Positions 1 through 64,000 of a DNA stretch of 64,000 bases are shown here, one piece after another (the first letter of the stretch is position 1; the number at the start of each line of letters is the position of its first letter). Location of the stretch: the NCBI RefSeq assembly GCF_026262505.1, contig NC_067208.1:18485962-18549961 (forward strand), in the 5' to 3' direction. The notes below the pieces were generated by a model. It was not told where the DNA came from, searched no databases, and worked only from the letters and a program-made list of their open reading frames with translations. Made by a program: the position numbers and the translations under genes. The DNA is from Trichomonas vaginalis G3. Lineage: Eukaryota > Parabasalia > Trichomonadida > Trichomonadidae.

Positions 1-1279
1 GGTTGGTATCCGAACAATCCAACTCCTTTTGGAACTGTGTACTTCTTTTGTGCTATAACCTTGTCCGGAACAACTTTTGGTCTTACCAACAATGAAAAGT
101 TTGTTTCGTCTTTTGGTACAAAAGTTTCTGTCAGCTTGTCATCTGGAATTGGTTCCAACAAGCCTTTCTCGAAAAGAATGTTAACAGCTCTGACAATGTT
201 GCACTTGCCTTTTCCGAACAATGGGTTTGTAAGACTTTCGTTCAACATGAAGTGGTTGTGGACAAGTACAATCTTCAACCATGGCAATTTGAAGTCAACA
301 ACATAGTCGTCGTGTGAAGAACCTTTCTCAGTCGGAATGTTGACTCGGATATTCACATTTGCCAACGGTGCAATTTTTGCAATTGACCTCTGAGAATGTA
401 CCTTGTCTTCACACATGACTCAAGATACTTCATCTTCTCATCTGTAACAAGACCAGAGTTCCTGAGACATGTGAGAATACAAGGTTCATTGACAATTGTT
501 TCAATTGAATTGTAAATTCCATACCTTGTCAGTCAATGTCAGACTTATTTCTGAACGGGAAGTATCCAGCATGTTGTCTGACTGCTTGAGGGTTGGTTGG
601 TACCATTCGAACTTCACGCTTGCAATTCCTTCAATTGCATTCAAAATATCTGAGTCGGAGTCAAACATTTGTTCTCTCTTTGTAGTCTTGAAAGCGTCAA
701 GAAGTTGTGCGGCTGTTGTGACATTGCCATGTGCATAGTAAATATGACCATCTAAATCTGTTACGGTTAGTCTGAGATTGTATCCTTTCTTATTTCCGTC
801 TTGAATTGCAGCAAGTACACCCATGAAGCCTTCTTTGTTCTTTCCTTTGTCAAAGTTTACTGTAAAGGTTCGACCAGAGTAATTTTACTTCTAACTTCAC
901 GGTACTTCTCATATGCATATCTTGTTCTTTCCATGGGAGCATGTGCGTCTTCACCTTTTCCTTTTTTCCTTCTCAAAGGATGCAATTGTTCGTCATGTTT
1001 CCAGTAGAATCTGGCAAAGCCGTCGTGTCCTTCAACTTGAGGTTCACTAACATCGAAAGGCATGTCCATAAGACGTTCTTCTTCTAACCTCTCTAGTCTG
1101 TTTGGATAATTTGCGCGTGCTGTTTCTAAGTCCATTTCGTAGCGAAGACCAGACAATTTGTCATAGACTTTTATGGGTCTTCCCTTCCTATATTTAAACT
1201 TCTTTGAAACTCTCCAACCATATCTTTCTAACTCTGCTTTTATTCTAGCAGACCTTCTATCCATTCTATACGGGGGCAT
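1..1279 (-). pseudogene. N-terminal part of Maverick protein-primed DNA polymerase B (frameshifted, partial)
   Basis: Starts at the ATG complementary to 1277-1279 (MPPYRMDRR) and runs off the left edge. It is readable only by switching frame near 883-888 (a T run), near 515-530 and near 380-400. After the frame changes the reading continues with coherent protein sequence to base 1. The middle part has the look of the N-terminal region of linear-plasmid/Maverick type-B polymerases: a Cys segment around NEPCILTCLRNSGL, an aliphatic segment, then VLVHNHFMLNE, which resembles a conserved H-F-L-E element there. The exonuclease and polymerase motifs would be to the left and are not seen. Three frameshifts in 1.3 kb indicate decay. 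The polymerase assignment comes from remembered family patterns; the alternative is an unrelated structural protein. Confidence 0.5.
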
Positions 1280-1308
1280 TTTTATAAAAATAAAAAAATG
1301 TTTTTTCT

Positions 1309-1893
1309 TTACTTTACATAACCACCGGCTGCCATAAGTCTTTGACGCCAACCCATACCAGCTAATGAAGGTTGACTTGGTTTAGTATTCAAACTAAACT
1401 TTGGTTTTGGTTTATCTTCAGTTTTTGGTTTTTCTTCTTCTATTGGTTTTTCGTCACTTTTCGGTTCATCTGACTTTACCTCACTTGCTGGAACAGTTGT
1501 GTCGTCAACATCTTCATAAATGTCATATGCCATTTGTTTCTGTTTTCCTTTCAACTTTTTGTGTTTGTTGTAAAGTTTAGAATATTTTGACTCTAAGTCA
1601 ATGAGATGTTCTATAATGAACTGTTGGTCAGTGAAGTAAACTTTTCCATCTGTTGTCTCGAAAGCTCCTTCAGACTTCAATATTTTATTTGTGAGAGTCT
1701 GTTTCTTTTTTGAGATACTTGCCGTTCCATTTTTATGAAAAGTGACTTTGTAGTTAGGGTTTGTATTTCCAGACCTGGCACTTTCTATTATTGAATTTTT
1801 CTCTTCATCTGTAAGTTCTTTGACAGGTTTTGACAATGGTTCTGAACTTTTTGTTTGTGGTGTCAAATCTACCGTTTCAACTTCTTCGGTCAT
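1309..1893 (-). CDS. Maverick hypothetical protein, charged and coiled-coil
   Basis: A 194-residue intact frame. The N-terminus is acidic and Ser/Thr-rich, the middle (about residues 100-125) is a Lys/Leu-rich stretch likely to form a coiled coil, and residues 130-175 are a low-complexity Glu/Lys/Pro tract. The C-terminus is GMGWRQRLMAAGGYVK. It lies between the 51-residue ORF and the polymerase-like gene, all on the minus strand. The ATG follows a 17-bp leader (1894-1910) that is identical to the one before the 51-residue ORF. I do not recognise a catalytic domain. Position and composition would suit a virion core or scaffold protein, but that is inference. Confidence 0.6.
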   Translation of the reverse strand: MTEEVETVDLTPQTKSSEPLSKPVKELTDEEKNSIIESARSGNTNPNYKVTFHKNGTASISKKKQTLTNKILKSEGAFETTDGKVYFTDQQFIIEHLIDLESKYSKLYNKHKKLKGKQKQMAYDIYEDVDDTTVPASEVKSDEPKSDEKPIEEEKPKTEDKPKPKFSLNTKPSQPSLAGMGWRQRLMAAGGYVK

Positions 1894-1910
1894 TTCATCT
1901 CAGTAAAAAA
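1894..1910 (-). promoter_or_regulatory. Maverick leader motif, copy 1
   Basis: The 17 bases directly upstream of the ATG at 1893 read (minus strand) TTTTTTACTGAGATGAA. The same 17 bases occur at 2069-2085 before another ORF. Shorter versions (T-run, A, then 8-14 bases, then ATG) precede the ATGs at 1279, 4986, 5005, 6098, 6479 and 7437. No host-type TCA initiator is seen at these starts. The most economical reading is an element-specific promoter or translation leader. Confidence 0.5.
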
Positions 1911-1912
1911 TT

Positions 1913-2068
1913 TTAGTTTGGTTTGTTTTCAACTGGTTGTTGAGGTTTTTTAAGTCGGTCTAAAACTTCCTGAGGTATAGGAAGAACTTGACAAACACGT
2001 GGTTGTGTAACTGCTGGAAGCCGACAAAGCCATCTTGAGCCCATTTGTCTCAATGCTGTATTGTTCAT
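1913..2068 (-). CDS. Maverick small ORF, 51 aa
   Basis: A short frame beginning MNNTALRQMGSRWLCRLPAV and ending VENKPN. It fits exactly between the 2087-2487 gene and the 1309-1893 gene with intergenic gaps of about 20 bases, and it has the same leader motif (2069-2085) as its downstream neighbour. Those two points are the reason to call it a gene despite its length. The sequence is Pro/Gln-rich with two Cys and no recognisable domain. Function unknown. Confidence 0.5.
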   Translation of the reverse strand: MNNTALRQMGSRWLCRLPAVTQPRVCQVLPIPQEVLDRLKKPQQPVENKPN

Positions 2069-2085
2069 TTCATCTCAGTAAAAAA
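2069..2085 (-). promoter_or_regulatory. Maverick leader motif, copy 2
   Basis: Identical to the 17-base leader at 1894-1910 and placed immediately before the ATG at 2068. It begins within a couple of bases of the stop codon of the preceding gene (2087-2089), so the two genes are almost abutting. Confidence 0.5.
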
Positions 2086-2086
2086 T

Positions 2087-2487
2087 TTACATTCCCCACG
2101 TTTGAGGCGGTTGAGGTTGGTTGTTGTTTACCCACTGTTGTGCATGGTTATATCCTCTGTTAAAGAATCTTTCACCTTGGTCCATGTAGTGCCTGCTTGG
2201 TTATAGTAGTCATTTGCTTTGTTATAGTAGTTTCCTGCTTGTCTTCCTACATTGTCCATCCATCCTTGAACTTTTCCTCTTGTTTCAGGATTTGGAATAA
2301 GATTTGCTGCATCTCGTGCTACCTCCCAACCTTTCTGTACAGTTTGTATAATAGGTTGTGCTTTCTCTTTCAGTATACCTAATGTACTCAAAATCTTCCT
2401 TCCAATTCCAAATGCACCTCTGGCTAGTGTTCCCACTGCGGGCAAAAATCTAGATGCGACTCCTGCTAATGCGCCAAATAAACCCAT
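2087..2487 (-). pseudogene. Maverick small virion-like protein (MGLFG family), frameshifted near the C-terminus
   Basis: The frame opens MGLFGALAGVASRF and holds glycine/alanine-rich amphipathic helix sequence for about 60 residues, then a Tyr/Asn/Gln-rich region. The uninterrupted frame stops at 2128. A one-base shift near 2155-2165 (a short T run) opens a Gln/Pro/Asn-rich tail that ends at 2087-2089 in QTWGM, a tail like that of the paralogue at 5856-6098 (Pro/Gln-rich, ending PQPY). Two proteins of this design in one element suggest membrane-active or core minor capsid proteins, by analogy with small basic adenovirus and Polinton core proteins. That role is inference. Confidence 0.5.
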
Positions 2488-2503
2488 TTCTTATGGGTTA
2501 AAA

Positions 2504-3457
2504 ATGACGAATTCAAACAAGGACCCGTATGTTTCTAAAGCGACAAAGAAAGCACTCATGGTAAAAATCTTTAGTTCAACACCAAATGCTTGGTTTATGG
2601 ATATCTTGGAAAACATTCCGAGGTATAGAGAAGATGGACCACCATACTGGCTAATATTTGTCGGTCAAAACACAAGATACTGTGAAGCCATACCATTATG
2701 GTCCAAAAATATTTTAGATGTGAAAACTGCTTTGACAATATTCGTTGACAAATACCATCCAACAAAACTGACATCTGACTGTGAAAGTTCTTTCAAATCA
2801 GACGATATTAAAAACTATCTGCGTTCAAAAAATGTAAACCAATATTTCATTGTCGACCAAAACCATTCTGCTCTTGGTGTCATTGACAGTTGTATAAAAA
2901 TCTTAAGAGACTTAAACAACCACAAGGTGGTGAAGATGAAATGTCATATGACGACAAATATAGACACTTCTCCATGGCAAAGATGAGACAAGTTTTAAAT
3001 ATTTACAATAGCCGTAAACAAAAAGGTTTGGGAAACCACTCCCCCGAAGAAATGAAAAACAACCCACTTAGAGAAAGACTATATATTTAATAGTTTAGTC
3101 AAAAGAGACAAACAAGAAAGAATGCCGGGCTTCAAACTTCAGAAAGGTGACAAAGTAAAAATAGAAATACCTAAACGCGACCCATATGAAAATACTATTG
3201 ACTATGACAACAACAAGTACCCGACAGGTACTCACATTCGTGTTCGTAAAAATAGAAGAAAGTATACAAGAGAATATTATGAAGTTTTAGGCAAACATGG
3301 CAAAATGTACAGACTGCAAGCAGAAGATAAAACTACTATTGTCAGACCTCGTTTCAAACTTGTCAAAGTTCAAGGTGGTATACTTTCAAAGACAGTTCCT
3401 AACAAATATAAGACAACTCCTGACGAATATGCTAAAGAAGTTGAAAATGACGACTAA
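2504..3457 (+). pseudogene. Maverick retroviral-type integrase, two frameshifts
   Basis: The first part (from 2504) has the integrase core: WFMDIL for the first Asp, TSDCESSF for the second, and DQNHSALGVIDSC for the third position, here Asp instead of the usual Glu. The frame is lost near 2912-2930 and continues in a second frame to about 3078 (SMAKMRQVLNIYNSR, then NHSPEEM, typical of the region after the core). It then moves to a third frame through the ATG at 3122. That last part (111 aa, lysine-rich, with TYRLQ-like beta strands) is the C-terminal SH3/chromo-like DNA-binding region. It diverges from the gene ending at 2487 with a 16-bp gap and converges with the fibre gene, overlapping by four bases. 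Two frameshifts make this copy non-functional. Confidence 0.85.
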
Positions 3458-4986
3458 GCATTTCTATACCATGCGTAAACTGTCATGTAAGGTGGCATGT
3501 AGTCTTTACTTTGTCCCGTTGTTTGCGTATACCCTGAAACGCGATGTGTATGGTTTCCTTCTCCCTGTGTGCTACCCCAGAAACAATTTATAGCAAACTG
3601 AACGTCGTCTTTAACATCATATCCTTTACCTTTTTTCATTGCCGACCAATCCCAAAATCTATGCTTATGCCAACCTGCTTCAGATGTACTTAAATCTATG
3701 TAGTGACTGTGCGCAGGTAAATTTGCACCTGAAATCGTTTTACTTCCACCTGTTTCCTTTGAAGAGTTTGCACAATACAAAAACCTGTCGACTATTTGAG
3801 TCCAAGTTCCGAGACCAAGTACTACTTCTGGTCTGGTAGAGTTCATTGACGTGTAAATAGAACCTATAGGATATACTGTTTGAAGTATTTCTGTCTTTAA
3901 TGTTTGAAGCTCTGTTTTGTCTGCTTTTTTATCATATAAATCTTGAGCAGTGAATTTAACATTGTTTTCATCCTCCATGACATAGACATTTCTACATCTA
4001 ATGTATTTCATCGTCGTTATGTCATCCTCCGATGTTAAACCTTGTGGAAAGTTAGGAGGTTTCCAATTTAATACATCCCCACCAGTTCCATCAGGTTCTT
4101 CAACCGTTCCTGCAATATTTTCTATACCAACAGTTGCGAAGAAATCGTGTGTATGTCCAACGTCACTTTTCTTGTTTAAGGTTTCTTGTAAGTTTGTAAT
4201 ATTTGCAATGGTATGTGTATGAGTCTTTTTAGAATATTCTTTGTCAGCTCTTGTCACTTCACTTGACATTTTATTGTCAACATATGTTTTATCCGCCTTG
4301 TCATCTAACTTTTCTTGAAGTTCATCTACGTCATAGATGTTATGTGTATGGTGTTTTTGTGGGTATGCTCTATCTGTCCATGCGAAAATATAGTCTTTTG
4401 TTGCATCTACATACTCTTTGTCAGCTTTCTTTTCAAGGCTAACGTTTAAGTCTGTTATTTCAGATATAGTATGTGTATGTCCAACGTCACTTTTCCTGTT
4501 TAAGGTTTCTTGTAAGTTTGTAATATTTGCAATGGTATGTGTATGAGTCTTTTTAGAATATTCGTTTTCAGCTCTTGTCACTTCACTTGACATTTTATTG
4601 TCAACATATGTTTTGTCTGCTAGTTCAGGATGAGTATGTTCTTTTGTTGCATATGTTGCATCTGCTCTGTCATGTTCTTCTTGAACTTTTTCAATGACAT
4701 ACTCTTTGTCAGCTTTGTTGTCAACATCTGCTTTCAAAAGAAGTTCTTTTATAGGCTTCTCGTTTAAAGTTCCTTTTGTTGGATTTATACAAACAGTATG
4801 GTTCTTACTGTCTTGAAACAGAAACTCATCTGTCATTGGGTTTATCGTCAGTTTTAAGTTTCCTTCTTTCAATGACTCAGATATCTTAGAATAGTTTGAA
4901 AAGTTTGTTGTGTTCTTATTTAGAGCTTGTATAATGAGTTGTCGGTTGTGTTGTATTTCTCTCATAGACGCTGTTTCTTTTGACAT
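3454..4986 (-). CDS. Phage-like tail-fibre protein with collar domain
   Basis: Intact 510 residues. Residues about 100-290 are fibre-type repeats with regularly spaced His motifs (KTHTHTI, VGHTHTI, HHTHNI, VGHTHDF), the pattern that coordinates metal along trimeric phage fibres, alternating with KADKxYVD segments. The C-terminal third carries a phage tail-collar signature: YPIGSIYTSMNSTRPEVVLG, then GTWTQIVDRFLY, then ANLPAHSH, GNHTHRVSG and the closing MPPYMTVYAWYRNA. By family knowledge such proteins are trimeric receptor-binding fibres. In a eukaryotic Maverick the inferred role is a surface fibre of a virion-like particle. Two internal 142-bp near-identical copies (4149-4290 and 4473-4614) show recent internal duplication. 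Confidence 0.85.
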   Translation of the reverse strand: MSKETASMREIQHNRQLIIQALNKNTTNFSNYSKISESLKEGNLKLTINPMTDEFLFQDSKNHTVCINPTKGTLNEKPIKELLLKADVDNKADKEYVIEKVQEEHDRADATYATKEHTHPELADKTYVDNKMSSEVTRAENEYSKKTHTHTIANITNLQETLNRKSDVGHTHTISEITDLNVSLEKKADKEYVDATKDYIFAWTDRAYPQKHHTHNIYDVDELQEKLDDKADKTYVDNKMSSEVTRADKEYSKKTHTHTIANITNLQETLNKKSDVGHTHDFFATVGIENIAGTVEEPDGTGGDVLNWKPPNFPQGLTSEDDITTMKYIRCRNVYVMEDENNVKFTAQDLYDKKADKTELQTLKTEILQTVYPIGSIYTSMNSTRPEVVLGLGTWTQIVDRFLYCANSSKETGGSKTISGANLPAHSHYIDLSTSEAGWHKHRFWDWSAMKKGKGYDVKDDVQFAINCFWGSTQGEGNHTHRVSGYTQTTGQSKDYMPPYMTVYAWYRNA

Positions 4987-5004
4987 TTTTATTCTAGATA
5001 AAAT
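4987..5004. promoter_or_regulatory. 18-bp bidirectional leader between divergent Maverick genes
   Basis: Only 18 bases separate the divergent ATGs at 4986 (minus) and 5005 (plus). The spacer is close to a palindrome centred on TCTAGA with A/T-run flanks, so each gene sees a T-run plus A followed by the ATG. This is the same T-run leader seen at the other genes of the element, used in both directions. Confidence 0.45.
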
Positions 5005-5853
5005 ATGCTTTCAATAGAAAAAGAAAATTCAAGAGTTGCTACAACTAAACCATTAGATGAACTTTTTACGAATGTCGGTCAAAAGTTTGAGACAGAGACC
5101 GTAAAGCATGAAGGCTATCGTTTTGACTACCCATTGAGATGGTTAAGAGACCCATCCGTCACAAAAGCTGTTGGCTTTCGTAGAATGAAGTTCATTTCAG
5201 AAGCCATACATGGTTTCCCATTTACGGTCGCTTTTGAAATTCGATACTATAACAAAGAAAAACGTACGTATGAGAAATTTGAACAGGGAAAACTTTTACA
5301 AGTTAGTTTGCTTGTAAACTTAGAAACAACTCTTCAAGCTTTTCAAGAAAAAATAAACGATATCTATCTCGAATATGCAAAACAGTACAACATTGACGAA
5401 GGAGAGTACCATCTCGATATTTTATATGACAGGAAAAATGCAACTGTTAAAATCAATAGAATAGAAGACCTTGGAGAAGACGTTTATATTTCTACAAAAT
5501 ATAACAACTTGGCATGGTATAGATTTTTGAGGATGTTAAATCAGCCTGCAGAATATCCAGTACACCCGAACTTTTATGAAGTCGAAAACCCTAATGGAAC
5601 ATATGAAAATGTTTTCGACTCAGATGCTATTATAGTTCATGCTTCATTTTCTGGTGCACAAAACTCTTTTTTATGCTTGGCAAATGACTTTTACGAAAAA
5701 CCTACAAAGCTATATGAACCACCGAGTGGAAGTATTTCAGACTTTCAAGTATGGTTTACAACAGATGGAAGAAAGAGAATAGTTCCATTATACCATGCGT
5801 TTTACTTAGAACTTAGCTTCATATACAACTACTATCGAACGGTAAAAATATAA
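5005..5853 (+). CDS. Candidate Maverick minor capsid (penton-like) protein
   Basis: Intact 282-residue frame, rich in beta-strand-like sequence with aromatic residues, no signal peptide and no membrane segment. Segments such as IIVHASFSGAQNSFLCLAND and FQVWFTTDGRKRIVP look like beta-sandwich strands. Length (about 280 residues) and position next to the fibre gene would suit the single-jelly-roll penton protein of Polintons, but I cannot point to a decisive motif. It is divergently transcribed from the fibre gene across an 18-bp spacer. It ends two bases before the stop of the convergent gene at 5856. Confidence 0.45.
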   Translation: MLSIEKENSRVATTKPLDELFTNVGQKFETETVKHEGYRFDYPLRWLRDPSVTKAVGFRRMKFISEAIHGFPFTVAFEIRYYNKEKRTYEKFEQGKLLQVSLLVNLETTLQAFQEKINDIYLEYAKQYNIDEGEYHLDILYDRKNATVKINRIEDLGEDVYISTKYNNLAWYRFLRMLNQPAEYPVHPNFYEVENPNGTYENVFDSDAIIVHASFSGAQNSFLCLANDFYEKPTKLYEPPSGSISDFQVWFTTDGRKRIVPLYHAFYLELSFIYNYYRTVKI

Positions 5854-5855
5854 TT

Positions 5856-6098
5856 TTAATACGGTTGAGGTGTTGGATTTGGTTGCCAACTAGACTGTGG
5901 TGCAGGTTCAGGCTGTTGTATAACAGGAGCTTGTTCTTCTGGTTCAGGGTCTTTAGGTATAATACCAACGAACTGACCTACTCTTTTACCAATATTTTTG
6001 ACACCGTTCCAAATTCCTCTTCCGACAGATTTTATTCCATTCCATATACCTCTTCCGACATTTCGAAAGAAGTTTCCTATTCTTCCAAAGAAACCCAT
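5856..6098 (-). CDS. Maverick small basic protein (MGFFG family)
   Basis: 80 residues: MGFFGRIGNFFRNVGRGIWN, followed by two more copies of a G-I/V-W-N-G-I/V-K unit, making a strongly basic amphipathic helix of about 45 residues, then a Pro/Gln/Glu tail ending PTPQPY. It is a paralogue in design of the protein at 2087-2487. Amphipathic basic N-terminus plus proline-rich tail suggests a membrane-lytic or DNA-condensing virion protein; this is inference from composition. MGxxG could also be an N-myristoylation signal. Confidence 0.6.
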   Translation of the reverse strand: MGFFGRIGNFFRNVGRGIWNGIKSVGRGIWNGVKNIGKRVGQFVGIIPKDPEPEEQAPVIQQPEPAPQSSWQPNPTPQPY

Positions 6099-6116
6099 TT
6101 TACTATATGTAAAAAT

Positions 6117-6479
6117 CTAATGTCCACCTAGTCTCTTACGTTTCCTGTTGAGTTCCATAGCATTCTTTAACTGGAGCTCATACATTCTGTTTCTCCTCTG
6201 GTAGAAAACATATTCTGGGTCAACTCCTGTGTTCGCGTCATCTGCATAGAGTTGTTTATATCCCACTTCAGGGTTTGTATAAAACTCTTTCCATCTCATA
6301 TTTGCATACCATGGTGGCAAACCTAACGCAGCGTCATTTGACATGGCAGTTTGCATTTGTACATCTGTTGGCACTTGACCATAGTTTGCCATTGCAGTTT
6401 GTATTCTAACTTCATTTGGAATATTCTCTGGGTTTGGTTGTCCAGGTTTCTGTGCATTCGCTAAGTTCTGTGCGTCCAT
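6117..6479 (-). CDS. Maverick hypothetical protein, 120 aa
   Basis: Intact frame starting MDAQNLANAQ. The N-terminal third contains two imperfect 14-residue repeats (NEVRIQTAMANYGQ and TDVQMQTAMSNDAA) in a Pro/Gln/Asn-rich context. The C-terminal third is basic (RRNRM, NRKRKRLGGH). It is preceded by the element's T-run leader and lies between the small basic protein and the 43-residue membrane protein, all on the minus strand. No known domain recognised; a structural role is only inferred from the neighbours. Confidence 0.6.
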   Translation of the reverse strand: MDAQNLANAQKPGQPNPENIPNEVRIQTAMANYGQVPTDVQMQTAMSNDAALGLPPWYANMRWKEFYTNPEVGYKQLYADDANTGVDPEYVFYQRRNRMYELQLKNAMELNRKRKRLGGH

Positions 6480-6502
6480 TTAATATTAGATAAAAATATC
6501 TC

Positions 6503-6634
6503 TTACGAGTACATATGCTGAACATTTGCAGACATTGGTTCATCTTCATATTCTCTATATCTTTCTGCCACGTCAAATAAGTAAATGACACAATGGAAAA
6601 AACCTAAAACAAGTAGTCCTATTTCAAACCACAT
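6503..6634 (-). CDS. Maverick 43-aa single-pass membrane protein
   Basis: A short frame starting MWFEIGLLVLGFFHCVIYLF, i.e. one hydrophobic segment at residues 2-20, followed by a charged tail (RYREYEDE) to MYS. Its ATG lies inside the last codons of the methyltransferase gene (16-base overlap), a common sign of coupled compact genes. It fills an otherwise empty gap of about 140 bases. Small membrane proteins are frequent in Polintons and virophages; the role here is unknown. Confidence 0.5.
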   Translation of the reverse strand: MWFEIGLLVLGFFHCVIYLFDVAERYREYEDEPMSANVQHMYS

Positions 6635-7437
6635 TTACTTACCAATAAAATTTCTTTGTTATGACACTTTCTCCGGTTTATAGGACCTCTCTCATATTCT
6701 ATCTTATCGTATCTAAAATCATAGTCATGTATGTCCTCTAACCATCTCATAACACTTTCCAAACCACTTTTATCGGATGTAAAGTAAAAGCATGGACAGT
6801 TATGTAAAACGTCTAAAGTTTCTAAAGAGTCTCTCAAAGTCCAGTCTACTTGGTATTGAAAATCCCATGTGTTATAGAACGGCGGGTCCACTATAAAGAA
6901 AATATTTTCCTTGTCTTTATATTTTTCATACAACTCTGTCCAATGACATCTCACAAACTCTATACCCTCAATATATTTTTCTATGTCCTCTTTGAAAACA
7001 TTTGTATAGTTAAGATATAAAACTTTTGACATAAGTGTTTCAATGTCATGAACTCTTATAGAACCACTATATAATAGTCTAGCAGATATACTATCCCAGT
7101 CTATATATTCTGCTTTTTTCAAAACCTCTCTCACAATATTTTTGTTATCTAATGGTATACGTTCCATCTTACCTATAGGTATCTTTTCTTTTAACTCTTT
7201 CAATATATTGTTTGTGTCTGGTATATGTTTGAGACGGTCCATATAGTTGTCGAAGTCATTGCATATAATCTTTGAGTCAGGAAATACAGTATGGCACAAA
7301 TGAGATATATAGAAACTTCCACCGAACAAATCTACAAATGTTAGACCATTCGGTAGTTTCTTAAGTTCTCTCAATATAATATCTTTACATTTACTCTTAT
7401 TTCCAAAGAACGGTAACGGTGGTTTTGTAAAATTCAT
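6619..7437 (-). CDS. DNA N6-adenine methyltransferase, D12 (Dam-like) class
   Basis: 272 residues. N-terminal PPLPFFGNKSKCKDII corresponds to the KWxGGKxxL motif of Dam-type enzymes. TFVDLFGGSFYISHL at about residues 34-48 is the SAM-binding motif (FxEPFxGSG type), NDFDNYM follows as the acidic motif, and IVDPPFYNTWDF at about 180-191 is the DPPY catalytic motif with Phe in place of Tyr. Order and length fit the D12 class, which transfers methyl from S-adenosylmethionine to adenine N6. It is the terminal gene of the element on this side. In the element it could mark or protect its own DNA; that is inference. Confidence 0.85.
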   Translation of the reverse strand: MNFTKPPLPFFGNKSKCKDIILRELKKLPNGLTFVDLFGGSFYISHLCHTVFPDSKIICNDFDNYMDRLKHIPDTNNILKELKEKIPIGKMERIPLDNKNIVREVLKKAEYIDWDSISARLLYSGSIRVHDIETLMSKVLYLNYTNVFKEDIEKYIEGIEFVRCHWTELYEKYKDKENIFFIVDPPFYNTWDFQYQVDWTLRDSLETLDVLHNCPCFYFTSDKSGLESVMRWLEDIHDYDFRYDKIEYERGPINRRKCHNKEILLVSKCGLK

Positions 7438-7707
7438 TTATATATAATAATAAAATGTTTTTTCCTGAAAAGTGACAGAAAAGTGACAAAACATGAAAAC
7501 ATATATAATTTGTGAAAAGCGACACATTATATAATGTTTTCGACCCAGAAGACTAACAATTTTCCGAATAAAAACTTCATTTATACTAAACATCTTCGGG
7601 AAGCCCTCCGAATAAAAACTTCATTTATACTAAACATCTTCAGGGCTAGAGGGCACGAAGTGCCTGGAAGCCCCACTACCTTTTTTTTTTTTTTTTTTTT
7701 TTTTTTT
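7438..7707. repeat. Right terminal region of the Maverick: direct repeats, hairpin, T27
   Basis: No gene. Contains short iterations of AAAGTGACA around 7468-7492, a 44-bp tandem direct repeat starting at 7564 and 7608 (unit begins CCGAATAAAAACTTC), a hairpin-forming segment 7644-7676 (GGCAC-GAA-GTGCC core with outer GGGCT/AGCCC), and an uninterrupted run of 27 T at 7681-7707. It separates the methyltransferase from decayed host ankyrin sequence, so it is the likely terminal region of the element. Confidence 0.5.
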
Positions 7708-7774
7708 CAACATGATTTAATTAATTAATTCCTCCTTAAAACTTCAATTTCTATTAATTTTTTTTCAACTTATT

Positions 7775-8860
7775 GGATTCAAAAATCAAGATCTTCACCA
7801 CGTTTTACACCATTCAAGATAAGAATACTTGATAATTCATCATAAATTGAATAATTTAAAGGTTTCATATCAATCATATTCTTGACATTAACATTTGCTT
7901 CATGAGTGAGCAGAATTTTGTCATTTCGATCTTATCATTAAGTATTTCATAATGAAGAGATGTCATTCCATTATTATCATTTATTAAAAGAAATTCTTCA
8001 ACTTTCTCATCAAATATGAAAGATAATATCGAATCATGAAGTGGAGCTTTCCAATCATCATGATCTTTTGAATTGACATCAGAATCATGTGAAACAAGGA
8101 ATTCAATTAAGTCTATGCCAATAAAATTGCTGCATAATGTTATGGAGTTTTCCCTAAATCATCTTTTGAGTTAATTTCTGCACATTTAGAAATAAGAAAT
8201 TCTGCGACTGCTTTACTATTATTTTGCGCTACCATATGAAGTGCAGTTTTTCCTTCTACACCTCTTGATTTGACATCCACACCAAGAGAAATAAGTGTTC
8301 CTATAACATCTAAATTGTTTTTAATAACTGCGTTATTAAAAGCATTAGTTTCTTATATGTTGGAAACGTTGACAGTTGCTTGTTTTGATAAAAGAAATTT
8401 TATCATTTCAAGGTTACTTTTCTCTATTGCATATATAATTGGTGTTTTATTACACATATCATACGCATTAACATCCGCACCTTTTATCATTAATAATTTT
8501 GCTATCGCCATATAATTGTTTAACACTGCAATGTGAAGTTGACTAAATCCTATCTCATTTTTGCTCCAAGAGAAATGAGATATGATGCAATTTCTTTATT
8601 CTTTGTATCCAATGCTGGAAATTAGTTCGTGCATTAACATCGGCCACATGTGAAATAAGGATTTCCATAAATTGTAACCTATTTTGTTCCGCACAAAAAA
8701 GAAATTGACATTTGCCCCTTTTGATATAAGATACTCAAAAATCTCAACTCTAAAATTTATTGATGCATTGCAGAGAGCGGTTACTCCCATTTCATCGATT
8801 GCATTAATATCAGCTCCATAATCGATAAAATATTCAACAAGTTCTAAAGAATGAAATCTA
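7775..8860 (-). pseudogene. Decayed DUF3447-type ankyrin-repeat gene
   Basis: The minus strand holds fragments of ankyrin repeats in changing frames. Examples are MGVTALCNAS, then EYLISKGANVN at 8596-8790, and a segment near 8180-8290 reading LISLGVDVK, then GKTALHMVAQNNSKAV and EFLISK. No frame stays open for more than about 65 codons. This is the C-terminal repeat part of the large trichomonad ankyrin family also seen at 17.7-19.2 and 44.4-46.3 kb. It abuts the Maverick end, so the element may have inserted into or beside it. Edges are approximate. Confidence 0.75.
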
Positions 8861-9089
8861 GGCTAATAAATAAACGTTTTGTTGACTCTTTGGGTTTGAT
8901 CTAAATAGATAATCAATGCTTGTATGTTAAAATGTGTCGCATAACAATCAAAAATCAAAAATCATAATTCTTTGTAACTTCTTCAGTGTCAGATAGGTGT
9001 TGTTCTTTAAATTAAACCAAAAAAATATAAAGAGTTGATCTAATTTGTTATATAATATTATATTGTGCATATAGATATTTAAATTTTAT

Positions 9090-10220
9090 TCATAAATTCT
9101 TTGCTTTTCTTTCAAATTCTTCAAACGTCAGATTTTCCATCTTGATATTAATGTAATCTGGATATTTAATACTAGTAGGAGGACATGATCTATAAATTGA
9201 GTATAAAAAATCCTTACCTAAATAATAATGGTGAATTATAGCCGCATATCTGTCATTTCTGTAGGCAGATGTGACATTTCCTAGGAACTGATTATCTCGT
9301 AGCTTTATTCCTGATAAATGGCGAACTAATGATAATGAATCATATTTCTTAATGAAAATATGGTTATTTTCATAGATTCCTGTCATGAGTAGATAATTAA
9401 ACAGTGCTTGATCATGCCAATGACGTCCAAATAGATAAAAAGTCAATGAAAACGATAAGAAGTTCAGAATTTCTTCTACATCGCCTCCAAAATAGCCTGC
9501 ACAGACGTAATGGTAATTAAAATCTTGAACTTTATATCCTAATGCATTGAGTAAGTCCATATTTACATTGCCTTCAGAAGATAAGAAAGATAAACCTTCT
9601 TCAAGTAGATGAACAGCTCCTTTTGGTAGAGATTGAGTAAATGGATCGCCTTGGAATACAGTATCATAAAGATCTATTTTAATTACTCTGTTAACATCCC
9701 AAAAATTTCTTCGAATGAAATTAATCATATAAATATAGGCTTGACAGAAGACATCATCGGGTTGAATAAGTTGTGTATTACCTACATCGATTAGAATTAT
9801 ACCTAAATTTTGAATATCATTTCGCATTTCTTTTGAAAGAGATTGCGATGCTTGATGATCAAGTAAAATAACGCAAGTGCACTTAGATCCTGTATGCCTT
9901 AATGTACGGGCAAACAAATTTATGTTTTTGATCTTGCCTTTACAATATGAAATTAATATATCTCTTGGAGTACTATTAGGATTAGTATTTCGTGAATTAA
10001 ATGTACATTGATCGTCAATTTTTGTATAATCGTTGAATGATATCTTTAAATTCTTTTGATAATATAAACCGTATTGCCAAAAGAATGTGTAGAAATAAGC
10101 AGATGAAACAAAAAATATTTCATCATTGCCTCTTGTATAGAAATGCAAGCAATAAATGATGATTGATGCTATGCATAGAATACAAAGATGTTTGGACTTA
10201 ATTTTATGACAGATACCAAT
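9090..10220 (-). CDS. Glycosyltransferase-like type II membrane protein, start codon missing
   Basis: The open frame runs from a stop at 10221-10223 to 9090. Near its N-terminus is KSKHLCILCIASIIIYCLHF, a positively charged residue group followed by a hydrophobic segment, as in type II Golgi enzymes. The body has a stretch RVIKIDLYDTVFQGDPF, which resembles the acidic D-x-D metal site of GT-A glycosyltransferases, a GYFGGDVEEIL segment and HWHDQALFNYLL (the HDQ is common in these enzymes). No ATG occurs in frame before about residue 108 of the track beginning at 10148. Either the start codon has been lost or translation starts unconventionally. Probably a member of a trichomonad multigene family; possibly a recent pseudogene. 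Confidence 0.6.
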   Translation of the reverse strand: MGICHKIKSKHLCILCIASIIIYCLHFYTRGNDEIFFVSSAYFYTFFWQYGLYYQKNLKISFNDYTKIDDQCTFNSRNTNPNSTPRDILISYCKGKIKNINLFARTLRHTGSKCTCVILLDHQASQSLSKEMRNDIQNLGIILIDVGNTQLIQPDDVFCQAYIYMINFIRRNFWDVNRVIKIDLYDTVFQGDPFTQSLPKGAVHLLEEGLSFLSSEGNVNMDLLNALGYKVQDFNYHYVCAGYFGGDVEEILNFLSFSLTFYLFGRHWHDQALFNYLLMTGIYENNHIFIKKYDSLSLVRHLSGIKLRDNQFLGNVTSAYRNDRYAAIIHHYYLGKDFLYSIYRSCPPTSIKYPDYINIKMENLTFEEFERKAKNL

Positions 10221-11298
10221 TCAAAAAGCAATAGTTACTACCAAAGTTTTGGTATATTTATACACAAATTTTAATTTTAACAAAAATTTGTTATTCAATG
10301 AAATTATTTTCAAATTTGAAGCTTGAAAATATGGTAAGCAAAAAGTAATTTCGATATACTATCATACGATAAGGTTTAAAATAAAATTAAAGTTAAAAAT
10401 AGAATTTGATCAAATAAGGCTGATGAAAATGGTTTTGGATCTTATGAAACATCATAAATGATACAGTTTAATTCAAAACCGAATCCAAATCCCATAGTTA
10501 GTAACGATAGTAAATTTTCTAAAAATTGGAAAAAAGGAATCCAAAAATTGATATATATTCAGTTGCCATGGCCATATATTTGCAATTCTGCTAGTGAATT
10601 ATCTTAACTTCCCATGAGAACATTGGCGATATCCTTTTGCCAAAAAAAATGACAGGAGCAATAAAGTGTCAATTTATAATATTGATTGTGTCAATATGAT
10701 TTGGAAGGAAATAGCAATATAAACTGAAAATGAAATGCGTTGGCGTATTTTTCTTTTATTTTAATTTTAATATTTATATTCAGAGCTTTGATCTACTATG
10801 TAATTATGGTTTTTCAGCCCCGAAGAAGCGGATTCAACTTTGGAAAATGATCAAAATTATTAGGCAATAAGGTAATAAAAACCTCATCGAAATGTCTTTT
10901 CTCAAGATACTTTCATTTACAACTTGTTATTTTGGTATATACTCAATTCCAATGTACAATCAGAAAATCGGCAAAAAAAAGATATTTTAAATAAGATTTA
11001 TTGCAAATAATCAGATGCACAGAAACATCCAGAAATATAGTGAGATAATTGGTTGGACATTGATCTTTGATCAAAATTGAAAATAACTGCTGATATCAAT
11101 CTTGTAAAAAATAAATCTCTGAACTTGGCAAAAAATTCAATTAATTAAATGAGAGACATAGAAAACTAAAATCTTAATGAAATATTAGCAGATACTTATT
11201 ATAGAATTCATGGCTATAAATACGCCTGTAAAAAAATAAATTATTGAAATTTCGATACATCGCTCAATTTTTTTTATTTGATTGCTTTACAAACATTT
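10221..11298. other. Intergenic, no feature seen
   Basis: About 1.1 kb of AT-rich sequence with many stops in all frames and no clear repeat. It lies between the divergent glycosyltransferase-like and kinase genes, so it must hold both promoters. A TCAATTTT initiator-like sequence occurs at 11273, 26 bases before the kinase ATG. Confidence 0.5.
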
Positions 11299-12621
11299 AT
11301 GTCCCAACCCAAACAGATACACTCAGGCTGGTGCACTAAAATCGGATACTATATCAAGTCATGGAAGAAGCGTTGGTTTGTTCTTACAAGTCATACTCTC
11401 ACCTACTTCATTGAGCCAAATGGCAAGGAGAGAGGCATTATCGATTTATTACAAATCAAGGAGATTAGGCCATTTCCAGAATGCGCCAAGCCAAATGCTT
11501 TCATGATTACTGTTCCTGAGCGTACTTACGAAATTTCCTGCGAAAATGCCAAGCAAATGGAGGAATGGGTCAATTTAATCACAAAAGCCAGGGATGAATT
11601 GGCTAAGTCAAAGCCACAGAAGCGCTCCGAAGTCAAGGTCGAAGATTTCGATATTCTTAAAGTCCTTGGTAAAGGATCTTACGGTAAAGTACAACTTGTC
11701 CGCCATAAGATGACAGACCTCATTTACGCCATGAAGTCCATCTCTAAGCAGCTCCTTTCAGAGCATGATCTTGTTAGCAGAATCATCGCTGAAAGAGATG
11801 TTCTTTTGTCAATCAACCATCCATTCTTAGTTTCCGCACGTTATGCATTCCAAACTGAAACTAAGATCTTCCTTGTCTTGGATTATGTCCAAGGAGGCGA
11901 ATTATTCTCGCGCCTTCGCGCCGAACAAAAATTTGCCGAACCTCGAGCTCGTTATTACATCGCCGAACTTGTCTCAGCCATCGGATATCTCCATAAGAAG
12001 GGAATTATGCATAGAGACCTTAAACCAGAAAACATCTTATTCGACAAAGATGGTTACATCAAACTCACCGACTTCGGTTTGGTCAAGCGTAACATGACAA
12101 AGGACTCCACAACAACAACATTCTGCGGAACTCCAGAATATCTTGCTCCAGAAATGATTAATGGCAACGAATACACGATTTCCGTCGATTGGTGGGCAAT
12201 TGGAACACTTGCATATGAAATGCTCTACGGTGTTCCTCCGTTCTACGATGCAAACACCAATGCAATGTATCGCTCCATTTTGCGCGACGAAGTTGTTTTC
12301 CCAGAGGACGCTTCCTTGGATGCTATCGACTTGATCACAAAACTCCTCGATAAGGATCCCAAAACTCGTCTCGGTTCCGGTCCAACCGATGCTGAGGAGA
12401 TTAAGGCTCATCCATTCTTCGCATCCATCAACTGGACAAACCTCGAGAAGAAGACAATCCCAATGCAGTGGAAGCCACCTGTTCAAGACCTCTTGGATGT
12501 CTCACAATTCGACCAAGAATTCACAGGCGAGGCACCAAAGCTTACATACGAAGATCCATCGCTCGTTGGCGATAACATTCAGAAAAAATTACAAGGATTC
12601 ACATATACTAACGATATCTAA
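11299..12621 (+). CDS. PH-domain AGC-family protein kinase (AKT/PKB-like)
   Basis: 440 residues from the ATG at 11299 (the frame is open a little upstream but without an ATG). Residues about 8-98 form a PH domain (SGWCTKIGYYIKSWKKRWF to EEWVNLITKA). The kinase domain spans about 118-375: P-loop GKGSYGKV, Lys145 in YAMKSI, HRDLKPEN at 238-245, DFG at 258-260, T-loop TTTTFCGTPEYLAPE with Thr274 at the usual PDK1 site. The AGC C-tail ends in LQGFTYTNDI, an F-T-Y hydrophobic motif with Thr435 as the expected phosphosite. It should phosphorylate Ser/Thr downstream of phosphoinositide signalling at membranes. Third codon positions are richer in C than in neighbouring genes, as expected of a well-expressed gene. 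Confidence 0.95.
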   Translation: MSQPKQIHSGWCTKIGYYIKSWKKRWFVLTSHTLTYFIEPNGKERGIIDLLQIKEIRPFPECAKPNAFMITVPERTYEISCENAKQMEEWVNLITKARDELAKSKPQKRSEVKVEDFDILKVLGKGSYGKVQLVRHKMTDLIYAMKSISKQLLSEHDLVSRIIAERDVLLSINHPFLVSARYAFQTETKIFLVLDYVQGGELFSRLRAEQKFAEPRARYYIAELVSAIGYLHKKGIMHRDLKPENILFDKDGYIKLTDFGLVKRNMTKDSTTTTFCGTPEYLAPEMINGNEYTISVDWWAIGTLAYEMLYGVPPFYDANTNAMYRSILRDEVVFPEDASLDAIDLITKLLDKDPKTRLGSGPTDAEEIKAHPFFASINWTNLEKKTIPMQWKPPVQDLLDVSQFDQEFTGEAPKLTYEDPSLVGDNIQKKLQGFTYTNDI

Positions 12622-13113
12622 TTAAAATACTTGTAAACATCTTATTTTGATCATAACAACAAGGATTGACCATATTATTTGTATTCAGTGTGAAGGAAGA
12701 GTTACTATATAGGGGATTGTTTTGAATTATCCCTTGGAAAATATAATAAATTTTCAATATAAAGAGGTATTATGTATTGATCCAACTTCAGAACAAATAC
12801 CATCTGTATGACATTTTATAATATTTAGCTAAAGTATCAAAATGAATCTGGAAACATGTCAAATATAGATCAAATCCATAAAGATATGTTATTATAGCAT
12901 ACAAATTAAAACATATATATGAATTATATTTCATTATTCGATTATTAAATGCAGATTTTCAATTTGAATAATTTGTCAAATTTATTTTTTTCTCGGAAAG
13001 GTATTCAATGAAAGGATCAGAAACAAGGTAGCTATAACTTGATAAAAATAAACTTTATTTATACTATATACAAAATAATTTTGGAGAATAAAAGAAAAAA
13101 TTCAGAAAATAAC
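12622..13113. other. Intergenic, no feature seen
   Basis: About 490 bases of AT-rich sequence between convergent genes. It should contain the 3' ends of both transcripts; no repeat or structured element was noticed. Confidence 0.5.
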
Positions 13114-14553
13114 TCATTCTGGGAAACATGATATTGGATACACTGGTATTTTTCCATCCTTAACGATTTTCTCCAGTGACTGATTCATAAATTTGGAGAG
13201 GAATTTGCGTAATTGTGTAACTATTTGTTTGTCAGTGCAATGATCAATTTGGCGATTCGCAACATCGATAAGCTTAATGAGGATCTCAGGATTAAGCTTA
13301 TTGGCCGGAAATTCTGGCAATTTTAGAAGATTCAAAATAATATTTTCCAAAATTTTGTCAGTAAGGAGTAGAGTCTCTTGCCTGTTGAGTTCTGTGAATA
13401 TCTTATCATAGGAAATGGGGTTAGATTTGAGCGCAATTGAAATTAAATCAAGAATTCCGTTTCCTGAGCTTGCCATTGTACTATTTGAGCAGTAATGATG
13501 CTGGATATCAGGATTCAAGGCTTGGAAAACCTGATTCTTTGTTCCATTCTTGAGAATTCCGAAATATGTTGGAATATAATCGATAAGTTCTTCAATTGAA
13601 GCAATATATTGGCAGTATCTGCGTATGACAATAGAAGTAATCGATTCGTCTTCGTCGAATTTGGTTTCTTTGTATAATGACAAGATAAATTTCAAGAAAA
13701 TGACAAAAGTGAATTCAGAGGTAAAATCATTGGTCATATCATAGAAATGTGAAGCGAATTCATTGAATTTTCCTTGTAACAAATATGCATATAAGAGTTC
13801 TGTTGTTTGTTCATCATTTTCATACTTTGGAGTACCGAGTTTGGAAGCAACGCCCATGATTAAGTCAGCTGTAATAGAAATACCTGAGAAAGCAGCTTTA
13901 ACAATGATCGTTTTGATAAAATCTTTTTGATTTTGGCATTCTTCGCGATCTATAATGCCAATGATGTAATTAATAACTCTATCATCAAATTCTTGTATTT
14001 TTGTCTTCTGTAAGGAGACCAATTTCTGTCTAAAATCTTCGACATTTTGATATTCGTAAAATCTTGTAAGAATATCAGCGACTTTCTCACTTCCACCTTG
14101 TCTCAAGTAATGATCATTGAAATTGATGTATCCTTCTGCACTCTCTGGATCTTCTTCATTAGGAACATCGCGTAAAAGAAGTAATTGTTCGAGTAAACTA
14201 AATATATCAGATGAATCAATGTTATTATCTGTGTTAGGGTACAAGCTATCAATTAATTCTTTTCTTGTGATTGCTTTGTCTTTGTAGTTTAGTAATTCTA
14301 AAAATGCATAAACTTTTTGTTTAAGATCATTTCCTTCTTCAAATGTATCATATTCTTTAATTTTGATAATGGCTTTGCCAATATCTTCTTTTGTTAATGA
14401 ATTACTTGAATATTTTGAAATTAATGGTTTTAAGTTTTCAAAAATAACTTTATGTTGGTCATATGATTCTGTATCAAGTTCATAAATATTGTACGCATCA
14501 AATTCTCCCTCATTTACAGTGAAAACTTGAGAATTAATTGACCAACAAGACAT
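13114..14553 (-). CDS. Hypothetical alpha-helical protein, 479 aa
   Basis: Intact frame from MSCWSINSQVF. The predicted sequence is almost entirely helical with alternating hydrophobic and acidic residues (for example DDRVINYIIGIIDREE and FVIFLKFILSLYKETK). There is no signal peptide, membrane span or catalytic motif. Composition suits an alpha-solenoid scaffold such as a vesicle-coat or nuclear-pore component, but nothing specific supports one of these. It faces the coiled-coil gene at 14835 across a 280-bp shared upstream region. Confidence 0.75.
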   Translation of the reverse strand: MSCWSINSQVFTVNEGEFDAYNIYELDTESYDQHKVIFENLKPLISKYSSNSLTKEDIGKAIIKIKEYDTFEEGNDLKQKVYAFLELLNYKDKAITRKELIDSLYPNTDNNIDSSDIFSLLEQLLLLRDVPNEEDPESAEGYINFNDHYLRQGGSEKVADILTRFYEYQNVEDFRQKLVSLQKTKIQEFDDRVINYIIGIIDREECQNQKDFIKTIIVKAAFSGISITADLIMGVASKLGTPKYENDEQTTELLYAYLLQGKFNEFASHFYDMTNDFTSEFTFVIFLKFILSLYKETKFDEDESITSIVIRRYCQYIASIEELIDYIPTYFGILKNGTKNQVFQALNPDIQHHYCSNSTMASSGNGILDLISIALKSNPISYDKIFTELNRQETLLLTDKILENIILNLLKLPEFPANKLNPEILIKLIDVANRQIDHCTDKQIVTQLRKFLSKFMNQSLEKIVKDGKIPVYPISCFPE

Positions 14554-14834
14554 CGCTTGATTTTTTTTCTCTATCGTCGTGATGAAAAATAATAATTATT
14601 GTGTCTTTATCAAAATCTATCATTAAATTTGTATGCTTAAATAAATTATTAATATTTTATTAAGCAATTTGAACAATTAAATGTTTTTTGAAACAAATTC
14701 TTCAAAAAAACAATTAAAATTACTATTTTAAAATCGCATATTTACAACCTTATAGAATTAACATCTTAAAATCACTGGAATCATCAAAATCATGAAAAAT
14801 GACCGTTTAAAATTTTTGTTTCTGCTTCAAAAAC

Positions 14835-16628
14835 ATGAGTTCTTTTGCTTCTGATATAGGTGTCTTGAATGATGAAATCATGAGACTTGTTTCAGAAAAT
14901 GCAAAACTCAAACGAAAGCAAAATGACGAAATTGAAGAAGGAATTCAAAATAAAATTGGCGAATTACTTGGAGAAATTAAGGAACTTACAGAAAGAAATA
15001 AACTTCTTGAAACAAAAGTTATGAAATCAGTTACAATCGAGCAGTATAATCAAGATATTAAAGCTTCTGTTGAACAATTGAAGGAAACTCAAGATAAACT
15101 GAAAATTGCAAATGAAAAGCTTGAAATACAGCAAGAGTTAACTCTCAAACTGAAATCTCATTTACCTTCAAATGTAGATGATCCAAACTCTCAAAATGAT
15201 CAATTAAAACAGAAACTTTCTCAAATATTACAAGAAAAATCTGCTTTAGAGATGGAAATTTCTGAAATGCAGATAAATCATCAAGCAGAAGTTGATACAT
15301 TAACTGATAAGCTAATAACTCAGTCAGAGCAATTAAAAGAAGTGAACTCATTTGAATCTAAATATAAAGAATCACAAGACAAGATTGCTGAACTCAATAA
15401 AAATTTAAGTATTATGGAACAAGTTAATTTGGTCAATAAAAAGAGTCTCAATCATGAAATTGAATTGAGAATAAAGGCAGAAAATGTAATAGAAGGCATC
15501 AGAAACAAAATGTCTCAATATTCATCGAAATTTGAAAATGAATTTTCAACAGCACAAATTGCAGTAGATTCACTCGTTAAAATGTTAAATTGCACTCCTA
15601 CAGACATTGTGCCTTATGTTCAGTCTCTTTTAGTTTCTCAAGAAAAGAATCAAATTACAGAAGCTAAAAACAAAGAATTAGAACAACAAATAAAGGAGCA
15701 AACTGAAACAGCCTCTGAGCAAAAAGATTACATGAAAGAGCTTGAAAATGAAAGGAAGAGAAATCAAGAATTATCACTTGAAATTGAAACAATCAGACAA
15801 ACAGTTATTGAACAGAATGAACAAATAGAACTACTAAGAGAAGAAAATGATAAGAAGATTGATGAGATGCAACAACTTCATGATATTGAAATTCGTAATT
15901 TCCAAGATGAGATTGACTTGGCAAATACAAAGATCGCACAATTAGAGCAAATCAAAGTTCCTTCATCAGTTAAATCAACAGTATCTTCAAATAGTTTTGC
16001 TACAACAGCAACTTCCAGAAATGCAACACCAATTCTCACTACAAAGTCTATTACTCCACTGAAATCAAGGAACAGTTCTAGTCATACTACTCCAATAAGA
16101 TCTCTTATACATCCTGTTTCAAATACAGAACAAGATTCTGACTCCAATGATAAATATCTTGAAAAAATTACTGACTTTATTGATATTGTTAGTAATTTCT
16201 GTAAATCTGAGGAGTTCAAAGATAATGAAGGACTAAGAAGCATTGGCGATCTATTTTCTATCTTGATTGAAAGACCATTCAATCAAGAACAGGCTCTTAC
16301 AAGTGTCGAAACTATGATTGCGACATTAAGTAATATGGAAATTGCTATTTGGCATGCAAACGATATCAAGAATGCATTTGAAGGTGAAATTGGTTCGTTC
16401 GAAAAAGAAGTTTGTGAAAAGATGCAAATACTTGATAAACAATTGCAAGTAATCAATAGAAAGATTTCTTCGTCAAAACCTGGAGCTTTTCATAATTCAA
16501 AACGAATGAAATCAAAAATTCCAATGTTAACAAAAAGAACAGGTGATATACCACCTGCATCACCTCTAAAGCGTAGTTTAATTAATGATCCAAATCCTCA
16601 AAGTGTTAGAATTCCATTTCAAGATTAA
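14835..16628 (+). CDS. Long coiled-coil protein, 597 aa
   Basis: Intact frame starting MSSFASDIGVLNDEIM. Residues about 10-380 are nearly continuous heptad-type coiled coil rich in Glu, Lys, Gln and Leu with few prolines. Residues about 385-435 are a Ser/Thr-rich linker (TATSRNATPILTTKS). The C-terminal 160 residues are more globular and helical and end with a basic Ser/Pro-rich tail (KSKIPMLTKRTGDIPPASPL). This layout is common in centrosomal, Golgi-tether and cytoskeletal linker proteins; no specific family recognised. A TCAAAAACATG context places an initiator-like TCA directly upstream of the start. Confidence 0.8.
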   Translation: MSSFASDIGVLNDEIMRLVSENAKLKRKQNDEIEEGIQNKIGELLGEIKELTERNKLLETKVMKSVTIEQYNQDIKASVEQLKETQDKLKIANEKLEIQQELTLKLKSHLPSNVDDPNSQNDQLKQKLSQILQEKSALEMEISEMQINHQAEVDTLTDKLITQSEQLKEVNSFESKYKESQDKIAELNKNLSIMEQVNLVNKKSLNHEIELRIKAENVIEGIRNKMSQYSSKFENEFSTAQIAVDSLVKMLNCTPTDIVPYVQSLLVSQEKNQITEAKNKELEQQIKEQTETASEQKDYMKELENERKRNQELSLEIETIRQTVIEQNEQIELLREENDKKIDEMQQLHDIEIRNFQDEIDLANTKIAQLEQIKVPSSVKSTVSSNSFATTATSRNATPILTTKSITPLKSRNSSSHTTPIRSLIHPVSNTEQDSDSNDKYLEKITDFIDIVSNFCKSEEFKDNEGLRSIGDLFSILIERPFNQEQALTSVETMIATLSNMEIAIWHANDIKNAFEGEIGSFEKEVCEKMQILDKQLQVINRKISSSKPGAFHNSKRMKSKIPMLTKRTGDIPPASPLKRSLINDPNPQSVRIPFQD

Positions 16629-17411
16629 TAAGTTTTTGTAATATTTTTGTTGTTAATAAAGTGAATATTTATGATATAATTCATATTTCATTATTCTTTA
16701 TTATACATAACACGCTCGGAGCAAAATGAATTAAGAGAGTACACCTTTCATTCAACACTTACATCAATAATTCATTTATCACTTATGTGAATCTAATGGA
16801 AGCTTCAGATAGCTCTGAAATTAAGCTTTCCTATACAGTTTCATCCGACGCTTCCATTAAAATCAGATGGTAGCAAATTGAATAGACGCGAAGAATATGA
16901 AAACGAGTTTAGAAGCACATATTTTTCCAGTTAAATATTCAATACTTCAATAATTTCAAGGGGGAACAGAGAATACAATACTTATATCATTTTAGTTCGA
17001 GCCGTTTTCACAAAATAGAAAGAGTTTATGTCAATATGAATATAATTGTCAAGAATAAGCTAAAAATGTAGAAGAAAGTCTTTAAAAGAGTAAAAATACA
17101 AATAATTATATATCATACAGTTCATAAATAGTTAATGTTCGAAAAAATATTGTTAAATGTCAAAAAAATTGAAAGGATGTCAGAAGGTGGTAAGTGCACC
17201 CTTAATAGTCCTTAAGATTGGAGAACAAAAGCATTAGAATTATGACATTTTACAAAATTGATTTGATAATACATCTCTTATTGATTTCGGCTTAACTATT
17301 TCTTATCCATAAGAGAACCTTTTTCCAATACAGGCATAATTGTTGTATGTGCATAGCCTTATCTATCTTTTTGTAATTGTCAAGATGGCATTTTTGCAAA
17401 ATGTTATTCAC
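16629..17411. other. Intergenic, no gene seen
   Basis: AT-rich, no open frame of note and no clear repeat before the palindrome at 17412. Confidence 0.5.
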
Positions 17412-17474
17412 TTTTGGGGTAGGGATTTTGGGGGAGCGACCGAAGGGAGCCCCCCAAAATCCCTACCCCAAAAA
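17412..17474. repeat. Large G/C-tract palindrome
   Basis: Two arms of about 24 bp (17412-17435 and 17451-17474, starting TTTTGGGGTAGGGATTTT) are inverted copies around a short centre containing GCGACCGAAGG. The arms are far more GC-rich than the surroundings. The architecture (T/A and G/C tracts mirrored around a small centre) is like the palindrome at 57712-57781. Confidence 0.8.
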
Positions 17475-17734
17475 TTGCTGAATATCATTTTAGCATAGTA
17501 TTGACTGCAAAATAAAATTTAAATGTTTATAATCTCTCATATTTTTGAGAATGAATAAAAAATAAAATTCATAAAATAAAAGTGCTTTAGAGATCTTCAA
17601 CTCAAGGAAAAAACACGTCATCGATTCTTGAACGCAGAAGGATAAACGCACCATCTATCCCCAATGATCCCACTTATAACCATTTGGCTGTCCAACTCGA
17701 AATTAATCTTATAAGATAATATTTCGAAGGAAGA

Positions 17735-19184
17735 ATTTCTCAATTTTACGCAATGAATGCCAATTCGTTGCTAAACTCATCTATGATGAGTTTCAAGTCA
17801 AAGAGGTCACTCATGCTGAAAAAATTTCAGAATTCCTGTTTTACAAAGAATATGGAATTAAATTAGAAAAGTCAACTGGTTTCGAAAAAATTAAATTTGA
17901 AAATCTCGATATTTATTCACAAAATACAATGACAAAGAAACATTCGTCTCTTTCACCGAAAGAGACGATTTTGATAAAGATCAAAAACTTGAAATCGATA
18001 ATGAAATATGTTGTTACTATGGAGCAGTTGATTGTTTCAAGTTCTTAAGAACTAAATTTAACTCAAAAATAACTCAAAAATGTCTGCAATTTTCATTTTT
18101 AGGTGGAAATCCAGAGATCATGAGTGAATGTTTGAAATATCAGAAACCAAATGAATTATGTATGGAACATGCAATTATTTCACATAACATTGACTTTGTT
18201 ACATTCTTAATGAATGAATACAAATTAGAGATCGATTTACTTAATTGCGGAATATATAAAAATCTTGAATCATTTTTGGTTTATTTCGATCAAACTAATG
18301 ATATTAGCAAATGCTTTATTTATACGGTGATGTTTGATACTCCATCTCTTTGTGAATATTTCATTACGCATGGTGCAAATATCAAGGAAAAAGATAATGA
18401 TGGACACACCGCTCTTCATATCGCAGCACAATATAACCATAAAGAAATAGCCAAACTTCTTATTTAACATGGTGCAAATATTAATCAAAAAACAATTTAT
18501 GATAGAAAAACCGTTCTTCATATTGCAGCACAAAATAATAGTGCAGAAACAGCCGAACTTCTTATTTCACATGGTGTAAATATCAATGAAAAAGATAAAT
18601 ATGGAGAAACCACTCTTCGTATCGCAGCAGAATATAACCATAAAGAAATAGCCGAACTTCTTATTTCACATGGTGCAAATATCAATGAAAAAGATAATGA
18701 TGGACAAACCGCTCTTCATCATGCAGTAATTAAAAACCATAAAGAAACAGTCGAGTTTCTTATTTCACTTGGTGCAAATATCAATGAAAAAAATGATTAT
18801 AGACAAACCGCTCTTCAACTTGCAGTAATTAAAAACCATAAAGAAACAGTCGAGTTTCTTATTTCACTTGGTGCAAATATCAATCAAAAAACAATTTATG
18901 ATAGAAAAAACGTTCTTCATATTGCAGCACAAAATGGTAGTGCAGAAACAGCCGAACTTCTTATTTCACATGGTGTAAATGTCAATGAAGGTGACAAATA
19001 TGGAAGAACCGCTCTTCGTTTCGCAGCAGAATATAACCATAAAAAACAGTTGAAGTTCTTATTTCACATGGTGCAAATATCAATGAAAAAAATAAATATG
19101 GAGAATCCGCTCTTCATATCGCAGAACATTATAACCATAAAGAAACAGCTGAATTTCTTATTTCACATGGTGCAAAAATTTAGC
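17735..19184 (+). pseudogene. Decayed DUF3447 ankyrin-repeat gene
   Basis: Same family as 44395-46302, and much of the order is preserved: KLIYDEFQVKEV and FLFYKEYGIKL near 17780-17870, CCYYGAVDCF remnants near 18010, then 18120-18467 (MSECLKYQKPNELCMEHAII and on into ankyrin repeats). A stop follows at 18465-18467 (TAA) and a further long open stretch of ankyrin repeats runs to about 19040, where a frameshift occurs, ending near 19184. Repeat units are about 99 bp and contain LISHGANINEKDNDGQTALH-type sequence. At least two frameshifts and one stop make it a pseudogene. Confidence 0.85.
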
Positions 19185-19262
19185 GATTTTAAAAAAGATA
19201 GGATTTAATTACCAAACATAAAGATAATATAAGATACAGACTAAACTTATACAAAATCTAAC

Positions 19263-19973
19263 TCAATCATACTTAATTGCGTCATGAGGATAAGGAATCT
19301 TCATTTCACCAAGGCGTTTTTCAGCATATTCTTTGAGTTCTGTTAGCGCTGATGAAGATAATGCATGAATATCAACGCTGTAGTTGTTATTTGTGGGGGC
19401 AGCCTCAGGATTGTGGCGTTTAATGATTGCTGATATTCGCTTTGCATCCTGGTTTGCCGTAAGGAATGTTGTAGCTGATATTAAGTTACAGAGATCAATA
19501 TCGTCAAAATCATTTGGTTCGGAATCTGAAACTTGTTCTGTAATGACGGCGTAGGCAGAAAGTTGGTCAGGGGGCTGATCCAGTAAATCGTCGAGTTTAT
19601 CCTTTAATGAGGCAGCTAATTTTGTCCATTTTCGTAGTTTATAGCATTTTACGTATTTTAATTCTTTTTTAAAGTTCTTTTTGAGTTCGGCAGCAAGGAG
19701 CAGAACGACTCCACCCTTTTGGTTAACTTTTTCTGCATTTGACCAAATATATCGCATTTCATTGATCCAAGACTGAACGTTTGAGTATTTATCATTAATT
19801 AAGTTCTCACGAATCTTAGACAGATCTGTAGGATGTTTAACTATCTCGTAATAATTCTCACACCCGTCTTCTTCTGGATTTACAGGCTTTGCGAAGATAG
19901 AAGCGATAGGATGAGACATGAGATTATCCATTGCTTTAATGCATCGCTGTTTCAGGTCTGGAGAAAAACTCAT
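19263..19973 (-). CDS. Bromodomain protein
   Basis: 236 residues. Residues about 8-105 match the bromodomain pattern: CIKAMDNLMSHPIASIFAKP, the ZA-loop PVNPEEDGCENYYEIVKHPTDL, KIRENLINDKYSNVQSWINE and IWSNAEKVN, where the Asn is the acetyl-lysine contact. The rest is helical with a short acidic stretch (SDSEPNDFDDIDLC) and a C-terminal helix ending YAEKRLGEMKIPYPHDAIKYD. Bromodomain proteins read acetylated histones in the nucleus. Small single-bromodomain proteins are typical of trichomonads. Confidence 0.9.
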   Translation of the reverse strand: MSFSPDLKQRCIKAMDNLMSHPIASIFAKPVNPEEDGCENYYEIVKHPTDLSKIRENLINDKYSNVQSWINEMRYIWSNAEKVNQKGGVVLLLAAELKKNFKKELKYVKCYKLRKWTKLAASLKDKLDDLLDQPPDQLSAYAVITEQVSDSEPNDFDDIDLCNLISATTFLTANQDAKRISAIIKRHNPEAAPTNNNYSVDIHALSSSALTELKEYAEKRLGEMKIPYPHDAIKYD

Positions 19974-20565
19974 TTTTTTTTCCTAAATTTATCGTTCTGT
20001 CCTCCACGAACAATAAAGTTCAAATTAAAATTTGTTTTTCATATGTTAATTAGCATTGTCATATAAATAACCTTTCAGTCGTTTCGAAATAAACTAATCA
20101 TTTTTTATTGAATTTGATTGTTCATGTTGAAACACAAAATTCAATATGTACTGGATCTGTACTCAAATATATTTGAATCACTAGCTTACTTTCGAAGATA
20201 GACATTTCAAAATATAAGAATGATTTGGTATTATAATCATTTAAACCGAAAATGGTTCCTATTTTGCCACATCTATCAGTTTAAAACGTCTTTATAGACT
20301 CATTACTTAATTGGAAAGATCTTTCATAAACAAATAAAACAAAAAGTAAAATTTGATATTGTTCTCTACTCAGAGTAGTGAAGATATGATCTAAGCATGT
20401 CTGTATTAGACTTTAAATTAATGGTTATTGTAAATAAAAAAAAATAAAATTTCAAAATGAAGAAAATTTAAATCAAGAACATAAAAATCATTGACGTAGA
20501 GATAGATAATTCAAAGCGATATATTAAAAATGTATTGAAGAAAGCCTTAAGCCGAAAAAATCAAA
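19974..20565. other. Intergenic, no feature seen
   Basis: AT-rich spacer of about 590 bases between two minus-strand genes. It holds the bromodomain-gene promoter and the 3' end of nothing visible. No repeat noticed. Confidence 0.5.
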
Positions 20566-21888
20566 TTACGCGAACAAGGACTTAGGGAATGTAGAGAATT
20601 CTTCGAAATTAAGTCCCTCTGTTGCCTTTCCGAACAAACTTGCTGGTAAAATTGGAACTGCGTTTACGTATTGCGATGCAAATTTCAAAGGAACTTGTTC
20701 AAAGAAATTAGCGTCATTTACCTCTATGATTGTTGGTGTTGGATGACTTGGTAAGCTGTATGACTGTATACGCTTCTCGAGTTCCCTTGAATTAACGCAT
20801 CTGTCCTTTCCCTGCTTATAAATCTCCAACGCCATCTGTGGTCTTGAATCTAGGACCAATCCGAGGTTGAGCCATGCTTCTTCGAAGTTCGGGTCTAAGT
20901 AGATTGACCTACTAAAGGCGATTTCGGCATCTTTCTCTTGTCCGTTCCGGTAGTAGAGGCATCCGAGTGCGCACCAGAAATAGGAGTTCTCACTCCAGTA
21001 AGGAATGCAACTTCTGTAGCTCTGGTATGCTTTTTCTGTATCATTCTCTTTCATTGCGATTCTGGCGCTTAGAATTGTAAGATTCGGGTGGTCGCGGTGC
21101 TCGTTGATAATTTTCTGTATTTCGTCGTTTGGCATTGTATTGTTTTTGTTGAGATATAAAAACCAAACATATTGTTCAACGGCTTCAATGGAATTTGGAT
21201 AGTGCTGGTAGAGAGTCTGATATATCTGGAACGCGGAATTGTTATCACGCTTGAGACTGAGCGTGTAGGCGCGTTGGAATTGAATATCTGCATCACTTAG
21301 ACCGTTAGGAGGATTATGAAGCGAGATATCGAAGAATTCTAATGCTTTGTCATATTCTCCCTTCGATCGGAGTAGAATGGCAAATCGAAAGACCAAATCT
21401 GGATAATAAATAAATTTTTCTTTCTCCGCCAGAACTTGTGTGAAGCAGCTTTGTGCGTGATCTTTGTAGTTATAGTGATTATACACAATTCCATAAGCGT
21501 AGAGGAAAAATATGTCGTTATTATTCGGATTTAATCTTATTGCTCTTGCGTAAGCTGAAAAAGCATTCGGAAAGTCTCCGATAACAAGATATCCGTGTCC
21601 TAGTGTCATCCACAGGTTTGGATCTGCATCGGTTTTTGAGATTTGAATCATAATTTGCTCAATTATCGAATAAATTGCTTGAACAAGAGGTGCAAAATTA
21701 GGAAATAGTTGTAGCATTTTTTCACTGGTCGGATTAAGCGTAAATACTCTCTTTGCCGCGATAGAGCTTTCTCTGTAAGAGTGCATCTCGTGGGCGACTT
21801 GCGCCGCGGCTGTGAAGCCTTTGGCGATGGACTCGGTCGCGAGCCGGAGGAAGTTGTTGACTTCGTTATGACTCGTTTGAGATGACAT
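20566..21888 (-). CDS. TPR protein of the Cyc8(Ssn6)/UTX type
   Basis: Start taken at the ATG at 21886-21888 (MSSQTSHNEV), preceded by TCA; upstream codons of the open frame lack an ATG. About 440 residues with eight or more tetratricopeptide repeats, for example NLWMTLGHGYLVIGDFPNAF, DIFFLYAYGIVYNHY and EEAWLNLGLVLDSRPQMA. The stretch VFRFAILLRSKGEYDKALEF followed by NPPNGLSDADIQFQ closely resembles the corresponding repeats of Cyc8 and UTX (YFRLGIIYKQQGKYDQSLE, NPPRPLTEIDIWFQ). In yeast, Cyc8 with Tup1 is a general co-repressor; a similar nuclear role is likely here but inferred. Confidence 0.75.
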   Translation of the reverse strand: MSSQTSHNEVNNFLRLATESIAKGFTAAAQVAHEMHSYRESSIAAKRVFTLNPTSEKMLQLFPNFAPLVQAIYSIIEQIMIQISKTDADPNLWMTLGHGYLVIGDFPNAFSAYARAIRLNPNNNDIFFLYAYGIVYNHYNYKDHAQSCFTQVLAEKEKFIYYPDLVFRFAILLRSKGEYDKALEFFDISLHNPPNGLSDADIQFQRAYTLSLKRDNNSAFQIYQTLYQHYPNSIEAVEQYVWFLYLNKNNTMPNDEIQKIINEHRDHPNLTILSARIAMKENDTEKAYQSYRSCIPYWSENSYFWCALGCLYYRNGQEKDAEIAFSRSIYLDPNFEEAWLNLGLVLDSRPQMALEIYKQGKDRCVNSRELEKRIQSYSLPSHPTPTIIEVNDANFFEQVPLKFASQYVNAVPILPASLFGKATEGLNFEEFSTFPKSLFA

Positions 21889-22302
21889 TGATCGAGTTGT
21901 CACATTTTCTTCCTCAAATTTACATTCTATCGTTTTGACAGTTATTTTTGAATGAAAAGGCGCCCATTTATCATTAGAATTTTTGTATCTAAGCAAATCA
22001 AATATACCTGGAATCTATCAATATTTCGTAATAATATCTTTTTTTGAATAGTCTTTTTTTTATTGGTATTCAAAAAAAGATCTCTCAACCGCCAAAATGG
22101 ATCTTTCAAAATTTGGATCAATTCATTGATCTATTATTGTATATTAGCGATTTTACATTAAAAAAATGGTTGTTGTCAATTTCTGGGTAAGATTTTTTGT
22201 TCGGCTTCGAACGTAAAAGGACATTTATACGTTCGTGTGTTTTATTCATTTCTACTTAATCAAAAAATTTAAAAAAATGAAAATAAGATAAATAGGCAAA
22301 AA

Positions 22303-23214
22303 TTATTTAGAAGATTTCTTTTGCTTCTTAATAATGACAACAGTACCGAATATAATAATGAGAAGAATAACTGCAATCATATACCAATAGAAACACTTGC
22401 TCTTTTGATGTGTTTCGGCCTTTTCCAGGGTTTTATTGCCCTGTTGAATTTGTTCGTGGGCCTCAACAATCGTATTATCAATTCTATCAAGCATTGTACC
22501 TTGTTGAATAATTAAAGTGCCAAGATCGGCAAAAAGTTCATTAAGCTGGTTCATACTTTGAATCATTTGTGTTAATTCTTGGTTACGCTGTCTGAGCATT
22601 AAATCATTAGCAACAATTTGAGAAGTTTGTTCGCCAGTTAATCCTGGATCGAAATCATCAAGGCCAATTTCATCATCATTAGCATCTCCTAAATCAAGAA
22701 CGGCTGCATGAGCTTTTTCGTTCATTCTGCGAATATTTGTAATATATGCGGCTTGCATATCTCTAAATCTAGTTGTAAGATCACGTAGTCTAGCGACAAA
22801 GCCCATCTTCATATTTTCTTGAATTTGGGCTTGTGTAGAGTTAACATGATTTGATCCTTCACGAATTTGATCGCGTAACTGAGTAATTTGAGTAGAAATT
22901 GATCTTGTTTTGGCTTCAATAGCGGCATCTTGAGATTTATTATCGGAAAAGTTTGCTTTAACACGCTGTTTATGCATATCTGCCAATGTCTTCATCTCAC
23001 TTTGAATGTTTTGGAACTGTGCTTCGATATTACTTGCTGTGTTAATAACAGTAGAGTCTCCACGTCCTTTGGCATCATTCATTGGCGTAGCACTAATTAA
23101 TCCAGTTGAAACATCATTTGTTGGACCGGAACCAAAGTTCATAGAGCCTCTAAAGTTACGGAATTGAGTTGTCTTATCTCTAATAAAGCCGATTTGTATA
23201 TCTTTAGTTGACAT
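22303..23214 (-). CDS. Syntaxin-like Q-SNARE
   Basis: 303 residues. The middle contains helical Habc-like sequence (IQSEMKTLADMHKQRVKANF onward). Residues about 205-268 are the SNARE motif, with LRQRNQELTQMIQSMNQLNE, the central Gln layer in FADLGTLIIQQGTMLDRID, and EAHEQIQQG. A single membrane anchor follows (CFYWYMIAVILLIIIFGTVVII) and a short basic luminal end. The gene product should act in membrane fusion as a target SNARE of the Qa type. Residues 1-60 are Gly/Ser/Asn-rich and probably unstructured. Confidence 0.9.
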   Translation of the reverse strand: MSTKDIQIGFIRDKTTQFRNFRGSMNFGSGPTNDVSTGLISATPMNDAKGRGDSTVINTASNIEAQFQNIQSEMKTLADMHKQRVKANFSDNKSQDAAIEAKTRSISTQITQLRDQIREGSNHVNSTQAQIQENMKMGFVARLRDLTTRFRDMQAAYITNIRRMNEKAHAAVLDLGDANDDEIGLDDFDPGLTGEQTSQIVANDLMLRQRNQELTQMIQSMNQLNELFADLGTLIIQQGTMLDRIDNTIVEAHEQIQQGNKTLEKAETHQKSKCFYWYMIAVILLIIIFGTVVIIKKQKKSSK

Positions 23215-23728
23215 CCTTTTTTAATTCAGCGGTTATTTTTTCAAAAAATTTTTATCGTTAAAATTTATAGATTCTCATTCATATAATAATAAAGAAATAC
23301 ATTCAGTGACTTTTAAGGAACTTTTTATATATAAAAAAAAGGATAGCACCTCTCTCCTTCCCAAAATGTCTACAATAGAGGCAAGTGTGCATTACATTGA
23401 TATCATCATTAATTTTATGTCATGAAATTTTGTTTTGCATGGAATGATTTAGTTCTTTTCCATAATGTTGAAATTAATACTCCAAACTGTGAACTTTCTA
23501 TTACTTATTATTATGTATCCTATGATTTGCATAGTGACAAATATTGTATATGGGTATTCTAATGAAGAAATTAATTGGATAATATAGATTCTAAATATCA
23601 GAACATTAAACTAATTATAAATAAGCATGATATTAACATTTATGTTTAGAAAAAGCTCATAATTGTCTATATATGTCGGTATGCTTCACATTATTAAATA
23701 GTGACTGAAATATTTAGCAAATTTGTCT
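23215..23728. other. Intergenic, no gene seen
   Basis: AT-rich sequence upstream of the syntaxin gene with no recognisable repeat until the hairpins at 23729. Confidence 0.5.
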
Positions 23729-23867
23729 GGACTGTTTCAGAGAATTGAACTCAGGCTCAATTCTCTGAAATAGTCCGAAGAGATATGAAAGTCTGCCATA
23801 GCTATCAATAATTAGCTCGATTTTATGAGAACCTTAAAATCGAGCATTGAAAAGTCTAGGCAGACTT
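23729..23867. repeat. Two adjacent stem-loops
   Basis: First: arms 23729-23748 and 23757-23776, 20 bp with one G-T position, loop of 8. Second is compound: outer arms 23789-23797 and 23859-23867 (9 bp) enclose an inner 11-bp hairpin, arms 23815-23825 and 23835-23845. Arm and loop sizes resemble the hairpins of the array at 59.4-60.7 kb. Confidence 0.75.
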
Positions 23868-24387
23868 AAAAATATAGAATTGGCTAAGTGAAACTGCTGC
23901 AGATGTTTATGATTAAGAAGTTCAGTCGCCTTAGAGGTTTTAATATTCAATGAATTTTAAGGTTACTAAATTGTATTTCAAAAATTTTACGCAATCCAAA
24001 CAATGTATCACAGATGATGCAACTGTTTGCATTTTGCGATTTCAAACATTTTTTAATACTTAACAATTACTTAAGAAAATTCTATGACTTTTCAAAATCA
24101 TGTCATACAGTTCATTAAAGATATTTGAGTGCATATTAATTAATACTTATGCAATTTAAACACATTGAATAACTGTCAATTATGTGGTTTTAATTATAAG
24201 AGTATGAGTTTTGAATTTAATTTCAAATAGCAAAAAAGTAAATTTCTGTATTAATAGGACCTTATTACGTATGTCATAAGCTACAAAACAATTGTAAATG
24301 ATATGATCCCACTTTTATAAGTTGTGATACTATTAAAATATATTTAAAATTCACTTTTTAATCGTCCTTCTTCTCAAAAATTAACTA
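23868..24387. other. Intergenic, no gene seen
   Basis: AT-rich sequence between the hairpins and the TA that flanks the mariner-like element. Confidence 0.45.
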
Positions 24388-25657
24388 CCCAGATTTTCCT
24401 TACTTTTACCACCCCTCTAAAGCTGGGGACACCGCCTATCGTTGGGAGTAGCTATTAAATAGAACCACCAAGGGTATTTTTTGGACTGCCGGTGTAGGGT
24501 AATCGAAACATATGACATATTGATTCAGTATGCCAAGGTTTGATTCTCATTTACCCATTTTTTTCTTTTTTGGATCATGAATTTTTTTTTGGGTCACTAT
24601 AAGATTTGTTTCATGTTCTAAATCTGCTGCATATGTAATCTATTTTTATTTACCTATTTTTTAAAAATCTATTGGATTGCCAAATTTGAATATATTTAAA
24701 ATCATAAAAATCCAAAAAAACTATAAATATATGTTTTATGCATAGTGCCGATACTCAAATATCAAATTACTTAGATCCATGAATAATATCCGAATTTTTT
24801 TTCTTAAAATTAAACTTCAAAACTTCTTGCAATCTTAGTCTTCATCAATTGTAAATTTTTAAAACCATTTTTTAAAATAATTTTGCGTAAATTTTATTCT
24901 CATGTTGTTTTAATCGAAAATTGATACATTTTCAAAAAAATAATATTGACTTATGAAATTCATTTTTAAGGTGAAATAGTATTGTTTTTATTAAAGTATA
25001 TGAATAATATATAAAAAATTAATGAATAATATAAGCAGATTTTTAGTTTACAAAACAAATATGAGCAATGCAATTTCAAACTTTTGCTGGCAATTTCGAT
25101 ATTGCTCAAGTTTGTAGTATTTGTGATACCTATAACATCGGCTTAATCAAAATTCGATTTTTCTTATGAGTTATTGAGAAAATTTGATTGCAATGAGAAG
25201 GATTTCGACGTTTTTGATAAACTAAGAGCTGAGCTTTAGGGGTTCAGTTCATTTATGGCTGTAGTTTGATGCGTAGATCTCTTTTTTATTGTAAATTCTT
25301 TCAGCATGGAGATCGAGAATGAATCTTTTGAGAACTTTATGAGTTTTTACACCCGTAAAGAGGTCCTTCGAGGAAAGATAGTCCAGACTACATGAAGATG
25401 TGGGTTAACCAAAAAAATCCGATGGTTTCCCCATATTCATGTAGATCTTCGAAAAAATGAGCACCAAAAAAGCCAAAAAAATAGGCTTTTTATTGGATTT
25501 GTACACTAGATCAATAACCTATTTAGGATCTGACACTCTTTTTAGCCAGAGATATGAGGTCCTTTCTAGGAAAACGATCTATTCATCCATAAAAAAAATG
25601 AATTATCGTTTTCCCCAGAAATTACATGGGGAGTGGTAAAAGTAAGGAAAATCTGGG
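24388..25657. mobile_element. Mariner-like element, non-autonomous or decayed
   Basis: Terminal inverted repeats of about 28 bp begin CCCAGATTTTCCTTACTTTT at 24388 and end at 25657, with one mismatch, and both ends abut TA (24386-24387 and 25658-25659), the target duplication of Tc1/mariner elements. Total length is 1,270 bp, close to the roughly 1.3 kb of full-length mariners of trichomonads. Inside, no transposase is readable: the longest frame (25457-25639, 60 codons) has no recognised domain, and no D-D-D motif set was found. So this is either a decayed relative or a derivative with replaced interior. Confidence 0.75.
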
Positions 25658-25829
25658 TAATATATTTTGAATAGTTATTTTTGAGAGCTCTGATTTTAGG
25701 GTAAAAATTAAGTAAATAATATAATGTAATGCTATAATTCATGATATAGATTTCAGTTACTAGAACTCATTCAATTTTTCAATCCTCCTTTTATTTCAAT
25801 TTATCCTATAAATTTGATATTTATCAAAA

Positions 25830-27946
25830 ATGGCGTTTTTCCTGGTTTTATGCTTTTCTCAATTAACATTTCAGTTTAAATATACTAATATAAAGCAAGA
25901 TACATTAACAGTTCCTGATGAAACAATAGATTCAACAACATTTAATAATGTTTCATTGAGAAGGCTTACATTGGAAAAAGCAAGATCAATTTCAACACTT
26001 TCTGGACTTAATACTGTTAAAATTATTGATCTTCCTTCAACATTAACGTCAATTAGTACAAATGGATTTGAATCACTTACAGATCTCGAATTTGTTATGC
26101 CAAATCGAAGCGATAACATTTTTATCAAAGATAATATGCTAATAATGGGCGAATTCGGTGATTTTACCATTATCAGATATTTTGGAAAGCGCGATCTTCT
26201 TCAAATCAATTTTTCATGTAAAATTGTAAATTATGCATTTGATATTCATGATTTTTATGTAAATAGACTAGACTTGGGAAGTATTTCCAGATCTGATTTG
26301 TATATTTACTTGGGAATGCAACCAATTATATTCCCATCAGTATTAACTTATAATTATGAATTAGTACGTAAAAACAAACCGAATTGTACAAGACTATACA
26401 TTTCACCCAATGGTTTTTACATAGACTATTTCCATCTATTCAACGCATCTGAACTTTTTATTTTTTCTCCTAATAAAGCAATAAGTAGATTCGATTTGGA
26501 ACCAATAGAGGACATGTATTATGAAAAAATAGCTGAAAAACCTGACACTCTGGGTTTCACTGATAATATAACAAGTATTACTGGAAAGTTGACTAAGTTA
26601 CCGTTTATAAAGCATGTTATTTTTGAAGGAAATACTTCTATTTCTTTCAATATAGATTTTTTTGATACATCAAGTGTCGAAACAATTAGCTTTACAAATA
26701 GAACCTATGATTTTAATGAGTCATTCCTCGCTTATGTAAATCAACCTGTACAAGTTGAGTTGCAATCTTTTTAACGACTTTTCCACCTAGACTTTACGAA
26801 CAGGCAATGTCACCTTCATCTCTGACACTTGGATCTAATATAGATACAATTGGAACAAAAGCATTCTATAATTGTGCTACTCTTGAATCTGTTTCTTTAC
26901 CTTCCACAGTAAAAACTATACAACTAATGGCATTTGCTGGTTGCAAAAATCTAAAAACTATTAATTTAAATTCTGTTAAAACTATTGAATATTTTGGATT
27001 TGCCAGATGTTTGTCATTGAAAAGTATTTCCTTGCAAAATTGCCTTCACTTGGGAATGATTCTTTCTATAAATGCTGGAATATTACAAGTGTATCACTTA
27101 ATTTGCCTAATGCAGAAATCGGAATAAGGATTTTTGAAGGATGCAGAGGTTTAGTTAGTGCTTCATTTGTAAATGGATTCAAGTCGATAACTAAAGACAT
27201 GTTTATGGACTGTATAAAATTAAAATCAATTTCATTACCTGATTCGATATCAAATCTTTCATTCAGATGTCTTCACAATACAGCCTTAGAATCATTCAAA
27301 ATTCCGAACTCAGTAAGAAGTATTGGATTTTTTGGTGTGATTCCTACTTTGAAAAGAATATATATAGGATCACCTTCACAACTTGTAGAAATACAATATA
27401 ATACATTTGGTTGGTTGAATTGCCAAGGTCAGGCTGAACTAACATTCCCGAATATTGAGTATATTGGTTTGGCAAGTAACAACAATTTTGTAGTTTATAA
27501 TAACTATCTCTATACAAAAGATTACAAAACATTAATTGTCTGTCTCCCTGAAAACCAAAATGACACAACAAACTTCTCTCCAAAAACAGAAATAATTCAA
27601 TCATTTGCCTTCTTCAACAAACATAATTTAAAAAAAATTAATTTTCAATAACACCCAAGTAACAAATATTTCATGGTGCTCATTTTCGAATTTATCCTTG
27701 CTATCAAGTGTAACTTTACCAGTAGATGTTTGGGTTTATTTTGATTCATTTGTTAATTGCAGCAAAATTGTTCAAGTTTGCTATAGTAATAGAAATTCAT
27801 CATATTTTAATATTTTGAAGTATTCTGGAGTATCAAATTCATCAATTGGATATAATTGCAAGATTGTAAGAAAGAAAACATTTGATGTCCATGATCGCTC
27901 AATGGATCAATTTGAGATAATGTTAGCTGTTTTTTGTTGTATGTAA
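25830..27946 (+). pseudogene. BspA-like leucine-rich-repeat surface protein, three frameshifts
   Basis: Begins MAFFLVLCFSQLTFQ, a short hydrophobic signal-like segment. It continues with BspA/LRR_5-type repeats (AFYNCATLESVSLPSTVKTI, AFAGCKNLKTINL, GFARCLSLKSISL). The frame changes near 26770 (T run before a stop at 26772-26774), near 27040 and near 27645, and the repeat sequence resumes each time, ending at 27946 in a Cys-containing tail. These are the hallmark surface proteins of T. vaginalis, with roles in adhesion proposed. No C-terminal transmembrane anchor is visible, so the end may also be lost. Confidence 0.8.
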
Positions 27947-28698
27947 TTGTTTAAAAAAAACTATTTACTGTTTCATGCGAATAAAATTTGTATATTGCTG
28001 AAAAAATATTTTAATTAGGCGTCACACTATCTATTTTCACGAGGATATTCGAAACTTCGGAGCTCAAAGAATTCAATATGAATGCGCGAGTCCAGCTCTA
28101 GCAACAAACAACAATTTCAATAAAGTTAATTTCGTATATTTATTAGAAATGATTTCGCAATATTAACTAATTCAAGGTGTGCAACACAATGTAAAATTAT
28201 TGGACATATCCATGAGAGCTTGATGAAAAAAAATATTACAATATCTCAGGTAATCCAAATGTCATTGGCTATATTTGCCACCATATTTAGAGAGATATGA
28301 AAATATCACAAAGATTGATGAATACTGTAAGAGTGGAACTGTTAAAACACAATTGATTCTTTCTTCATCTATTTATTCAAACAATGCTTTTTGTAATATC
28401 AAAAATTGATATTTAAATGTACGATAATGAATTAACTTTATTATCACATTAACATTGATGAAATAGAATCTGACTTTGCAGATTTTGAAAATGGAGATTG
28501 ATGATTTTCAGTACGAGATTTTGAGAAGGACAATTTCAAAATTAATATAGTGTCAAGGGTGTCTTCAACGTGCAATTTTCCTTCAGACACCGGAAAATTC
28601 TTATTTCTATCTGGCTTACCACTATATACAAACCAAATTTCATCTTTAAAAGTGTTAATTCAACAATTTTTATTTTATTTTGATCAACTTCATGATAG
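27947..28698. other. Intergenic, no feature seen
   Basis: About 750 bases, AT-rich, many stops, no repeat noticed. Confidence 0.5.
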
Positions 28699-29799
28699 AT
28701 ACTGAAAGAACTTACTTACTTTCTTCTAAATAAAACTAATAGTACCCAAGTTAATGTTTCATACATTAATGAATCATTCATATTCCAATATCCCTGTAAA
28801 TCCAATACAATTTGTGAACCATATGTCATTAATCTCAAAAGAGGCAAGTTTAGAATTGAGCTTTGGGGTGCATCAGGCGGAAATGGCCGATTTGGAAATC
28901 AAAGAAAAATGCAGCCTAACTCAGGAGGAAATGGCTCATATGTTTCTGGTGAAATCCTTCTGACCAATCCTTCTACATTCTGCTTGTACTTAGGTGCTAA
29001 AGGCGAAGATCAGACAAAATTTAATGATTATACCCATCAAACTCTCGGGGGTTGGAACTTCGGGGGAAATGGCGGGATTGACAAGAGCGATATCAATGAA
29101 CCAGATTTTTCTTACCCTCCTGAAAGCGGCGCTGGAGGAGGAGGTGCTGTAGACCTTCGATTAGAGTACGTAGACATCAATTCTCCACCCCTTGATAATA
29201 TATCTTTAGAAATTTCTTTGAAGAGTCGTATTATTGTGGCCGGTTCTGGGGGCGGTGCTGTTTCGAATGATAATAAATTTGGTATGCCTGGTGGCTCCAT
29301 TAGCGCTGTGAATAATGGGATGTATATCTTTGGAGGCACACAAACAAAAGGAGAATTAGGAAAAGGAATGGATGCTGTTGACACTGATGGTAATCAGGGA
29401 GGTTCAGGTGGTTGTGGGAGCGGATATCGAGGTTGTTACAATACATTATCAAATAGTATTCGAGGCAATAATATATTTGAGTTTGGTGGGTCAGGTGGAA
29501 GCTCATATATTAGTGGACATCCTGGCTGTATAAGCCCTCAGTATCCATCAACTACTATTGCTAATGAAACGACTCCTTTTCACGAATCTAAACTATATTT
29601 CACGAAAACAAATATGAAAGCTGGTAATGAATATATGCCAGATCCATTAAGCGATGGATATATTTTGGGACATATTGGCCATGGTGTTTGTCGTATCACT
29701 TTTTTATTCAGTCCATTTTGCCAGACCAATGCTTATTGTTTATTGCATGATTTCTCGTTTTTATTACATTTAGTTTTTGTTTGTTTGGATTCAGAATAA
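28699..29799 (+). pseudogene. Glycine-rich surface protein, no start codon
   Basis: The open frame begins after a stop at 28696-28698 and contains no ATG until 28909, yet it is coherent well before that. FQYPCKSNTICEPYVINLK and then FRIELWGASGGNG match the N-terminal pattern (PC-C-PY then ELWGASGG) of the trichomonad glycine-rich family (PF12810-like). The body follows the family: GGWNFGGNGG, GAGGGGAVDLRL, SRIIVAGSGGGA, GGSGGCGSGY, GGSGGSSYISGHPGC. The C-terminus is hydrophobic (FLLHLVFVCL). The region upstream, including any signal peptide, appears deleted or decayed. Function of the family is unknown; secretion is assumed. Confidence 0.65.
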
Positions 29800-30116
29800 A
29801 ATATCATGATTTTGAGTAAAATATGTAGTTTATTAGGTTAGTTTCCAGTGAAATAGTTCATATCATAAACTCATTTTCATTTTATATTTCTCAAAACTTT
29901 ACTTCATCACAGGAAATTGAGATACCCTCACTTAAAAAATGAATTGCAGATGGTGCTTGTTAGTATGGGTACAAGAAAATTATATTTGAACAATAATTTC
30001 ATTCATCCGAAGTCTTTGGAACGAAAAATATACTTAGAAATATATGTGAAAATTATGTGCATGTTTATTTTCATTTTAAAATATTTGACAAAATTTAGCA
30101 AAAAAAAATTTATCAA

Positions 30117-31406
30117 ATGTCTGAATTTTACCTTTCAGCGAAAGGTCTTTTAAATTGCGCAAATTCCAACCTGCAAAATGACTTTGTATTCATAGTTGGA
30201 TCAAAGGAGTATCCTTGTAACTCATTACTTGCAGATTTTATTTCATCCAAAGCGGCCGAACTTCACATTCAAAATCCACACGCAGAATCTTTAACTATAG
30301 ATGTCAGTGATCCATATGATGTCTTTTCTGTTGTAATGCAATTGATGAATGGCGAAGAAATCGATGTTATTCCTTCAAATATTAAATACATTAGACGAAT
30401 TGCAAAAGCGATCGGAAATCAAGAACTATTACGCGAATTTTCATATTTGTGGCGCAATGAGCAACTTACACTTACAAATTGTGTTCAAATTGCTGAAGAA
30501 AAGTACGAAAATAAAGATGATATTACTGCAGAAATAGAATATATAGCAGCTAATTTCTTTCAAATTGCATTTGACCAATTAGATGGAATGGATATTTATT
30601 TATTCGAAATGGTATTCACGCATCCAAGTTTAATACTAGAAGATGAAACAAAGACATTTAATTTTGTATTCCAGCAATGTCAGAAGTACGGTTATGAATA
30701 CGTAACTTTATTTAAGTATATAATTTTCGAAAATACAAAGAAGGAAGATATAAATCTCTTCCTTGAGAAGATACTTAAGAAGTATATATCAGCCGATATC
30801 TTTGAAGCCATAAAACATAGACTTTGCCAGCCATTAACTACTGCTTGCCCAACAGATAGCACAAGGTACCATATACCATCAATAACATTATTGTTTGATC
30901 CAGAAAAGGATCTTTTCCATGGAATCTTCCATTATTTGATTCATAGATCTGATCAAGACATTTTCAGGACAGGACAAGTCGTTTTGAAGTCAAAAGGAGA
31001 AAATTCATCAAATTCCCTTGACTGTATCTTCAATTCTGATAAGCGTACGCCTTACGGAATGTCGGATACAAAGGATAATTATGTTTTGATCGATTTCAAG
31101 TCCATGCAAGTTCAGATCACCGGATATTCAATTGCCTCTGGTTCTGGGCCACGATGGAGCCAACCAATTAGCTGGGTCATAGAAGGCAAAAATAACCCAA
31201 GGGAAGACGCTTTTTATACTATAATTGATGAAAAGAAACAGAATAGCGATATGGGAGGTAGTGACAAGACTCATTATTGGGATTGCGCGAAATCTAAACC
31301 ATATCAGTTTATTCGCTGGAGATTAACACAAGGAAATGGTGGAAGCATCAATTTTAGGCAAATGGAATTGTTTGGCATATTACTACATAAACCTATTAAA
31401 AAATAA
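30117..31406 (+). CDS. BTB-like plus F5/8 type C (discoidin-like) protein
   Basis: 429 residues. Residues about 20-110 form a BTB/POZ-like domain (DFVFIVGSKEYPCNSLLADF, then SKAAELH and YDVFSVVMQLMNGEEI). A helical BACK-like middle follows. The last 140 residues are an F5/8 type C-like beta domain (IFNSDKRTPYGMSDTKDNYV, LIDFKSMQVQITGYSIASG, SWVIEGKNN, FIRWRLTQGNGG, FRQMELFG). This domain pair forms a large cytosolic family in trichomonads; substrate recognition for ubiquitination is one possible role. TCAAATG puts an initiator-like TCA directly at the start codon. Confidence 0.85.
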   Translation: MSEFYLSAKGLLNCANSNLQNDFVFIVGSKEYPCNSLLADFISSKAAELHIQNPHAESLTIDVSDPYDVFSVVMQLMNGEEIDVIPSNIKYIRRIAKAIGNQELLREFSYLWRNEQLTLTNCVQIAEEKYENKDDITAEIEYIAANFFQIAFDQLDGMDIYLFEMVFTHPSLILEDETKTFNFVFQQCQKYGYEYVTLFKYIIFENTKKEDINLFLEKILKKYISADIFEAIKHRLCQPLTTACPTDSTRYHIPSITLLFDPEKDLFHGIFHYLIHRSDQDIFRTGQVVLKSKGENSSNSLDCIFNSDKRTPYGMSDTKDNYVLIDFKSMQVQITGYSIASGSGPRWSQPISWVIEGKNNPREDAFYTIIDEKKQNSDMGGSDKTHYWDCAKSKPYQFIRWRLTQGNGGSINFRQMELFGILLHKPIKK

Positions 31407-31514
31407 AAATTTTGTTTTATCTGAATTTACAAAAATTTTAAAAATATCACTAATATTTCAATGTTCCAAAACCTAGTTTATGTAATCTTATAACCATATT
31501 AGTATTTTGTATTA

Positions 31515-32849
31515 ATGATTCCATCAAAATCCAATGATCCAACTAATGATTTATCAATATCTTCAAATACGAATAAAGATTATAAGAAATTTAAAATGGT
31601 AGATCTAAATACGGAAGAAATGCCTCTAGAAACTCAAGAACAAATTTCAAATCTTTTATTCTCAGATAATTTCAATGAACGGGCAGAAGCATTTGATATT
31701 TTTGCCAATTACTCTCAAGAACACTATCCAGATGGTGAAATTATTCTAAAAATTCAACAGGCCATTGAAATTCAATTTCAAAATGATGATATCAATGAAA
31801 ATATACTTGCCAATATTATACGTATCGTAGACTCTCTTGGAAAGTACTTTAATGATAACTTTGATTCATGTCTTTACATTTCAAAAATTTGGGGTCTAAT
31901 GCCTAACATAGAAATTGCTGATTCGATATCAAAAATACTGTGTACGCACGAGAACGCAGTTGTTTTGATACTTTCAGACGTTCTTTCACCTACAATTTTC
32001 AACTTACTTGAATCTGATGATTCTCTTCACCAAACTATAGCAATAAACTTACTTCGATCAATATTCCAGAATTCTAGCATTTCTGAACGCGCAAATCGAT
32101 ATATTCCAAATATTATTGAATTAGCAAAAAATTCATCAAATTGTACAATAATTGCTCAATGTTTTGAACTGTTTCCTGAATTTTTGAACATAGATCCTCA
32201 AATTTTCTTATCAGAAATGTTTCATGATTTATTTTTGAATTTTGAAAGCTATAATGAGGCAGATTTTCTTGCAGCCGGTAGATTCATTGCAGAAATTACA
32301 GAACACATTGATATATGTCAATTTGTTGAGAATTCAAAAGCAATTCAAATGATTATCGCTGCTCTTAACAATAATGATGAATTAGCGCATTCTGGTGCAA
32401 TATCATCCATATTTGCAATAATTTCATCATCTTATGATGGAATTGTAATGATATTTAACAGTCCAATTGCAAATTTACTTTTACATCTGAAAGAAAGGAC
32501 ATCCAACCAGATTTGGAAAGCGTCCCTTAGAATATTATGTGTAATATGTGTAACACTTGGTAGCGACGTTGCTTATGACTTCTCCAAAAATGATTTTGCA
32601 AATGTTTTGATAGAAAACATAAATTCGTCAATGCCAACTATGTATTTGGAAATGCTAGGTGCTCTTATTAAAATTCTAAACTCATTGCTCGCGCATAATG
32701 AAGCAGAAATGATTAAACAAATATTAGAAAATGAAACTCTCTATGAAGAACTTTCATATATCCTAGATGAAAATACTGATCCTAATGTTACTAAATTAGC
32801 TGAGTATTTGATTGATTTTATGAATGAAAATCTTAATTCAGAGAATTAA
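31515..32849 (+). CDS. Armadillo/HEAT-like alpha-solenoid protein
   Basis: 444 residues. The first 35 are polar and Ser/Asn-rich. The rest is a succession of paired helices of about 40 residues with hydrophobic faces (NILANIIRIVDSLGKYFNDN, TIAINLLRSIFQNSSI, GAISSIFAIISSSYDGIVM, WKASLRILCVICVTLG, YLEMLGALIKILNSLL), as in armadillo repeats. The N-terminus lacks the basic importin-beta-binding pattern of importin-alpha. Partner and pathway unknown. It follows the BTB gene on the same strand after 108 bases. Confidence 0.7.
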   Translation: MIPSKSNDPTNDLSISSNTNKDYKKFKMVDLNTEEMPLETQEQISNLLFSDNFNERAEAFDIFANYSQEHYPDGEIILKIQQAIEIQFQNDDINENILANIIRIVDSLGKYFNDNFDSCLYISKIWGLMPNIEIADSISKILCTHENAVVLILSDVLSPTIFNLLESDDSLHQTIAINLLRSIFQNSSISERANRYIPNIIELAKNSSNCTIIAQCFELFPEFLNIDPQIFLSEMFHDLFLNFESYNEADFLAAGRFIAEITEHIDICQFVENSKAIQMIIAALNNNDELAHSGAISSIFAIISSSYDGIVMIFNSPIANLLLHLKERTSNQIWKASLRILCVICVTLGSDVAYDFSKNDFANVLIENINSSMPTMYLEMLGALIKILNSLLAHNEAEMIKQILENETLYEELSYILDENTDPNVTKLAEYLIDFMNENLNSEN

Positions 32850-33282
32850 ATATTTTATATGTTTTTGTTGTTTATTAGCTTTATAAATGTTATTGTTTGT
32901 TAGAACTTTTACTATTTTTATGCTTTATTTCATGTGTTATTGTTTTAGGCGATCAATTTTCAAGACAAAATCTTCATCTGAACTTTTCATAACAAACTAT
33001 TATTTAATTTGAACAATAATTTTAAACACCAATCAATCTATATCAAAACAAGTAAATTGTAAAATATTGATTTTATTAATATGAATCGATATTGAAATCA
33101 TCCAAATATTCTGCGATTATAGGATGTGAAAGGATGAAATCTGGTAAGATTTTTGGAATGTTTCCATATCAAAAACCTGTATTTTTGAAAAATGTTCTTA
33201 GAGTAGCAGTTCCGATTAAACACATAAAGATTTATTCTATATAACTCTAATTATAATATAAAGTACAAACAAAAACATAAAA
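32850..33282. other. Intergenic, no feature seen
   Basis: AT-rich, about 430 bases between convergent genes. No repeat noticed. Confidence 0.5.
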
Positions 33283-34383
33283 TTACGGTGTATCATTTGG
33301 AAATGGAAGAATCTTTCTTGGAGCCTTAGGAGTTCTTGATTCAACAATGATAGAATTATGAAGCTTGCAAGAAGCGAATCTCTTTCGAGGCTGTGGTAAA
33401 AACACTTTTCTTCTACATAAAGGAATTGTCGCTTCAACTTCAATTTCTTTGTAAACGACGTCAGTTTTCTTGAGTTGCTTTACTGGATCTAATATGTTTT
33501 GGTAGACCTCGTTATTGACAACTCTTAAGAATCCGGCTGGATTATCAAATTTATCTGCGTAACATGATGAAGAAAAGACAGTTATGAGGGTATCGCTGAA
33601 GAATGTTTTGACTCCGGTTGCGATACATTGATGTGCGCGGATGATTCTACGAAGGTTATTATTTTTCAAAAATTCAGCGTTTGCATTTACGCCAAAATTG
33701 CATCCGTGACCTCTAGGATTCTTGACAAACTATGCGCTTCCATTGGTAGGATCACTCCACATCAAATCGCCGATTAAGCGATTTTCGTCATATGAAACTA
33801 TTGGTTTTCTGATTTGGGAGATCTGTTGAACTGTAGCAAGTTGTGGGCTGATGCCGCCATGGACTAACAATGTATTAGTGTTTAAAATTGCAGCTAAAGG
33901 CATAAATGAAAAAACTTCGTTGAACATGTCGTAGATTTGTTGATCATATTTTTCTAATACTTGATCCTTGAAGCCATAAATTGAGTTGACATCGGCAAAT
34001 TCGTGATTACCACGTAAAAGATAGCATTGGTCAGGATAAGCTAATTTTATAGTGAATAATAATGTTATGACTTCAATTGACAAGTCACCACGATCAACAT
34101 AATCACCAAGGAAGATATAGTTTGTGTATGTTGGAGAGCCGGCAAGTCCAAAGATTCTAAGTAGGTCTCTCAAATTACCATGAATATCACCAACAATTGT
34201 GAAGCATCCATTGAGATCTAAAAGTGTACCCTCTGTTTGAAAGATGTAACTCACATTTTTGAGCAATGTGATTAAATCACATTTTTTAAGGAGTGGAATA
34301 GCAATTGGCTGAGGGGTGGAATCAAGATCTTTGTTTGGTAAAAATAATGGAACATATGCATCAAGAATACTGCGGGATAGCAT
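33283..34383 (-). pseudogene. PPP-family Ser/Thr phosphatase with one in-frame TAG
   Basis: One frame of 366 codons plus terminator, interrupted only by TAG at 33730-33732 (codon 218). All metal and catalytic motifs are present: GDIHG, GDYVDRG, GNHE, HGGISP before the stop, and RAHQC after it. The stop lies between WSDPTNGSA and FVKNPRGHGCNFG, inside a block that is conserved in PP1/PP2A-type enzymes (WSDP to NPRGxGxxFG). A single base change in a sense codon (for example AAG or CAG) explains it. Without read-through the product lacks the last catalytic His. Either a very young pseudogene or a read-through gene. Confidence 0.9.
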
Positions 34384-35806
34384 CAGTAGAATCTAAGAAA
34401 AATTAAAATCAATTCAAAAATGCAATTGAATAGTTTCAAAGTGTTTTATCAAATTTACTTTTGATTGGCAGCGGGATAGAAACTACCAATCTATATATTG
34501 CCATCAAATTTTTTCGATGTACTGAAGCAGGGAAAAATGTTATTGATTTCAAAATTGGTCACCATTATTTGAGAATATATAAAATACAGCTAATAAAGAT
34601 GAAAAAAATTGGATGATATTTTCTAATTTCAAAATTAATTTATCAAAAAATAGGATCAATCAGCTCACACTGAGCAAAATATATCTATATAAAATAGCAA
34701 TTTTTGAGATAATTGAAATTTTGAATTCGTGCTAATACAGGCCTAAAAAATTTTGCATTAATTGAAATGTTTGGGTGTATTGTATAGTTTCATTTTTACA
34801 ATGTCTTTCAATTTTATTATATGAAATAAAAAAATTGGTTTATTTATATTAAATATTGATGTTGGATTAAAAAATGAATTGGAATAAAAGCTCACAAAAA
34901 AATTGAAAGAAATTTATACTTTTTCAAATTACTTTGCATATCGGATCGAATTACGGAATGTGTATTTTGATTCAAAGCTCTCTCCAAAATGTTCGATCTG
35001 AATTATTACGGACTAAAAATACCGAGGAAATTTTGAATATACTGAATATGCAGATATTTACTCCACCATATTTATTCAATGATGTTACTGGTCCCTAAAT
35101 TACAACCTATATATGGTATGAATTTTTATTTTCCAAAAGTAATAGAATTTTACTAGATGGAACCTGTGACAAATGCTACTAGCTTTGTTTTTTATTGCTG
35201 CCATAGAGTTTAAATAAATTCCTTAATGTTTTAAATTATTGCCGTTTCTTCTACAATTTTGAATCAAGTTATCGTAATCATACGGATAAATTATAAAATT
35301 AAGCTCAATTGTGAATATTTGTTTCTGGCAATTTAGAGTCTATGGTATTAATCTTATATTAGAAGGTGAATATATCCAACCGATAAAGCAATTTCCAAAA
35401 CAGAAATATCTGATCAAATTTTTGAGCAGTAAAAGATATTGACATGCAATAACTATAGGTTTGATATGTAGCACAGTGTCTGTAGTGATTCAAAATGTAG
35501 AACTCAAAAGATGATATCGCAATTCTAAAAATAGAAAAAACACACTTTACTAATGTTAACTAGTTTGCATATTGCAAGGATTTCGATTTCTGAAATTCAT
35601 ATATTAAACACAACTGAGAATTGAAATTCAATGATGAATTCATAATTTGCATTGAATAAATATAGATCAAAGAAAATGAATGATCAAACGTAATTCCGAC
35701 TTGGGAATGGTTTCTGACAAGCATATACTGACCATGGTTAAAGTAGAATTCATGAATTTAGTATTCCAAAAAACTAAAAAGTGACAAAAAACGAATTTTT
35801 TAAAAA
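34384..35806. other. Intergenic, no feature seen
   Basis: About 1.4 kb AT-rich sequence between divergent genes. No open frame above 60 codons of interest and no clear repeat found by eye. Confidence 0.5.
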
Positions 35807-36640
35807 ATGTATAGTGCAGTTCCAAAATTAGCAGATATTTATGCAACACCCAAACCAGAACTTCCGGATGATGATTTGACTTTTCTTCGATCTATGATCG
35901 AGAAGCCAGAACCACCGCCAGATCCAATTGATTTTAATTTTCTTAAAAATGAATTGGCAAAAAGGCGTCCTGCACCAGTTCCAAAACCGAAAGGAATTGA
36001 ACTTATTGAGCCACAAACTAAACCTTCAAAACACATCCCAAAATATCTTACAACAGGAAAAACGTCAGCATTCTCAAAACGAACAGAGTCAAGGCCAACT
36101 ACTACATTTAAAGAAAGAGATGAGCAACCACAACCTCCAAAACCTGAAATTAAAAAAGAATCCGCCACAAATTCGCCACCAAGCAACAACAATCAATCGA
36201 TAGCTCCACTTGCATTAGAAAATACTGTAGAACATGTTGAGCGAAAAGCTATCAAAAAACCAAAGAAATATTATGGATATAGATATATTGGTGATTTAGA
36301 CGGAGAAATAGGTGTTTTATCAGCAAAAATAGATGTAGATAAAGAGAAAGATCGAAATATTGCAGAAGATTTTGCAGAACTTCCGTATCTTACAAATACG
36401 TATAAAAAACCTGCTCCTCCAGTAGTTAAACAAAAGAGAGTTAAGCCTCGCGATTTATTCTCTATTAGCATTTCGCCAGACTCTAAAGAAGCTGCTAAAC
36501 AAAGAAATCAATCAAAATTGGAACTTGAACAACAGATTATTAAGTCATTAGACCCGGTTGAAGGTGACACTCAATTGTATTTACAAACCGAAACTGGAAA
36601 ATTACTTCCTATTGTTGTATCTCGTTTGAAAGATTATTGA
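35807..36640 (+). CDS. Proline- and lysine-rich hypothetical protein, 277 aa
   Basis: Intact frame from MYSAVPKLADIYATPKPELP. The first 150 residues are disordered and rich in Pro, Lys, Glu and Ser. Two conserved-looking segments, DDDLTFLRSMIEK and DFNFLKNELAKRRP, may be short binding motifs. Residues about 155-190 (KKYYGYRYIGDLDGEIG) and the C-terminal 50 residues (a charged helix, then TQLYLQTETGKLLPIVVSRL) are the likely folded parts. No family recognised. Confidence 0.7.
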   Translation: MYSAVPKLADIYATPKPELPDDDLTFLRSMIEKPEPPPDPIDFNFLKNELAKRRPAPVPKPKGIELIEPQTKPSKHIPKYLTTGKTSAFSKRTESRPTTTFKERDEQPQPPKPEIKKESATNSPPSNNNQSIAPLALENTVEHVERKAIKKPKKYYGYRYIGDLDGEIGVLSAKIDVDKEKDRNIAEDFAELPYLTNTYKKPAPPVVKQKRVKPRDLFSISISPDSKEAAKQRNQSKLELEQQIIKSLDPVEGDTQLYLQTETGKLLPIVVSRLKDY

Positions 36641-37067
36641 ATAAATGTTTGTATTATTTTGTATTTTAACTGACCTTACCCATGCATTTCATTTATTGTA
36701 TTTCAAAATCTATGAAAAATAAAAACAAATCTTGAAAATTTCTATAGCAATTTCCTACAATCTACTACATTTGTGAATATGGATTCACTACGCTAGAATA
36801 ATAGATGTCATATGAAGATGATAATAGATGCAATTGAATAACAGAGTTTTCTAATTAAACTTTCTATCTCAGATAATAGATTCATGCAATTTTACTCTCA
36901 TATAGGAAGGTAATTTCATGCTTTACGTTATTGGACTTTGAGTCAGGAAAAATGAAATTCTCAATTGTTTCAGTTTCCACGCTGAATTGAGAGAAATTCT
37001 TGTGTGTTACTCATCCAATGATATTTTTAAGGTATAATTAAAGATTAAGTAAAAAGTTGTAAAAAAA
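36641..37067. other. Intergenic, no feature seen
   Basis: AT-rich spacer of about 430 bases between two plus-strand genes. Confidence 0.5.
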
Positions 37068-39365
37068 ATGGGTGGTGCTTCTAGTATCACCAGCCAGCTT
37101 TATTCAGTATTAGATAAATACTCTAAAGAAGATCACTCAAATGATAAGCACATTTTAGATCCAATTCTCGCTGCTGCTCCAAACAGAGCTGATTGTGGCA
37201 ATTTTAGTCCACAGCCGATCATAACAATCGGAAAAAGTCAGCCAAACAACCTAGTTGCAATTATCAAAGCAGCAACTCTTTACGTTGAGAATTTGGATGA
37301 CGAATATAAAACTGAAACTATTACTCCTCAACAGCATAATCAACTTTCTATGATTTTGCAAATGGTAATTCTTATAACTTCCGTTATGCTTTCTTTTAAT
37401 GAATTTCATCCATTATTTGTTGAAATCGCGAATTTCGGAAACGCAAAGGCAAAATTAGACAAGAAAATCGAAGATAGTGAAAAGAATCCAGACGGAAAAA
37501 CCAAGGCCGCACCGAAAACTACTGCTAAAAAAGAAGAAACGAAGAAATCAAATAAAAATAATACAAAAAAGCCTCAAACAAAGAAAAGAAAAGTAAAAGA
37601 CTCCGATGATGATGAGGAAGAAGAAGAGGAGGAAGAAGATCAGGAAGAACAAGAGGAAGAGGAAGAAGAAGATGATGATGAAACTGAAGAAGAAGAAGAA
37701 GAAGAGGAAGAGGAGGAAGAAGAAGAGGAAGAGGAGGAAGAAGAAGAGGAAGAAGAAGATTCCGATGAAGAGGAAGATGAGGAAGAAGACGAAGAAGAAG
37801 ACGAAGAAGAAGAGGACGAGGAAGAAGAAAAAACAAAGAAGAAAGGAAAGACACCACCAAAAAAGGGTTCAGAAAAGAAAATTCCACCAAAAAAATCTGA
37901 TACAAAAAAAGTAGAGAAAAAACCAACACCAAAAGCTGAAACCAAGAAAAACAGCCAGAAAGGAAAGGGAAAAGAAAAGGAAATCGAAGAAATTGAAGGT
38001 CCTCCTGAAATGACAAAATGGCTTCAACTTAGAACGAATTTTTCGATCCTTTCGAGATTCAATGGAGCCATTATGCACCTTTTGTTCCGAAATAACTTTA
38101 CAAAAACAGATAAAAACGGTTATTGGGATTCTATTCAGCCAGGTGATGAAAACAAAGCACTGACAAGATACGATTTAGCTAGAGCTATTAGTGGCATTGT
38201 AAATATCAAGAAACTTTCGAAGCCACCGGCTCAATTAATCAAATTTTACCTTTCTATGCTAATTTTCCCATCAGTACCTTTCATCCATTCATTTCTTAGA
38301 CTCTGCAAAGATTTCGTCAACGAATTTAATACAGGAGTTGTCACAGTTTACTCCAGTGAAATGATGAAAACATTATTTGGTCTTATGTCAGATTTATGCA
38401 TCAAAGACCCATTCTTTATGCGTTACTTTGAATCCCTCGATCCACAGGAATGCATAAAAGCCTTTGTTGGCGATCCAGTTCAGAAAAAGTTTTTAACTCA
38501 ACCAACATTCGGATTTTCGACACCAGCGTTGACATTTGTTTACATGCTTTGCTCAAAGAACCATAATTTCGTCAAAGCATTAGCAGAAAGTCCACATTAT
38601 CCAAAATTTATTTTCGATCTTGCCTCAATTTCTCAATTTACACTCGAAAAGAGCAGTTTCTCATTCATACATTCGATCATACTTGATTCTTTGATCTTTT
38701 TGGTCAGTGTTCCTAACATTTCTTCGCATTTAATGTCGAAAGTTACCGAAGTCTACGAAACCAACTACAAATTACAAAACCAAAATGTTGGTCTTTGTGT
38801 TATGGAGCTTGCTCTTAATTTGAAAGAGAATGACGCCTTAATTCCATCAATCGCGTGCTTATTCCAAGCTATGGCTCAAAATATTACTGATTTCGGACCA
38901 AACATTACAAGTACAATCCTTGATTTGATCAAGAGCCTCTCAAGTACCGACAAAAAGTGCGAAGAAAACAAATCTGTCATTGGAATCTTAACAGAAGGCA
39001 TTGTAATGAATATTATGGCTAGTTCAGCCATGAGAGTATATTCTGTCCAAAACTCAGCCCTTTTCAAGCAACTTATCAAGAAGAAAAAAGTTAAATTCCA
39101 TAAATCACTTTTTGCAATCAACGCTTTCAATGATGGAGCTAAGAAAATGTTGTTGAAGAAGGGAAGCAAACAAATTAATGGGGCAGAAGCCGAGAAATAT
39201 CTTTCCCAGATTGATCCAAAGAAATTAATGGCCGGATACAGAAAAACCTTCCCTCCGCATAACCAGGAGTTCTCTGGAGAGATGAAGAAGATGTGGATTA
39301 ACTGGGTTTCCGTTCTTGTTGCGAAATCTTACGAAAGTGAACTCAAAGAGATTCTTCAATGTTAA
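37068..39365 (+). CDS. Large helical protein with long acidic tract, MGGASS N-terminus
   Basis: 765 residues. Starts MGGASSITSQ, a possible N-myristoylation context. Residues about 130-180 are Lys-rich. Residues about 180-265 (bases about 37604-37830) are a Glu/Asp run of almost 80 acidic residues, followed by another Lys/Pro-rich linker to about 315. The N-terminal 125 and C-terminal 450 residues are helical with hydrophobic repeats (IFPSVPFIHSFLRLCKDFVN, SFIHSIILDSLIFLVSVPN). The MG start plus helical repeats faintly recall the dymeclin/HID1 families of Golgi-associated myristoylated proteins, but this is weak. The acidic tract appears to be an insertion between two folded parts. A decayed copy of its last codons lies at 43000-43137. 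Confidence 0.7.
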   Translation: MGGASSITSQLYSVLDKYSKEDHSNDKHILDPILAAAPNRADCGNFSPQPIITIGKSQPNNLVAIIKAATLYVENLDDEYKTETITPQQHNQLSMILQMVILITSVMLSFNEFHPLFVEIANFGNAKAKLDKKIEDSEKNPDGKTKAAPKTTAKKEETKKSNKNNTKKPQTKKRKVKDSDDDEEEEEEEEDQEEQEEEEEEDDDETEEEEEEEEEEEEEEEEEEEEEEEEDSDEEEDEEEDEEEDEEEEDEEEEKTKKKGKTPPKKGSEKKIPPKKSDTKKVEKKPTPKAETKKNSQKGKGKEKEIEEIEGPPEMTKWLQLRTNFSILSRFNGAIMHLLFRNNFTKTDKNGYWDSIQPGDENKALTRYDLARAISGIVNIKKLSKPPAQLIKFYLSMLIFPSVPFIHSFLRLCKDFVNEFNTGVVTVYSSEMMKTLFGLMSDLCIKDPFFMRYFESLDPQECIKAFVGDPVQKKFLTQPTFGFSTPALTFVYMLCSKNHNFVKALAESPHYPKFIFDLASISQFTLEKSSFSFIHSIILDSLIFLVSVPNISSHLMSKVTEVYETNYKLQNQNVGLCVMELALNLKENDALIPSIACLFQAMAQNITDFGPNITSTILDLIKSLSSTDKKCEENKSVIGILTEGIVMNIMASSAMRVYSVQNSALFKQLIKKKKVKFHKSLFAINAFNDGAKKMLLKKGSKQINGAEAEKYLSQIDPKKLMAGYRKTFPPHNQEFSGEMKKMWINWVSVLVAKSYESELKEILQC

Positions 39366-39635
39366 TTTATTCGTTTATAAACATTTTATTTGTTTTATAA
39401 TATAATTCTTCTCTTCTCTCAAAACTTTCAAGAATTTTTTTATTATTTGTGATATTATATTAAAGTATCAATATTATAAGTTACAGAATGAGATACTATG
39501 CATATCTTCCAGATTGGTATACTCTTCCGCATTCAATAATTAATTGCGGAATTTTGACGGGTAAAAGTGTTATAAATAATGTTGTCGTAAGCAACATGTA
39601 TTGTATATTTCACAGGAAAAATTTGACAAATAAAA

Positions 39636-42600
39636 ATGAATTCTTTGAATGATTTTGCGGATATCCTAATTCAATGCAACTCACAAGATGATGAAATTCG
39701 ACGACAGTCTGAATCGGTAAGAGATAGTTTTCTAAATGAGCAAACAAATCTTTTCTTTGAATGGATAATTCAAATAATTTTAAATGATGAACATTCAAAT
39801 TTACATGAATATGCGATACTCATGATTTATTCGATCTACAGACACCAAAAACAGATCCTCACTCCAGAAATTACGCAAAAATTTTATCAAGATTTTAGAC
39901 CAATCATTCCGCTGCTTCTTTCACTAAATTCAATTGCATATTTACAAAAGACATGGATTTCTTACGTCCTGGCCTTCGTTATGACTCTTCTTCATCAACA
40001 ATTTCCAGAAACTGACTTTAATTTCAATGAAAGCATAAGAGATCTTGAAAAATCCATAGGTACCAACTTCCTCTTTACAATTATTACAGAATCTATAGAG
40101 TGTTCACAAGATTTATGCACTTTTGATTTAAATTATCTTTATCAACTTATACAGAGCAATTCAACTCAATTATACGATATCGTCAATTTATACTTTTCAA
40201 TTATTGCGAAATCAGAGCCAATTAACGAATTTCTTGAAATTTTTCCACAAATCTTAGAGATAATTGACAAATCAACAGAATACCAGTATCTTTCGATCAT
40301 CGGCAACTTTTGTGAGAAGAATTCTCCATATTTTCCAACAATTTTCCTTGATTTATCAAAATTTATTTCAAATAAAGTCATGAATTCAGAAGACGAGCAA
40401 ACCATCATTCAATGTTTATTTATATTCGAAAATATAGTTCAATACAACTCAGAAACAGTTCAATTTTCAGTAGATTTTTTTGATATTTTAATTGACACTT
40501 TTATTTCAGTTTTAAACAAGATCGACTACATGGATGATGAAAACTCTCTTAGTAGCATCGCTCCTGACATTGTTCATCAAATTACAAACTCAGGATTACC
40601 AGGAATAAATTCCCGTTTCCTTCAGAGGTCGGAAACATTCTTACAAGGTGATTTATCCGAATACATGTATGGTTTCCTTGTTTTTATTGCTTCAGGAACT
40701 TCTACATTAGGAATTGACGAAATTTTAGGAGATTCATTATTAGAACTCATCAATAGTGATGATATTCGTATAAAATATGTTGCATATAAAGTATTTAAGC
40801 GTATAGAGTACACTCTTGTTAAAATTAATTATTCAGAATTTGTTGAAGTTATTTTCAATGATATATCAGCAGATAGCAATCACAAGATTGTAACATTGGC
40901 ATTAAGCTCGCTTTCCTTTATAATTGATAAATATTTCCATGTCATTAAAGATAATTCTGAAGAAATACAACAGAAACTGCTTGAAAGCTTCTCGTTCATT
41001 GATAACGAAGATTGCTTGGCTACTTTGATCGAAACTTTGACGAAATTGCAAAATACAATTTCGAAAATTCCAGATATCCAGTCAATTTTCGAACTTTTCA
41101 ATAATATCCTTAAGGAATGTGATGGAAGCGATGTTGTTAAGATACAAATCCTTAATTCTGGCATTTCTGTGCTAAATACAGTAAAACAGAACGTAGAAAA
41201 GGATAAAGAAGAGGAAGCGAAAGAGGAATTAGAAAAATATGCCAAAATTTTATTAGAGCTTTGTGTAGAAAACCTTAATCGAAATGAATCGGAAATTGAT
41301 CCAAGATTTATGAAGAAATACCATGAATCTATGCTTACAATCCTTGGTTATATACAAGATGCTGGCGAATACAGTAATGATCTTTGGATTAGAGCGTTTA
41401 ATGTAATAATGAAGCCAATTCAGTTCAAAGAATTCTCCAGGAACGAATATATTGACTTAACAGCCTTTACTGTTATAGATAGGATACAAGGAAATACAAA
41501 ATATGCCATTGAAAACACAATTGTAGATTTATTAATAGAAAACATCAATATTATTAAGTATATGTGTAGTAACCAAGCTTGTTTTGATAAGTTATTAGAG
41601 AATAACAATGAACAATTGAATTCTTTCCTTCAAATTGTGAATAATTTTGTATCTTCTGAATATTTCATCGCAGATATTGCTGTTATATGTTTCGTAACAC
41701 TCCAATCATTATTCTCATATGCATATAAAACCAATAACAAGGAATTGGTCGATATTTTCCTTCAAATTTTTGCAGATGGATTATCTCGACAGATGGGTAA
41801 CGAATTCAGTTATTTAAACTTGACAAATATGTTTGAATCTATTCAGAAAATCATAGAAACACGGAATTTTGACTTAAATCAGTACCAAACTTTGAACGAA
41901 TCAATTATGAAGTTTGTAATCAACACATTGAAGTTCCAGTTGAATATAGCAACCGAATATTATCAGTCCGGCCAAGATACAATGCCAGAAAACTATTTTA
42001 TTGGCGAATATTTTTCCGGAATAGAAATGTTCGTAAATCCATTGATTTGTTTGATCAAAATTGATCATGAGATGTTGAAAAATTTATTTGGCGAAGAAAT
42101 TTTGCCTATTTTATTGAACGCAGCCCAAAACGATATTATGATCCAAATTTATCCAAGTTTGTTATTAGTTTACACTGCATTTGAACCAGATGGATCATTA
42201 TTTGGCGAATATCATGATATCTTCTACAATTTATTGAATATTCGCGTAGAATGCTCATCAATAGAAAATGATGACTCTAATCCAATTTTTATGAAATACA
42301 GAGCTGCCCTTAATAACTTTATGATGTTCTTCTTCGAATTATTCAATGTAATTCATTATCCTGATAATTATATCTTAGAATTATTAAATTATCTGAAAGG
42401 AGCCCTCGAAGAAGACTCTTTCTCTTATCTTAAGAATTATACCAATGTCATCAATGTTATTGCTAGTATTTACATTTATTATCCTGAAATTTATTCTGAA
42501 AATTTTGAAAATGAGCTATTATTTGTTCTTAGTTGCCATTTTGAACCTTCAGTAAGGATCGATGATAATGATAACTATTATATTGTCACTTTGCTCATTG

Positions 42601-42932
42601 CTTCGTGGATTTGCAATTATGGAGATTATTTAGACCAACAAGCTCAGCAATGTGATGAAATTAATGATGAATCCTATTACTATCAACTTTTCTCTTTGCT
42701 TTTCTACGATGGAGCTTACATTTACGATTCATTGTCTTGTCCTCACGATGACGCACTGAAAAGGTTGATCAACGTTGTGTTCTCAAGGGAAATAGCTCGA
42801 AGTAGGTTTGTTTTGTTCCTTCAATCGTACGAAGCCAGTGATCCGGATGTAATTCATGGATTGGTGAACAATATAAATAATATAATCAAAGAAAATAGCC
42901 AAAAGGCCATGAGTAATCAAAATGGTCAATAA
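39636..42932 (+). CDS. Karyopherin/importin-beta-like HEAT-repeat protein
   Basis: 1,098 residues, length and layout of importin-beta family members such as importin-4/5. The N-terminus (DDEIRRQSESVRDSFLNEQT onward, then YAILMIYSIYRHQKQILTPE) looks like the first HEAT repeats that bind Ran. The remainder is a continuous series of helix pairs (for example KYVAYKVFKRIEYTLVK, IVTLALSSLSFIIDKYF, ATLIETLTKLQNTI, IADIAVICFVTLQSLFSY). An acidic Glu/Lys stretch (EKDKEEEAKEELEKY) near residue 520 resembles the acidic loop of this family. It should carry cargo through nuclear pores with Ran. The exact family member cannot be assigned. Confidence 0.65.
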   Translation: MNSLNDFADILIQCNSQDDEIRRQSESVRDSFLNEQTNLFFEWIIQIILNDEHSNLHEYAILMIYSIYRHQKQILTPEITQKFYQDFRPIIPLLLSLNSIAYLQKTWISYVLAFVMTLLHQQFPETDFNFNESIRDLEKSIGTNFLFTIITESIECSQDLCTFDLNYLYQLIQSNSTQLYDIVNLYFSIIAKSEPINEFLEIFPQILEIIDKSTEYQYLSIIGNFCEKNSPYFPTIFLDLSKFISNKVMNSEDEQTIIQCLFIFENIVQYNSETVQFSVDFFDILIDTFISVLNKIDYMDDENSLSSIAPDIVHQITNSGLPGINSRFLQRSETFLQGDLSEYMYGFLVFIASGTSTLGIDEILGDSLLELINSDDIRIKYVAYKVFKRIEYTLVKINYSEFVEVIFNDISADSNHKIVTLALSSLSFIIDKYFHVIKDNSEEIQQKLLESFSFIDNEDCLATLIETLTKLQNTISKIPDIQSIFELFNNILKECDGSDVVKIQILNSGISVLNTVKQNVEKDKEEEAKEELEKYAKILLELCVENLNRNESEIDPRFMKKYHESMLTILGYIQDAGEYSNDLWIRAFNVIMKPIQFKEFSRNEYIDLTAFTVIDRIQGNTKYAIENTIVDLLIENINIIKYMCSNQACFDKLLENNNEQLNSFLQIVNNFVSSEYFIADIAVICFVTLQSLFSYAYKTNNKELVDIFLQIFADGLSRQMGNEFSYLNLTNMFESIQKIIETRNFDLNQYQTLNESIMKFVINTLKFQLNIATEYYQSGQDTMPENYFIGEYFSGIEMFVNPLICLIKIDHEMLKNLFGEEILPILLNAAQNDIMIQIYPSLLLVYTAFEPDGSLFGEYHDIFYNLLNIRVECSSIENDDSNPIFMKYRAALNNFMMFFFELFNVIHYPDNYILELLNYLKGALEEDSFSYLKNYTNVINVIASIYIYYPEIYSENFENELLFVLSCHFEPSVRIDDNDNYYIVTLLIASWICNYGDYLDQQAQQCDEINDESYYYQLFSLLFYDGAYIYDSLSCPHDDALKRLINVVFSREIARSRFVLFLQSYEASDPDVIHGLVNNINNIIKENSQKAMSNQNGQ

Positions 42933-42999
42933 TTTTTATTTTGTCGATAAAAAATTAAAATATTGTTTTATTTATTATAATGAAAATAATGTTTTACAT

Positions 43000-43137
43000 T
43001 CTCTGGAGAGATGAAGAAGATGGAGATTAACTGGTGTTCAGTTCTTGTTGCGAAATCTTACGAAAGTGTACTCAAAGAGTTACTTCAATGTTAAATTATT
43101 CGATTCTAAACCTTTTATTTGTTTTATAATATAATTC
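43000..43137 (+). pseudogene. Duplicated 3' end of the acidic-tract gene
   Basis: These 138 bases match 39271-39408, the last 30 codons, stop and 3' flank of the gene at 37068-39365, colinearly and with roughly 90% identity and no net length change. The copy begins in CTCTGGAGAGATGAAGAAGA and ends at ATAATATAATTC in both places. The karyopherin gene lies between original and copy. The copy is a dead fragment with no upstream coding part. Confidence 0.9.
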
Positions 43138-43203
43138 ACCTAAGCATGCGACGGTTTTACGCAATGACCGTATATTTTTAAATATATACGCATTTTCGGG
43201 GCT

Positions 43204-43315
43204 GAATGGCGGGTACGCAGTAGCCGCCATTCGGCCAAAAAACAAAAGTAGATAAAATTTGTCGCCGTCCCTTTTTTTCAGCTTATATCGGCGCGCGGCT
43301 TCGCCGCGCGCCGAT
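43204..43315. repeat. Two GC-rich hairpins
   Basis: The first has arms 43204-43212 and 43224-43232 (GAATGGCGG, extendable outward with GGC/GCC). The second is perfect: 13-bp arms 43287-43299 and 43303-43315 (ATCGGCGCGCGGC) around TTC. Nearly pure G+C in a roughly one-third-GC genome is striking. A C-T7-C tract precedes the second hairpin. Confidence 0.85.
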
Positions 43316-43869
43316 AGATGCGCTATATATATAAGACTAAAAATATTTTTTTCGTCGTCTTTAATTAAATCAAATTAGCTATCTAAATTTCATATTTTCG
43401 TGACTTACTTTTGACCATTTTCGGTTGCAATTTCTAATTGTTTTTAAACTAATAGCATTTATCAATTTGTGTTATATTATATTGCGGATTGATCCATTTA
43501 AATCGCCGAAAATTCAATGATCAAATAATTTCAAAAATAAATCATGCTCAAAATTCGATTTAAGCAGTTAAATTTATTCCTTATAGCAATATATATAATA
43601 ATCTCATAAATCACATCGAAATGCTGCACTGCTTGTTTTCTTCTTCTTTTTTTCTTTTTTTTTCCCTTTCTTTTCTTTTTCCTTCTTTATTCTTCCTTCT
43701 CTCTTGAAATTTTAAAAAGTTTGACAAATTAAAAAATTCGAAATTCAGAAAAATGTTTCAATACAAATGATATTTAAGTAGTTACGAATAGTAAAAAGAA
43801 TACATAAACAATAACGAGTTTTTATTAAAACAAAACAAAAATAATAAAATAAATTCATTAGTAAAGGTT
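43316..43869. other. Intergenic, low complexity
   Basis: AT-rich sequence with a C/T-only stretch around 43637-43700. No gene seen. Confidence 0.5.
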
Positions 43870-44105
43870 GAGAAGTAAGTTGAGCTAATGAGGAGTAACA
43901 GCGGATGAGGAGTAAGTCGAGCTGATGAGGAGTAAGAGTTCGAGCTGATGAGAGAGCTGATGAGGAGTAAGAGTTCGAGTTAATGAGAGAGCTGATGAGG
44001 AGTAAGAGTTCGAGCTGATGAGGAGTAAGTCGAGCTGATGAGGAGTATGAGCTAATGAGGAGTAAGTTGAGTTGATGAGAGAGCTGATGAGGAGTAAGAG
44101 TGTTC
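43870..44105. repeat. Minisatellite, about 12-23-bp units
   Basis: About 235 bases are built from GAGCTGATGAGGAGTAA-type units, joined as variants with or without GAGTTC and with a few G/A changes (GAGCTAATG, GAGTTGATG). The apparent minus-strand open frame over it is only a translation of the repeat. Confidence 0.85.
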
Positions 44106-44394
44106 TGCGAAACAATCTTATTTATTCCATCTGATCTGAAACACCAATTGTAATTAATATAAGATTTTTGTCGAATATCTAATTGATTTTGGCTTTAATT
44201 TTGTAACTGTACAAATTCTTATCTATGAACCTAATCAACGTTCATGAATTTTATCCGAAATCTTTTAAGCAATCGTTTTCAATACGCATATCGCATAGTA
44301 TTTATTTCTCCTAATAAGTATTAAAGGCTATTTTACATGGTATGATGAGATTGTGACATAGATATAGTGAATTTTACATTTTAAAAAAATATTA

Positions 44395-46302
44395 ATGTCC
44401 GAGAAAGACATTCATCCAAATGAATTCAGTGAATTACGAAGTACCTATGAATACTACATCGATTCATATAATACGTTGTATCGGTTAAAAACTGAAAATG
44501 AAGAAGAATGAAACACGATTTACAAAATAATTAAAACAGAGTTGATTGATTCAAATAAATATCCTGCCCAAGAGATTCTACAAGATATTTTGAATATCAT
44601 TCTATTTAATAACCGCTATACAAAGTCATATTTAAAACTTGCAAAACTTTTATATGATGAATATCATGTAAGAGAGGCCAACGATATTTGGGACATTTCT
44701 AACTACCTCTTTTATAAAGAATATGGAATTCAATTAAGCGAAAATACCAATTTCCATCAATTTGTATCACAAAACATAAACATTTTATCAGAAGATACAA
44801 TTTACAGATCAATTATGTATAATGACCAAGAAAAATTCATCTTATTTACTGAAAGAGAAGAATTTGATGAAAAGAAAATTCTTCAAAGCAGTTTATATCC
44901 ATATTCTAAAGAAGGATATTCATTACTTGATTTATGTTGTTACTATGGGGCAGTTGATTGTTTCAAGTTATTAAGAACGAAATTTCACTCAGAAATAACT
45001 CAAAACTGTCTGAGATTTTCGTTTTTAGGAGGAAATCCAGAGATAATGAGTGAATGTTTGAAATATCAGAAGCCAGATAAAGAATGCATGAGATATGCAA
45101 TTATTTCACACAACATTGATTTTGTTACATTCTTAATGAATGAATACAACTTAGAGATCGATTTAGAAAATTGCGGAGAATATAAAAATCTTGAATCATT
45201 TTTAGTTTGTTTCGATCAAACTAATGATGTTAACAAGTGCTTTGTTTATTCAACAATGTTCGATACTACATCCCTTTGTGAATTTTTCATTTCCAGACAT
45301 GCAAATCTCAATGCCAAAAATGAAAATGGAGAAACAGCTCTTCATTATGCAGCTAAAATTTGTCGAAAAGAAATAATCGAACTTTTCATTCCTCGCGGTG
45401 CAAATATCAACGAAAAAGATAAAAATGGAAGAACAGCTCTTCATTTTGCAGCAGGTTATAATAGTAAAGAATTAATCCTATTTCTTCTTTCACATGGGGC
45501 AACAACATCTCAGAAAGACTTTGATCAGCAAACAGCTCTACATTATGCAACTAAAAATAACAGTATAGAAATTGTCGAGCTTCTCCTTCATTTAGGTTCA
45601 AATATCAAAGGAAAAACTAAACATGGACAAACTGCTCTTCATTTAGCAGCAGGAAATAATAGTATAGAAAAAGTCAAATTACTTCTTTCACATGGTGCAA
45701 ATATAAATGAAAAAGATAAGTTTGGGAAAACCGCTCTTTATGAAGCTTTAAAACACAATAGTAAAGAAACAATCAAATTACTTCTTTCACATGGTGCAAA
45801 TATCAATGAAAAAGATAAAGATGGACAAACCGTTCTTTATGAAGCAGTATTTAATAATAGTATAGAAACAGCTGAATTCCTTCTTTCACATGGTGCAAAT
45901 ATCAATGAAAAAGATATAGATGAAGAAACTGCTCTTCATAAAGCAGCATTTAATAATAGTATAGAAACAGCTGAATTCCTTCTTTCACATGGTGCAAATA
46001 TCAATGAAAAAGATATAGATGAAGAAACTGCTCTTCATAAAGCAGCATTTAATAATAGTATAGAAACAGCTGAATTCCTTCTTTCACATGGTGCAAATCC
46101 CAATGAAAAAAATATAGATGAAGAAACTGCTCTTCATCAAGCAGTAACTTTTCGTTATATAGAATTAGCTAAAGTTCTCATTTCGCATGTTGCGAATATC
46201 TTTGAAACGAATGGATGTGGAAAAACTGCTCTTCAGATTGCTTCAAAATTTTTGAATCGAAAAGAAATATCCAAATTAAAACGTTCACAGTCCAAAAAAT
46301 AA
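44395..46302 (+). pseudogene. DUF3447 ankyrin-repeat protein gene with one premature TGA
   Basis: The natural start is the ATG at 44395 (MSEKDIHPNEFSELRSTYEY). The frame is broken once, by TGA at 44509-44511 (codon 39), where family members have a sense codon, and is otherwise open to 46302. Residues about 45-300 are the DUF3447-type N-terminal region (SYLKLAKLLYDEYHV, YLFYKEYGIQL, LLDLCCYYGAVDCFKLLRTK, GGNPEIMSECLKYQKPDKEC). About eleven 33-residue ankyrin repeats follow (LLSHGANINEKDKDGQT pattern). Units at about 45850-46150 are nearly identical 99-bp tandem copies, evidence of recent expansion. Translation could restart downstream only from internal ATGs. The family may mediate protein interactions; function unknown. 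Confidence 0.85.
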
Positions 46303-46381
46303 GGTAACAAATTTATATCAAAGAAATCAAGAAGTAATTAACTATGAGTATACTATTACCCTACTTTCCCAACATTTAGAA

Positions 46382-47118
46382 TAAGGTTATTGCCCTAAAA
46401 TTCAGTTATAGACACTTAGGAGAGCATTTAAGCCATGATATTTTGGCATATGATAGAGAAACATCTTATAAACATTTTCAGTATGTTTTCCTATAAAATA
46501 ACGATCTCACATGAAATTACTAAAATATCAAATTTTGATTTTCACTTTAAAGTTGGGAGAATACTCTACAGTGACAGGGTATACAATTTTAACCTTTGTT
46601 CTGATTATAAATAAAGTATTGATAGAGATATGAGTTGTACAGAATTATACACGTGTGTTTAATCAAATGTAAGTTGTGCAACAATAATGATTAGCTAGAT
46701 AGTATATTAAGGAACTGTGATTTATGATCTAATTCAATAAGATGTAAATGATATTCAAATATATTAAATAAATGCGAATGTTCAAGATGTGAAATCAGTT
46801 AGTTAATTGTTGTATATAGATATTTTACTGTGATTAATGAATTTTTTAACAATTTAAAATTATCAAATTTCAAAATATGCGCAATGAGATAATTTGAGAG
46901 TATTTTGAGAACTGAAGACTTATGATTTAGTGTTTTTGAATAAGCACATCAATATAAAGATAGAAAATAAATTGAGATATAATTTTTTTGAAGGTATTAT
47001 AAGGGTGGAGGTAGTAGGATAAATTTTTAATGTTCTATACTTTCATGGCAAATAATTAAATAGAAGTAAAACTTTGTTTTAAGAATTGAAAATTTTAAAT
47101 AAAAAAGGAATGTTAGTA
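46382..47118. other. Non-coding AT-rich part of the block
   Basis: About 740 bases, no gene and no clear repeat. Confidence 0.5.
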
Positions 47119-47540
47119 ATGCTAATTTATTTGATTCCGGGGGACACCCCGGTTATCAAATATATTTATTAAAATGGAAAATCTCTCACTTTTCGAAAAA
47201 ATCGAAACTGCAAGGATCTCCGATTCTCGATATGATAATTTATTTGATTCCGGGGGACGCCCCGGTTATCAAATATATTTATTAGAACGGAAAATCTCTC
47301 ACTTTTCGAAAAAATCGAAACTGCAAGGATCTCCGATTCTCGATATGATAATTTATTTGATTCCGGGGGACGCCCCGGTTATCAAATATATTTATTAGAA
47401 CGGAAAATCTCTCACTTTTCGAAAAAATCGAAACTGCAAGGATCTCCGATTCTCGATATGATAATTTATTTGATTCCGGGGACGCCCCGGTTATCAAATA
47501 TATTTATTAGAACGGAAAATCTCTCACTTTTCGAAATTTT
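47119..47540. repeat. 113-bp tandem repeat, about 3.6 copies
   Basis: The anchor TTGATTCCGG recurs at 47131, 47244, 47357 and 47470, exactly 113 bases apart. Each unit contains a near-perfect hairpin around CCGGGG-GACG-CCCCGG with arms extended by TATTTGAT/ATCAAATA, and a smaller one around TTTCGAAAAAATCGAAA. Units are over 95% identical, so the expansion is recent. The overlapping short open frames are artefacts of the repeat. Confidence 0.9.
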
Positions 47541-47860
47541 TTTTAACAAAAATATGGCATTCTTAAATTATAGTTACATGTTATTTCACAATCATTATCA
47601 TTAAAAAATTCAATTATTCAAGTTGTTTTGTCCCGACGGTTTTTACGGTTATAAAAATGGTTGCGAACTCAATCCATCAGCAAAATGTCGGTTGGGGTGC
47701 CCTTCTTGGCCTCCTGAGTACTCACCAAGATACCCCCAGCTCCCGCAAAACACCTCCCTTAGGTGAGCATTAACTGATGACATGAGTTAACAATTCTACA
47801 AAATCATCAAGCATGAAGGTTTATGATTTATAAATCAAAATCTCAGAAACTGCTTGACTT
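47541..47860. other. Spacer with a possible structured segment
   Basis: 47669-47799 is more GC-rich than its surroundings. It has nested complementary segments: AACTCA/TGAGTT with ATCAG/CTGAT at the outside, and GGTGAG/CTCACC further in. Not a tRNA. No gene. Confidence 0.35.
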
Positions 47861-48130
47861 TGCAAGTTGCTGTCTTTACCGGTTACTCTGCTGCAATCTC
47901 TTTTCTGATTGCAGGCAGAGTTCTGCATCCTGAGGACTTTGCCTTGCAGATATGCTTGTAATCACTACGTGAGCAACTTGGTGTTGCAAGTTGCTGTCTT
48001 TACCGGTTACTCTGCTGCAATCTCTTTTCTGATTGCAGGCAAAGTTCTGCATCCTGAGGACTTTGCCTTGCAGATATGCTTGTAATCACTACGTGAGCAA
48101 CTTGGTGTTGCAAGTTGCTGTCTTTACCGG
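47861..48130. repeat. 124-bp tandem repeat, about 2.2 copies
   Basis: TGCAAGTTGC recurs at 47861, 47985 and 48109, spacing 124. Each unit holds several inverted segments: GCAAGTTGCT/AGCAACTTG, ACTCTGC-TGCAATC to GATTGCA-GGCAGAGT, and CTGCATCC to TTGCAG. The sequence is unrelated to the 113-bp and 122-bp arrays but has nearly the same length and the same multi-hairpin design. Confidence 0.85.
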
Positions 48131-48228
48131 TTAGCTTTTTTTGAAGTTTCTTCGCATCTTATATAAGCTCTAGATCAATATTTATCATCAGAATTTGCAT
48201 CTCATAAAGCACGATATTAATCAAATAG

Positions 48229-48281
48229 GCAAATTTCATTCGGAGTCTCTCATTAAATGAGAAACTCCGAATGAGATTTGC
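48229..48281. repeat. Stem-loop, 24-bp arms
   Basis: Arms 48229-48252 and 48258-48281 (GCAAATTTCATTCGGAGT start) pair with two mismatches around a 5-base loop. Confidence 0.75.
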
Positions 48282-48347
48282 TCTAAGGTAATGTACTTGT
48301 TATGCTTGGCCTAGAAGCAAGGAGGAAACATGTATATGGTTTGTTTA

Positions 48348-48407
48348 TACTGAAGTTATCTGGAATTCTCTCAATTGAGGATTCAAATCCAGATAACAGC
48401 AGTATAA
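48348..48407. repeat. Stem-loop, about 18-bp arms
   Basis: ATACTG-AA-GTTATCTGGA pairs with TCCAGATAAC-AG-CAGTAT across an AT-rich loop. It follows the 48229 hairpin, repeating the paired-hairpin arrangement. Confidence 0.65.
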
Positions 48408-48594
48408 GTTAATATTGTTGTGCACCTCAGGTTGTTTATAGGCCCGAGAACGAGAAAAGAATTTATGGTGTGAATTGGCTCGATATATACCTACGCTCTG
48501 TAAAAAATACGTTATATTTTCTTTCATATGAGAAAAATGTTTTTCTTTTTTATAATACTATGTGCTTTGTTACTTCATAAATTGTCTATTTTTC

Positions 48595-48705
48595 TTATTA
48601 AAACCTATTTTTTCCGTGTGATTCGGAATCTACGCATTCAAAAAATGCGTTTTCCGCTCTCAGAACGCGAAAATATGAACTACATGACGAGATAAATCGA
48701 TTTAT
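48595..48705 (+). repeat. Diverged copy of the segment flanking the 122-bp array
   Basis: The ends (AAACCTATTTTTTCC and CGCGAAAATATGAACTACAT then GACGAGATAAA) match 50065-50155 in the same orientation with about 75-80% identity. The array at 48920-49790 is therefore framed on both sides by copies of one sequence. Confidence 0.6.
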
Positions 48706-48919
48706 TATGTTCCTAAATATTCTCATTTTTCAATCTTGCTCAATACTCAAAAATAAGCAGACTCTCAAATAGAGAACATAAAATAACTCATATTTATCAT
48801 ATTAAAATTTTGAAAAAGTCTCCCGAAAAAATCATATTTCGAAAATTTCAAAAAAATAAGTACATTTTTCGCCAAAGAAAAAAGAAAAATGTTTTTTTTT
48901 TGAATTTTTGATGATAATA

Positions 48920-49790
48920 TGCACTCCTGACGGTCGCAGTGTCTCATTCCGGGAGACATTGCCTGTGCATGTCTCCCAGAATGGCATACTGTTCCGCATT
49001 CATAACTTGAATGCGGAACTTTGACCGACAAGAGTGCATTGTGCACTCTTGTTGGTCTGCATGTGTCATTCCGGGAGACATTGCCTGTGCATGTCTCCCA
49101 GAACGAGACATTTATTGCAATCAGAATACGATTGCAAAACTTTGACCGACAAGAGTGTATTGTGCACTCTTGTTGGTCTGCATGTGTCATTCCGGGAGAC
49201 ATTGCCTGTGCATGTCTCCCAGAATGGCATACTGTTCCGCATTCATAACTTGAATGCGGAACTTTGACCGACAAGAGTGCATTGTGCACTCTTGTTGGTC
49301 TGCATGTGTCATTCCGGGAGACATTGCCTGTGCATGTCTCCCAGAATGGACATTTATTGCAATCAGAATACGATTGCAAAACTTTGACCGACAAGAGTGT
49401 ATTGTGCACTCTTGTTGGTCTGCATGTGTCATTCCGGGAGACATTGCCTGTGCATGTCTCCCAGAATGGCATACTGTTCCGCATTCATAACTTGAATGCG
49501 GAACTTTGACCGACAAGAGTGCATTGTGCACTCTTGTTGGTCTGCATGTGTCATTCCGGGAGACATTGCCTGTGCATGTCTCCCAGAATGGCATACTGTT
49601 CCGCATTCATAACTTGAATGCGGAACTTTGACCGACAAGAGTGCATTGTGCACTCTTGTTGGTCTGCATGTGTCATTCCGGGAGACATTGCCTGTGCATG
49701 TCTCCCAGAACGAGACAATTTATTGCAATCAGAATACGATTGCAAAACTTTGACCGACAAGAGTGCATTGTGCACTCTTGTTTGTCATCC
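48920..49790 (-). repeat. 122-bp hairpin array, left block (7 units)
   Basis: Seven monomers of 119-122 bp, reading on the minus strand. Every monomer has three stem-loops: one variable, one around GGGAGACATGCACAGGCAAT/GTCTCCC, one around CAAGAGTGCA/TGCACTCTTG. The variable hairpin has two forms, P (TTCCGCATTC/GAATGCGGAA) and Q (TTGCAATCG/TGATTGCAA). From the centre of the inverted duplication outward the order is Q P P Q P Q P. All ORFs here are translations of the repeat. Confidence 0.95.
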
Positions 49791-51102
49791 ACTATGATAC
49801 TTAGAGAAAATACTTTACTTACATTATTTAAAATATTAATTTCCCTATTTAATATTTATTTATTATTTTTTGTGCTTTATATTCCCTATGGCATGTACTG
49901 AACTATTTTATAGACTCTACCGAGCTATCTCCACATATAAACATTTGACAATAACACATATATACTCTCTTCATATTCTAGTCTCATGACATATTATTGC
50001 AAAAGCTATATTTATACAGCATACCTCATAAAGTCTCATTATATCCCTATCTAAGCGTTCAAAACCTATTTTCCCCACGTAATCTGATTCTTCAGGCTCC
50101 GCTGATTCGATTTCTGCTGTCAGATCGTGAAAATATGAATCACATAACAAGATAAACACAAATCCAAAATAATAATGTTTTCTTCAAATTGACTCTTCCA
50201 CGATATTCATATATTTGTTATTAATTCCGTTTTCCCTTACAAATGTATTTAATTTTCTGAATAATACGTATTATAAAATGAATATCTCAAAAACTAAATT
50301 AAAAAATTAATACTGGGTAATAACTAGATATATTGTGACTTTTTGAATTCACACACTTTTGGAAAAAATTGAATTTTTCTAAAATGATGTTGTTTGAACA
50401 TGAACTTAAAGAGTTTTTTTACGGAAAATATCAAGTTGGGTAACTTGTGTTTATCTTGTTATGTGATTCATATTTTCACGATCTGACAGCAGAAATCGAA
50501 TCAGCGGAGCCTGAAGAATCAGATTACGTGGGGAAAATAGGTTTTGAACGCTTAGATAGGGATATAATGAGACTTTATGAGGTATGCTGTATAAATATAG
50601 CTTTTGCAATAATATGTCATGAGACTAGAATATGAAGAGAGTATATATGTGTTATTGTCAAATGTTTATATGTGGAGATAGCTCGGTAGAGTCTATAAAA
50701 TAGTTCAGTACATGCCATAGGGAATATAAAGCACAAAAAATAATAAATAAATATTAAATAGGGAAATTAATATTTTAAATAATGTAAGTAAAGTATTTTC
50801 TCTAAGTATCATAGTGGATGACAAACAAGAGTGCACAATGCACTCTTGTCGGTCAAAGTTTTGCAATCGTATTCTGATTGCAATAAATTGTCTCGTTCTG
50901 GGAGACATGCACAGGCAATGTCTCCCGGAATGACACATGCAGACCAACAAGAGTGCACAATGCACTCTTGTCGGTCAAAGTTCCGCATTCAAGTTATGAA
51001 TGCGGAACAGTATGCCATTCTGGGAGACATGCACAGGCAATGTCTCCCGGAATGACACATGCAGACCAACAAGAGTGCACAATGCACTCTTGTCGGTCAA
51101 AG
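49504..51102. repeat. Large inverted duplication centred at 50303
   Basis: The arms 49504-50162 and 50444-51102 (659 bp each) are essentially identical in inverted orientation around a 281-bp spacer. Mirror positions sum to 100606 throughout. The arms contain the innermost two array monomers plus a 370-bp unique segment. Outside these limits both sides continue as 122-bp arrays with different monomer orders, so the quasi-palindrome spans about 3.6 kb. Confidence 0.95.
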
Positions 51103-52545
51103 TTTTGCAATCGTATTCTGATTGCAATAAATTGTCTCGTTCTGGGAGACATGCACAGGCAATGTCTCCCGGAATGACACATGCAGACCAACAAGAGTGC
51201 ACAATGCACTCTTGTCGGTCAAAGTTCCGCATTCAAGTTATGAATGCGGAACAGTATGCCATTCTGGGAGACATGCACAGGCAATGTCTCCCGGAATGAC
51301 ACATGCAGACCAACAAGAGTGCACAATGCACTCTTGTCGGTCAAAGTTCCGCATTCAAGTTATGAATGCGGAACAGTATGCCATTCTGGGAGACATGCAC
51401 AGGCAATGTCTCCCGGAATGACACATGCAGACCAACAAGAGTGCACAATGCACTCTTGTCGGTCAAAGTTCCGCATTCAAGTTATGAATGCGGAACAGTA
51501 TGCCATTCTGGGAGACATGCACAGGCAATGTCTCCCGGAATGACACATGCAGACCAACAAGAGTGCACAATGCACTCTTGTCGGTCAAAGTTTTGCAATC
51601 GTATTCTGATTGCAATAAATTGTCTCGTTCTGGGAGACATGCACAGGCAATGTCTCCCGGAATGACACATGCAGACCAACAAGAGTGCACAATGCACTCT
51701 TGTCGGTCAAAGTTCCGCATTCAAGTTATGAATGCGGAACAGTATGCCATTCTGGGAGACATGCACAGGCAATGTCTCCCGGAATGACACATGCAGACCA
51801 ACAAGAGTGCACAATACACTCTTGTCGGTCAAAGTTTTGCAATCGTATTCTGATTGCAATAAATTGTCTCGTTCTGGGAGACATGCACAGGCAATGTCTC
51901 CCGGAATGACACATGCAGACCAACAAGAGTGCACAATGCACTCTTGTCGGTCAAAGTTCCGCATTCAAGTTATGAATGCGGAACAGTATGCCATTCTGGG
52001 AGACATGCACAGGCAATGTCTCCCGGAATGACACATGCAGACCAACAAGAGTGCACAATGCACTCTTGTCGGTCAAAGTTTTGCAATCGTATTCTGATTG
52101 CAATAAATTGTCTCGTTCTGGGAGACATGCACAGGCAATGTCTCCCGGAATGACACATGCAGACCAACAAGAGTGCACAATGCACTCTTGTCGGTCAAAG
52201 TTCCGCATTCAAGTTATGAATGCGGAACAGTATGCCATTCTGGGAGACATGCACAGGCAATGTCTCCCGGAATGACACATGCAGACCAACAAGAGTGCAC
52301 AATGCACTCTTGTCGGTCAAAGTTTTGCAATCGTATTCTGATTGCAATAAATTGTCTCATTCTGGGAGACATGCACAGGCAATGTCTCCCGGAATGACAC
52401 ATGCAGACCAACAAGAGTGCACAATGCACTCTTGTCGGTCAAAGTTCCGCATTCAAGTTATGAATGCGGAACAGTATGCCATTCTGGGAGACATGCACAG
52501 GCAATGTCTCCCGGAATGACACATGCAGACCAACAAGAGTGAACA
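50822..52545 (+). repeat. 122-bp hairpin array, right block (14 units)
   Basis: Fourteen monomers, spacing 122 bp almost without exception, same three-hairpin design as the left block. The order of the variable hairpin is Q P Q P P P Q P Q P Q P Q P, so P and Q alternate except for one run of three P. Monomers of one type differ at very few positions. The array ends at 52545 in a degenerate last unit. Confidence 0.95.
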
Positions 52546-53925
52546 ATCCGCTTTCTCCTTTGAAATCCAACATTCTAATCACATCTACATTAATAAATTG
52601 TTATAAAATACTAATCAAAGATCCAATACAATTCTACTATCTTATTCACACATTACCAATGTTAACACCTCTTATAACTTAAATTATTTCATAAAATTTG
52701 TTTTTATATCTTATTATTTTCTCATAATGCTTCTAATACATCTCTAATTTCTTACATTCAAACACCAATATCGTCATACTATCATAAGCACTTAATTTTT
52801 TCAAAATTTTAGACTTAAATTTGAGCTACATTTTCATCATCATTTTTAGCCTTAAGCTTCTATAAGGTTATAATACATTATCGTAATATTCTAATATTTA
52901 TGATTCTTACTACTCAATTCAATATAATCATATAAGTCACTCATAATCAGGAGCATAATTTAAAAATCTATAGCTCATATTTTGACAATTATATATATAG
53001 ATGATGCATATTGCAATTCCGGTTTCAACACGATCAAATGTCAAACCATGATAAAATATATATCAATTTACAAAATATCGATTAACATTAGAATCCATAT
53101 CTAATTCCATCAATGCACAAGTTGTAAATGCTTAATTCATCTTTGAGAAACGTGAATAGCACAATTTTATAAGATTATTTGTTGAATATTTAAAATATAA
53201 GCCAAATCGAATCTGCTGTATATTACTTTAGTTATCCATTGAATGTTAAATGTGTTCATAAATATTTGAGTCAGATATCGCATTTTCTAATTTCAAAATT
53301 TATCTCATGAAGTTAGAATTTATTTGATCATACAACATCATATTAGTCAAACTAGAGTTCAATCGCGATTCCAAAATGGAACAATTGCTTGTTTTATCAA
53401 AATGTTAAAATATTAATCTAAAAAACTTAATATCTAACCAAAACATTCTAGAAATATCATATACAGGTATATGCAATCTAAATGCACACGAAATACTGAA
53501 AATTAAAAAGAATATTTATGAGATTATTAAATCTTATGCATTTCAATGAAGAGTCGATAATTATCATCTCTATAGGTTATATATCAACATATGAGTTTTT
53601 GGATTGACCACTACTATACTAATGTGATCAAATTAATCTGATTTCTTGAATTTTCATTTGAAGCATTCGCAGTAGTAGGAGTACCTTCATATATTAACAT
53701 ATTAAAAAATTGCGCCCAGATTCGCAGTTTAATCATGATTTTAAGATTGCATTAGATTTCGAAATGCAGAAAAAAATCACTTTAGATTCCCTTCAAACTC
53801 TAAGCATAAGCATGTCTCTATATGAGGAAACTATTTGAGCTATTCATTTGGCGGCCCAAAAACTCATGTTGCCTGAGCGCAGAAAATACCAATTTTTGGA
53901 CCCTGGGTAGGGGGTCATGCATGTT
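52546..53925. other. Non-coding AT-rich right part of the block
   Basis: No gene and no repeat seen over about 1.4 kb, up to the right inverted repeat at 53926. Confidence 0.5.
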
Positions 53926-54090
53926 TTCTAAATGTTGGAAAAGTAGGGTATTACTATAGTATCACAATTATTTTTATGCAGGATTAAACGTTAAAATCTT
54001 AGTATATTTATATCAATTATACATCCAAGATGTCATTTTTTTGGGGATAACAAGTATTGGTTTATCAGAACCATCATTAGAGTTCTGTAA

Positions 54091-54312
54091 GTCATAAGTA
54101 CAATATCTATTCAGTCTAGCTACTAGCATACAGTAGCAAGATTGAATAGATATTGTACTTATGGCCATAATAGATTATCGGAATTGCTCTCTTGCGCTAT
54201 AATAAACTACTTCTCCCCGATCCCAGCAAAGTTTCATGGGTGCTTGTGTGCTATGATTTGGCAAAGTCCTTCCGAAGTCTCTCTTTCGATTAGAGACTTC
54301 AGAAGGACCTTG
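54091..54312. repeat. Two stem-loops downstream of the block
   Basis: First: CATAAGTACAATATCTATTC starting near 54091 pairs with GAATAGATATTGTACTTATG ending at about 54163, with a partly paired interior. Second: arms 54262-54282 and 54292-54312 (CAAAGTCCTTCCGAAGTCTCT type), 21 bp with a few mismatches around a 9-base loop. Arm and loop sizes match the hairpins of the 59.4-60.7 kb array. Confidence 0.75.
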
Positions 54313-54869
54313 TCTTAAAGAACTCTTACTATATTTAAATAGTCAGAGGAGTTATTTCACTATTAAGACATATATTATCCAAGGTCCCTCATTTAATTAT
54401 CTGTTATTCATTAATTAGCGCATTTGTCTTTCGATCAGAAAGTAAATATTTCTCTTCAATAATATTATAGAAGTTATAGAAAAAGATGTAATGATCTAGA
54501 TATTTACATAGATTTACATAATAAGTCAATTATTTCTTTACAAATATAAACAAATAATAAGTTTAAGAAGTATTGGACAATCCGTATGATTTGAAACTTT
54601 TCTTTCAAGCACAAGTTAAAATTAATTAAGGAAATCTCCTTTGTCTATTAAATTTTAGTGTAAAATTTTGTGTTATTCTTTTGAATGGGAATTAATTGAA
54701 AGAATTTCGATCTTTGGGAATTATCTGATTATTTTTTGAGTTAGTTGTATATAATTTCTACTTGGTATAAAAATTTTAACTTGAAAATTCATGAAAACTA
54801 AATCTTATGCTTGAAATGAGGCGATACTTTCTGGAATATAAGTCTTGTACAAAAATTGCAATTTTTTTT
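54313..54869. other. Intergenic, no gene seen
   Basis: AT-rich. Weak inverted similarity of TGTCTTAA near 54311 and TTAAGACA near 54364 may be a third, poorer hairpin. Confidence 0.4.
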
Positions 54870-55256
54870 TTATAATTTTGGTTTCTTTATTTTGATTCCC
54901 CAAATTATAAAAACAACACTTATATCATCATTTTCATAGTTAACAACACTCATGCCATCATTCATAGGATCCCAAAAGTTATTACTAAAAATGTCAATTG
55001 GGCCTGCTCGTTTTGGCGTTATTGTACAGTGAGTTACATATTTAAAGTCTCCTTTTCCATCTGGAGCAATTTTTGTAAGAATATCGCTTGTTAACGAAGT
55101 AATTATTCGATCTTTTTTGAGGTTTTCATATTTAAGGTCTTTAAATGCCTTTTCGACTTCTTCAAGGCATACTGATCTAATTAATTCCGCATCAAAATCC
55201 TCTAATGGAAAGACAGGAAGAAGGTCTGGTTCATAAGGATCTTCTTCAGTACTCAT
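54870..55256 (-). CDS. Tctex1-type dynein light chain
   Basis: 128 residues from the ATG at 55254-55256 (MSTEEDPYEPD). The start is chosen because TCATTTTGCCATAATG places a good TCA initiator 13 bases upstream, whereas the longer frame's ATG lies before it. The domain pattern is that of Tctex1: EEVEKAFKDLKYENLKKDRI, TSLTSDILTKIAPDGKGDFK, KYVTHCTITPKRAGPIDI, NNFWDPMNDGMSVVNYEND and a closing beta strand. It should be a light chain of axonemal or cytoplasmic dynein, fitting a flagellate. Confidence 0.9.
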   Translation of the reverse strand: MSTEEDPYEPDLLPVFPLEDFDAELIRSVCLEEVEKAFKDLKYENLKKDRIITSLTSDILTKIAPDGKGDFKYVTHCTITPKRAGPIDIFSNNFWDPMNDGMSVVNYENDDISVVFIIWGIKIKKPKL

Positions 55257-55576
55257 TATGGCAAAATGACTTCGAAAACAATCCATTCATCATCTTTTTC
55301 TATTATGAATTTAAACAAATATACACAAAGTTCGGTTTTGATGCATTTTCTGCAAAATAATTTTAATATTTTTTAAAACATAAGAAACGAAGGTGAAAAA
55401 CTATTTTGCTGCCTTTTATTATTGTCTTGGGTGTGTAAATTTTTTTTTAATCGCATAAATTAAATTTTGTTCAAAATTTGAACTAAATTAGAAAATTAAC
55501 AGATTTAAAGAATAGTTTAGAATAGTATTAAATGAAACAAGTGATAAACATGTACAGATAATAATAAATAATGAAA

Positions 55577-56554
55577 TTAGTTAAATTGATCAAATTTTTC
55601 AGGATCAGCAATGACGTAGGATGTATCACCGAGGGTTCTTGAACAGAAGATCCTTGAAATAAGGATCATAATTGAGAAGAAGAACATCAATCCACCAAAA
55701 ACCAAATAACTATAAGGATAAATCATATTCTTGCCTCCAAATGGAGAGAGTGTTGTAAGTAAAATATATTTCTTACCATAGAAGGTTTCGATTGGATAAT
55801 TATTTGTAATATTCAAATAATAAGTTCCAGCAGCAATAGATGGATTACTAACTCTAGAGTATGGCTTAACGAATGTTGGTAATGATGCTGTTCTCATCCA
55901 AACAATGAAATGTTCATTTCGTTGGCCATTTGGAAATCCTGTCTCATTCATAGCTTCTAACCATGCAATTCCTTCCGTATAATTAGATGATATCTTTCTA
56001 AATAATTTTTCTCTGTCTGATCTCCATGAAATACCTGCATCAAGAAGAGTAATCGAATTATCAACAAATTGATAAGTATCGTTGAAGAAAGACAAGGCAA
56101 TGGCTCCGCATGGGAGGTATAAGTCTTTTGGATCAGATGATCCACCTCGGGATGTCCAAACATCGCATTCAGATTTAAGTGTATTGTAACCGACATATTC
56201 TCCACGAAGCTGAGCTGGAGAGCGAGAGTACATATATCTTCTGTGGTTTTGGTAGAAATTTGTCAATTTGTAGAAAAGCCAAATATCATTTCCTTTCATT
56301 GCCTTTGGAACGGTGATTGGAACAATTGTATCAGTACCATTCATAAGGTCGTCGTATCTTACTTCAACATCGACTTGCTTTTGGAAAGTAAGGTAAAGAT
56401 AAATTCCAAAACCGGAAAAAATTATTCCGAGAACGAATAAACAGCTAACAACAACAGCTGGCGTAAACAATGGTCTCCAGGCATCAATCCTCTGTTGAGA
56501 GAATGCTGTCTGTGTGGGCAGTTGATTCGGATCGGAATTTGGATTAGAAAACAT
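55577..56554 (-). CDS. CDC50/LEM3-family flippase subunit
   Basis: 325 residues. RIDAWRPLFTPAVVVSCLFV starts the first membrane helix (about 31-55), and PYSYLVFGGLMFFFSIMILI the second (about 283-305). The large extracytoplasmic loop has the family marks: VRYDDL, FYKLTNFYQNHRRYMYSRSP, QLRGEY, CDVW and LPCGAIALSFFNDTY with paired Cys, and TFYGKKYILLTT near the end. It is the beta subunit needed for exit from the ER and activity of P4-ATPase phospholipid flippases. Start preceded by TCAATTTAATTTTTTAATG. Confidence 0.95.
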   Translation of the reverse strand: MFSNPNSDPNQLPTQTAFSQQRIDAWRPLFTPAVVVSCLFVLGIIFSGFGIYLYLTFQKQVDVEVRYDDLMNGTDTIVPITVPKAMKGNDIWLFYKLTNFYQNHRRYMYSRSPAQLRGEYVGYNTLKSECDVWTSRGGSSDPKDLYLPCGAIALSFFNDTYQFVDNSITLLDAGISWRSDREKLFRKISSNYTEGIAWLEAMNETGFPNGQRNEHFIVWMRTASLPTFVKPYSRVSNPSIAAGTYYLNITNNYPIETFYGKKYILLTTLSPFGGKNMIYPYSYLVFGGLMFFFSIMILISRIFCSRTLGDTSYVIADPEKFDQFN

Positions 56555-56952
56555 TAAAAAATTAAATTGAATTGATTACGATAAAATTTGGATATCGAAG
56601 TTTATTCACGATGCTAAGGTTTCTGATTTTCTGACATATAGATAGCACATATCTAAGGTTCATAAACTCACCATTGTAGTTCGCTACTTTTCTAACAAAA
56701 TATCTCCAATTTTCCATCAGAGCATTAAATCTAGTTTCGGATTCATATTGACTTATCAGTGAATGGATGGTTTATGCCTGAAGACATTAAAATAGTTTTT
56801 ATTTAATAAAATAGATATTATTTTAAAAATTTCTAAGTATTTATCAATAAAACAGCATTAAAATGTATTTTCATATCATATCGTAGTGCAGGACATGCAT
56901 TATTCGAATAAAATTAAAATATATGAATGAACTAACTGTATTTCATTTCTTT
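56555..56952. other. Intergenic, no feature seen
   Basis: AT-rich, about 400 bases, promoter region of the CDC50-like gene. Confidence 0.5.
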
Positions 56953-57168
56953 TCATTCAGGATTAGGTGGAGGAACTGCTACTTTTTGAAGATTACCGAA
57001 ATACTCTGCGGCAAATTCTTTTGGATTTTCTGGTTTGTCCATAAGAAGATTTGCCATGAAATCTTTGAGAATTGTTCTGATTTCTGGATGTTCGCGAACA
57101 TATGTTCTAAGATCATCACGCTGACTCTGAGAGAGATCAGCTGTGGCGGACTGAATCATTGGATCCAT
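56953..57168 (-). CDS. Small RIIa-type dimerisation domain protein
   Basis: 71 residues. ILKDFMANLLMDKPENPKEF followed by AAEYFGNLQ matches the helix-turn-helix dimerisation/docking domain of PKA regulatory subunits and of axonemal proteins (pattern L-x-F-x-x-x-L-x-x-x-P-x-D/N-x-x-E-F-A-x-x-Y-F). No cyclic-nucleotide domain follows, so it is a stand-alone docking protein as in radial-spoke or RIIAD1-like proteins. The N-terminus (DLSQSQRDDLRTYVREHPEI) is one more helix. Confidence 0.75.
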   Translation of the reverse strand: MDPMIQSATADLSQSQRDDLRTYVREHPEIRTILKDFMANLLMDKPENPKEFAAEYFGNLQKVAVPPPNPE

Positions 57169-57189
57169 TTTTTTTCTGAGAATTTTTGA

Positions 57190-57711
57190 AAACGTATTTC
57201 TTTCTTTTATCGGCGTGTATCATTTAATAAATATGGTGAGAAACATCTCCATCTTGTTTTGAAAATAGGACTCTATTAATTTTTAAAAATTTCATTTAAA
57301 ATTGATTTTTTTTTTCTCAATTTGAAATTTACAAATTTCCGATGATAGCCAAATTGAGAAAGCAACCTTACGTATTACCAATGATAGCCAAAGTACTATT
57401 TTGGCATAATCAAACGATTATGTGAAGCCAATCCTTAATTTGAACCAGAAATAATTATTTATCACTAACAATGGCTGGTTACCTATATAAAATTATATAC
57501 TATATTTGATAGTAAAATATTTGTGATTTATAATTTTGGAAATTATCCCTCTTTTCTATATCATTGAAAAATAATTATTTGATTCGCTGTAGAATTGACA
57601 TACCTTAGTAGAAAAATTATAGAATAACAAAAATGAAAAGACTTCAGTAATTTAGAACACAATTAAAATGGTTTTTTTTGCTTTAAATTTTAAATTTTTC
57701 CTAAATGTTAG
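57190..57711. other. Intergenic, no gene seen
   Basis: AT-rich; a short direct repeat ATGATAGCCAAA at 57342 and 57379. Confidence 0.5.
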
Positions 57712-57781
57712 TCACCGTTATGGTTTTTTCTTTGGGGGGCGAGCTTGCGAGCCCCAAAAAAAAAAAAAACCGTAACGGTGA
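57712..57781. repeat. Palindrome with G-tract centre
   Basis: TCACCGTTATGGTTTTTT at 57712 is mirrored by AAAAAACCGTAACGGTGA ending at 57781, with a GGGGGGC-GAGCTTGCGA-GCCCC centre. Built like the palindrome at 17412-17474. Confidence 0.8.
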
Positions 57782-57795
57782 GCTCACATTTCGGC

Positions 57796-58301
57796 ATAGT
57801 TTAAGTCTAGGTTTTGCATTTTAAAATGTTTGTTACCTTATCTTCTTTCAAAAAGTGGCAAAAATTTGTTTGAAATTTGAAAAAGATATTTTTATTTGCA
57901 TAAATGACATTCAACTAAGCTGTAGCATGATTCTTTTGCATGCTCTAGTTTTTTTCTCAGTTCAATCTCCTTCCATACTCTTGCTTTTACCAGTAAGATC
58001 GCACCAAAATTCTCAAAAATTAAGATCTCCAAATTTTATGTCCAACTCCAATTATCAAACGCCCTCATTAACGCCACTCATAGCTATCTTTCATGCATGA
58101 GAAATCGTTATGAGAAGATTTTTTACGGCTAATTATCTGATTCAATTCAGATCAATACTCAAAGCCCCATTATTTATTTATAAATCCTTGTTTGTCGCCT
58201 ATGCGAATAAAAATTCTTTTTATATTTTAAACATTTTTTTTTTCACTTTGGAAGGAGAAAGGTGACTAACATTTTAAAAATGCAAAAACCGACTAAACTA
58301 T
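57796..58301. repeat. 506-bp block with about 45-bp imperfect inverted ends
   Basis: The left arm 57796-57840 (ATAGTTTAAGTC then TTTTGCATTTTAAAATG) and the right arm about 58256-58301 are inverted copies at roughly 80% identity. The interior has only an 81-codon frame without recognisable features. MITE-like. Confidence 0.5.
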
Positions 58302-59010
58302 TCAAAAATTTTAACCTCATTTTTACAAAAAAAATCGAGAATTGAATAAAACGTTATCATTTTCCAGAAAATTGCATAGGCTTTTTTAAAAAGGAAAAAA
58401 ATTTGGAGAAATTCACCAAGGAGAACTTCAGTCTAGGAGTCCAAAGCAATTGCTGTCACTCAAAAAAGCCTTGAAAATTTTAAATATTGATATCGATTTT
58501 CATCAATCACTTAATGTCGCTTGTTTGCAGTCGATGTTATCACATGTTATTAAATTCTAATATATTTGAACACACTGCAAATCGTTTTCGAAACTTATCA
58601 AAATTTCGCGCAATCTAACAATACTCGAACTATCATACACAGTTGCTATTACCGCATTCTCATTTTAAGAAGAAACGATTATTAAAATATAAGATCTAAC
58701 GATTAATTTACCCGATTCGAAAAATATTTTTAATATTAAATCCTTATTTGTGAATGTTTTATACAAAGATATAGAAAGAAAAAGGGGTAAAGTGTTACGT
58801 CACAAAAATACCTGAAAGCACTCTAATCAATAAACAATTTACTTTTTTAGCATCGAATTTTGCTCTTCTTGAGCATATTTTTCGTTTAATTTTCATAATA
58901 CGATAAAATATATGCGTTATCAAGTAAAATATGTATATTTTAGAAGATCATAATATATCTCGAAATCAAACGAAAGCCATTCTATGAATCCATACACTAT
59001 TACTATACTT
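58302..59010. other. Intergenic, no gene seen
   Basis: AT-rich sequence up to the left inverted repeat of the hairpin-array block. Confidence 0.5.
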
Positions 59011-61034
59011 CATATTGTTGCATGCTAAGTTCGGTCAACAATAGGAATTGAGGGGAAATTAATCGTCGAGGAAGTACGATTATGTAAAGTAAAAAATGTT
59101 GTGGGATTTTTAATATTGTATATAATTTTATAATAAAATTTTTGTGAGACATTTTAAGAAGCACATATAATTTTTTGAATTTAAAAATTAAAGTAGTGTT
59201 GAATGAATTTATTGATTAATTTAATACGGATATTTCTCAAAATTAATCAAAAATAGGTTTTCAGAGAACTTTTGAGATATCTTTTCAAAATGTCTTTTTG
59301 AAAATATATAAGTATTATATCAAATTGAAAAAAGGTATTTATCAAAATTCTAAATTCTTAATAAAAAATAACTTTTCAGAGGATTGTGATTTTGAAAGCA
59401 TGAGTAATAAGTAAAAAATATCTACGATTTTAATGAGGGAATTGTTCCTTATGAGGTATACATTATAACTATATACCTCATAAGGAACAATTCCCTCTTG
59501 ATAGCTGGGAAACTTTCTCTGAATAACTTATCATTTGGAGAAAGTTTCCCAGCTATCTATTAGAAACTAAAGGCTGTGAGGCACTAATATATAATCAGTG
59601 CCTCATAGCCTTTAGTTTCTTATTAAAAACGAGAAAACTTGTTCGAAATGATAAACAATTTCGAACAAGTTTTCTCGTTTTAAGGAGGGAATTGTTCCTT
59701 ATGAGGTATACAGTATGAATATATACCTCATAAGGAACAATTCCCTCTTGATAGCTGGGAAACTTTCTCTGAATAACTTATCATTTGGACAGAAAAAGTG
59801 ACACTTTACATGGCAAAAAATAGAGCCTTACTTTTGAGATACTTGAGATTGAAACTGAATCTTATGAGGCGGTGATCTTGAATCACTACCTCATAAGGTT
59901 CAGTTTCATATAAAATTTGTTGCAATTTGTTATTCTTTTGCAATTATTTCTTATAAGATTTTACATCTTTTAGCGGGGAATGTTTGTTATCATGTATATA
60001 TTATAAATATCTACACGATAACGAACATTCCTCGCTAAATTGCTGAGAAACTTTGAGGAAATGTCGAACAATTTCCTCAAAGTTTCTCAGATTTATATAG
60101 ATCACTAGAGTCCACTAGGCACTGATTCTGGTTCAGTACCTAGGAGGCTCTAGTTCTCTAACGAACTGATAAAATGTTTTTAAATTTTTGGATATTGCTA
60201 CCTGTGAAGCACTGACTTCAAGTCAGTACCTCACAGGTAGCAATTACATTGAAAGATGGGAGAAACTTTCTCCGAATGTTAAACTATTCGGACAAAGTTT
60301 CTCACATTTGTAGTGGAGATGGAAGGCTTTGAGGTATATTGTATTAATATATACCCAAAGCCTTCCATCTCCACTTGAAAGTGTCCAAACTTTGGGTTAA
60401 TACTTTGCAATTAACCCAAAGTTTGGACACTTTCTAGAAGGAATTGGAGGTAAGAGATATACATTCATATGGTATATCTCTTACCCTCCAATTCCTTCTT
60501 AAAATGGGAGAAACTTTGTCCGAATGTTAAACTATTCGGACAAAGTTTCTCCCATTTTTTGAAGGAATTGGAGGCTATGAGATACTGATGCAATGTCAGT
60601 AACTCATGGCTTCCAATTCCTTCCTAAAACTCATAAAGTGGACATTACATGCATATAAAATTTGACATGTAAAGTCCACTTTTTGTGAGCGGGATTTGAC
60701 GGAGTCAAATCCCCTTTTTCGTTTACGAGAAAGCCAAATTCTCTCAAAAAGTTAAGTAGGACCAATTTTTTATAAAAAAAATCCAATTTCATTATGAATG
60801 TTAATTAATTTATATAATTATTGAATAAAAAATTTTCTTTGAGATTATGAAAAGTTCTTTGAAAAGTTATTTTTTCTCATTTTTAAATATTGTATTAGCC
60901 TATTTATTTATAATCCAAATTAAATAACTTTAAATTCAATATTTAAAGAATAATTTTGAAGGAATTGAGTTACTTCCCCCGACGATAAAATTGAGAGGTT
61001 TACATTTTGACCGAACTTAGCATGCAACAATATG
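59011..61034. mobile_element. 2.0-kb block with perfect 28-bp terminal inverted repeats around a hairpin array
   Basis: 59011-59038 (starts CATATTGTTGCATGCTAAGT) and 61007-61034 are perfect inverted copies. Weaker inverted similarity continues inward (ATCGTCG then GAAGTA, about 21-24 bases further on both sides). If the true ends are at TTGTTGC, both are flanked by TA. No gene lies inside; the centre is the hairpin array 59435-60713. The structure is that of a non-autonomous DNA transposon, with the array as cargo or as amplified internal sequence. Confidence 0.6.
59435..60713. repeat. Tandem array of about 18 stem-loops of two alternating kinds
   Basis: Successive hairpins: 59435-59497 (26-bp perfect arms), 59500-59557 (20), 59562-59620 (24, one G-T), 59626-59681 (24), 59685-59747 (26, copy of the first), a half hairpin at 59750, 59851-59907 (26), 59971-60037 (26), 60043-60090 (20), 60104-60154 (22), 60194-60244 (22), 60256-60307 (22), 60312-60375 (27-28), 60377-60434 (24), 60436-60499 (27-28), 60501-60558 (25), 60561-60623 (28), 60635-60682 (17), 60691-60713 (10). 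Kind A has an apex GAGGTATA/TATACCTC or GGCACTGA/TCAGTACC. Kind B has GAAACTTTGTCC or similar near the apex with an AT loop. A and B alternate, and A recurs about every 120-127 bases with a few irregular steps. Confidence 0.95.
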
Positions 61035-61387
61035 TCAAGCATAATGGGAACATTTTTGGTCGATACCTTTGTTGTCGACGAATTTTTCCCCTTTTTCTAC
61101 AATATTTATTAAAAGAGGCTGGACAAAGGTTAAAATGACCCAAAATGTTTCCTCAAATTTCACTTCAATTTCTCTTCAATTCAAAAACTCAGTTTTTGAA
61201 AAAATTACAAGGCTCGATTCAAAAATTTTGAAGTGAAAAAAGAATTATAATTTTTCCATCACAATCAATTTGTGATTATTCACTACAGGAGCAGCATGAA
61301 CCTATATAACGAATTTTCCGAAAATGCGTTTTAAAATGACACCCGCTCAAGCACATTTAATAAAAAAACCGTCAATTTTTTTGGAAA

Positions 61388-62959
61388 ATGGTAAGAATTC
61401 AGCTTGATAATTCAATACTCCAGAGGATTAATACTTACCAAATCCATGATACTGTTATATTGACAGTCAATAAAAAAGAAATCGAGTTACATAAATCCAT
61501 GGCAATCGCACTTTCCCAAAAATTTTGTGCAGAATATCAATTAAACAACGAAATATCGAAAATTCAGATTAACACTGATATTGCATCACAAGATACATAT
61601 AGAGTATTAGAATCTATACTTCAATATAACATTCAAGAAATCGAATGCAATGAAACTGTTTTAACAGATCTTGCCCATGTTGGAATACAACTGCAGATCA
61701 AGGAATTAACTGATTTATACAAAAATAATATTGCAGAAAGATTGAAATTGGATGAAAATACTTGCGTAAAAATGCTTGAATTCTACGTCGGTATTGACGA
61801 CAAGAAAAAGATACAGGAGTGCATTGACTTTATCTCTTCTCATTTCTACAAAATTGACGAATCTCAGCTTAGTGCAATTGCCAAAAATTTTGGATTCGAT
61901 ATTTTTGAAAAGATACTTGGTAATGAAAAACTCGGCATATTAGATGAAGATTCTTTAGCTAGATTCATCTTTTCTCTTGTTAAAGAAAGTGAATCTTTCA
62001 ATCCATTGATCGAATACATCAATTTTGAATTTTGCAGCGACGAAATCATTGATTTAATTGATGAGTTAGACGATGGCAATAATTGTTTCAATTATAACAA
62101 AGCACTTCGTCATTCATTAAAGAGATCAAAAAATCCAAACAATAACAATAACCATTTTTCATGGTGGAATGAAATTATGAATAAAATCAGAACAAGTAAT
62201 TTCGAAACAAGCTACAGATTCCTTGATGAACTCACAGAAAAAGGAAGTCAAACAGTTATACCAAAGGCATCAAAAGAAATTCTTGATGAAAAGAAAAACA
62301 AATATGGTCAAACAATGCTTAATGAAGCAACTACAAAAGGTAATCTGAAACTTATCAAAGCACTCATTGAATGTGGTGTTAACATTGAAACGAAAGATAG
62401 CTATGGATATACCCCACTCATTAACGCGGCAGAAAAAGGTTTCCTTGATATTGTTAAGTATTATCTTTCAATTGGAGCAAATATCGAAGCTAGAAATAAC
62501 AGCGGAAGCACAGCACTTATTGCAGCAGTATATAATGATCATTTAGATGTTGTTAAATATCTAATCTTTGCAGGAGCTAATATAGAAGCAAGGGATAATG
62601 ATGGGTACACTTCACTAATTGTTGCATCATTTTGTGACAAAATTGATATCGTTAAATACCTTATTTCTGTTGGAGCTAATAAAGAGGCAAAGAAGAATAA
62701 TGGGCTAACTTCACTTATTGCTGCAGCTTATAATGGAAATATTGAAGTTGTGGAATATCTTATCAAAGAAGGCGCTAATATTGAAGCAAAAGATAACGAA
62801 GGATGGACTCCTCTTATTGCTGCATCGTTTAATGATCATCTTGAAGTTGCACAATGCCTTATCAAAGCTGGAGCTGATAAATTAGCAATGGATAATAATG
62901 GTATCACAGCTCTTTCACATGCAAAAGTTAATGTATTGAAATATCTAAAAACTATCTGA
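61388..62959 (+). CDS. BTB-like N-terminus plus ankyrin-repeat protein
   Basis: 523 residues from MVRIQLDNSIL; TCAATTTTTTTGGAAAATGG upstream provides an initiator-like TCA. Residues about 10-120 look like a divergent BTB domain (HDTVILTVNKKEIELHKSMA, LSQKFCAEYQL, TYRVLESILQY). A helical region follows to about 300, with an Asn-rich insert (NPNNNNNHF). Then about six ankyrin repeats (GVNIETKDSYGYTPLINAAE, GANIEARNNSGSTALIAAVY, and so on) run to the C-terminus. This two-part layout is typical of a very large trichomonad family; the frame is intact, unlike the three DUF3447 copies in this window. Function unknown. Confidence 0.85.
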   Translation: MVRIQLDNSILQRINTYQIHDTVILTVNKKEIELHKSMAIALSQKFCAEYQLNNEISKIQINTDIASQDTYRVLESILQYNIQEIECNETVLTDLAHVGIQLQIKELTDLYKNNIAERLKLDENTCVKMLEFYVGIDDKKKIQECIDFISSHFYKIDESQLSAIAKNFGFDIFEKILGNEKLGILDEDSLARFIFSLVKESESFNPLIEYINFEFCSDEIIDLIDELDDGNNCFNYNKALRHSLKRSKNPNNNNNHFSWWNEIMNKIRTSNFETSYRFLDELTEKGSQTVIPKASKEILDEKKNKYGQTMLNEATTKGNLKLIKALIECGVNIETKDSYGYTPLINAAEKGFLDIVKYYLSIGANIEARNNSGSTALIAAVYNDHLDVVKYLIFAGANIEARDNDGYTSLIVASFCDKIDIVKYLISVGANKEAKKNNGLTSLIAAAYNGNIEVVEYLIKEGANIEAKDNEGWTPLIAASFNDHLEVAQCLIKAGADKLAMDNNGITALSHAKVNVLKYLKTI

Positions 62960-63339
62960 TCTATTAATAAACTAATTAATCATCTTATAATTAATTTTTC
63001 CATAATTATAATGTTCCTATATTAGAAATAGTAGATTTCTTTTATCCACTTTTAAACAGCAATTTTAGCTGCTTTGATTCATTTCAATTCTGAAGTAATA
63101 TAGAATTAAAACTAGATATTGATATTATTTGGGGTCCAAAATATCAATGCAATTATTTGATGATGTATGTAATGAATGAATATAAATTTCAATGAGATAT
63201 TAAGTTAAATATGATGTATCTAAAGGTTGTTTTATATTTCTAAAAACAAATTATAATATATTAATGATTAGTAAAGATATGATTAGTTAATTCCATGCAA
63301 ATAAAAGTTTTTATTATCATTTCAAAAGAATTATATATT
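62960..63339. other. Intergenic, no feature seen
   Basis: AT-rich spacer between convergent genes. Confidence 0.5.
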
Positions 63340-63918
63340 TTATCTTGGGTTACCTAATGTATGGGATGTAATAGCTGGAGACGTTTCGAGATTACCAACC
63401 TTATTGCAATAATCCTTACGATATGTTGTTTCCCACAATGGAGGCTGTTCTGGATCTTCTATTCCACGAGTCATAACTCTTGTTGATGCACAAAAGTCTA
63501 ACGTATCATTGTTGAGCATTGGCTTACCTGGTTTGCCGCGATATTTGTCACGATATTCTGTTGCAGCTGTAAAGAACTTTGGATCTGGAGCTTCTGGAAG
63601 TGGCATTTCTGGAGGGACCCGACCATTGAATTGTGGCTCATTTAATCCACGGGTTGTTGGCATATGAGCAACATAATGGGCTCTTTGTGTAGATTCTGGT
63701 GTTACTGTAGACCCAAATTCGTTGAGATCTTGAACTTGTCTCATGATTGATCGCTTTTGTGTTGCAACTTTATTAACGTCGACATTAACTGTTTCTGATT
63801 CATTCATTTGGAAAGTTCTGCCGCCCCAATGAGCGACATCGTGTCTGTATGATGTTGTGCAATATTGGCGCTTTTCATCGATGTTCTCAGGATACCAAAC
63901 TGTCTTTCCGTCGTACAT
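63340..63918 (-). CDS. Probable axonemal microtubule-associated protein, 192 aa
   Basis: The start is the ATG at 63916-63918 (MYDGKTVWYPENIDEKRQYC); TCATTGTTATG puts a TCA initiator eight bases before it, and the longer frame has no ATG. The protein is rich in Tyr, Arg, Pro and Thr with little regular helix: TTSYRHDVAHWGGR, ATEYRDKYRGKPGKP, CASTRVMTRGIEDPEQPPLW and ETTYRKDYCNKVG. Repeated T/S-x-Y-R-x-D/K-Y motifs of this kind occur in microtubule inner proteins and STOP/SAXO-like proteins. A place in the flagellar axoneme is inferred from that pattern. Confidence 0.6.
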   Translation of the reverse strand: MYDGKTVWYPENIDEKRQYCTTSYRHDVAHWGGRTFQMNESETVNVDVNKVATQKRSIMRQVQDLNEFGSTVTPESTQRAHYVAHMPTTRGLNEPQFNGRVPPEMPLPEAPDPKFFTAATEYRDKYRGKPGKPMLNNDTLDFCASTRVMTRGIEDPEQPPLWETTYRKDYCNKVGNLETSPAITSHTLGNPR

Positions 63919-64000
63919 AACAATGAAAAAATGTTTTTTCAATCAAATTTACAAAAATACGTTATAAAAAAAGAATTTCATTCAAAACAAAGAATGAATC

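Follow-up and report, generated by a model that had tools for sequence, protein, structure and literature searches.

The array of hairpins at positions 59435 to 60713 of the window (the whole stretch of 64,000 nucleotides that was analysed) is real. It lies inside a mobile DNA element of Trichomonas vaginalis, namely a transposase-less copy of an IS481EU-type DNA transposon, and forms part of it. The array is read as a putative DNA-level, length-constrained cis-acting module of this transposon, with about six helical turns per hairpin, and a probability of roughly 0.45 is given to this reading.

The original prediction of about 18 consecutive hairpins at 59435-60713 held: the hairpin scan found 18 hairpins, while dinucleotide shuffles (n = 20) gave 0 to 2, with none in 15 of the 20. 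A stricter scan gave 15 hairpins in the array versus 0 in each of 20 shuffles; it found 0 hairpins in four of five other 1.37-kb pieces of the window, and the remaining piece, at 50000, overlaps another palindrome array of a different kind. Comparison of the fold with shuffled sequence, a check named in the prediction, placed 59435-60434 far below the shuffles, with z of about -44 as RNA and about -41 as DNA (20 shuffles each). The statement that nearly every base belongs to a hairpin was too strong, since the 18 hairpins cover about 990 of 1,279 bases (77%), with gaps of 100, 60 and 39 bases between hairpins. The near-copies that had been pointed out (59435/59685, 60256/60501 and the common arms of 60436 and 60561) were found to be real. 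The 62.5-bp spacing of hairpin centres, the transposon around the array and its copies across the genome go beyond the original prediction.

By sequence, the array in the window consists of ten A hairpins, six B hairpins, one hairpin of a third kind (C) and one short hairpin. Most A hairpins carry a TGAGGYA-like core close to the loop, while the B hairpins have AAACTT at mid-stem and AAT ahead of an 8-base loop. The alternation of A and B that had been described is kept strictly at 59435-59749 and 60194-60623 but fails at 59750-59968 and 60155-60193. The hairpin scan and the spacing divide the array into three blocks. The first (59435..59749) contains the hairpins A B A B A with centres 62.5 bp apart and is also found in elements of 944-951 bp and in L075, a transposase-bearing element. 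It is followed by a partnerless B left arm and then a AAAAAGTGACA..TTTACATG stretch (59750..59849), a junction to a second array segment as judged by eye against the array-bearing insertion in the copy L072. The second block (59850..60154) is irregular, with A (59850), A (59969), B (60043) and A (60104), and the third (60194..60623) has seven alternating hairpins, A B A B A B A, with centres 61.5-62.5 bp apart; in it the A hairpins at 60312 and 60436 are each one base shorter in the window copy than in most others. The hairpin scan places the C hairpin at 60635..60682 and the short hairpin at 60691..60713 (forward strand), followed by a T run. Comparison of copies showed that the 3-base loop of this last hairpin (GGA at 60701-60703) is the exact reverse complement of the TCC of most copies.

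Where it is regular, the array is a 125-bp tandem repeat; its unit consists of an A palindrome followed by a different one, B, with 62.5 bp between their centres. Steps of 62.5 bp between hairpin centres were found in L075 (10 of 10) and in L077, an element of a second family (6 of 6). Nine of the 12 steps between A/B neighbours in the window are also of 62.5 bp, while the others are of 61.5-62 bp, where the window copy lacks two bases that most copies have. The array borne by L072 has steps of 62-63.5 bp, and among the 13 elements of 944-951 bp all steps are of 62.5 bp in nine, with deviations of up to 1 bp in four. The stems vary in length from 20 to 28 bp, and the 62.5-bp pitch is therefore not set by them; 62.5 bp is about six turns of B-DNA. 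Back-to-back insertion of independent small palindromic elements is a very improbable origin of such an array, since A and B units align almost gap-free at constant offsets and alternate strictly in L075 and L077, as in a tandem repeat. In its favour, the 2-kb element of the window combines array segments of different origin (break at 59750-59849), and L072 has one array-bearing element inserted into another. The genome search showed that the A/B alternation recurs in other elements, contrary to the view that the arms are ordinary dispersed repeats brought together at random.

The array occupies the middle of a whole non-autonomous IS481EU-type transposon of 2,014 bp at 59016..61029 (forward strand), delimited by 23-bp inverted ends and a 4-bp target-site duplication (TSD), with the same ends on the transposase-bearing L075. 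The ends are a 23-bp perfect inverted repeat, TGTTGCATGCTAAGTTCGGTCAA on the left (59016..59038, forward strand) and its partner on the right (61007..61029, reverse strand). Comparison of copies (L001 being the window copy) identified the duplication ATAT at 59012..59015 and at 61030..61033. An open frame with ankyrin repeats lies at 61388-62959 of the window, about 360 bp downstream of the element.

A DNA search of the T. vaginalis G3 genome (180.9 Mb, 86 contigs) gave 39 full-length matches to the query at 98-100% and one partial match among the best 40 of 1,271 first-look candidates, and the copy counts are lower bounds because only these 40 were scored. Full-length elements of 2,007-2,023 bp were present at 35 of the 40 loci examined, the window copy included, and the other five were truncated or interrupted. 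An exact 4-bp TSD flanked 32 of the 35 full-length copies, while the other three had a 5-bp or tip-shifted duplication by eye. Each of the 35 copies differs from the majority sequence by about 5 substitutions, and the burst of the 2-kb element is therefore recent. Presumably Maverick-like sequence, recognised by eye, lies within the transposase gene of one copy of the family (L071) and beside the hairpin array of another (L074).

The window element is assigned to the IS481EU type because the same ends bound L075, which has an IS481-type transposase. L075 contains an open transposase frame of 349 codons and an array of 11 hairpins in perfect alternation, starting 78 bp past the transposase stop. 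The best NCBIfam match of this transposase was NF033577 transpos_IS481 (E 3e-28, 99 bits, below the curated cut-off of 224). IS481 was also the best NCBIfam match of the L077 transposase (E 9e-28, below the curated cut-off), and NF033577 transpos_IS481 that of L079, a relative at 30% identity. The transposases match Pfam integrase cores, and a D-D-E-like triad was seen by motif. Frames related to the L075 transposase are numerous in the genome. According to the available text of Kojima and Bao (2023, PMC10045372), IS481EU are DNA transposons of parabasalids with an IS481-like DDD/E transposase, TNT..AYA termini, terminal inverted repeats (TIRs) mostly <50 bp and TSDs of about 4, 15 or 25 bp; the same text gives both autonomous and non-autonomous families for T. 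vaginalis and names Banshee as a likely IS481EU transposon. The element studied here agrees with that description in its TGT..ACA ends, its exact 23-bp TIR, its 4-bp TSDs, the IS481-type transposase of L075 and its parabasalid host (PMC10045372, available text).

The end sequence of the element occurs 383 times in the genome at <=2 mismatches. Short elements with both ends were found at 18 of 30 end-sequence loci, comprising 13 of 944-951 bp, two of 697-699 bp and three of 258 bp, with exact TSDs in 17 of the 18. The 944-951-bp elements contain five hairpins in twelve cases and four in one, those of 697-699 bp contain one hairpin, and those of 258 bp contain none. The junction specific to the 947/699-bp kinds had 235 matches in the genome, while the corresponding junction of the 258-bp kind, which is the only form found to lack the array, had 3. 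Two of the 258-bp copies are one segmental duplication, and blastn of the flanks showed that the third has short flanks in common with them. The rarity of the array-less form (3 copies, two of them one segmental duplication) against these 235 matches argues for the cis-acting module. The one-hairpin elements of 697-699 bp stand at two sites with TSDs, and a long array is therefore not needed for presence at a site.

The main rival to the cis-acting module is a neutral passenger, in which a palindromic minisatellite, selfish or inert, has become trapped in the transposon. Arms would then stay complementary because replication or repair corrects a mismatched hairpin using its other arm as template, and units would be spread by unequal exchange and conversion. 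This rival is considered possible but on the doubtful side. The varying size of the arrays counts in its favour, with 0, 1 or 5 hairpins in short forms and 7 and 11 in the transposase-bearing elements.

The same alternating two-hairpin array design is present in a second family and in a third, transposase-less kind of element. The families with a transposase are represented by one complete element each (L075 and L077). The L077 transposase is about 49% identical to that of L075, and the element has seven alternating hairpins and the ends TGTTACATATTAAGTTCTGTCAA, the right end being slightly different; its flanks are ATAT and CTAT, which makes an imperfect TSD. In both families the array is located 3' of the transposase gene. 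The arms in L077 are nearly equal to those of the first family, while unit order, loops and gene strands show that the array is oriented oppositely to that of L075 with respect to the transposase. These near-equal arms in opposite orientation indicate that array segments have passed between the families. The third kind was first met as an insertion in a copy of the 2-kb element (L072) and has the ends TGTTATATACG. Its left end of 182 bp is identical in all of the best 40 of 431 candidates, and its A/B arrays have other arms and varying numbers of 250-bp (A B A B) units; such differences in unit number despite identical left ends among the best 40 of 431 also favour the neutral passenger. Both ends were located in three copies, of which two have matching 4-bp flanks and one has differing flanks. 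The assignment of this kind rests on its ends and TSDs because no transposase of its own was found. In L079, no A/B array was found, and 121-bp direct repeats are present at both ends instead; they form inverted arrays (L079:1-751 and 2298-2619) with a period near that of the 125-bp array and without long hairpins. A GAATTG motif common to element ends and A arms, noted by eye, was too weak to be retained.

The arms vary widely between units and are mostly still complementary (143 two-sided, 16 one-sided and 44 unpaired cells). In the B stems (10 units), 96.3% of 244 cells pair, with 62 two-sided, 4 one-sided and 9 unpaired cells; two-sided changes occur at 16 of 25 stem pairs, variation on one side only at none, and 8 pairs are invariant. 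In the A stems (14 units), 89.9% of 345 cells pair, with 81 two-sided, 12 one-sided and 35 unpaired cells. The one-sided share of changed paired cells is thus 4 of 66 in B and 12 of 93 in A. None of 500 shuffles reached the observed covariation values and sliding the partner by one column destroyed the signal, while relatedness between units inflates such tests. When divergent units were compared directly, both arms of B units differed at 178 positions (156 paired in both units) and one arm at 41; both arms of A units differed at 338 positions (228 paired in both) and one arm at 216, two of the A units being shifted by window-specific deletions. Pairing with the own arm was 0.92 (B) and 0.79 (A) versus 0.53 and 0.50, respectively, with the arm of another unit. 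Some pairs (AAA, TT, AAT) are the same in all ten B units while their neighbours covary. Invariant pairs next to freely covarying ones suggest a recognised sequence plus required pairing, and uniform drift with correction, as the neutral passenger would have it, does not predict such a pattern.

In the 35 young copies, substitutions per site per copy were 0.0022 in arms, 0.0019 in flanks and 0.0056 in loops. Arms change no slower than flanks, and the copies are therefore not individually constrained, which counts for the neutral passenger and against the cis-acting module. One-sided changes at Watson-Crick pairs numbered 42 in the 35 copies (11 G-T, 6 A-C and 25 other), and there were 34 distinct array indels, some of which may be assembly error, versus 83 distinct substitutions. 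Stem length is unchanged among the ten B units, across which at least 36 further pair types occur. This stability, although indels are common in young copies, supports the cis-acting module, and the nearly fixed stem length and pitch likewise stand against the neutral passenger.

Copy-level compensatory doubles were found in five cells. Three of these belong to one hairpin of L069, both arms of which changed at three pairs to the arms of L075; they were set aside as a unit swap, though the loop is neither that of L075 nor that of the majority. The double in L066 was rejected as a shifted stretch and that in L068 as not a Watson-Crick pair. The joint change of both arms in L069 fits the neutral passenger, while the lack of any clear in-place compensatory pair elsewhere among the 35 copies speaks against it. 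The loop of the last hairpin was exactly inverted in 3 of the 35 copies (3 of 627 loop cells), namely the window copy, L002 and L045, and one loop was inverted in L080. Hairpin events on DNA thus do occur, and these inversions are also compatible with the neutral passenger.

Damage builds up in the copies and is rare in the lineages that founded families, and our reading is that selection among copies may favour intact, correctly spaced palindromes. Correction during transposition could act like such selection. Under the cis-acting module, each palindrome would lie about six helical turns from the next, and the transposase or a host protein would bind the palindromes from one side of the double helix; alternatively, the palindromes may be extruded as hairpins in supercoiled or single-stranded element DNA. 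Recognition of the palindromes would help the element to propagate, and copies with decayed palindromes or spacing would leave fewer descendants, so that arms stay complementary and the pitch constant while arm sequences drift. The array number would shift through unequal exchange, and array segments would pass between families through recombination. The fuller proposal, that the phased two-palindrome array is a functional modular cis-element of eukaryotic IS481-type transposons, that its palindromes are recognised either as DNA hairpins or as sites phased at six-turn intervals, that damaged copies fail to propagate and that arrays are exchanged between families, is tentative.

Other observations count against the cis-acting module. 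One-arm differences are common in A units (216 versus 338 two-arm differences), the IS481EU relative L079 is without such an array, and the window array is irregular in its middle. In addition, if the palindromes are kept up by hairpin-templated repair, part of the apparent signal of selection would arise in this way, and the loop inversions show that hairpin events happen.

A role as RNA, in which the array would be transcribed and the product would act through its structure or give rise to small RNAs, with the steering or evasion of Argonaute silencing as an example, is unlikely, more so than the neutral passenger. The RNA fold (z about -44) and the pair covariation agree with it, and so does the strand antisense to the transposase, which shows a weak excess of G-U; as a test of the transcribed strand, this G-U versus A-C bias was discarded, since it is weak and dominated by outer, non-independent positions. 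One-sided changes are few (4 of 66 in B and 12 of 93 in A), and the opposite orientation of the arrays relative to the transposase in L075 and L077 stands against an RNA. T. vaginalis messages end soon after the stop codon, and the array therefore need not be in the transposase mRNA. None of the 150 listed of 187 Rfam matches reached its gathering score, and no curated microRNA family among them was above its score. A point in favour of an RNA role is that T. vaginalis possesses PIWI-like Argonautes, as well as small RNAs that map over its transposon families (PMC7845603). In two studies its small RNAs have a modal length of 34 nt (in one of them for unique reads only, total reads peaking at 29, 32 and 36), longer than the arms (20-28 bp), and microRNAs are nearly absent from the published profiles (PMC7845603, PMC7844918); a 5' U bias is also described. 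The published sizes argue against reads of 20-24 nt in phase with the arms, and microRNA-like precursors are disfavoured as the identity of the array. The DNA-level reading is preferred over RNA because of the near-fixed pitch despite variable stems, the few one-sided (wobble) changes, the independence of orientation, the loop inversions and the presence of arrays in transposase-less copies. Among the identities first offered (small-RNA precursors, a long structured RNA or a DNA structure), a DNA structure thus appears to fit best, while precursors of the microRNA kind fit badly.

Fold-back transposons and MITEs with tandem repeats have ends or interiors built of repeats, and the long inverted ends of fold-back elements are composed of direct repeats. 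Here, in contrast, each repeat unit is made of two palindromes and lies in the interior of the element. The nearest design analogue, which is not a relative, is the BIME made of REP palindromes. BIMEs are described in the available text of PMC2817692 as regularly spaced palindromes in alternating orientations with binding sites for several proteins, and the array of the window type also has palindromes in an alternating arrangement with regular spacing. BIMEs are bacterial and go with tyrosine transposases (PMC2817692, available text), whereas the present array alternates two different palindromes and belongs to a eukaryotic transposon of the integrase type (DDE). Two hairpin kinds in tandem are also known from fungi and sponges, in mitochondrial repetitive or double-hairpin elements, which are possibly mobile and show a few complementary substitutions; these are organellar, and the available text of PMC2800124 mentions no enclosing transposon, fixed pitch or long alternation. 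The kind of transposon is already published, and no description of the array was found in the open literature covered, mostly titles and abstract openings; the main text of PMC10045372 contains no word beginning with hairpin, palindrom or tandem. Two exact hairpin patterns had no match in viral contigs.

Should the array act as a cis module, a eukaryotic DNA transposon would be seen to contain an internal control element of a new kind, with a geometry conserved more than its sequence, in a genome of which about 63% is repeats (PMC7845603). The many near-identical copies with different array lengths also offer a natural experiment between selection for palindromes and templated correction. If the array is neutral, it would show palindromic minisatellites spreading and swapping between transposon families.

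Other palindromes were also observed in the window. A second, different palindrome array at 48920-49786 and 50820-52547 is a 122-bp minisatellite with about 7 and 14 units, respectively, inverted around a palindromic centre. Its unit contains three palindromes, one of which alternates between two palindromic versions. The palindromic centre of the 48920-52547 array is dispersed, with 33 places at 98-100% and 7 near 85% among the best 40 of 282 candidates. Short tandem repeats of 124 and 113 bp with palindromes inside are located at 47860-48133 and 47119-47536, respectively, and isolated long perfect or near-perfect hairpins outside the A/B array are located at 54095-54161, 54260-54314, 48229-48281 and 17412-17473.
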